Source: Bacteroidota bacterium (GTDB taxonomy: Bacteria; Verrucomicrobiota; Verrucomicrobiia; Methylacidiphilales; UBA1321). Taken from it: DNA of 35,354 bases. This document shows positions 1 through 35,354 of the stretch, piece by piece. The stretch's first letter is position 1. Each line of letters starts with the position of its first letter. A model generated the notes under the pieces. The model did not search any database and was not told the origin of the DNA. It worked only from the letters and a program-made list of their open reading frames with translations. Both the position numbers and the translations under genes were made by a program. The stretch spans positions 1 through 35,354 of the forward strand of contig CAJCII010000150.1 of NCBI GenBank assembly GCA_903970335.1, written 5' to 3'.

Positions 1-9
1 AAGAAAGAA

Positions 10-81
10 TAGTCCCAACGGGATTCGAACCCGTGCGACCTCCGTGAGAGGGAGGCGAGCTAACCGCTACTCCATGGGACC
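10..81 (-). tRNA. tRNA-Glu (anticodon CTC)
   Basis: Read on the minus strand this folds as a complete cloverleaf. The acceptor arm is GGTCCCA/TGGGACT with a G-U first pair, the anticodon stem is CCTCC/GGAGG with loop CTCTCAC, and the T arm is ACGGG-TTCGAAT-CCCGT. Position 73 is A. The anticodon CTC reads the glutamate codon GAG. The CCA end is not encoded: the bases after A73 are TTC. Confidence 0.95.
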
Positions 82-162
82 TTCTTTGCGCCCGGAACGA
101 GCGCGGGGACTTAGTGAAGCAAGTTAGCACGGGGATGTCGAGCCTGCGAGAGCGTCTTGTGT

Positions 163-190
163 TTGACTTTGGCGGCACAAACCGGAAAAT
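163..190 (+). promoter_or_regulatory. Candidate sigma70-type promoter for tRNA-Gln
   Basis: A TTGACT -35-like hexamer (163-168) is followed after 16 bases by GAAAAT (185-190), four matches to the -10 consensus. The tRNA begins 13 bases downstream, a typical distance. The assignment rests on sequence resemblance only. Confidence 0.4.
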
Positions 191-202
191 GAGCGGATTC
201 CT

Positions 203-273
203 TACCCGATGGTGTAACGGTAACACAGCGCCCTTTGGAGGCGTTATTCATGGTTCGAATCCATGTCGGGTAG
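203..273 (+). tRNA. tRNA-Gln (anticodon TTG)
   Basis: The acceptor arm TACCCGA/TCGGGTA pairs perfectly. The anticodon stem GCGCC/GGCGT encloses loop CTTTGGA, giving anticodon TTG for the glutamine codon CAA. The T arm is CATGG-TTCGAAT-CCATG and the discriminator base is G. CCA is not encoded. It diverges from the neighbouring tRNA-Glu gene. Confidence 0.94.
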
Positions 274-327
274 CCCGCTACTCAATGCCGTTTGGCGTGC
301 TTTGGGCGGCCCGGTCCATTGGGCGGT

Positions 328-936
328 TCAGGGACTGACGATGCGATTTTGCGAGGAGCAACTGTTCCAGAGGGCAATGACCGGTATTGCAGGATGGTCG
401 GGGTCGTAGCCGAGGATGCTGAGGGAGGCGGTACCAAGGAGGAAATGGGGGCTGTCGATCACCGGTAACCCGATCCAGCGCGCAGCGAACGTGCAGCCGA
501 ATTGGCCGTGCGAAAATAGCGCGATGTTTCCCTCGAGCGCACGGAGACGGGCGATCAGGCGGTCGGCGCGGTCGGAGACTTGTGTCGGCAGTTCGCCGTG
601 GGGGCAACCGTCGCGAAAGATATTCCAGTCCGGTCGTTCCTTGCGGATATCGACGGAGCGCCGACCTTCGTAATCGCCGTAGTCCCACTCGGCGAGGTTG
701 GGGTCGACTTGGGCATGGGTGGCAACGCCTGCCAGTTCACACGTTCGGCGAGCGCGTAGTCTTGGGCTCGTAAAAACATGGCTGAAATCGATGGCGTGGA
801 GTCGATGCGCGAGGTCGCGCGCTTCCTGTTCCCCTTTTTCGGTCAGCGGGATGTCGGTACGACCGGTGTGCTGGCGGGAGACGGCCCATGCGGTTTCACC
901 GTGGCGAATGAGGAAGAGGCGGGGAGGATTTTTCAT
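328..936 (-). CDS. Histidine phosphatase family protein (phosphoglycerate mutase-like)
   Basis: This 202-residue protein belongs to the histidine phosphatase superfamily, whose members hydrolyse or transfer phosphate through a phosphohistidine. The catalytic signature LIRHGET lies at residues 9-15 with H12 as the expected nucleophile. The SPRLRARRT segment (58-66) supplies the conserved arginine, E84 lies in a WDYGDYEGRR stretch typical of small acid-phosphatase-like members, and the second catalytic histidine is H143 in the FSHGQF motif. Length and motif spacing are normal for a single-domain enzyme, and no signal peptide is seen, so it should be cytoplasmic. The substrate cannot be told from sequence. 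No Shine-Dalgarno is visible before the ATG. It diverges from the 1197 gene cluster. Confidence 0.88.
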   Translation of the reverse strand: MKNPPRLFLIRHGETAWAVSRQHTGRTDIPLTEKGEQEARDLAHRLHAIDFSHVFTSPRLRARRTCELAGVATHAQVDPNLAEWDYGDYEGRRSVDIRKERPDWNIFRDGCPHGELPTQVSDRADRLIARLRALEGNIALFSHGQFGCTFAARWIGLPVIDSPHFLLGTASLSILGYDPDHPAIPVIALWNSCSSQNRIVSP

Positions 937-981
937 TATTTTCGGGCCAAGCTTCGAGTGTTTTTCGCGGAAGTCCCTTCA

Positions 982-1009
982 TTGGGGACCAATCGTATTT
1001 TTGTATCAT
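982..1009 (+). promoter_or_regulatory. Candidate promoter upstream of the 1.2-4.8 kb unit
   Basis: TTGGGG (982-987), a 16-base spacer and TATCAT (1004-1009) resemble a sigma70 promoter with a good -10 and a weak -35. It lies in the 260-base divergent region between the phosphatase gene and the membrane-protein gene. Apart from this and the possible small ORF at 1100, nothing else recognisable is seen in the region. Confidence 0.3.
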
Positions 1010-1099
1010 GCCGAGTGATTCGTCCGTCGATAATCGGTAGCGGGGAATATAGGGGAAATCCTCTTGGTTTCAAATTCTCGAAATCGAGGAGGTAGGCCT

Positions 1100-1273
1100 T
1101 TGGCGACAGCCACGGTCAAAAGAAAGTTGATAAAGACATGCAGGGAGCTAAAGCTGTTACGAGATGGATTGAGTTTAAGCCTAACTGACGCGCACAATGC
1201 AGAGGAATTCCAACGACGAAAAGCCAGCGCGTCTTCGTCGTTATTCGGTGAAAGAGGGCGTTGGCGGTTGTAG
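1100..1273 (+). CDS. Possible small ORF with strong ribosome-binding site
   Basis: A textbook AGGAGG (1087-1092) sits seven bases before a TTG that opens a 57-codon frame. The product would be basic (KRK, RRK and RGR clusters), and its last 77 bases overlap the start of the next gene in a different frame. I recognise no family. It may be a translated leader peptide or translational-coupling ORF for the downstream gene, whose own start lacks a Shine-Dalgarno, or the AGGAGG may be fortuitous. Confidence 0.25.
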   Translation: MATATVKRKLIKTCRELKLLRDGLSLSLTDAHNAEEFQRRKASASSSLFGERGRWRL

Positions 1274-2522
1274 AGTGCCGGTAGCCGCGATACTTTTGCT
1301 CGTTTCAGTCGCGGCGTTTCTGCCGGCATGGGGCGATACGTCGGAACCGACGGGACAGAGTTTCGGGCAACATATCCTCTACCATCAGGATGAAGTTACG
1401 CCGTTTCTCAAGCAGCATCAGGAGGAAATCTACCGGGAGGGGGAGCCGCAATTTTTGTTTATTCTGGGCAGTGTGCTGGCGCTGAATCTTGTCGTGGGTT
1501 GGATCGTCGATGTTATTTCCGCTTTTTATTTTTCGCGCGTGTTCGCGCCCACCTTTGCGAAGCTGACGCAGGCGTTGTGGTTTGCGACGGGGCATCTCGT
1601 TCTCATCATGCTGACCGGAATTTTCATCTTGTTCCTGTTTTTTATCGTAGGAATCTTTTTGCCGTGGATGCTGTTCGTGCTTTTGATCGTTTTGCTGATG
1701 GGCGCGGTTTTTATCATCCAAACGATCTGGGTCAGTTTTAATTACCGGACAAGTTCCAACGTTTCCGGGCAATTTTACCTGATGATTTTCGCCGTGCACT
1801 CCCTTGCCTTGGGGCTTTGTTTTCCGATTACGAAGATGCGGACAGCGAGCATGATGTCGGCGCTGACCAACCAAGTAGCCATTCCGCAGTTGGATATTTA
1901 CATGGACGACCGAAAGCATGCGCTGACCGACGCGGAAAAAGCACGGGACGAGGTGAAGGGAGAAATAGCCGCCGCACAAGCCCGTATCGACCAAGCCAGT
2001 GCCCAACAGGCGGAGTTGCGGAAGGAAATCGCGGAGAAGAAGGCCAGCGAATTTTACGTTTTCTGCCGCATTGTCCATCTCCATGCCGAGGGCGATCTGA
2101 CGGTGGCCCACGATCAGTTAAACGCCTTTTTGGTGAAATTCCCCAATGGCAAGTTGATCGAGCAGGCCAAGGCGCAATTAACCCAGATCGAAACGGAGTT
2201 GGCGGCCCTGGATGCGCAGAAGAAGCAGGCGGAAGCTGCGGCAGCGCAGGCGGCGGCGAATGCCCGTGCGGATTTTCTGGCCCGAGCGGGCCGGGGTGAA
2301 ATCACCCTCTCCGAAATGCATAATGCGCTGCAAGGGAAGACTCCGGCGGACGTGAAGGGGCTGTTTGGCGATCCGGCGTTGGTGGAGGCGGGACAATGGG
2401 GGTACAACCAGCAGATGGTCTTCAATCCCCTGACGAACGAGAAACATGGCCTCACGATTTATTTTGTCGAAGGGATTGTCCAGAGCGTCGATTACTATGA
2501 CGGGAGCGGAGATTCGAGATGA
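1197..2522 (+). CDS. Multi-pass membrane protein with coiled coil and BamE-like C-terminal domain
   Basis: I do not recognise a named family for this 441-residue protein. The layout visible is a signal anchor or signal peptide (about 28-46), four hydrophobic segments (about 86-110, 130-152, 155-180, 192-210), a coiled coil (243-283), a short helical-repeat-like stretch ending FPNGKLIEQA (314-323), an Ala/Gln/Lys-rich helix (325-358) and a compact C-terminal domain (357-436). That domain has the pattern DVKGLFGDP, then WGY, then YFVEGIV, reminiscent of BamE/SmpA-type folds. The same C-terminal part recurs in the next gene, which overlaps this stop by four bases. The start is uncertain: ATG 1197 has no clear Shine-Dalgarno, and GTG 1275 would give a cleaner signal peptide. 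Function unknown. Confidence 0.75.
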   Translation: MQRNSNDEKPARLRRYSVKEGVGGCRVPVAAILLLVSVAAFLPAWGDTSEPTGQSFGQHILYHQDEVTPFLKQHQEEIYREGEPQFLFILGSVLALNLVVGWIVDVISAFYFSRVFAPTFAKLTQALWFATGHLVLIMLTGIFILFLFFIVGIFLPWMLFVLLIVLLMGAVFIIQTIWVSFNYRTSSNVSGQFYLMIFAVHSLALGLCFPITKMRTASMMSALTNQVAIPQLDIYMDDRKHALTDAEKARDEVKGEIAAAQARIDQASAQQAELRKEIAEKKASEFYVFCRIVHLHAEGDLTVAHDQLNAFLVKFPNGKLIEQAKAQLTQIETELAALDAQKKQAEAAAAQAAANARADFLARAGRGEITLSEMHNALQGKTPADVKGLFGDPALVEAGQWGYNQQMVFNPLTNEKHGLTIYFVEGIVQSVDYYDGSGDSR

Positions 2523-3289
2523 AGCGAAATGGTTTTATTTCGATGGGCATGGCGGTGGCGGGATTCACCCTCGCAGTCGTGCCAGGTCGGGCCGACGTGG
2601 GGATCAATTATTCGTCCGACCAGTTGGACATCATGGACGACTGGGGATTTTTTCCTCCGGAATTTAAAGCCCGGGTGGAAGACCTGTTCGACACGAACAA
2701 AGCCATTATCAAGGCCCAGAACGACGAGGCGGAGCTTAAGTTGGAACTTCCCGATTACCTAAAGAAGGCCGATGTCGCGGAGGCGAAAGAGGATGAGATC
2801 CGGCAGGAACTGGCCGATTACGATCATACGGACGAGACCGATTTCGTGCAGTTGCAGAAGGACCTGAACGATCCGAAGGCGAAGCTGGAAGACTTGATCA
2901 AGGAGGCGCAGGAATTTGTTTGGGCGTACTCGACGAGTCCGCACTTGGCGGAGGCCCAGCAATACCTGCAACAGGCGCAACTGAAAGAGGCCAACGAATC
3001 CCAGGAGGAAAAAGACGCCGAAGCCGCGCGCGTGGCGGCACGGGCGAAGCTTCTCCAGCGTGTCCAGGCGAGGGACTTGAGCCTGCAGGAGTGGAGGGAT
3101 TTTCTGTATAATATGTCGGAGGAAGACGTCGTGAGGTACATTGGCCAGCCCGATGCCGAGGAGGACGATTACTGGCTTTATTCCGGCGACTTTACCCAAG
3201 ACCCCAAAACGCTCAACAAGGTCGGCTTGCGGCTTAATTTTAACGCCGGACGGATTGTGACTATTCTGGCGCTGCCGCACGCGCAGTAG
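2519..3289 (+). CDS. Secreted coiled-coil protein, paralogue of the upstream C-terminal domain
   Basis: This 256-residue product begins with a signal peptide (MKRNGFISMGMAVAGFTLAVV, cleavage probably near residue 25) and should be periplasmic or exported. Charged helical regions (about 50-130 and 140-185) precede a C-terminal domain (about 175-252) that aligns with the end of the preceding protein: ARA, then DLSLQE, EDVVRYIGQP, W-Y, KVGLRLNF, then AGRIV. It has no membrane segments after the signal, so it looks like a soluble partner of the membrane-bound paralogue. The ATG overlaps the upstream stop (ATGA) and has GGAG seven bases before it, supporting this start and translational coupling. 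The histidine kinase gene follows after 10 bases. Function unknown. Confidence 0.75.
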   Translation: MKRNGFISMGMAVAGFTLAVVPGRADVGINYSSDQLDIMDDWGFFPPEFKARVEDLFDTNKAIIKAQNDEAELKLELPDYLKKADVAEAKEDEIRQELADYDHTDETDFVQLQKDLNDPKAKLEDLIKEAQEFVWAYSTSPHLAEAQQYLQQAQLKEANESQEEKDAEAARVAARAKLLQRVQARDLSLQEWRDFLYNMSEEDVVRYIGQPDAEEDDYWLYSGDFTQDPKTLNKVGLRLNFNAGRIVTILALPHAQ

Positions 3290-3299
3290 TGCGGGTTGC

Positions 3300-4766
3300 G
3301 TGCCAAGGGGAATGCAGCTAAAATGGCCCATGTGGGAACCGAGGGCCGTTATTAAAGATGGGTTGAGGAGATGGGCGGCGCTTTTAGACAATCCTCTGCC
3401 GGATCACCTGCGTGCCGATCCCGAGAATGCACGGCGTGCCCGGCTTTTGGTGGGGTTTGGCGTGCTGGGGTCGTGTTTCGGGCTGGTCTATGCGCTGTTC
3501 TATCTGCTGATCGGTCATTACTGGGGGGCAGGGATTGTTGTTTTTTGTACGATGGGAGTGGCCCTTTCCCCCTTTTTGATGTGGAAAAGCGGGTCGATGC
3601 TATTAGCGGGGAATTTTTTCGCGGCGATTTTGACCCTTGGCTTCTTGGGTCTTTGTCTGGTTGAGGGCGGGGTGCATGGTCATGCGATTGCATGGCTGGT
3701 CAGTGTGCCGCTGTGCGCCTTGGTGTTGACCGGGGTGCGCCCGGCGATCAAGTGGGTGGTGATTGCATTTCTGGCCGCCGCCATCGTGGTTGGACTTGAT
3801 CTCGTCGGGATCGAGCTCCCGGTGACGTACGATCCGAAATGGGGTCCGCTGGTGACAGCAGCCGGTTATTTGGGGCTGGTCGTTTTCATGTTCATTCTGG
3901 GATTTATTTTCGAGAACGGGCGTGCCTCCGCGTATGCGCAGATGCAACGGGCGTTGCGGGAGCTGGAAAAGACCAACGGCAAGCTGGTAGCGATGAACGC
4001 GGAAAAGAACGAATTTCTGGGCATTGCGGCGCACGACCTGAAGAATCCGCTTTCGGTGGTGCTGATGAACGGCGAGATGATCAAGGAGCTGGACGACGCA
4101 CGGCAAACGCCGGCTTTGGTGGATTCGATCATCGCGGCGGCCCAGCGGATGCACCGGTTGATTACGAACCTGCTGGACGTGAATGCGATCGAGGAGGGGC
4201 GCTTTACCTCGAATATCGTCAAGTGCGACTTTGGGGACCTGGTGCGGGAGTGCGCGAAGCATAATCTGCCCGGAGCGACCCATAAGGGGATATCCATCCA
4301 GCTCGACGTGCCGGAGGGGATTTTCGTTCGGACCGATTGCACGGCCACGGTGCAAATCCTGGACAATTTGATCTCGAACGCGATCAAGTACTCTCCGTTC
4401 GGGACGACTATCCAGGTGCGCCTACTTGGCGACGCCAACCACGCCTGGGTCGAAGTGAGCGATCAAGGGCCGGGGATTAGCACGGAGGACCAGAAAAAGC
4501 TGTTCCAGAAATACAGCCGCCTGAGTGCGGTGCCCACCGGAGGCGAATCGTCGACCGGACTGGGACTGGCCATTGCCCGGCGGCTGGCGGAGGCGATGTC
4601 GGGGAGCATCGAGTGTCGCAGCACGCTGGGGAACGGCTCGACCTTTTCGCTGCGCCTGCCCCGCTGGCCGAAGGAGGTGGTGGCACCGGTGGCAAGTCCG
4701 AGCACGTGCGTGAAAACGGGCAAGGTGAAAATCAGTATCGAGGCATCCCCGGTGGACGGCCTTTAA
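3300..4766 (+). CDS. Membrane-bound sensor histidine kinase
   Basis: This 488-residue kinase has about six transmembrane segments (roughly 48-71, 74-92, 101-121, 130-146, 149-170, 183-204), a short linker helix, a HisKA dimerisation domain and a HATPase domain. The H-box AAHDLKNPLS carries the phospho-accepting H245. The N-box LDNLISNAIKYSP, G1 box DQGPGIS and G2 box STGLGLAIARRLAE are all present, so the catalytic core looks intact. There is almost no extracytoplasmic domain, so the signal is probably sensed within the membrane or by an interacting protein. No response regulator is adjacent. The two upstream genes, 10 bases away, are probably co-transcribed and may supply the input. The start could be GTG 3300, ATG 3312 or ATG 3330. 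Confidence 0.9.
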   Translation: MPRGMQLKWPMWEPRAVIKDGLRRWAALLDNPLPDHLRADPENARRARLLVGFGVLGSCFGLVYALFYLLIGHYWGAGIVVFCTMGVALSPFLMWKSGSMLLAGNFFAAILTLGFLGLCLVEGGVHGHAIAWLVSVPLCALVLTGVRPAIKWVVIAFLAAAIVVGLDLVGIELPVTYDPKWGPLVTAAGYLGLVVFMFILGFIFENGRASAYAQMQRALRELEKTNGKLVAMNAEKNEFLGIAAHDLKNPLSVVLMNGEMIKELDDARQTPALVDSIIAAAQRMHRLITNLLDVNAIEEGRFTSNIVKCDFGDLVRECAKHNLPGATHKGISIQLDVPEGIFVRTDCTATVQILDNLISNAIKYSPFGTTIQVRLLGDANHAWVEVSDQGPGISTEDQKKLFQKYSRLSAVPTGGESSTGLGLAIARRLAEAMSGSIECRSTLGNGSTFSLRLPRWPKEVVAPVASPSTCVKTGKVKISIEASPVDGL

Positions 4767-4800
4767 TCGACGTCCAAAGACTTTCCGAGAAGTTGCGCGG

Positions 4801-4821
4801 GAAGGCCCTAAGCCTTCGTTT
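4801..4821 (+). terminator. Rho-independent terminator-like hairpin after the histidine kinase
   Basis: GAAGGC (4801-4806) and GCCTTC (4812-4817) form a perfect 6-bp stem with a five-base loop followed by GTTTTA. It lies 34 bases after the kinase stop and overlaps the last codons of the convergent DoxX gene. On the minus strand there is no T-tract, so it should act rightward only. Confidence 0.5.
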
Positions 4822-5203
4822 TACCTCGAGAGACAAGAGCATCGAGGCTTAGGGCACCGGGGCCAGTCACGGAAAAATAGAGGAAAACGAAGCAGTAGAG
4901 GACGGCTATTTCACCTTTGTTGAGAAGTGGGTAAAAGCCATGCGGGAAATGGGCGATGAAGTAGGCAAAGGCCATTTCCCCGGAGAGGATGAACGCGGTT
5001 GGGCGGGTAAACAGGCCGACGGTGAGGAGACCGCCTCCAACAAGCTCAAGGATGGCGGCGAGGCCACCCAACGAGGCGAAAACGACGTGGTGTGCCATCG
5101 GGTCGAGCGGGATGCCGAGAACCTTGCTCGTGCCGTGCTCCAGGAAGAGAAGCCCGGCCATGATCCGCAGGATGCTCAACATATAGGTGGCGGGAAGTCT
5201 CAT
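4808..5203 (-). CDS. DoxX family membrane protein
   Basis: This 131-residue hydrophobic protein shows the DoxX-family opening LRIMAGLLFLEHGTSK and a later FTRPTAFILSGEMAFAYF segment, with about four transmembrane helices. DoxX-like proteins are small inner-membrane proteins of varied or unknown role, some tied to redox stress. The frame stays open to 5272, but the ATG at 5203 (MRLPATYML) directly precedes the conserved first helix and gives a normal family length. No strong Shine-Dalgarno is seen for either start. It lies downstream of the glutamate-receptor-like gene on the same strand and convergent with the kinase. Its specific function cannot be inferred. Confidence 0.8.
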   Translation of the reverse strand: MRLPATYMLSILRIMAGLLFLEHGTSKVLGIPLDPMAHHVVFASLGGLAAILELVGGGLLTVGLFTRPTAFILSGEMAFAYFIAHFPHGFYPLLNKGEIAVLYCFVFLYFSVTGPGALSLDALVSRGKTKA

Positions 5204-5353
5204 GGGGAAAGGTAGTCCGGTATGGTGGCGGCGTCCAGCGGGCGTTTGAGGGCATGCACCTGGGCAGATCAAAGTCGAATCTCACACCCAAGTGCAGGAT
5301 ACAGACGGCGTCGAGGCGACCGTTGAATCGTTCCCGGTCGATTTGTAGACAGC

Positions 5354-6448
5354 CTAGGATTCGGGAGGAGTGAAGTAGATTTTGTCGAGCTTGTCGATGA
5401 AGTCGGTTTCTTCAATGCTGAGGAGGGCGCTGTTGAGTTGCTGGCGGAGCTTGCTGTTGCTTTGGAGGCCGAAGCCGTATTTTTGTTTTTCGAAGAGGTG
5501 TCCGACGAGATGGAGTTCGTTGGAATCGTTTTGGGTGAGATAGTACATCATGATCGGGGCGTCGTAGACGACGGCCTTGACTTTGTCGTGGCGGAGGGCA
5601 TCGACGGCGGCGTCCAGATTGGCGCACTCGACGACGTTGAGGTGCTGGGACTGGAGGTAGTGGTCGGCGGAGGTGCTTTGGATGGTGGCGACGGGTTTAC
5701 CTGCGAGGTCTTTCGGCCCCTTGATGTCGTTACCGAGGGAATCGACGGTCATGATGGTGGTGGCGGTGGCGGTGAGGTAGGAGATCATGGCAATGCCGAC
5801 CAAGGCCCAGGCGGTGCCGATGATGCGTCCGGTGAGGCCTTTGGGGTCTTTGTTCATGCACATACCGCCGATGAGGACGCAGGTGGTCCACCAGATGGAT
5901 TCGATCATGCCTTCGCCGTAGTGGTGGGGGAAGTCCTCGTGGTTATGTTTGCGTTCGAACCACCAGAGGATGTGGGAGACGATGATGAGGGCGACCATGA
6001 TGCCTGCGAAGGTGAGGACGAGGGAGGGGGTGAGGAGGCGTTCGATCAAGTCGAGGGGGCCGGGAGCACCGCCGCCCTTGACCATGATGTCGAGGCCGGA
6101 ATCGTAGAAGGGATGGGAGAAGTCGATTTCCTTGGAGCGTTCGGCGGTGATGGAGAGGGCACCGACGCCGACATCGGCCTGACCGGACTTGAGAGCGTCG
6201 ATCATTGCGGCGACGGTGTCGACTTTTCTGAATTCGACATCGGTCCATCCGGCATTGCGGGCGACTTCGTTCCAGAGGTCGATACTATAGCCGCTGAATT
6301 TGCCGGAGTCATCGACCATGACGAAAGGGGCAACAGGTTTGACGACGACAACGATGTGGTCGGCAAAGAGAGAGGAGGGGACGGCCAGGGTGAGGAGGAA
6401 CGCGAGGAGGAGCGATTTGAAGAGGGTGGGAAGGAAGGATTGGATCAT
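5354..6448 (-). CDS. Prokaryotic ionotropic glutamate receptor-like channel / solute-binding protein
   Basis: The 364-residue protein has the split layout of bacterial GluR0-like receptors. A signal peptide (1-29) is followed by ligand-binding half S1 (about 31-125), a first transmembrane helix (141-163), a re-entrant P-loop (about 182-197), a second helix (206-232) and half S2 (239-360). SITAERSKEIDF includes R104, equivalent to the receptor arginine that binds the amino-acid carboxylate. D296 (VVYDAPIM) is in the position of the acid that binds the amino group. The second helix carries SYLTATATT, resembling the SYTANLAAF gate motif. The pore reads TTCVLIGGM instead of the potassium filter TVGYG of GluR0. 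The ligand is probably an amino acid but is not shown. It follows ureD on the same strand after 88 bases, with a putative terminator between. Confidence 0.82.
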   Translation of the reverse strand: MIQSFLPTLFKSLLLAFLLTLAVPSSLFADHIVVVVKPVAPFVMVDDSGKFSGYSIDLWNEVARNAGWTDVEFRKVDTVAAMIDALKSGQADVGVGALSITAERSKEIDFSHPFYDSGLDIMVKGGGAPGPLDLIERLLTPSLVLTFAGIMVALIIVSHILWWFERKHNHEDFPHHYGEGMIESIWWTTCVLIGGMCMNKDPKGLTGRIIGTAWALVGIAMISYLTATATTIMTVDSLGNDIKGPKDLAGKPVATIQSTSADHYLQSQHLNVVECANLDAAVDALRHDKVKAVVYDAPIMMYYLTQNDSNELHLVGHLFEKQKYGFGLQSNSKLRQQLNSALLSIEETDFIDKLDKIYFTPPES

Positions 6449-6499
6449 AAGAAGAAAAGAGGGAAACTCAGAGGCTCTAATTGAAGCTGATGGGGAGGG

Positions 6500-6535
6500 A
6501 AGTCAAAGGAATTCGCGGAAACAGGCGGGAATTCC
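6500..6535 (-). terminator. Candidate terminator after the urease operon
   Basis: A perfect 7-bp inverted repeat, GGAATTC (6529-6535 on the minus strand) and GAATTCC (6508-6514), with a 14-base loop begins one base after the ureD stop. On the minus strand it is followed by TTTGACTT, a weak T-tract. It would separate ureD from the glutamate-receptor-like gene. Confidence 0.42.
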
Positions 6536-6536
6536 G

Positions 6537-7373
6537 TCAGGAACGTCTGGGATCGGGGACTTGTCGACCGAGTCGCTCGTAGATCAAGCGACGAAGGCCG
6601 GTAATGCCCCGGCGCAGGGAGAGGCTGTTGCGGGTGAGGAGGCGAAAGGACCATCCACCCGAGCAGAGTTTCGAGGCGGCGACGATGAGAGAGTTGGCCT
6701 CGCCGACGGTGGAGACACGGTGGGCGAAATCGGGGGGCCAGTTTTCACTGGCGGGGGAAATCAGGACGATCCCGGCATAATAGGAGGCGGGGAAAAGGGC
6801 GGTGAGTCCGGCGAGGCTGGAATCGTGCGGGGTAATGGAGGCGCGTTCGCGGAGGACGAGACGGTCGGCGAGGCGGAGGTCGGTGGACCAGGAATAACGG
6901 GCGAAGGCGAAGGTTTCCCCGGAGGCGACGCGACCCGGCGCGAGGGTTTCGAGGTAGAGGAGTTCGCCGCCGGGTTCGATGCGGATATCGGTTTTCTGGA
7001 AAGAGCGGGAATCGCGCTGGGGGATGGAAATTTCCGGGAAGATGTCGAGGCTGCCTCCGGCGCGGATGTCGAAGGCTTGTAGGAGGCAGGCTTCGCGACC
7101 GTGGGAGGGATGGAAGCGCGCGGCTGAGGGGCTGGTGAAGAGGACATGAGCGCCGGATTCGACGACGACTTGAGTGACAATGCGGTCGCCTCCGAAGACG
7201 CCAGCGGTCTGGTTGACGACGTTGACGAGGAGCGTTTCGCCGTTCCAATAGGTTTTGCTGAGATGCATCGGGGCGGAAAAGGACTGGGCGGCGAGGAAGG
7301 TTCCGCGCAACGGGTCGGAGGCGAAGACCAGGTGGAGATTTCCGGTCAGCGCGAGGCGGGCGCGCTCAGACAA
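6537..7373 (-). CDS. ureD: Urease accessory protein UreD (UreH)
   Basis: UreD is the scaffold that binds apo-urease and, with UreF and UreG, delivers nickel. The 278-residue product shows the family layout: an N-terminal GNLHLVF strand, [10 protein letters not shown], the conserved [12 protein letters not shown] segment, then [15 protein letters not shown] and [13 protein letters not shown]. The frame is open further upstream to 7622, but that part is a shadow of ureG. TTG 7373 is chosen because GGGAG (7385-7381) lies seven bases before it and because the first family-conserved residues follow at once; the next ATG would remove the N-terminal strand. It overlaps the ureG stop by eight bases and is the last gene of the urease unit. 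Confidence 0.9.
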
Positions 7374-8013
7374 AGAGGTACTCCCGTTTGAGCCAGGCGA
7401 GGAGGTCGTCACGACCGACGCCGGATTTGAGGTCGGCGAAGAGGAAGGGGCGTTGGTCGCGCATGAGGAGGGAGTCGCGGCGCATGACTTCGAGGTCGGC
7501 ACCGACATGGGGAGCGAGGCTGATTTTATTGATGAGGAGCAGGTCGCTGAAGCGGATGGCGGGGCCACCCTTGCGGGGGATTTTATCGCCTTCGGCGACG
7601 TCGATGACGTAGATGAAGGCATCGACGAGTTCGGGGGAGAAGGTGGCAGAGAGATTGTCGCCGCCGCTTTCGATGAGGATCAGGTCGAGGCCGGGATGGA
7701 GCCGTTCGAGTTCGCGGACGGCGGCCTGGTTCATGCTGGTGTCGTCGCGGATGGCGGTGTGGGGACAGCCGCCGGTTTCGACGCCGAGAACGCGATCGGA
7801 CGGGAGGGCGTGATGACGGACGAGGAACTCGGCGTCTTCGCGGGTGTAGATGTCATTGGTGATGACGCCGAGGCTGAAGTCGTCGCGGAGCCATTCGCAG
7901 AGGCGGAGGACGAGCATGGTCTTGCCGGAGCCGACGGGGCCGCCGATGCCGAGGCGAAGGATTCGTTTTTTGATGGAGGGCAGTGGGGAATCAGGAGATG
8001 AAGAGGCGCTCAT
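7366..8013 (-). CDS. ureG: Urease accessory GTPase UreG
   Basis: UreG is a SIMIBI-class GTPase whose GTP hydrolysis drives nickel insertion into urease. In this 215-residue protein the P-loop GPVGSGKT is at residues 25-32. The nickel-binding CPH motif is in [11 protein letters not shown]. The [17 protein letters not shown] stretch and the [14 protein letters not shown] guanine-specificity region are both present. There is no His-rich N-terminal tail of the kind some UreG proteins use for nickel storage. The start overlaps the end of ureF by 23 bases and the stop overlaps ureD, consistent with one tightly coupled operon. Confidence 0.96.
7381..7385 (-). promoter_or_regulatory. Ribosome-binding site deciding the ureD TTG start
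   Basis: On the minus strand GGGAG sits inside the last codons of ureG, seven bases before TTG 7373. It is the main evidence for a non-ATG start that would otherwise be missed. Confidence 0.6.
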
Positions 8014-8692
8014 AGGCTATTTCGTGTTGCATGGAGGCGATCTCGACGAGTGGATCGAACCAGCCGAGTTCGTCGTGTTCGATGGCAAGAGACAGGCTGA
8101 CGTTTTCTTCCATGCGCGAAAGGGAGGCGGTGAGAACGCGCTGGGCGGTGTTTTGTCCTAGGCGCAAAAGTTTTGGAGTGGAAAGGCAGACGGCGGAGAG
8201 GCTTTGAAAGGCCCACGAGGTCATCAGTGCGTGCGGTGGAAATGAGGCCAGTCCGGTTCCATAGACGACGGCGTGGTGGGCTGGGCAGCGACCTTCCTCG
8301 ACGGCGCGGGCGAGGGTGGCGAGGATGGGAGACGGGCCGGTTTCGCAGAAGGCGTGGAGTCGGCGCTGCCCGATGGAGCGACTGGCTTCGCGCAATTCAC
8401 GGGCGGTCTTGGTTGCGTCCACGTCGTTAGCGAGGGCGATCAGGCCGGGGAGATCGTTCTTTAGAGAGGCTTCCTGGGCAAAGCGAACCACGGGCAACTC
8501 GAAGTGAATGAGCATCGGCCAAAGGTGATGCTCAAGATAATGGCCCATCGATTTCTCATCGCGGACGAGGCCAAGGCGGACGGCCTGTTCGAAGCCCTGC
8601 GAGTGGGCGTAGCCGCCGGTGGGGAAGGCGGAGTCGGAGACTTGCAGGAGCCGGGCCAGCCAGGGCAATACGGGCGCGGTTTCGTTATCCAT
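7991..8692 (-). CDS. ureF: Urease accessory protein UreF
   Basis: UreF is a helical protein that bridges UreD and UreG in the urease activation complex and gates nickel transfer. The 233-residue sequence has the family hallmarks: [21 protein letters not shown] near the start, then [10 protein letters not shown] and HHAVVYG in the middle, and [12 protein letters not shown] toward the end. Length is typical. ATG 8692 overlaps the ureE stop by eight bases, and the 3' end overlaps ureG by 23 bases, so translation of the accessory genes is probably coupled. Confidence 0.94.
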
Positions 8693-9154
8693 GATGATGG
8701 TGCGCGGAGGCAGAGAGGGGCAGGAAGACGCAGCGGACGCGCTGGAAGGGGATGGCTTCGCGATGGAGGAGTTGCAGGACGGCGGGGTCTTCGGTCACAC
8801 GCACGGCGTTCGGGAGCACTTGGATGCCGAAGTGGAGATTGCCGAGATTCCAGGCGACGCGCGCGGCCTGTTCCGGGTTGGAGACGGGAATTTCGAGCAC
8901 GTCTTCGGGCGCTTGTTCGAGAACGTAGAGAGTTTCGCCTTCAACAAAAAAAGGGGTGCCGCGCGACAAGGACTCGTCGAGATCGAAGCCGAACGCCTTG
9001 CCGTCCTCCGCAACGCCGCGCCAGCGCCGTTTGGCGAGAGTGGCGCGATCGGCCAGCAAGCGCACGAGGTGACGATGACCATTGTGGTCGTGATGCGGCG
9101 GAATGCTTTGGATGAGAGTCAACTCGGCCATGGATTTTTCGGACCGCCTCGAAA

Positions 9155-9158
<4 letters not shown>
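8685..9158 (-). CDS. ureE: Urease accessory nickel chaperone UreE
   Basis: UreE is a dimeric metallochaperone that brings nickel to the activation complex. The sequence (up to 157 residues) has an N-terminal peptide-binding-like domain and a C-terminal metal-binding domain with [13 protein letters not shown], where the usual GNRH motif reads GNLH, then [12 protein letters not shown]. It ends in a short histidine tail (HHHHG), and there is an extra histidine cluster near the start ([11 protein letters not shown]), both possible nickel sites. The start is ambiguous. TTG 9158 overlaps the ureC stop, whereas ATG 9131 begins MAELTLIQ at the first family-like strand and gives 148 residues. Neither has a strong Shine-Dalgarno. 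Confidence 0.9.
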
Positions 9159-10900
<1,742 letters not shown>

Positions 10901-10924
10901 GCGTTTTTGAATTGAGGGGTGACG

Positions 10925-11239
10925 TCAGGGGAGAGGGCCATCGACGGCGTTGTTCAAGCCGTAGACTTTGCGTTGGCCCGCGAGCGCGACCAGGGTCACT
11001 TCCTTGGTGTCGCCCGGTTCGAAACGGACGGCGTTGCCAGCGGGGATGTTGAGGCGAAAGCCCAGGGCCTTTGCCCGATCGAAAGAAAGAGCGCTGTTCA
11101 CTTCATAGAAATGAAAATGGCTGCCGACCTGAATGGGACGGTCACCGGTGTTGGAAACGGCGAGGCGAAATTCGGGCAGACCAAGATTGGCCTGAAGCGG
11201 TGCGGCGTCGATGGGGGTGCGAATTTCTCCGGGGATCAT
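10925..11239 (-). CDS. ureB: Urease beta subunit UreB
   Basis: This 104-residue structural subunit packs between UreA and UreC in the urease trimer. The family pattern is clear: MIPGEI at the start, then [17 protein letters not shown] (about 29-45), [16 protein letters not shown] and [11 protein letters not shown]. It is a separate polypeptide, not fused to UreA as in Helicobacter. ATG 11239 overlaps the ureA stop by four bases, indicating coupled translation. Confidence 0.97.
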
Positions 11240-11538
11240 CGGATGGGGTGGTGGATCGTGACGAGCTTGGTGCCGTCGGGGAAGGTGGCTTCGACTTGCA
11301 CGTCGTGGATCATTTCCGGAACGCCATCCATGACGTCGTCGCGCTTGAGGAGGGTGGTGCCGTAGCTCATGAGGTCGGAGACGGTGCGACCGTCGCGCGC
11401 GCCTTCGACGATTTCGTAGGTGATGATGGCGACCGACTCGGGGTAGTTGAGCTTGAGCCCGCGCTTTTGGCGACGGCGGGCCAAGTCTGCGGCGGTGACG
11501 ATCAAAAGCTTTTCTTGTTCGCGTGGGGTCAGGTGCAT
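11236..11538 (-). CDS. ureA: Urease gamma subunit UreA
   Basis: The 100-residue gamma subunit is the first gene of the urease unit. It shows the canonical [13 protein letters not shown] opening, [16 protein letters not shown] (about 20-35), [13 protein letters not shown] (39-51) and the C-terminal [20 protein letters not shown]. Length is normal. No Shine-Dalgarno precedes the ATG. The region between this gene and the divergent hybrid kinase (11539-11724) must hold the urease promoter, but I could not pick a convincing -35/-10 or sigma54 element there. Confidence 0.97.
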
Positions 11539-11724
11539 GGGGTGTCGATTGGCAGATAGCGTGACAAGAATTTCGGAGGATGCAATCCCAAGGCGGAACG
11601 GAGGTTGTCGGTAATTTTCGTATGGGGATATTTGCGGCTTGTCGGATGATTACTCTTGGACTGTGATACCCGAACTTCAGAAGGGGCGGGGCCCCGATCT
11701 GCGGGGAACTTTACCAATGCGGAA

Positions 11725-14700
11725 ATGAACTCGATTCCGTCTCAATTAAAAAACACCGCCACATTTTGGTCGGTGCAGTTTTTGGCGGCGGCTCTGACGA
11801 TCGCGGTGGTGGTTACCATGGTGTTGGCGGCCCAGTCGTTTCTTTGGCAATACACGGTAAGCGATGTGGTCCGCAGCCGGATGGATGCGCTCGATCGAAA
11901 TGCTTTTTTGACCGAATCGCGTGTCCGGCGGCTGGCCAACGACATGTTTTTCGTCAAGAGCGTGACCGAAGCGGAATTGGTGAGAAACCCAAAAGCTCCG
12001 GTTGCGACCGAGACGTTGCGCGGGGCGGTCAAGACGATGATGTTGGCGCAAAGCAAGTACGACAATATCCGGCTGCTCAGTCCGTCGGGGATGGAGATTT
12101 ACCGGGTGAATTGGCAGGGCGGGCTGGATCCTCTTTACGAGGTCCCGGACAAGGAGCTGCAGGACAAGTCGGACCGTTATTTTTACCGGGAGACGCTGCA
12201 GGCCTCGCCGGGAGACGTGGTCTTTTCCCCGATGGACCTGGATGTCGAGCACGGTCAGATCGTGCAGCCGCCCAAACCGACCCTGCGGGTGAGCGGACAA
12301 ATTGTCGGCCCGGACGGCAAGCTGCGGGCCATCGTGGTTTTGAACCAGACCGGGGAGCTGTATTTTCGGGAGCTTAGGCAGGAGCGCGGTCAACCGTGGC
12401 AAAGTATGTTGCTCAATGCCGACGGCTATTGGCTGGTGGGGGCCACCCCCGATTCCGAATGGGGCTTCCAGTTGCCGGGCCGGAAAGGGAAAAACCTCAA
12501 GACCGAGGACCCCGAATTGTGGAATAAAATCAGCACGAATCGAGCGGGGTGGTTTGAGGACAAGGGAAACCTGTACTGTTTCGAGCGGATCGATCCGCTG
12601 AACGCCGGGTCGGATAATGCGCCATTGCGGATGCCCGTGGTGGGGGACGAGCGGCTGCACTGGATTTTTCTGACCAAGGTGCCGGATGAAGTGGTGTGGG
12701 CAAACGTCCAGGCCATCCGTTTGGGGACATGGGAATCGGGGGCGATGGCGGTGGCGGTGTTGGTGCCGGTGGTCAGTCTGGGGCTTTTTTCGTTGCGACG
12801 GCGCCAACTGGCGGTGGGGGAACTGAGCGAGGCGCGCACGCTTTTGGACGGGGTCATCGGCATGTCGCTGCATGGTATCGTGGTGATGGAAGCGGTTCGC
12901 GACGAGAATGGCCGCATTGCCGATCTCCGACTGGTCCTGGCCAACCATTCGGCCACCACTTTTCTAGGGAGAGACCTGGCCCAATTGCAGGGAAAAACGA
13001 TCCTGGAAGTAGATCCCGGAAGCCGAAAGGAAGGGGTTTTTGCGCGTTATTGCGATGTCGTCGAATCGGGCGAACCGGCCAGTTTCGAATACTTGTACAA
13101 GAACGGAAAGTTAGAGAAATGGCTTTTTATCCGCGCGGGCAAGCGGGAGGACGGGCTTGTCGTCAGCCTGGCCGACATTACCTCCCGAAAACTCGATGAG
13201 GAAAAGCTACGTCAGAGCGAATTGTTGCTGCAGATGACGGGCCAGATGTCGAAGGTGGGGGGGTGGAAGGTCGAGTGGCCGAGTCGGGAAATAAGCTGGA
13301 CGGAGGAGGTCTATCGGATCCACGAGTTGCCTCTGAATCACACTCCGTCGCTGGACGAGGAGATCAATTATTATGCGCCGGAGTCCCGGGAAACGATCCG
13401 CCGGGCCTTCGAGGCCTGCGTCGTCGAGGGCAAGGAGTACGATCTCGAGCTTGAGTTTATCACGGCAACGGGACGACGCATCTGGGTGCGAACGATGGGG
13501 CGACCGGAGCGCCAGGATGGCCAGTTGCGGCGGGCAATCGGGACGTTTCAGGACATCACCGTGGCCAAGCGGGCCTTGCTGGAGTTGCACGACAGTCAGG
13601 AGCGTCTGATGAAATCGCTGGCGCAGGAGCAGGAACTGGCGCGCCGAGCCCAGGCGGCGGAGCGGGCCAAGGGCGAATTTCTGGCGGTGATGAGTCATGA
13701 GATACGCACGCCGCTCAATGGAGTGATCGGCATGACGAGTATTTTGGCCGATACCGTGTTGAATGACCTGCAGCGGGACTGTGTGAACACGATCCAGACC
13801 AGCGGGGAGGCGCTTCTGAGCGTGATCAACGACATCCTCGACTTCTCGAAGATGGAGTCGGGAAAGATGAACCTGGAAAAAAGGCCTTTCAGCGTGGCGC
13901 AGTGCGTGGAGGAATCGGTGGACCTTTTTGTGGCGCAGATCCGGAAGAAGCGGCTCGAGGCGGCCTACTTGATCACCTCCGATGTGCCGGCGAGTCTGAT
14001 CGGCGATTCCAATCGTTTGCGCCAGGTCTTGATCAACCTGATCGGGAACGCGATCAAGTTTACCGAGCGGGGGGAAATCATCATCAACGTGCAATGTCAG
14101 AGCCGCGACGAACGGGGATTCCATCTGCTTTTTTCGGTGACGGACACCGGGATCGGTATTTCACCGGAGGGGGTCGGGAAGCTGTTTCAGTCCTTCCAGC
14201 AGGTGGACAGTTCCACGACGCGGCGCTACGGCGGGACGGGGCTGGGGCTGGCGATCAGCAAGCGTCTGGCGGAGTTGATGGGCGGGACGATGTGGGTGGA
14301 AAGCGAAGTGGGCGTGGGGTCGACTTTTTTCTTTTCGGTCATTCTCGAGGCGAGTCCGACGCTGGCGGCACTGAATACGTCGGAAGGAAGCGGAATCCAG
14401 TCGTCTTCCGCCCTGATCGTGGACGACAACGCCACCAACCGGCGCATGTTGGACGAACAACTGAAGGCGTGGGGGATGAAGACGGTTTCCGTCGCGTCCG
14501 GGCAGGACGCCCTGGCGAAACTGGCCGGAGCGGCATTCGATGTCGTGCTGCTCGATTTGCAGATGCCGGGCATGGACGGGGTGAGCCTGGCACGGGAGAT
14601 CCGAAAGAACAGTCAATCGCCGTTGATCCTGCTTTCGTCGTCAGGCGAAATCGAAGTGGGGGAAGCGGCGCATCTTTTCCAACACCAGGTGCCCAAGCCG

Positions 14701-15180
14701 ATCAAGCAATCGGTTCTCCACAATGTCTTGGAGCAGGTGACGGGGGTGGCGCGGGAAAAGCAAAAATCGGGCGTGACGCAGTTCGATCACGATTTGGGCG
14801 GGCGCGAGCCGCTCCGCATCTTACTGGCGGAGGACAATAAGGTGAATCAAAAGGTCGTGACGATGATGCTGGCCCGGCTCGGTTACCGGGCGGATTTGGC
14901 GGGGAACGGATTTCAGGTCCTGGAGGCCCTCGAAAAGGGGACTTACGATTTGGTCCTGATGGATGTGCAAATGCCCGAGATGGACGGGATCGAGGCGACG
15001 CAGCTATTGCGGGAGAAGTTGGCGGGGGACTGTCCATACATTTGCGCGCTGACGGCCGAGGCCCTGGAGGGAGACCGGGACCGGCTGATCGGGATCGGGT
15101 TCGACGATTATCTGAGCAAGCCGCTGAGTCCCGAAAAACTGCGGGCGGTGTTGCAGGAGGTTGCGCTCAAGCGAGGGTGA
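11725..15180 (+). CDS. Hybrid sensor histidine kinase with Cache, two PAS and two receiver domains
   Basis: From ATG 11725 this is a 1151-residue membrane kinase. A first transmembrane helix is followed by a large extracytoplasmic region of Cache (PDC) type (about 11870-12700), a second helix (12740-12795), PAS domain 1 (12830-13190), PAS domain 2 of PAS_3 type (13200-13560), a coiled linker, HisKA with H658 (MSHEIRTPLNG), HATPase (NLIGNAIKFTE, DTGIGIS, GGTGLGLAISKRL) and two receivers. The predicted phospho-acceptors are D944 (VVLLDLQMPGMDG) and D1080 (VLMDVQMPEMDG). The Cache domain suggests sensing of a small molecule outside the cytoplasm. It lacks an Hpt or DNA-binding output, so it must signal to another protein. 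The frame is open back to TTG 11656, but the ATG lies just before the first helix. It diverges from ureA. Confidence 0.93.
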   Translation: MNSIPSQLKNTATFWSVQFLAAALTIAVVVTMVLAAQSFLWQYTVSDVVRSRMDALDRNAFLTESRVRRLANDMFFVKSVTEAELVRNPKAPVATETLRGAVKTMMLAQSKYDNIRLLSPSGMEIYRVNWQGGLDPLYEVPDKELQDKSDRYFYRETLQASPGDVVFSPMDLDVEHGQIVQPPKPTLRVSGQIVGPDGKLRAIVVLNQTGELYFRELRQERGQPWQSMLLNADGYWLVGATPDSEWGFQLPGRKGKNLKTEDPELWNKISTNRAGWFEDKGNLYCFERIDPLNAGSDNAPLRMPVVGDERLHWIFLTKVPDEVVWANVQAIRLGTWESGAMAVAVLVPVVSLGLFSLRRRQLAVGELSEARTLLDGVIGMSLHGIVVMEAVRDENGRIADLRLVLANHSATTFLGRDLAQLQGKTILEVDPGSRKEGVFARYCDVVESGEPASFEYLYKNGKLEKWLFIRAGKREDGLVVSLADITSRKLDEEKLRQSELLLQMTGQMSKVGGWKVEWPSREISWTEEVYRIHELPLNHTPSLDEEINYYAPESRETIRRAFEACVVEGKEYDLELEFITATGRRIWVRTMGRPERQDGQLRRAIGTFQDITVAKRALLELHDSQERLMKSLAQEQELARRAQAAERAKGEFLAVMSHEIRTPLNGVIGMTSILADTVLNDLQRDCVNTIQTSGEALLSVINDILDFSKMESGKMNLEKRPFSVAQCVEESVDLFVAQIRKKRLEAAYLITSDVPASLIGDSNRLRQVLINLIGNAIKFTERGEIIINVQCQSRDERGFHLLFSVTDTGIGISPEGVGKLFQSFQQVDSSTTRRYGGTGLGLAISKRLAELMGGTMWVESEVGVGSTFFFSVILEASPTLAALNTSEGSGIQSSSALIVDDNATNRRMLDEQLKAWGMKTVSVASGQDALAKLAGAAFDVVLLDLQMPGMDGVSLAREIRKNSQSPLILLSSSGEIEVGEAAHLFQHQVPKPIKQSVLHNVLEQVTGVAREKQKSGVTQFDHDLGGREPLRILLAEDNKVNQKVVTMMLARLGYRADLAGNGFQVLEALEKGTYDLVLMDVQMPEMDGIEATQLLREKLAGDCPYICALTAEALEGDRDRLIGIGFDDYLSKPLSPEKLRAVLQEVALKRG

Positions 15181-15190
15181 GAGCAGGTGA

Positions 15191-15208
15191 GCGGCGATTA
15201 CGCGCCGC
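15191..15208. terminator. GC-rich hairpin between convergent genes
   Basis: GCGGCG (15191-15196) and CGCCGC (15203-15208) form a perfect 6-bp stem with a six-base loop, in the 17-base gap between the hybrid kinase stop and the convergent receiver-PATAN gene. The stop of the latter lies within the loop. No T-tract follows on either strand, so a role in termination is only suggested by position. Confidence 0.3.
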
Positions 15209-15986
15209 CGTCCCGATAGAGCCTGGTTCCCTCTTCGGGCAGGTCGGTGTCTTCGGCAGTATCGACGTGGATGGCGGCCTGAAGCAGGAGATGCTCCCAA
15301 CTGGTTTCGATGGAGACGGGCACGGGGGCCATCCAGTCCTTCACCTTGAGCAGGGGACTGGGGAGTTGCATGAGGGCGTAGAAGGCTTCGTTCCCGGCCA
15401 TGCCGAGGAAATCGGCGTGGATGACGCGGCCCCGCTGGATGTAGATTTCTCCCATGACCTGCCGGTTTTGCGGTTCGACGGTGATGACGATATTGCGTCC
15501 GTTGAGGCAAAAGAGCTGGACCAAATCCTGGAGTTTGAAGTGGTTGAGCCCGGTCGATTCGGCGGCGGCTGGGGGTGCCTGAGGCGTGGGGGCGGGAGGC
15601 GCTTCCGGCTCCGGGTTGTCCAGCATTCGGAAATAATTTTCCACGAACTGGATCAGCGCCGAGATCTGGAAAGGCTTCTCGAGGAACTGAAGGGCGCCGA
15701 GGTCGAGGGCCTGCTGCTTGTTGGCGGCAGAACGGTAGGCCGTCATGAGGATTGAGCTGACGCCGGGATGGGAGCGGTTGATTTCCCGGATCAAGTCGAA
15801 GCCGGAATCTTTTCCGATGCGGACATCGCTGATGACGAGATCGACTTTTTTTTGCGCGACGAGGGGGAGGGCCTCGGCGAATTTGCTGGTGGAAAAGACC
15901 GCGATGCCGGAGGCGCGGCGGAATTCGCGTTCCAGGATCAGCAGGATGTCTTCCTGGTCATCGACGATCAAAATTTTTCTAGGCAT
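15198..15986 (-). CDS. Response regulator with C-terminal DUF4388 (PATAN-type) domain
   Basis: The 262-residue protein joins a receiver domain (residues 3-120) to a DUF4388/PATAN-like domain (about 146-250) through a Pro/Ala-rich linker. The receiver has the acidic pocket VDDQED (8-13), phospho-acceptor D54 (LVISDVRIG), T82 (MTAYRS) and K104 (FLEKPF), so it should be phosphorylated normally. The C-terminal part shows the PATAN pattern GEIYIQRGRVIHADFLGMAG, NEAFYAL. PATAN domains are protein-interaction or regulatory modules in signalling proteins. There is no DNA-binding domain. The convergent hybrid kinase is an obvious but unproven partner. The start ATG has no Shine-Dalgarno. Confidence 0.86.
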   Translation of the reverse strand: MPRKILIVDDQEDILLILEREFRRASGIAVFSTSKFAEALPLVAQKKVDLVISDVRIGKDSGFDLIREINRSHPGVSSILMTAYRSAANKQQALDLGALQFLEKPFQISALIQFVENYFRMLDNPEPEAPPAPTPQAPPAAAESTGLNHFKLQDLVQLFCLNGRNIVITVEPQNRQVMGEIYIQRGRVIHADFLGMAGNEAFYALMQLPSPLLKVKDWMAPVPVSIETSWEHLLLQAAIHVDTAEDTDLPEEGTRLYRDGGA

Positions 15987-16090
15987 GTCAATCTTATGGC
16001 GGCGAAGAACATCGACAGGGGTTCGTTTACCTTAGCGGGAGGCACACGTCCTAGCAAGATTCGATCCATCATGGCAAGGATGTTTCTTTT

Positions 16091-17890
16091 GTGTCTCGGG
16101 TAGGCATGGGCCGTGCTTTGGGTCGAGCCGTGACCTCGAATAAACGACTCATCCTGTTGGGTGCCTCTCTGGCCTTCACCGTTTCATCCGTCTTCGCGCA
16201 GACGTCGCCCCCGGCGAACGCACCCGCTCCGGTTTATTCCTATCCGACTCCTTCGGCCCCGGCTCCGGCGCAACCGGATGCGCAGATGCAGCAGTTGCAG
16301 GCGCAGGTGCAGGAATTACAAAAGCAACTCTCGCAGGTTTCCAACACGGTGGACCAGCAGGCCGGTCAGATCGCGCCAATCAAGGACACGCTGGACAAAA
16401 CTCTGCAGGTCACGGACACGCTTTCCCAATCGATCAAGCAGACGACGGAGACTGCGAGTGAGGTGGCCAAAAAATATAGCGAGGTCAAGGACACGACCTC
16501 CCTCTCGATCAATATCTCCTGGACGCTGATCACCGGATACTTGGTCATGTTCATGCAGGCCGGTTTTGCCATGGTCGAGTGTGGCTTTTCGCGGACCAAG
16601 AACGCGGCCCACACGGCGATGCTCAATTTCATGATCTATTCCCTCGGTATGCTCGGATATTGGGTCAGCGGCTTCGCTTTCCAGTTCGGCGGAACCGGTG
16701 CTGCTGGCCCCGGCACTTCCGATTTGTCCGTCAGTACCGTGGGTTCGCTCGGGCCAAATGTGGCCACGGTGCTCAATCAGGAGCTGGGCTTCCATTACGG
16801 CGACATGAAATTCGGCCTACTCGGAGATTCGGGCTTCTTCCTGTTGGGGAGTGCCTACGACCCGGGCATCTATACCTTGTTTCTTTTCCAGATGGTCTTC
16901 ATGGACACGACGGCCATCATTCCGACCGGTGCGATGGCAGAGCGCTGGAAATTTCTTTCCTTCGCGATTTACGGCTTCATTGTCGGTGCGTTTATCTACC
17001 CCGTTTTTGGTAACTGGGTCTGGGGCGGCGGCTGGCTCGCGGCCATGGGCGCTAATTGGGGGCTGGGGCACGGTCACGTCGATTTTGCCGGATCATCGGT
17101 CGTGCACGTTGCGGGTGGCACCATAGCGTTTGTCGGTGCCTGGATGTTGGGGCCCCGCATCGGCAAGTACAACGAAGACGGCACGCCCAACCCGATCCCC
17201 GGGAGTAACATTCCCTTGGCCATTCTCGGTACTTTCATTCTGGCTTTCGGCTGGTTCGGTTTCAATCCCGGCTCGACGCTCTCGGCGATGGACACGCAGA
17301 TTGGCATTATTGCCACGAACACCATGCTTGCGTCCGGCGCGGGGGCTGTTGCCGGGATGGCGGTGGCATGGATTCGTATTGGCAAGCCCGATCCTTCTTT
17401 TTGCTGCAATGGCATGCTGGCCGGTTTGGTGGCAATCACCGGACCATGCGCCTTTGTGGACGCCTGGGCGGCGGTGGTGCTGGGAATTGGAGCGGCCATC
17501 GTCATGTATTGCGGCGTTTTCTTCGTGGAAGAAAAGCTGAAGATCGACGATCCAGCGGGGGCCATCTCCGTTCATGGCTTGGCTGGCGTCTGGGGAGAGT
17601 TTTGCCTGGGCATTTTCGCCAATGGCAAGTATGGCGATGGTTGGAACGGCGTTCCCGGAAAAGTAAGTGGCATCTGCACTTGGGTCGATGGCGTCTGGAC
17701 ACCCAACTACAAGCAAATCCTGGCCGAGATGATCGGTGCTTCCACCTGCATCCTGTGGATCGGCGGCTCGAGTTTTGTAGTTTTCTACATCCTCCACTTG
17801 GTTATCGGTAACCGCGTCTCCGCAGAAGCCGAAATGGAAGGTCTCGATGGTCCGGAAATCGGCGTGCTCGGTATTAATAACGCGCCCTAA
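16091..17890 (+). CDS. amt: Ammonium transporter (Amt family) with N-terminal coiled-coil extension
   Basis: Amt proteins are trimeric inner-membrane channels for ammonium. The core (about residue 138 onward) shows MVECGFSRTKN, the family signature DTTAIIPTGAMAERW and the twin pore histidines H339 (VVHVAGG) and H495 (ISVHGLAGVWG). Before it lies a signal peptide ending near VFA (34-36), a Pro/Ala-rich stretch and a coiled coil (about 64-135), which should be extracytoplasmic. At 599 residues it is well above the roughly 400-450 of plain Amt proteins. No glnK (PII) gene adjoins it. GTG 16091 has AAGGA ten bases upstream; ATG 16106 is an alternative start that keeps the signal peptide. Urea breakdown by the nearby urease makes ammonia, so the two probably serve one nitrogen pathway. 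Confidence 0.93.
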   Translation: MSRVGMGRALGRAVTSNKRLILLGASLAFTVSSVFAQTSPPANAPAPVYSYPTPSAPAPAQPDAQMQQLQAQVQELQKQLSQVSNTVDQQAGQIAPIKDTLDKTLQVTDTLSQSIKQTTETASEVAKKYSEVKDTTSLSINISWTLITGYLVMFMQAGFAMVECGFSRTKNAAHTAMLNFMIYSLGMLGYWVSGFAFQFGGTGAAGPGTSDLSVSTVGSLGPNVATVLNQELGFHYGDMKFGLLGDSGFFLLGSAYDPGIYTLFLFQMVFMDTTAIIPTGAMAERWKFLSFAIYGFIVGAFIYPVFGNWVWGGGWLAAMGANWGLGHGHVDFAGSSVVHVAGGTIAFVGAWMLGPRIGKYNEDGTPNPIPGSNIPLAILGTFILAFGWFGFNPGSTLSAMDTQIGIIATNTMLASGAGAVAGMAVAWIRIGKPDPSFCCNGMLAGLVAITGPCAFVDAWAAVVLGIGAAIVMYCGVFFVEEKLKIDDPAGAISVHGLAGVWGEFCLGIFANGKYGDGWNGVPGKVSGICTWVDGVWTPNYKQILAEMIGASTCILWIGGSSFVVFYILHLVIGNRVSAEAEMEGLDGPEIGVLGINNAP

Positions 17891-17906
17891 TATGCTCGAG
17901 AAAAAA

Positions 17907-17959
17907 GGAGGCAACCCACTACATCCCATCGAGGTTGGAAGGGTGGCAGGGTTGCTTCC
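17907..17959. terminator. Long hairpin downstream of amt
   Basis: GGAGGCAACCC (17907-17917) pairs with GGGTTGCTTCC (17949-17959) over 11 bp with one G-U wobble, enclosing 31 bases. It lies 16 bases after the amt stop. Six A residues precede the left arm, giving a T-tract only for leftward transcription. It could terminate or stabilise the amt transcript. Confidence 0.35.
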
Positions 17960-18035
17960 GGGGTGCAGAGCGGTGCGGTTCGTGCTTTTGCCTTCTTTAG
18001 AAGTAGGCTAGAAATCATCACCGTTTCCTATCGCC

Positions 18036-18734
18036 ATGGCCGCCCCATTTCAACTTTCCGGTTCTCTCGAAGAGATTCCGTTGCCCGATATCGCACGGCT
18101 TTTTCAGTCGACGCGCAAGTCGGGCCGATTGGCGCTGACGTCCGGCAATTCGACCGGCTCCGTTTATTTCGATCGAGGGGAAATCGTCGATTGCCAGTCG
18201 ACCAATATGTCGGGGCTGGACGCCCTCAAGCACATGGCGCTGTTCAATCGGGGCCACTTCGATTTCACCGATGGCATGGCCCCGGCCAGCCACACGCTCA
18301 ACACCTACAATACCGCCGAGCTGATCGATATCCTGGAGAACCGGATGATGGAATCCCGCCAGTTGCAGGAGTTGATGCCGGAAGAAGCGGAGATTCCCCG
18401 CTATCTGGGGGGGAGCATTCCGGCGGGCCTGGAGTTGGGGGCCGCCGACCTGGCGGTAGCGCTGAAGGCCTCGCCCGGTACTCTTTCCGTGCGGAGGCTC
18501 GCGCTTGAATTGAGTCTCGATGAAACCATGGTCCGCTACACGATTGCCCGGTTCCGGGCGGCTGGGCTGATGGAGATCGTCGGACGCGAAACCAATATTC
18601 CGTCTCTTCAGTCCCGTCCGGTGACCAGTCCGCTGCCCTCGGTGACAAACAACGACTCGGTGCCGGGATCGCCAAACAGCGCGCCCTCCACCCCCGGGCA
18701 ACCCCGTTACTGGCGCGGACGGAAAATCGAATAA
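18036..18734 (+). CDS. DUF4388 (PATAN-type) domain protein
   Basis: This 232-residue cytoplasmic protein begins with a DUF4388/PATAN-like domain (about 5-110): FQLSGSLEEIPLPDIARLF, then SGRLALTSG, GSVYFDRGEIVDCQ and GLDALKHMALFNRGHFDF. A second helical part (about 130-190, LSVRRLALELSLDETMVRYTI) resembles a winged-helix-like module, and a Pro/Ser/Asn-rich tail follows. It has no receiver, unlike the other PATAN protein at 15198-15986. Such proteins usually act as regulatory adaptors, and this one could share partners with the receiver-PATAN protein or amt. No Shine-Dalgarno is seen before the ATG. Confidence 0.75.
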   Translation: MAAPFQLSGSLEEIPLPDIARLFQSTRKSGRLALTSGNSTGSVYFDRGEIVDCQSTNMSGLDALKHMALFNRGHFDFTDGMAPASHTLNTYNTAELIDILENRMMESRQLQELMPEEAEIPRYLGGSIPAGLELGAADLAVALKASPGTLSVRRLALELSLDETMVRYTIARFRAAGLMEIVGRETNIPSLQSRPVTSPLPSVTNNDSVPGSPNSAPSTPGQPRYWRGRKIE

Positions 18735-18766
18735 GCTCCGACGCGATTATCGCGAAGCTGCGCCTT

Positions 18767-19807
18767 ATGAATTCGCCGGTTTTCCGTTGGGCAATCGTCC
18801 TTTTCGTCGCCATCACCCTGCCGGGGCGCGCGTGGGACCCGTGCGGTCATGAAATCGTCGCCACCATCGCTTTCGATCATCTCAATCCCAAGGCCCGGGC
18901 CGAAGCGTTGTCGCTGGCCTCGCAGGTGGTCGGGCCGGAGAAAGCGTACGATCCGGTGACCATCGCCTGCTGGATGGACGATTTGCGGGGACATTATCCC
19001 AATCTGCCCTACCGGGGCCTTTTTTTCCCGTGGCATTATATCGACTTCGGGCTCGATCCGGGCGATCCCCAACCGGTCGTGGAACCGGGACAGGACAACG
19101 AAACGAGCGGCAACGTCATTACGGCGTTGAAGCGGATCGAGGTTGTTTTGCGGGGCGGCACCGATCCATACGTTAAAACCAAGGCGATGGCCTACGCGAT
19201 GGCGTCGCATCTGGTGGGGGACATTCATCAGCCGCTCCATGCCGCGACCTATTATCATCAGGATGCGAATGGACGATGGACCAACGACCTGGGGGGAAAT
19301 CGCGTGGTCGTCGTCAACGGGCCAGCCATCGAGCCGACCTATAACCTGCATTATTTTTGGGATGCGGCCTGGCGCGTTTCCTTCGACGAGGCGAGCGGAC
19401 GAGTGGCGGTCGATCTGCGTTATGAGAACTGGAAGCATCATGACGCAGAGGTGGTGCGGGCGCTGGCCGAGGAAATGGACGCCGCTCTAAAGCCCGATGC
19501 GCAGACCAAGCTGAATCCCGATTTCGAAGCCTGGGCGCAGGAAAGCAACAAGCTGGCGCGGGAGGTGGCCTATGCCCGGCTGACCTTCACGGATAATCAC
19601 AAATCGGCGCGGATCAGCGCCGAGTATGTGGCTCTGGCGCAGCCCTTGGCCCGGCAACGGCTGGTCCTGGCCGGTTACCGGTTGGCCGCATTGCTGAACG
19701 CCACGTTGGGGGCCGATGCGCCCGGGCCGGTACCGCCGTCGTTTCCGGCTGGGCCGGTCAACACCATTATGCCGGATACGAGTGTCGTGACGTCTCCGTC
19801 CAAATAG
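18767..19807 (+). CDS. Secreted S1/P1-type zinc nuclease
   Basis: S1/P1 nucleases cleave single-stranded DNA and RNA with three zinc ions and are secreted. The 346-residue protein has a signal peptide cut before W23, whose free N-terminus is itself a zinc ligand in this family. The expected ligands are all visible in order: W23, H28 (WDPCGH), D71 (ACWMD), H90 (PWHYIDF), H148, D152 and H158 (HLVGDIHQPLH), H195 and D199 (NLHYFWD). The enzyme therefore looks active. A Pro-rich tail (about 317-346) is extra. It probably degrades external nucleic acid for nutrients. It follows the PATAN gene by 32 bases but no functional link is evident. Confidence 0.93.
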   Translation: MNSPVFRWAIVLFVAITLPGRAWDPCGHEIVATIAFDHLNPKARAEALSLASQVVGPEKAYDPVTIACWMDDLRGHYPNLPYRGLFFPWHYIDFGLDPGDPQPVVEPGQDNETSGNVITALKRIEVVLRGGTDPYVKTKAMAYAMASHLVGDIHQPLHAATYYHQDANGRWTNDLGGNRVVVVNGPAIEPTYNLHYFWDAAWRVSFDEASGRVAVDLRYENWKHHDAEVVRALAEEMDAALKPDAQTKLNPDFEAWAQESNKLAREVAYARLTFTDNHKSARISAEYVALAQPLARQRLVLAGYRLAALLNATLGADAPGPVPPSFPAGPVNTIMPDTSVVTSPSK

Positions 19808-19869
19808 GATGGCGCGGCCTTGACTTTGCCGGGGTTCGCGGGCACTTACGGGGTTACAGGACACCAACG

Positions 19870-20613
19870 GTGACAGGAAAATTTCAATACATCCTCGGCA
19901 TCAAATTTTTTACCGGCGAGTTGGCCGAGTTGCTCGATTTATGTGTCGGTAGCTTTGTAGTCGTCCCGGCTGCTCCGGCTCTGGTCGATTTACCCACGGA
20001 TCCGGCGTATCGGGAGGCGGTGGAGAAGAGCGACTTTGCCATCACCGATAGCGGTTTCATGTTGCTCTTGTGGAAGGTGTTTACCGGTCAAAGCTTGATC
20101 CGGATTTCGGGCCTTAAATTCCTGCGCGGGCTGTTGGCGCAAGGTGTACTGAAAGAGCCGGGGGCCTCGTTTTGGATCATGCCCTCCGAGGCGGAGATGG
20201 AGACCAACCTGGCCTGGCTCAATCGCAACGGATTTCCCGTGGTCGGTGACGATTGCTACATCGCTCCGGTTTATCCGAAGGGCGTGCTGGCGGACGCGGA
20301 GCTTTTGCGCCGGATCGAAGCCGGGAAGCCTCGTTATATCATCGTCAATCTCGGTGGCGGAGTGCAGGAGCGTCTGGGGTACTACCTGAAGAATACTCTT
20401 TCCTACCGGCCCGCAATCATTTGCGTGGGGGCGGCCATCGCTTTTCTTACGGGGCTTCAGTCGAACATTCCGGTTTGGGCCGACGCCTACATGCTGGGGT
20501 GGCTTTTCCGCTGTTTCCAAGCGCCCGGGAAATTCGTTCCGCGTTATTGGAAGGCGGTCCGGCTGGTCGGCATCCTGGCCCGGTATCGCGAGAGGAGTGT
20601 TACCGCAAAATAG
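19870..20613 (+). CDS. WecG/TagA/CpsF family glycosyltransferase
   Basis: The 247-residue protein matches the WecG/TagA/CpsF (GT26) family, which adds a sugar such as N-acetylmannosamine or its uronic acid to a lipid-linked precursor. Visible features are an early KSDFAITDSGFMLLLW segment (about 54-69), the SGLKFLRGLL region, and a late VNLGGGVQERLGYYLK segment (about 161-176) followed by GAAIAFLTG. Length is normal. The GTG start at 19870 has AGGA eight bases upstream. It is the first of the rightward polysaccharide genes. The donor and acceptor sugars cannot be told from sequence. Confidence 0.86.
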   Translation: MTGKFQYILGIKFFTGELAELLDLCVGSFVVVPAAPALVDLPTDPAYREAVEKSDFAITDSGFMLLLWKVFTGQSLIRISGLKFLRGLLAQGVLKEPGASFWIMPSEAEMETNLAWLNRNGFPVVGDDCYIAPVYPKGVLADAELLRRIEAGKPRYIIVNLGGGVQERLGYYLKNTLSYRPAIICVGAAIAFLTGLQSNIPVWADAYMLGWLFRCFQAPGKFVPRYWKAVRLVGILARYRERSVTAK

Positions 20614-20660
20614 GACAACGCGGTCTTGTTTTCCCGGGAAGAGAGGCCCAAAAGGGTTCT

Positions 20661-21869
20661 GTGCACATTATCTTGCTGGCCAATTATTTGCCCGACGAGC
20701 AGGAAAGTATGCAGCGGTATGCCGACATGTTGGGCAATTTTTTGACTGCGAAAGGATGGAGCGTCGAAATCATCCGACCGGAACCTTGGTTCGGACGCCT
20801 CAAACGCTCTGGGCAGGGCTTGGGCAAGTGGCTGGGCTATATCGATAAATTCCTCGTTTTTCCCTGGATCCTGCGGAGGCATCTTCGGCAACGCAGACTG
20901 GCGTTGAATTTGGGAGGAGAGGGGAAGCTTCTGGTGCATATTTGCGATCACTCGAACGCAATGTATACGCGGTGGATGACCGATGTGCCTCACGTGGTGA
21001 CTTGCCACGATGTGCTGGCGATCCAGAGCGGGCTTGGTCTGATTCCCGAGCATAAAACCGGTTGGACCGGGCGCGTGCTGCAGCGGTGGATCCTTTCCGG
21101 CTTAAGACGCGCGGTCCAGGTTGTCTGCGTGTCGGAGCAGACGCGGAAAGAGTTGCTCGCGCTGGCACCGGAGTTGGAGGGTCGCAGTCGCGTGGTGGAA
21201 AATCCGCTGAATTACCCGTACTCCCCGATACCGCCCGAGAAGGCCACAATTCATCTGGCAAATCTGGGACTGGCGGAGAGGCTGGGGGCCGGTCGGGGCC
21301 GGTTCCTGCTCCATGTCGGCGGCAACCAATGGTACAAGAACCGTGAAGGAGTAATCCGCATTTTCGGCCAACTGTTGGCCCGGTATCCTCAACTAACCGA
21401 GCGCACACCTCTTTACCTGGTCATGGTGGGTAAGCCTCCCACGGAAACGATGCGACGGGTGGTCGACCAGAGTAATCTGGTCGAGCAGGTTGTTTTTACA
21501 GGTAAGGTCTCGGAGGAGCAGCTTTCTGCGCTTTATAGCTCCGCCGGGGCCTTGATTTTCCCTTCGTTGCGGGAGGGATTTGGCTGGCCTCTCATCGAAG
21601 CGCAGGCCTGTGGATGTCCGGTGGTAACGACCGATCTGGCACCGATGAATCAGGTGGCTGGACCCACTGCCCTAGTCGCGAGGCTTGAAAGCGAGACCGC
21701 TTTTGCCGATCAGGTTGCCGTTATACTTTCCGAGCAGCCCGAGCTAAACCAAACCAGAAGAAAAGAGGCTCTTCGCAACGTGGAGCGTTTCAAGCCGGAG
21801 ATTGCCCTCATGCAGATATTACATATTTACGATATAATTGCGAGTCGCCAATTGTCGCTTCTCGATTAG
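20661..21869 (+). CDS. Glycosyltransferase, GT4-like
   Basis: This 402-residue GT-B enzyme is expected to transfer a sugar from a nucleotide donor onto the growing polysaccharide unit at the cytoplasmic face. The N-terminal half carries VPHVVTCHDVLAIQ. The C-terminal donor domain starts LLHVGGNQWYKNREGV and holds the E-x7-E motif in SLREGFGWPLIEAQACGCPVV. The open frame continues upstream into the previous gene, but GTG 20661 with AAGGG about five bases upstream is the sensible start (MHIILLANYLPDEQ). It lies 47 bases after the WecG-like gene. Confidence 0.88.
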   Translation: MHIILLANYLPDEQESMQRYADMLGNFLTAKGWSVEIIRPEPWFGRLKRSGQGLGKWLGYIDKFLVFPWILRRHLRQRRLALNLGGEGKLLVHICDHSNAMYTRWMTDVPHVVTCHDVLAIQSGLGLIPEHKTGWTGRVLQRWILSGLRRAVQVVCVSEQTRKELLALAPELEGRSRVVENPLNYPYSPIPPEKATIHLANLGLAERLGAGRGRFLLHVGGNQWYKNREGVIRIFGQLLARYPQLTERTPLYLVMVGKPPTETMRRVVDQSNLVEQVVFTGKVSEEQLSALYSSAGALIFPSLREGFGWPLIEAQACGCPVVTTDLAPMNQVAGPTALVARLESETAFADQVAVILSEQPELNQTRRKEALRNVERFKPEIALMQILHIYDIIASRQLSLLD

Positions 21870-22117
21870 GCGATAAACCATTCGCTAGGTGTTCAAGTGA
21901 TTGATAATTAGCATCTTATAAAAATGTCTAATTGTTGTTTAAGAGGTATTAGTAGCTTGAGCAATAAATATTGTTACCGTGCGGGGTCAATAAGAGGTGT
22001 TTTTTTGTTGCCAAATCGGTCTCGTTCACTAACTTATGTCCTGACGCATCGGGGGGGCTGAAAGTTAACGCGAGTGTCAAGAGGCCTGCCGATCCATGGA
22101 GAGGACGAGAGAATCGA
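21870..22117 (+). promoter_or_regulatory. AT-rich intergenic region before the export genes
   Basis: This 248-base stretch is clearly richer in A and T than its surroundings. It contains a TATAAA (21917-21922), a perfect dyad CAATA-AA-TATTG (21962-21973), a T-tract (about 22000) and a G-tract near 22050. No ORF of credible size begins here. It probably holds the promoter and perhaps an operator for the 22118-29714 gene group. I could not identify a well-spaced -35/-10 pair. Confidence 0.45.
21904..21935 (+). terminator. AT-rich hairpin after the glycosyltransferase gene
   Basis: ATAATTAG (21904-21911) pairs with CTAATTGT (21928-21935) over eight base pairs including one G-U, around a 16-base loop, and is followed by TGTTTAA. 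It sits about 35 bases after the stop. The stem is weak, so a terminator role is uncertain. Confidence 0.28.
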
Positions 22118-23410
22118 GTGAACAAACTAGCCATCATTCCAGCACTGCTGCTTGCCCTTGGCACGGCCAAGCTATTCTCTCAGGAATTGCCGCGCCCATC
22201 GATGGCCAAGCACGAGACGTCGGCCACTCTTCCCTCGGATTATAACGCCAAGATTGGCCCCGTCCTGATTACGACCAATGCGTCGATGGAGGGCGAGTAT
22301 GTGGACAACATCGGCTTGACTAATTCCGGGGCCAAATCGGACTTTATCCTGACACCGCAACTAGGCATCGGTGCCCAATGGCCGGTAACCGAAACGAACA
22401 ATCTCCGTCTCTCGACTTCCCTAGGCTACTCGAAGTACATGATTCATCCGCAGTACGATCAAGGGCAACTTCTCGTTTCGCCCGACTCGGCGCTCTCCTT
22501 CGATGTCTATGTCGGCGATTTCAAGATCAACTTTCACGACCAGTTTTCTTATCAGCAGGATCCTTCAAGCGTTGGTTCGGTCAGCAACGTCGTAAATTTC
22601 AACCGGTTCCAGAATGTGGCCGGGGTTGGCGTCATTTGGGACCTGAACAAACTGATCCTGACTCTGAACTACGATCATATCAACTTTATCTCGGATCAAC
22701 TTGAGACGATAAGTGGGACCAATTTGGCGAATGCATCGAATGTGAGTTATTCGGCGGACCAGGTTTCGGGTTCGGGCTATTATCGCGTGACGACGACGAC
22801 GACGGCCGGTCTCGAGGCGGCAGCCTCGGTGCGCAACTACGATCATAACAACATCGAAGACAGCCAGTTAAGCGCTGGGCCGTTCTTCAGAATCGAGGTC
22901 ACCCCCAACTTCAAAGTCTCGCTTTCCGGTGGATACCAAACGGTCAGTACCGATTCGGGCGATTTGACGCTGGCTTCGGTGTCCACCCAAGGGAGTGTTT
23001 CGCCAGCGTTAGGTGCCGGCACTCAAAACTCGTACTATGCCAATCTGACGTTGGATCACCGATTGAACAAGTATTATACGGACCGTCTTGCCGCCGGTCA
23101 TGAACTCGAACTCGATGTTTTCTCGCAAATCAGCGACGTGACCTACATCTCCTACACGTCCGACTGGAAAGTGAATACCGACCTGCATCTGGCGCTGACT
23201 CTTAATTATCAGGATGTCAGTTCTCCGAGCACAGGTGGTACGGGTACGCCGACTTTCGATCTTTTCGGAGCGGGGCTTCAAGCCAGCTTTCCTGTGTCCA
23301 AGAGCATCTCCGGGGCGGTCTTGTATCAGTTTAATGACAAGTTCAACACACCATCGTCTCAAGGATATTTGCAAGACCGCGTCGGCTTGCTGCTGAACTA
23401 CCACTTTTGA
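22118..23410 (+). CDS. Outer-membrane beta-barrel protein of the exopolysaccharide locus
   Basis: The 430-residue product starts with a signal peptide (MNKLAIIPALLLALGTAKLFSQE). The rest is an alternating polar/aromatic pattern typical of an outer-membrane beta barrel, with repeated strands such as LRLSTSLGYSKYM, FKVSLSGGYQTV and LHLALTLNYQDV. It ends in a C-terminal aromatic residue (GLLLNYHF), the usual signal for the barrel assembly machinery. Similar barrels accompany polysaccharide export loci and may aid secretion across the outer membrane. The start is GTG 22118, chosen because the signal peptide begins there; upstream codons to 21971 are not protein-like. It is 65 bases before the Wza-like gene. 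Confidence 0.78.
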   Translation: MNKLAIIPALLLALGTAKLFSQELPRPSMAKHETSATLPSDYNAKIGPVLITTNASMEGEYVDNIGLTNSGAKSDFILTPQLGIGAQWPVTETNNLRLSTSLGYSKYMIHPQYDQGQLLVSPDSALSFDVYVGDFKINFHDQFSYQQDPSSVGSVSNVVNFNRFQNVAGVGVIWDLNKLILTLNYDHINFISDQLETISGTNLANASNVSYSADQVSGSGYYRVTTTTTAGLEAAASVRNYDHNNIEDSQLSAGPFFRIEVTPNFKVSLSGGYQTVSTDSGDLTLASVSTQGSVSPALGAGTQNSYYANLTLDHRLNKYYTDRLAAGHELELDVFSQISDVTYISYTSDWKVNTDLHLALTLNYQDVSSPSTGGTGTPTFDLFGAGLQASFPVSKSISGAVLYQFNDKFNTPSSQGYLQDRVGLLLNYHF

Positions 23411-23475
23411 TTTGGCCCAACTCGTGGCATAGTGGTCATGAGTAAACCGCCAACGACTTGGGAGTTTCAGTCTTT

Positions 23476-24210
23476 ATGATGATTTTGCACCGCGACAACC
23501 ACGATATTCCTGTGCCGCTCTGGAGTGTGCCAGGTTTACTCTTGATTTTGGTGGGGCTCGTCGGATCGCCTGCAAGTCTTCGCGCTCAGGATGCCGTCCC
23601 GGCCGCGACGCCGGTTACGCCAGCCACCACGACGGAGGTGTCCGACGCTCCCGTGGCGGCAACGCTCGATTCGATGAGTACACTCAACGATGAAGCGAAG
23701 CTGGGCGACGGGGACCGCGTCAGCTACCGGGTGGTAGAGGAGCAGAAAGACCCGATCTTGCTGACGGTTTCGGATTCGGGCGAATTGTCCGTTCCGCTGG
23801 TCGGGCGCGTTAACGCCAAAGGTAAGACCTGCAAACAGCTTGCCTATGAACTCAAGCCTCTGCTTGAAAAGGACTATTTTTATCATGCCACGGTCATCAT
23901 CGGAGTGGAGACCTTCAGTACCCACTCAAGAGGGACGGTCTACCTGGAGGGCCAAGTTTTGAAACAGGGTGCGGTCGAAATACCCTCCGACGAGGTCTTG
24001 ACCGTGAGCAAGGCCATCCTGATCGATGGCGGATTGGCCGATTTCGCCGATCGGAGACGAGTGAAGCTGATTCGCAAAAAAGCCGACGGAACGACGGAAA
24101 CGAGCATCGTGGACTTGGTGGAAATACTGGACAAGGGCCATACCGACAAGGACCCGGTACTGCAGGCGGACGACATGATAATCGTCCCACAAAAGTTGGT
24201 TAATTTTTGA
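23476..24210 (+). CDS. Polysaccharide export (OPX, Wza-like) protein
   Basis: This 244-residue protein combines a signal sequence (about 15-38, ending SLRAQ), an Ala/Thr-rich linker, a Poly_export domain (about 75-150: LGDGDRVSYRVVEE, ELSVPLVGRVNAKG, LAYELKPLLEKDYF) and an SLBB-like domain (from GTVYLEGQVLKQGAVEIP). OPX proteins form the periplasmic or outer-membrane conduit for polysaccharide. There is no lipobox cysteine, so it is probably not a lipoprotein, and it is shorter than full-length Wza. ATG 23476 has GGGAG eleven bases upstream. The stop overlaps the next frame, consistent with pairing to the Wzc-like kinase. Confidence 0.9.
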   Translation: MMILHRDNHDIPVPLWSVPGLLLILVGLVGSPASLRAQDAVPAATPVTPATTTEVSDAPVAATLDSMSTLNDEAKLGDGDRVSYRVVEEQKDPILLTVSDSGELSVPLVGRVNAKGKTCKQLAYELKPLLEKDYFYHATVIIGVETFSTHSRGTVYLEGQVLKQGAVEIPSDEVLTVSKAILIDGGLADFADRRRVKLIRKKADGTTETSIVDLVEILDKGHTDKDPVLQADDMIIVPQKLVNF

Positions 24211-24218
24211 ACCCATCC

Positions 24219-26414
24219 ATGGAACCGAACAAGTACGATACCAGCAGGGCATATGGCGCTTATGGTTACGGCTATGGCGGAGGCTATGGAGGCGATCCGA
24301 ATCGACCTTTTTCGGTCCTGTGGTCCAAGGCGCGAATTCAAATCCGGCGCTATTACAATGTTTTTTGTCGGTTTGGGTGGTTGCTCCCGCTAACGATCAG
24401 CTTGGGGGTTTGCCTTGCCGCCTGGGCGGTTTCGCAGTTGCCGCCGGATTACATCTCATATTCCCGCATGATGGTCAGTGGACAGCTGCAGTTGCCCAAG
24501 GAAGAGGCGATTTACAGCGAGCAGGTCGATAATTATTACGGCACGCAAAAGCAGTTGATGGAAAGCCTTGAAGTCCAGAAAGGTGCGATGGAGCGTGTTC
24601 AGGCCTTGCATCCGGAATTATTGCCGGTTCAGGTCACCCTTACCGTCGATCAGGAGCCGCACGCCTCCGTTTTTAATCTGAGTGCCGAGGCAACCAACGG
24701 GCCATACGCGCAGGCTTATCTCGAAGCCGTCATGAACCAGTATATCGAGATGAAAAACCAGATGCGCCTGCAAAAGTCAGACACGACGGCACTTGCCATC
24801 CAAGGTCAGATGGCCGAGCTGGGGAAGGAAATCGACGCCGACGACGAGGAGACGATCGATTTTCTGAAAAAGAACAACATCGGCGAGCTAAACGCTGCGG
24901 GAAATGCCGCCGCCGATTACCTCAATAAACTCAACCGGCAAATGGCCGATTTAAAGATCGAGTACAACCTGTTGCAACAGCTCGATCTCGACCAGAATCT
25001 CGACCGGGAGAGAGTCAACGCCGCTGCCGCTCAATCGGCGGCCCAAACGGCTTCCACATCGTCCCCGGACATGGTCAACGAGACCGACAACCAGAGTCTG
25101 GCCAGCATGGGGCCGATCGCCGATTACCAGAAGGCAAAGCAACAGTTGGAACTGCTCAAGGCACAGCGGGCGGAGAAGGCCGAAGTGCTGCGGCCTGCCC
25201 ATCCGGACATGATCGCCCTCGACCAAGCAATCAAAAAGGAAAACGACGTGATCGAGACACTGCGCAGCGAAAGTGTCGATGCGCTAAAAACGCGCCGGGA
25301 TTCGGTCAAGATTCAGATCGACAATCTGAGCACAGTCATCGACGAATGGCAAAAAAAGGCCCTGGATCTCAGTGTGCGTATCGCAGAGTTCGACCGTCTG
25401 AAAACGAAATCCGAACGGGCCAAGCAGGAGTATCAACAGGAACTCAGTAACATGAACGGCGTAACCGAGACCAAGAACATCGACCAGGACTCGATGACGG
25501 TCATGGACCATGCTTCCGATGCGATTTCGATCAAGCCGGGTTGGGCCAAGATCATCATTGTTGGCTTCGGTGGCGGTCTCGTCATTGGAATAGGCATTCT
25601 GATGGCCATCGACCAACTCGACGACCGCATCGGCTCCTTTCTCGAACTGCAGGGGCACTTTACGCAGACGATTCTGGGGCAAATTCCCCGCGATAAATTC
25701 GAGGGCGACGCCACCCTTCTCCGCCACAACGACGACCGTCTGGCCCTTCTCGAATCTTTCCGCAGTCTTCGCTCGTCCCTGATCTTTCTACCGGTCGAGG
25801 GTGCTCGCCCCAAGACCCTGGTCGTCACCAGTGCGCTGCCCAACGAAGGCAAGACCACCATCTCGGCCAACCTCGCCATCACCATGGCTTTCTCCGGTGC
25901 CCGGACGCTTGTGGTGGACGCGGATATGCGCCGAGGCAAGCTCAGCAATCTTTTTGGCGTCATCGAAGGCGACGGTCTCTCGACCGTTCTGATGAACGTT
26001 CTTCCCTGGCAAGAGGTGGTGCACCAGACCACGATCGAAAATCTTTCCCTTTTGGCCTGCGGGCCGCCCTTGAAGCACCCGGCGGAACATTTGCTGGGAA
26101 AAATTGCCGATCAGTTTTTGAAGGATGTCTATGAGCAATACGATTACGTGATCTTCGACAGCCCTCCGGTGACTTTGCTGGACGATACTCTCAGTCTCGC
26201 CCCGAAGGTCGATGGGGCGATGATCGTGGTTCGCTTCGGTTATTCCTCCGTGAGGACCACGCGTCGTACCGTCGAGTTACTTGGCCAGAGGCAGGCAAAT
26301 ATTCTGGGCATGATCTGTAACGACGTGACCCTCTCGGAGTCCGAATACAATTACGGATATTATTATCGGCAGACGGTCGAGAGCTATCATAAGGAAGCCC
26401 GGGCTGGGGTCTGA
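24219..26414 (+). CDS. Chain-length determinant / tyrosine autokinase (Wzc-like)
   Basis: From ATG 24219 this 731-residue inner-membrane protein fuses a Wzz-type co-polymerase to a BY-kinase. A Gly/Tyr-rich cytoplasmic N-terminus (to about 30) precedes a first transmembrane helix (about 52-75), a long periplasmic coiled-coil region, a second helix (about 448-468) and the kinase. Walker A is SALPNEGKTT (538-547, K545), Walker A' is VVDADMRRG (565-573) and Walker B is VIFDSPPV with D647. The C-terminal tyrosine cluster (Y710, Y712, Y714-716, Y723) is the expected autophosphorylation site. Such kinases control polymer length by cycles of phosphorylation. TTG 24207, overlapping the previous stop, is an alternative start. 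No clear Shine-Dalgarno is seen. Confidence 0.93.
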   Translation: MEPNKYDTSRAYGAYGYGYGGGYGGDPNRPFSVLWSKARIQIRRYYNVFCRFGWLLPLTISLGVCLAAWAVSQLPPDYISYSRMMVSGQLQLPKEEAIYSEQVDNYYGTQKQLMESLEVQKGAMERVQALHPELLPVQVTLTVDQEPHASVFNLSAEATNGPYAQAYLEAVMNQYIEMKNQMRLQKSDTTALAIQGQMAELGKEIDADDEETIDFLKKNNIGELNAAGNAAADYLNKLNRQMADLKIEYNLLQQLDLDQNLDRERVNAAAAQSAAQTASTSSPDMVNETDNQSLASMGPIADYQKAKQQLELLKAQRAEKAEVLRPAHPDMIALDQAIKKENDVIETLRSESVDALKTRRDSVKIQIDNLSTVIDEWQKKALDLSVRIAEFDRLKTKSERAKQEYQQELSNMNGVTETKNIDQDSMTVMDHASDAISIKPGWAKIIIVGFGGGLVIGIGILMAIDQLDDRIGSFLELQGHFTQTILGQIPRDKFEGDATLLRHNDDRLALLESFRSLRSSLIFLPVEGARPKTLVVTSALPNEGKTTISANLAITMAFSGARTLVVDADMRRGKLSNLFGVIEGDGLSTVLMNVLPWQEVVHQTTIENLSLLACGPPLKHPAEHLLGKIADQFLKDVYEQYDYVIFDSPPVTLLDDTLSLAPKVDGAMIVVRFGYSSVRTTRRTVELLGQRQANILGMICNDVTLSESEYNYGYYYRQTVESYHKEARAGV

Positions 26415-26485
26415 AGCCGAAGGCGCACAGTGCGACGATGGCTCGGTCTCAACGCGAAACCGTCAATCAAGGAGCGGGGCAGGCC

Positions 26486-27070
26486 ATGATCTCGATGTTC
26501 CAGAAAGGCTGCTTTCGACTCCGTGAGCGGATCGGAGCCGTTCTTTTATCACCGGCACGGCGATGGTGGTGGACGTTGCAGGGAAGCGAGATCGGCCCGG
26601 GAACGGTTTTACCCCAAATCCATATGACGTGGCCGCATCAGGTGCGTCTGGGCGCGAGGTGTATTGTGGAGCGTGGTGTTTTATTCAAGTTCGATGGCAT
26701 CTGGTCTCCCGGCCCTTCCATCATCATTGGGAACGGCTGTTTTGTAGGTGCAGGTTGCGAGTTCAATATTCGCAAACGGCTTGAGATCGACTCGGATTGC
26801 GCAATCGCTTCGGGCTGTAAATTCATCGACCACGATCATGGAATTACGGGCCTGCGGATCGACGAGTCGCCGGGCAGGGAGGTGCCGATCAAGCTGGGCC
26901 GGCACGTTTGGCTGGGATTCAATGTGATCGTGCTCAAGGGGGTCGAGATCGGGGATGGGGCGGTCGTCGGCGCCGGGGCTGTGGTGGTGAAATGCGTGCC
27001 GCCGGGCGAAATTTGGGCTGGCGTTCCAGCAGTGAAAATCGGGGTGCGGCCGGTTGGAGGAGCCGCCTGA
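26486..27070 (+). CDS. Left-handed beta-helix (hexapeptide repeat) acyltransferase
   Basis: The 194-residue protein shows hexapeptide-repeat stretches such as IGPGTVL, IIIGNGCFVGAGCEF and LGFNVIVLKGVEIGDGAVVGAGAVVVKCVPPGEIWAGVPA, with the HDH motif in KFIDHDHG. This matches WbbJ/NodL/VatD-like acetyl- or acyltransferases that decorate sugars of surface polysaccharides. The frame opens at 26438, but ATG 26486 has AAGGAG eleven bases upstream and is preferred. Its stop overlaps the start of the next glycosyltransferase (TGATG), indicating coupling. The acyl group and target sugar are unknown. Confidence 0.86.
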   Translation: MISMFQKGCFRLRERIGAVLLSPARRWWWTLQGSEIGPGTVLPQIHMTWPHQVRLGARCIVERGVLFKFDGIWSPGPSIIIGNGCFVGAGCEFNIRKRLEIDSDCAIASGCKFIDHDHGITGLRIDESPGREVPIKLGRHVWLGFNVIVLKGVEIGDGAVVGAGAVVVKCVPPGEIWAGVPAVKIGVRPVGGAA

Positions 27071-28224
27071 TGCTTGTTACTTATGTCGCGCCCAATCGCG
27101 CCCATCATTATATTTATGCCCGACTTCTTGCCCAGGGAGGACAGTTGCAGCGGTTCGTAAGTGGATTTTCCCGCTTTAGTCCACGAGCGCCCATGCCTGA
27201 TCTGGGCGACAAACTGCTCCGCGCCGATCATGTGCAAAATTTTTATCTGGCCAGCTTGAGGTTGCGCTGGCCCTCGGTGATGAAGGAAGAGCTGACCTAC
27301 CAGAGCAAAAAATGGCTGGACTTATGGGCAAGAAAGGATGCATTGCGTTCGGACGCCTTTTTGTTTTATAGCGGGTCCGGCCTGCAAACGCTCAAAGCTT
27401 TGAAATCGACCCGGGCGATTGGAGTCGTGGAGGCCGTCAATTCGCATGTCCTGGTCCAGGAACGAATTTTGCGCGAAGAACACGACAGGCTGGACCTGCC
27501 TCTCAAGGGCTTTCACCGGCGTGAAGTGGATCGGCGGGTGCGGGAATACGAATTGGCGGACGGAATTATATGTCCTTCTCAATTTTCGCGACAATCTTTT
27601 ATCGAACAAGGAATGGATCCCGCCCGTGTTCGGACGGTGCCATTTGGGGTCGATGTCGTACCATTCCGGGAGAAGGCGCCTCGTTCCGATGGGAGTTTCC
27701 GGGTTCTTTTTGTCGGACAAATTAATGTACGCAAGGGGCTGCGCTATCTCTTCGAGGCCTTCAAAAAATTCCAGCACCCGAAGAAGGAGCTTTGGATCGT
27801 TGGCCCCAGGACGGACCAAACCGGTATCGCCGATGTCTCGCCTCCGGAGGAAACAAGGTTTCTCGGAACTTTGAAGGGAGACGACCTGTCTAGCGCTTAT
27901 CGTAGTTGCGATGTCTTCGTTCTTCCCACGATCGAAGAAGGGCTGGCTCTGGTCATCGGCGAGGCGCTTTCCCACGGCCTGCCGGTGATTGCCACGGAGA
28001 ATAGCGGTGCTTCCGATCTTTTTACCGATGGCTCGACCGGCTATATTGTACCGATCCGTTCTCCGGAGGCCATCACCGCGAAGTTGCAATTTTTGGCGGA
28101 CAATCGTGATATGCTAAGGGTGTTATCGGAACGGACGTTGGACCATGGACTGCGAACTTGGGAGGCGACCGGCCACAAACTGATCGAAACCCTGCGAGAG
28201 ATTTTGGAGATGCCGAAGCGATGA
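27070..28224 (+). CDS. Glycosyltransferase, GT4-like
   Basis: This 384-residue GT-B enzyme has an N-terminal acceptor domain beginning MLVTYVAPNRAHHYIYARLL and a linker strand with ADGIICPSQFSRQSF. The donor domain has LFVGQINVRKGLRYLFEAF, LWIVGP, and the E-x7-E motif in EEGLALVIGEALSHGLPVIAT. It should add one sugar of the repeat unit; which sugar is unknown. ATG 27070 overlaps the acyltransferase stop and has GGAGG about nine bases upstream, so it is preferred over the longer open frame. The stop overlaps the next ATG (ATGA). Confidence 0.9.
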   Translation: MLVTYVAPNRAHHYIYARLLAQGGQLQRFVSGFSRFSPRAPMPDLGDKLLRADHVQNFYLASLRLRWPSVMKEELTYQSKKWLDLWARKDALRSDAFLFYSGSGLQTLKALKSTRAIGVVEAVNSHVLVQERILREEHDRLDLPLKGFHRREVDRRVREYELADGIICPSQFSRQSFIEQGMDPARVRTVPFGVDVVPFREKAPRSDGSFRVLFVGQINVRKGLRYLFEAFKKFQHPKKELWIVGPRTDQTGIADVSPPEETRFLGTLKGDDLSSAYRSCDVFVLPTIEEGLALVIGEALSHGLPVIATENSGASDLFTDGSTGYIVPIRSPEAITAKLQFLADNRDMLRVLSERTLDHGLRTWEATGHKLIETLREILEMPKR

Positions 28225-29714
28225 ATAATCAGGAGCACCCCTTGGAAGCGAGCGTCTGGCAAAGGGTGTCGCGTCATGAGTCCCGACTCCGGTTTTTGCT
28301 CTGGGTGTTGGTCTTTGTTCTGACTTTTGAAGGCGTTGTCCGCAAGGCCGTCCCAACTCTGAGCATACCGCTTTTTCTCGTGAAGGACTTTATCGTGACG
28401 GTCATGGCCTTTTATGTCGTCCAGATGCCGGAAGACCCCGCCATTACTTCACTTTGGACAGCCTATAAGACTTTGGTGGCGGCCTTCCTGCCGCTGATTA
28501 TTTTGACTGGCTGGCACGATGTGTTGCTGGCGATATTCGGAGCTAAGCAATATCTCCTTTTCCCTATGGTGGGTTTTGCCTTTTTTTATGCGTTCCGAAA
28601 CGCACGAATGGCACAAATCCTGACTTTTTTCCGGTGGGCGTCGCTCTTGATCATTCCTACGGCCGTGCTTGCCTATATTCAACTGCATTTGCCGCACGAT
28701 CACTGGCTCAACATGGCGGTCAACGGCGATTCCCTCGAGAGGTTTGCCGCGGCAGGTCAGTTGCGAGTGTCCTCGACTTTTTCCTTTGTGGCTCAATACT
28801 GCGCATTTCTCAACGCCCAACTGTTTATCATCATGCTGGCCTGGCATGAGTGGCGGAAAAGGAACGTGATCTGGATGCCGATTATTTTTTCGCTGCTTCC
28901 GTTCCTGGTCTTCAGTTCTTTCATTACCGGATCGCGTGGCGCGGTGGCAGGGAATATTTCCATTATCCTGGGCGCTGTGGTGCTTTGCCTGCTCAAGTTT
29001 CAGTTCCGCAAAGTCCTGCAGATTGGTGTAGTGGCGCTTTCTCTCTATTTGATTGTGCTCGCCGTGCAGCACTATGCCCCACAAGCCTTGGCGGCTTACT
29101 CGGAGAGAGAGAATGGTCAACTGATTGGATTTAGCGCCGACGTCAAGCAACGCATCTACCAGTCGATTTTCGACGCAGTACCGGATATCACCTGGGGGAC
29201 GATCGCCGGACACGGCCTGGGCATCATGAGCAACGGTTCCGATGTTTTCAGCACCTATGCAGCCGTTTGGCGCGGACGACTATGGACCGAAACGGATTTA
29301 TCGACCACATTCTTCGAGGGTGGTTATTACCTGGTGATCATTTGGTACGGATTCCGATTTTACGTGATATGCCTTACCATCAGCCGATTTATCCGGGACA
29401 TCTCGAGCGAATTCATTTTGCCCGTTGCCTTTAGCCAGGCTTTCGTGGTCGTCATTGGCTTGCTCGGTACGCTGGCTATTCAGCCTCCGATTGCCATTTG
29501 GTGGTGGCTGGCCGTCGGAACGACGTTGACTTTCTGCTGGAAGAGCGTGGCCCCGCCGGAGCCGGAAATTCCGATCGAGCCGAACCTGCCGCCACCGCCT
29601 CAGGCCCGGAAATTGCAGCGTGGAAGAAGCCTTTATGCCGATGTGCTTCATAACCAGCAGCGGAGAGCTGACCTAGGCGTGAAGCCGCAGCATTCCGAAA
29701 AAGCTGGTCAATAG
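28221..29714 (+). CDS. Wzy-like polysaccharide polymerase / O-antigen ligase-like membrane protein
   Basis: The 497-residue protein has about ten or more hydrophobic segments, a periplasmic-loop-like region around the middle (AAYSERENGQLIGFSADVKQ) and the motif FITGSRGAVAG, which resembles the SRG/A motif of O-antigen ligase and polymerase families. A Pro-rich basic tail (about 445-497) is cytoplasmic. Its place among glycosyltransferases and export genes suggests it polymerises the repeat unit. These families diverge strongly, so ligase versus polymerase is not resolved. ATG 28221 overlaps the previous stop. The 3' end overlaps the convergent sugar-transferase gene by seven bases. Confidence 0.75.
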   Translation: MNNQEHPLEASVWQRVSRHESRLRFLLWVLVFVLTFEGVVRKAVPTLSIPLFLVKDFIVTVMAFYVVQMPEDPAITSLWTAYKTLVAAFLPLIILTGWHDVLLAIFGAKQYLLFPMVGFAFFYAFRNARMAQILTFFRWASLLIIPTAVLAYIQLHLPHDHWLNMAVNGDSLERFAAAGQLRVSSTFSFVAQYCAFLNAQLFIIMLAWHEWRKRNVIWMPIIFSLLPFLVFSSFITGSRGAVAGNISIILGAVVLCLLKFQFRKVLQIGVVALSLYLIVLAVQHYAPQALAAYSERENGQLIGFSADVKQRIYQSIFDAVPDITWGTIAGHGLGIMSNGSDVFSTYAAVWRGRLWTETDLSTTFFEGGYYLVIIWYGFRFYVICLTISRFIRDISSEFILPVAFSQAFVVVIGLLGTLAIQPPIAIWWWLAVGTTLTFCWKSVAPPEPEIPIEPNLPPPPQARKLQRGRSLYADVLHNQQRRADLGVKPQHSEKAGQ

Positions 29715-31123
29715 GCGGTTTTGGGCGGGATGAACATCTGCACGGCGGTTCGGGCGATGATCATGATATCGAGCGTCAGTCGCCAGCTTTCCAGATATTC
29801 GATGTCCGACTCCAATCGCTGACGAATGGCTTCCGTGGTGAGCGCTTCACCGCGAAAGCCCCTGACTTGGGCCAGACCCGTAATGCCGGGCTTAACGACC
29901 ATCCTTATGGGAAAATTGGCAATCACCTTCGCAAATTGCGCGTTATGCTCGATTAAATGGGGACGTGGGCCGACCAGGCTCATTTCTCCCTGCAAGACAT
30001 TCCAAAATTGCGGCAATTCATCGATGCTGAATCGGCGCAGGAAGTGTCCGCCGCGATAAATCCGCCGGTCGTTTTTGGTGGCCTGCTGCGTGACCGAGGG
30101 ATTGTTCACGTGCATGGTCCTGAACTTCAGGATTTCAAACTGATTGTTTTGGAGTCCCGCCCTGAGTTGACGCAAGATCAGCGGCCCGGGCGAGTTGAAT
30201 TGTTGAATAGCCCAGACTATGACGGCGACTGGAGGTAAAATGAATAACGCTACGGGCAACGCGAGAACCAGATCGAGTATTCGTTTGGAGATGCGATTAA
30301 GGGGGTTTTCCAATGGTTCTTTACGCAAGCCGATAAAATGATGCCCGTCATCCTCCATGTACCAGACGGGGTGGTGCAGTTTTTCCTCGAGGTTGTTGAG
30401 GATGAGCAGTCTGACGCCTTGGCTTTCCAGTTCCGAGATGAGTTTACGGTAACGGTCTGCCTGCTCCGGCAACTCCAGAAGTATGACCTGAGAGACGCTG
30501 CGCTCGCTAATCACCCTTTCCGCGCTATCGACCGTTCCAAGGTAAGGATAAAGAGATGGGTTGCCTGGCTCGACCGGTGAATCGTTGAGGATACCTACCG
30601 TCTCGATCCCGAAAATCTCCTTGCTGTGCAGCCAGTCTTTCAAGATCACGGCTTTCGAAATAGGCCCGATCAACAGAACGCGTCCTTTCCTTAACCCGCC
30701 GAAAAGACGTTCCGCCAACCGACGCGACAAATAGCGGTTCGAGAGCAGCAGGGTCAGGTAAAACATGGGCAGGCAAAGTCCAAGAAAAATTCGGGAAATC
30801 ATGGCGTCCTTCGTCAGTACCAAATAGACGAATAGAGTGCCGATGGCGTAAAAAGTCTGTCTCAGGCTTAGTTGGTGTTGTCGGGGAAAACCGCCTTCGA
30901 ACGGACTAAGCTCCATGCCAGCCTGGTCACGGCGGAAGGATTCGAGAAAGAGCCCGGCAGTGATGGCAAAGACATAGATAGGGTAATGGAGCATCATGCC
31001 CCAATTGATTCCGGTGAAAAAATTGAAAGTTGCTAATGCGCACAGAACGAAGACCAAAGTGATGAGTACACCTTGGGCGAGCACCAAGACAGCCTGTAAC
31101 CCATTCTTTCTTTGGATAATCAT
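29708..31123 (-). CDS. Polyprenyl-phosphate sugar-1-phosphate transferase (WcaJ/ExoY-type)
   Basis: The enzyme starts polysaccharide synthesis by moving a sugar-1-phosphate onto undecaprenyl phosphate. From ATG 31123 it has 471 residues: four N-terminal transmembrane helices, a Rossmann-like CoA-binding-type domain ([14 protein letters not shown] region), a further membrane helix and the catalytic bacterial sugar transferase domain. The latter shows [52 protein letters not shown] and [22 protein letters not shown] lies seven bases before the ATG, supporting it over TTG 31129. It faces the Wzy-like gene. The sugar is probably glucose or galactose by family analogy, but this is not shown. Confidence 0.93.
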
Positions 31124-31182
31124 AATCAATCCTTTTACGACCCGGATTCAGCGTAATAAACGCGTGCTATTGAGAAAGGGCC

Positions 31183-32352
31183 TTAAATCGTAAGGCCTCT
31201 CAACAAATCTGTCAACGTCTCCGCCGATCGTAATATATCGAAACGATTGGCAAAACAAGAGGTCGCCTTCGTTCGCATCTGCTGCTTGGTCGCTCCGTCG
31301 AGGGCAAACCACCGTTCAAGCAATCGGACCGTGCCCAACAGGGTGTCGTTTTCGATCAGACCGGCTTGATCGGTATCAATTTCACGCCAAATGTTTATCT
31401 TGTTGGAAATCAGCACCGGTATACCACAGGAGAGCGCTTCCACGACCGAGATGCCGAAGTTCTCCTGGTGTGAAGGGAGGATGAAGGCATCCGCTGTGGC
31501 GATGCACCCCCATTTTAGATCCCCTGTGAGCATCCCGGTCCACGTTACCTGACGAGCCAGGCCCAATTTCAGGGCCATTTTTTTCATCGCAATGCCATAG
31601 GCGTTGTCGGAGGGGCCCGCCACGATCAAATGAGCGTCGGTGTCTTTGCCGTTATGGGTAGAGAGAACGACTTCTTTCCAGGCTTTGAGCAAAAGGTCAC
31701 ACCCTTTCTTTTCGTGGATGCGACCCAGAAAAAGGATTGGTTTCTTCGCTGCCAGCTCGGGGTGTCGCTTGAGGAACAGGTTTCGCTGGTGAGCGAGGTT
31801 ACCGGAGGGGGCGGCAATGCCGTACCCGGAGACAAATTCACGGCAATGGTAGGGCCGGAACGATTTGCCACCCGCGAGTCTTTCCTCTTCGACAGTAAAG
31901 AGCACCGCTTTCGCATCGCGCAGGATCCGGTATTCGATCGCCAGCCAGTAAAGGTATTTTTTGAGATGCTTGAACGGGTAGCGTCGTCCGAACCAGGGGT
32001 CGAGCATCCCATGTGGATACACGTAATAGGGAGTAGGACTTTGACGGAGAGCCAGCCAAGTGGCCCGTCCGCAGTATTGCCAAAGTCCGTGCACGATAAC
32101 CGCAGCATAATTTCGACTATTTTCCATCAGCCAGGGCAAGGTGCGGGGCGAATATCCGTAACCCGAGGACGAAGGCCCGGTGGTATGGAGGGGAACGGGA
32201 AAATCGAGAGTCCAAGGCGCTTCCGGCGAATCCAAGCTCATCACCTCCGTGTCGATACCCAGAGCCGCCAGCGCAGGTACGAATTGGCGGATGCCTTCGA
32301 TCGGGCCTCCGCCCTGGGGATTAACCGAGTGAATAACGTGAAGAATTTTCAC
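31183..32352 (-). CDS. Glycosyltransferase, GT4-like
   Basis: The 389-residue GT-B enzyme begins MKILHVIHSVNPQGGGPIEGIRQF, a typical acceptor-domain start with a glycine-rich loop. The donor domain contains LFLGRIHEKKGCDLLLKAW, LIVAGP and the E-x7-E motif in SHQENFGISVVEALSCGIPVL. It is expected to add a sugar to the lipid-linked repeat unit. The frame is open up to 32541, but GTG 32352 gives the canonical beginning; no clear Shine-Dalgarno is seen. It lies between the initiating transferase and the ligase-like gene, all leftward. Confidence 0.88.
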   Translation of the reverse strand: MKILHVIHSVNPQGGGPIEGIRQFVPALAALGIDTEVMSLDSPEAPWTLDFPVPLHTTGPSSSGYGYSPRTLPWLMENSRNYAAVIVHGLWQYCGRATWLALRQSPTPYYVYPHGMLDPWFGRRYPFKHLKKYLYWLAIEYRILRDAKAVLFTVEEERLAGGKSFRPYHCREFVSGYGIAAPSGNLAHQRNLFLKRHPELAAKKPILFLGRIHEKKGCDLLLKAWKEVVLSTHNGKDTDAHLIVAGPSDNAYGIAMKKMALKLGLARQVTWTGMLTGDLKWGCIATADAFILPSHQENFGISVVEALSCGIPVLISNKINIWREIDTDQAGLIENDTLLGTVRLLERWFALDGATKQQMRTKATSCFANRFDILRSAETLTDLLRGLTI

Positions 32353-32441
32353 CGCGTGGGCTTTTCGTTTTATTGGGACGATAATAAGAAGCCGGTCGGT
32401 AGGAGCAAGCTGTGTGTGAAGCAAAACAGACGGGCCGACCC

Positions 32442-34766
32442 CTACGGGGCATTGTACCTTTGCAAGGCTGCCCAAGCGGAGTCCCACTTTTGCTGCTTGG
32501 CGTAGATTTGTGCCTTGAGATAGTGGATGTAATGGGGGCAATTCTTGTCCTGCTCAAGGAGAGAGATGGTTTGGAGGGCCTCGTCGAGTTTGTTTGCTCC
32601 GATTTGTGCCTCGCAGAGAAGGAGGCCATCGGCAATATCGTCGGGATGGGTATTAAAATGGCTCTCCATCACGCCGAGATCCTGGTCCCCCGAGGGGGAA
32701 GGTAAGACGGGCGGCGTGACGTAACGCAAGGCGGTCATCGTGGCCAGTTCGAAGTCTTGCTTTTGCGCCAGATAATCGGCTAGAAAGCTCCATCCGGTCA
32801 CCTGCCAGTCGGTGTTCGTCAACAGGCCATGAGCCAGTTCGTCCTGATTGCCGTGGGCGTACCAGGCCGAAAAGAGTTTCTGTTGTTGATCGCCGCTGAG
32901 CAGGTGGAGCGTGGGATCGCTGTCCAAGAGTTTCCTTAACAGCGTCTCTTCTTCGTCCGGGGTGGCGTAGTTGAGAAACGTGATGAGAAAGTCGGTGTTC
33001 AGGTCGGAAAAGTCCGCCAGTCCGGCATGAATCTCCGGATTGTTTTGCGATAGCTCCAACATCTTGGCGTAAGTCGCAGTACCATGCGGTCCGGCGCGTC
33101 TGATGGCTTCTCGCCAGGCGTCGAGACAGGCATCGGTATCGCCCGCCGCAAGCCAGACCTCGCCTTCATTCAGGCAAAGGTCGATCCAATGAGGCTCGAG
33201 ATAGCGGGCACATTGAAAGTCGTCGGTGGCACGGCTGGCTCCTCCATTCCGGAAAGCCTCGGCACTGGCGCGGCGGAAATAGAAGGTCCAATCCAAGGGG
33301 GCCAGGTCGAGTGCTGCATTGGCTGCCATCCCCACAGAAGCCATCTTTCCCTGAGAGGCGGCAAGATCGAGGCGGCCCCGCAAGCGTTCCAGACTTGCCG
33401 TGGTGGGAGGACCGAGGTCGGACCAAAAAGAGGCCATCCACCAGATTCCCACCAAACCGATGACCAAGGCTAATCCGCGGAAACAGGGTGAAACCCATGC
33501 CCGCGAAGTCACAGGTCGAAAAGGCGATAGCGAAAGAGCGGCCATGAGCACCCCGACGCAAAACGATCCCAATCGATGGCCCGAGACATCGACGAATCCG
33601 TGCAGGATGAACATCAGGGTGGCGACCATCGCGGCCAGACGAAGTGCTTCACCCGATTTTAAGACGATTGGCAGGCACTGGCTCAGCCACCAGCTAAATC
33701 CCGCCACCACCAGCATGGGGGCCAGCCAGCCCATTTCGACGGCCAACCAAAGCCAGTCGCTCTCCGGATGGAGCGTGTGGTTCTGATCTGCCGAGGCTTC
33801 CCGCATGGAGGCGAAGATCGGCTCGAAATTACCCAGGCCGACGCCAAGCACGGGCGACTGGAGGGAAACTTTCACTGCATCCTCCTGGATCAAGATCCGG
33901 TAGTCCGAGGCAAAGGGGTTCTTCGGTTTGGGCACTTTGAGAAAGCGTTCTAGGGTGGTTCCACCGAAAAGAAAGAACAAGCTCAGCAGCAGCAATAGCG
34001 CGGCCATCCCGAGCGCGAGCTTTTTTCCGCCGCGCGGGCGCAAAAGGGAACCCAAGTGCCATAAAGAAATTCCGCAAAAAATCATCAGGATACCTGCCCG
34101 GGAATAGCTGATCACAAGAGCGACGCAAATAACGGCCAGACCAGCCAGCCAGAGGATCCCAATCCACTCTTTTTTTTCAAGACGCTTAAAGGCGACAACG
34201 TAAGTGACGATGCCGGAGAGAGCCAAAACATCCGCGGTCTGGTTGCGATTGGGAAACCAGCCCCGGTTTTGTTCCTGGTTCCATCCCGGAATCCGGATGC
34301 CGGTGAGGTAGGACACGATAGTGACCGCCGCGAGGACGATCATTCCGGTCGCGAACAGGCGCAGCGTTCGGGACCTTTCAGCCGGGCTCCATTCCTGGGC
34401 GAGAAGATGGTAAGTCCAGACCAAGCCAATAAGAAGTAAGGCGCAGGCCTGGAGCGTGAGCCACGGTTGAGGGGTACGCAGGTCGCCCAGAGGCGCGTGC
34501 AAATCCATCGAGAGATGACGCCGCCAATCGGGAGGGATTCCCCATGCCATGGGTAGGAAGGCAGCGAGGGCCAGTCCCAGGAAGGCCAACAAGATAATGG
34601 TGGGGATGCCATCCAAGGTTACGCGGGGTGGATAGAGGAAGACCTGAATCGCTATCAGAATCGCGACGATAGCCTGGGCCCACAATTCGGTTGAACCGCC
34701 CAAGGCCAGAGCCACCAGAGTTATCCCGACAATCGAAAAACTACGATAGGGTTGGTTGGTGGTCAT
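32442..34766 (-). CDS. O-antigen ligase-like membrane protein with large soluble C-terminal region
   Basis: This 774-residue protein has about 12 hydrophobic segments in its first 400 residues, with the ligase-family hallmarks ISYSRAGILMI, SPVLGVGLGNFEPIF and HTLHPESDWLWLAVEMG. The roughly 370-residue C-terminal part is soluble and helical, rich in alanine and leucine with TPR-like spacing (for example WLAAGDTDACLDAWREAI and LLCEAQIGANKLDEALQTI). Similar ligase-TPR fusions occur near exopolysaccharide genes. It may ligate or polymerise polysaccharide or glycosylate protein. The ATG has GGAAG five bases upstream. It is a second Wzy-type protein beside the one at 28221-29714. Confidence 0.82.
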   Translation of the reverse strand: MTTNQPYRSFSIVGITLVALALGGSTELWAQAIVAILIAIQVFLYPPRVTLDGIPTIILLAFLGLALAAFLPMAWGIPPDWRRHLSMDLHAPLGDLRTPQPWLTLQACALLLIGLVWTYHLLAQEWSPAERSRTLRLFATGMIVLAAVTIVSYLTGIRIPGWNQEQNRGWFPNRNQTADVLALSGIVTYVVAFKRLEKKEWIGILWLAGLAVICVALVISYSRAGILMIFCGISLWHLGSLLRPRGGKKLALGMAALLLLLSLFFLFGGTTLERFLKVPKPKNPFASDYRILIQEDAVKVSLQSPVLGVGLGNFEPIFASMREASADQNHTLHPESDWLWLAVEMGWLAPMLVVAGFSWWLSQCLPIVLKSGEALRLAAMVATLMFILHGFVDVSGHRLGSFCVGVLMAALSLSPFRPVTSRAWVSPCFRGLALVIGLVGIWWMASFWSDLGPPTTASLERLRGRLDLAASQGKMASVGMAANAALDLAPLDWTFYFRRASAEAFRNGGASRATDDFQCARYLEPHWIDLCLNEGEVWLAAGDTDACLDAWREAIRRAGPHGTATYAKMLELSQNNPEIHAGLADFSDLNTDFLITFLNYATPDEEETLLRKLLDSDPTLHLLSGDQQQKLFSAWYAHGNQDELAHGLLTNTDWQVTGWSFLADYLAQKQDFELATMTALRYVTPPVLPSPSGDQDLGVMESHFNTHPDDIADGLLLCEAQIGANKLDEALQTISLLEQDKNCPHYIHYLKAQIYAKQQKWDSAWAALQRYNAP

Positions 34767-34772
34767 CTTCTT

Positions 34773-34811
34773 CCATCACTCGAATAGTCGGATCCAATAG
34801 TCGAGAGATGG
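34773..34811 (-). promoter_or_regulatory. Inverted repeat in the leader of the ligase-like gene
   Basis: CCATCACTCG (34773-34782) and CGAGAGATGG (34802-34811) pair over ten positions with one mismatch. A direct repeat AATAGTCG occurs at 34783-34790 and again at 34796-34803. On the minus strand the arm nearest the gene ends in the GG of the GGAAG ribosome-binding site. It may limit translation, bind a regulator, or end the upstream PEP-CTERM transcript. Confidence 0.35.
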
Positions 34812-34952
34812 AAATAAAAACTAGTGAATGCCGGATGCCAAGACGAGCTGGAATTAAACACCGTATCGCTTTCTGGATGGAAGCGAATCGATTGAATGCG
34901 ACACAAAGAGTCACACTGAGTCGTCAGGCAAACTACTGCGAGTTTGGAAGAA

Positions 34953-35354
34953 TTACTGCCGACGAAACCGACGACCGACCAGCAGGCAGAGACCGAATCC
35001 GATCATCAATGCAGCGGCCTGGGCAGGCTCCGGGACTGGGGTATAGGTGTAGTAAACTTCGACGCCACCGCTGCCGGTCGCTCCACCATTGTAGTTGGCG
35101 GAAACATAATTGGCTGTACTATCCGCCGAGGCAAAATCCGATCCCGTCACGCCGAAATGGCTTGGAGTTACGTCAACAGTAACCGAGGCGGTTCCAGTTC
35201 CCTCGTAGCTCGTTAGAGAAGTGGTGATGGTTTGGTTACTAGTCGCTGGTGTAGCCGCGACATCGGTGTAGGTGAAAGTTGTTGTGCTGCTACCCGGCTG
35301 AACCTCGGTCTGATAATTATCGGCGGTGTCCGTGGCGTGAAGTGGAATATTAAT
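34953..35354 (-). CDS. PEP-CTERM sorting domain protein, 5' part outside the window
   Basis: The minus-strand frame is open from the TAA at 34953-34955 to the window edge, about 133 residues, so the start lies beyond 35354. The visible part is rich in Thr, Ser, Val and Asn, typical of an extracellular beta-sandwich. It ends with a full PEP-CTERM signal: VPEP, a hydrophobic helix (AALMIGFGLCLLVG) and the basic tail RRFRRQ. Such proteins are thought to be processed by exosortase and attached to the cell surface or matrix. The stretch just before the signal (GSGGVEVYYTYTPVPEP) resembles choice-of-anchor E proteins, a tentative match. No exosortase is in the window, but the adjacent polysaccharide locus is the classic setting. 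Confidence 0.85.
   Translation of the reverse strand: MNIPLHATDTADNYQTEVQPGSSTTTFTYTDVAATPATSNQTITTSLTSYEGTGTASVTVDVTPSHFGVTGSDFASADSTANYVSANYNGGATGSGGVEVYYTYTPVPEPAQAAALMIGFGLCLLVGRRFRRQ

Follow-up and report, generated by a model that had tools for sequence, protein, structure and literature searches.

The locus considered here raises a question of grouping: two adjacent genes whose protein products resemble each other are followed on the same strand by a histidine kinase gene, and it must be asked whether the three form one functional unit or whether the first two stand on their own. We analyzed these genes in a 35,354-nucleotide stretch of Methylacidiphilales DNA (the window), for which an earlier note had proposed a three-gene sensory unit. 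The layout described there, with a 4-base ATGA overlap between the first two genes, a 10-base gap and a six-TM histidine kinase, was accurate in all of its coordinates (Table 1); the kinase starts with a GTG codon at position 3300, 10 bases past the end of gene 2.

Table 1. Features of the locus, in window coordinates.
Feature	Coordinates	Strand	Details
Gene 1	1197..2522	+	441 aa
Gene 2	2519..3289	+	256 aa
ATGA stop/start overlap of genes 1 and 2	2519..2522	+	Present in 6 of 8 pairs
Histidine kinase	3300..4766	+	488 aa; six TM segments, HisKA and HATPase_c; considered to be adjacent by chance
Gene 1 BamE-like C-terminal region (predicted)	2274..2519	+	Residues about 360-441; profile, Pfam PF04355, hhalign
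Gene 2 BamE-like C-terminal domain (predicted)	3068..3286	+	Residues 184-256; AlphaFold2 and Foldseek

Judging from sequence comparison, the similarity between the gene 1 and gene 2 proteins is not due to chance. First, a BLASTP alignment of the pair (E 1e-6) extended across about 200 residues, and all of the motifs previously quoted as shared (ARA, DV, G-P, W-Y, K-GL and F--G-IV) were aligned in this match. Second, the C-terminal domains of the window pair alone gave z = 10.6, a score that was not reached by any of 2000 shuffles, and the signal of the helical part alone was weaker (z = 4.1; 4 of 2000 shuffles reached the score). Third, profile-profile comparison with hhalign, using family alignments with eight members per gene, related the C-terminal domains with 99.5% probability across 78 columns and the whole soluble parts with 99.8% probability across 202 columns. 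In addition, AlphaFold2 models of both proteins displayed the same order of elements: a long helix, two short helices, a second long helix, two further short helices and strands. This common order, together with homology over about 200 residues, showed that a whole module had been duplicated. Thus, the homology claimed earlier for the C-termini was real, but its extent had been put too low at 80-130 residues.

The two copies of the module appear to be presented differently. In gene 1, hydropathy analysis revealed a signal-peptide-like segment (residues 27-45) and four TM segments (about 86-104, 135-153, 159-177 and 193-211), followed by a soluble part comprising a long helix (209-282), a TPR-like helix pair (285-314), a second long helix (321-365) and a BamE-like domain (371-434). 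The gene 2 protein has a signal-peptide-like segment without a lipobox and no further TM segment by hydropathy, and its soluble part repeats the series (long helix 47-100, helix pair 105-136, long helix 143-183 and BamE-like domain 189-252). Inspection of the sequences found no lipobox in gene 1, no cysteine in the signal region of gene 2 and no lipobox in the orthologues of either gene. Because the signal-peptide-like N-terminus of gene 1 is followed by four TM helices, with R/K present in the loops predicted to be cytoplasmic, its C-terminus would be periplasmic and should share this compartment with the gene 2 product. The earlier contrast between a membrane-embedded and a secreted protein therefore holds for gene 1, whereas the gene 2 product is better described as predicted periplasmic. 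Both the localization and the fold of the two proteins are predictions only.

The BamE-like and TPR-like assignments are supported by several lines that are individually weak and agree with each other. The gene 1 family profile matched the PDB entries of BamE (5wam, E 5.3e-4) and of the CpoB TPR domain (6g5s, E 7.8e-4), and the Pfam BamE profile (PF04355) matched three of the eight gene 1 family members (best E 9.7e-4), one orthologue lying above the gathering cut-off in a genome scan. Neither of the window's own two proteins passed the PF04355 profile, and single-sequence Pfam and NCBIfam scans of both returned coiled-coil noise only. Structure models pointed in the same direction, bearing in mind that the alignments behind them were shallow, with 6 and 3 sequences (pTM 0.39). 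The C-terminal domain of gene 2 was modelled as two helices and three strands, with pLDDT about 80-92 over most of the domain; its elements (H189-196, H201-208, E218-227, E234-242 and E245-252) are those of a predicted, not a solved, structure. This layout agrees with the BamE-like fold, in which a two-helix hairpin precedes three strands (PMC12419801). When the gene 2 model was searched with Foldseek against PDB, BamE (5wam) ranked first with probability 1.00 and a weak E-value of 0.015, and BamD and BLIP-like proteins ranked below it. The gene 1 model retrieved the TPR hairpins of YbgF and BamD, with E-values that were all above 1 (YbgF probability 0.95, E 1.2); its TPR portion is a single helix pair resembling CpoB, with no array. 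The BamE/SmpA-like fold that had been suggested for the C-terminal domains was thus favored by profile, Pfam and fold searches alike. The link to BamE was visible only with profiles and structure: in pairwise sequence comparison, the C-terminal domains did not score above chance against the small BamE lipoprotein encoded in the window's genome (z about 1.4).

Two other assignments were considered and set aside. The gene 2 profile matched KdpC (E 0.01) ahead of BamE (E 0.04), but the KdpC match covered residues 171-212 only, and the fold search gave BamE; the KdpC match was probably due to chance. A DUF4199 match to gene 1 (E 4.7e-5) occurred in one gene 1 orthologue and was absent from the others.

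To what extent does the pair travel together? Genes 1 and 2 were adjacent and co-directional in all eight genomes that carried them, i.e. the window and seven others. Six of the seven remaining genomes of the genus carried the pair, as did a single genome from a second genus in the family; the genus member lacking it (G005) was only 65% complete. Identity to the window's proteins was 31-47% within the genus and 20-24% across genera, and the relatives recovered by profile search of genome contigs included an uncultured Verrucomicrobia bacterium (CAIPBM010000061.1) and a Candidatus Methylacidiphilales bacterium (JAJSLI010000070.1). No full-length pair was found elsewhere in 384 genomes of the class with the gene 1 profile or in 388 genomes of the phylum with the gene 2 profile, and outside the family the class-wide search returned just partial helical/TPR or BamE-domain matches. 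Among the genomes searched, therefore, sequence profiles found the pair only in two genera of one Methylacidiphilales family. In a tree of the modules, those of gene 1 and those of gene 2 formed two separate groups (96/94 support), each containing both genera, which places the duplication before the split of the two genera.

Based on these observations, the reading that we prefer, and hold with moderate confidence, is that genes 1 and 2 constitute a translationally coupled, lineage-specific envelope unit encoding a BamE/CpoB-like adaptor or scaffold anchored in the inner membrane, in which the kinase takes no part. Both genes would descend from a periplasmic module (long helix, TPR-like helix pair, second long helix, BamE/SmpA-like domain) that underwent tandem duplication long ago. 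Gene 1 would carry this module on a four-TM inner-membrane anchor, and gene 2 would carry it behind a cleavable-looking signal peptide, leaving its product untethered in the periplasm. Conservation of the overlap points to a need for a balanced supply of both products, which may bind each other, probably via their long helices. Since TPR-like and BamE-like surfaces serve elsewhere as protein-binding adaptors in envelope assembly, those of the pair would, by analogy, bind other envelope proteins, and the pair would most likely act as an inner-membrane-anchored accessory adaptor in envelope assembly after the manner of BamE, BamD, CpoB and YfgM. A more specific version, in which the membrane-anchored and free TPR-plus-BamE-like copies build a lineage-specific heteromeric scaffold that connects outer-membrane assembly with the inner membrane, is offered tentatively and considered rather unlikely.

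Comparison with known systems helps to place this candidate adaptor. Both proteins share with the BamE/SmpA/OmlA family (PF04355) the predicted C-terminal two-helix and three-strand domain, and the BamE pattern G-x-T-x-x-x-V-x-x-x-x-G-x-P is intact in gene 1 and partly lost in gene 2. In contrast to canonical BamE, a small single-domain outer-membrane lipoprotein, they are 441 and 256 residues long and possess helical modules and no lipobox, and gene 1 has four TM helices. With CpoB/YbgF and BamD they have in common a TPR-like helix pair after a coiled-coil-like helix, as judged from profile and Foldseek matches, but there is one pair instead of a TPR array, and it is fused to a BamE-like domain. 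A short Foldseek match also pointed to YfgM-PpiD, in which a TPR protein anchored in the inner membrane serves as a periplasmic helical adaptor together with a chaperone; the likeness is one of analogy only, as the pair lacks a prolyl isomerase and YfgM possesses a single TM helix and lacks a BamE-like domain. At the level of fold, the pair is related to the BLIP-like superfamily (BLIP, PepSY, DUF2874 and SmpA_OmlA), of which SmpA_OmlA is a member (PMC2954215); BLIP and DUF2874 repeat the domain in one chain, whereas the two copies in the present pair are encoded by neighbouring genes. Our literature search found no description of a BamE domain combined with a TPR in the inner membrane. The pair is a new domain architecture inside a known superfamily and is confined to a narrow lineage, one in which outer-membrane biogenesis is poorly known. 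It extends the BamE-like superfamily by a four-TM, TPR-like and BamE-like arrangement and by a form made of two duplicated subunits.

Other functions were weighed against the adaptor reading. One is that the two proteins are BAM accessory subunits that in this lineage take the place of BamE and possibly also of part of BamD. The occurrence of a BamE-like domain and a BamD/CpoB-like helix pair in one chain would fit such a role, as would the report that BLASTP detected no BamE in Methylacidiphilum and Methylacidimicrobium (PMC10542722). However, genes for BamA and BamD-type proteins were located elsewhere in the relatives, on contigs other than that of the pair, and small BamE lipoproteins were encoded elsewhere as well, among others in the genome to which the window belongs (its incomplete assembly yielded no full BamA). 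The presence of all these genes elsewhere in the genus suggests that the pair is no simple replacement of BamE. Moreover, a lipobox is missing from both proteins, and the predicted location of the gene 1 product is the inner membrane. We therefore regard the pair as distinct from BamE itself, and the replacement hypothesis as improbable. Relatives from other families of the order had no pair and still possessed BAM components, indicating that any role of the pair is dispensable outside this lineage.

A second possibility, to which we assign a similarly low likelihood, is an inhibitory or immunity function, in which BLIP/PepSY/BamE-like domains would bind a periplasmic toxin, a peptidase or a penicillin-binding protein and hold it in check. 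Inhibitory binding has been proposed for the BLIP-like superfamily including SmpA_OmlA (PMC2954215), and membrane-anchored BamE-like immunity proteins have been described (PMC12419801), but no toxin or peptidase was seen travelling with the pair, which is stably inherited across the genus, unlike a rapidly changing cassette.

With regard to the kinase, its HisKA (PF00512, E 5e-13) and HATPase_c (PF02518, E 8e-27) domains were clearly identified, its H, N, G1 and G2 motifs are intact, and hydropathy analysis gave six TM segments. In the synteny check across relatives, the pair had no kinase next to it in any of the seven other genomes carrying it, a pattern that the earlier note itself had named as one that would refute its proposal. 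A search with the N-terminal 237 residues of the kinase revealed an orthologue in only one of 14 relatives (G002), 77% identical over 466 residues when the full protein was compared; this genome also has the pair, and the two are unlinked, the kinase lying on contig C2 among different neighbours and the pair on contig C61. Five pair-carrying genus members and G008 had no orthologue of the kinase sensor region. A sensory unit, in which the membrane-bound and soluble proteins would sense a signal in the envelope and relay it to the neighbouring kinase, would be in keeping with the shared strand and ten-base spacing in the window, with the near absence of a periplasmic sensor loop from the kinase itself, and with the lack of a terminator-like site on the + strand between gene 2 and the kinase, but this distribution across relatives makes it highly improbable. 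The three-gene unit of the earlier note is thus not supported, and nor is its sensory role, for which a kinase adjacency that is not conserved had been the sole ground. The surroundings of the window's pair differ from those of the other pairs. Most plausibly, the kinase is an unrelated gene outside the unit that came to lie beside the pair later and by chance, so that a false lead is removed: the kinase is no conserved partner of the two-gene envelope unit.

The genes around the pair indicated no single pathway. The recurrent neighbour, seen in five relatives, is a same-strand gene of about 295 aa located upstream of gene 1 (4908-5795 in L020, with equivalents in L018, L019, L021 and L022); it has one TM segment by eye and no Pfam match, and no copy of it was found in the 84% complete assembly of the window. 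Between it and gene 1, these five relatives carry a gene for a 77-aa two-TM protein on the opposite strand. Further along the window, positions 5354-6448 on the - strand encode a 364-aa protein with SBP_bac_3, Lig_chan-Glu_bd and Lig_chan domains, which looks like a prokaryotic homologue of ionotropic glutamate receptors. It is followed by a nitrogen-related stretch (6537-17890) containing urease genes (UreF and the alpha subunit by Pfam), a hybrid kinase (11656-15180), a receiver-DUF4388 protein (15198-15986) and an ammonium transporter (16091-17890).

Finally, BamE-family matches were common across the order in an order-wide profile search, and profile searches may recover BamE missed by BLASTP in some genera. 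Small BamE-domain lipoproteins of about 90 aa often occurred in clusters of 2-3, for example in G005 (contig C2, L085), G004 (contig C42, L078) and G000 (contig C22). BamE-like domains were also seen at the ends of proteins made of many short repeats of the W-Y/H-x-x-G type (L063 in G249 and L061 in G269), and in G249 a second BamE-like protein adjoins the repeat protein.
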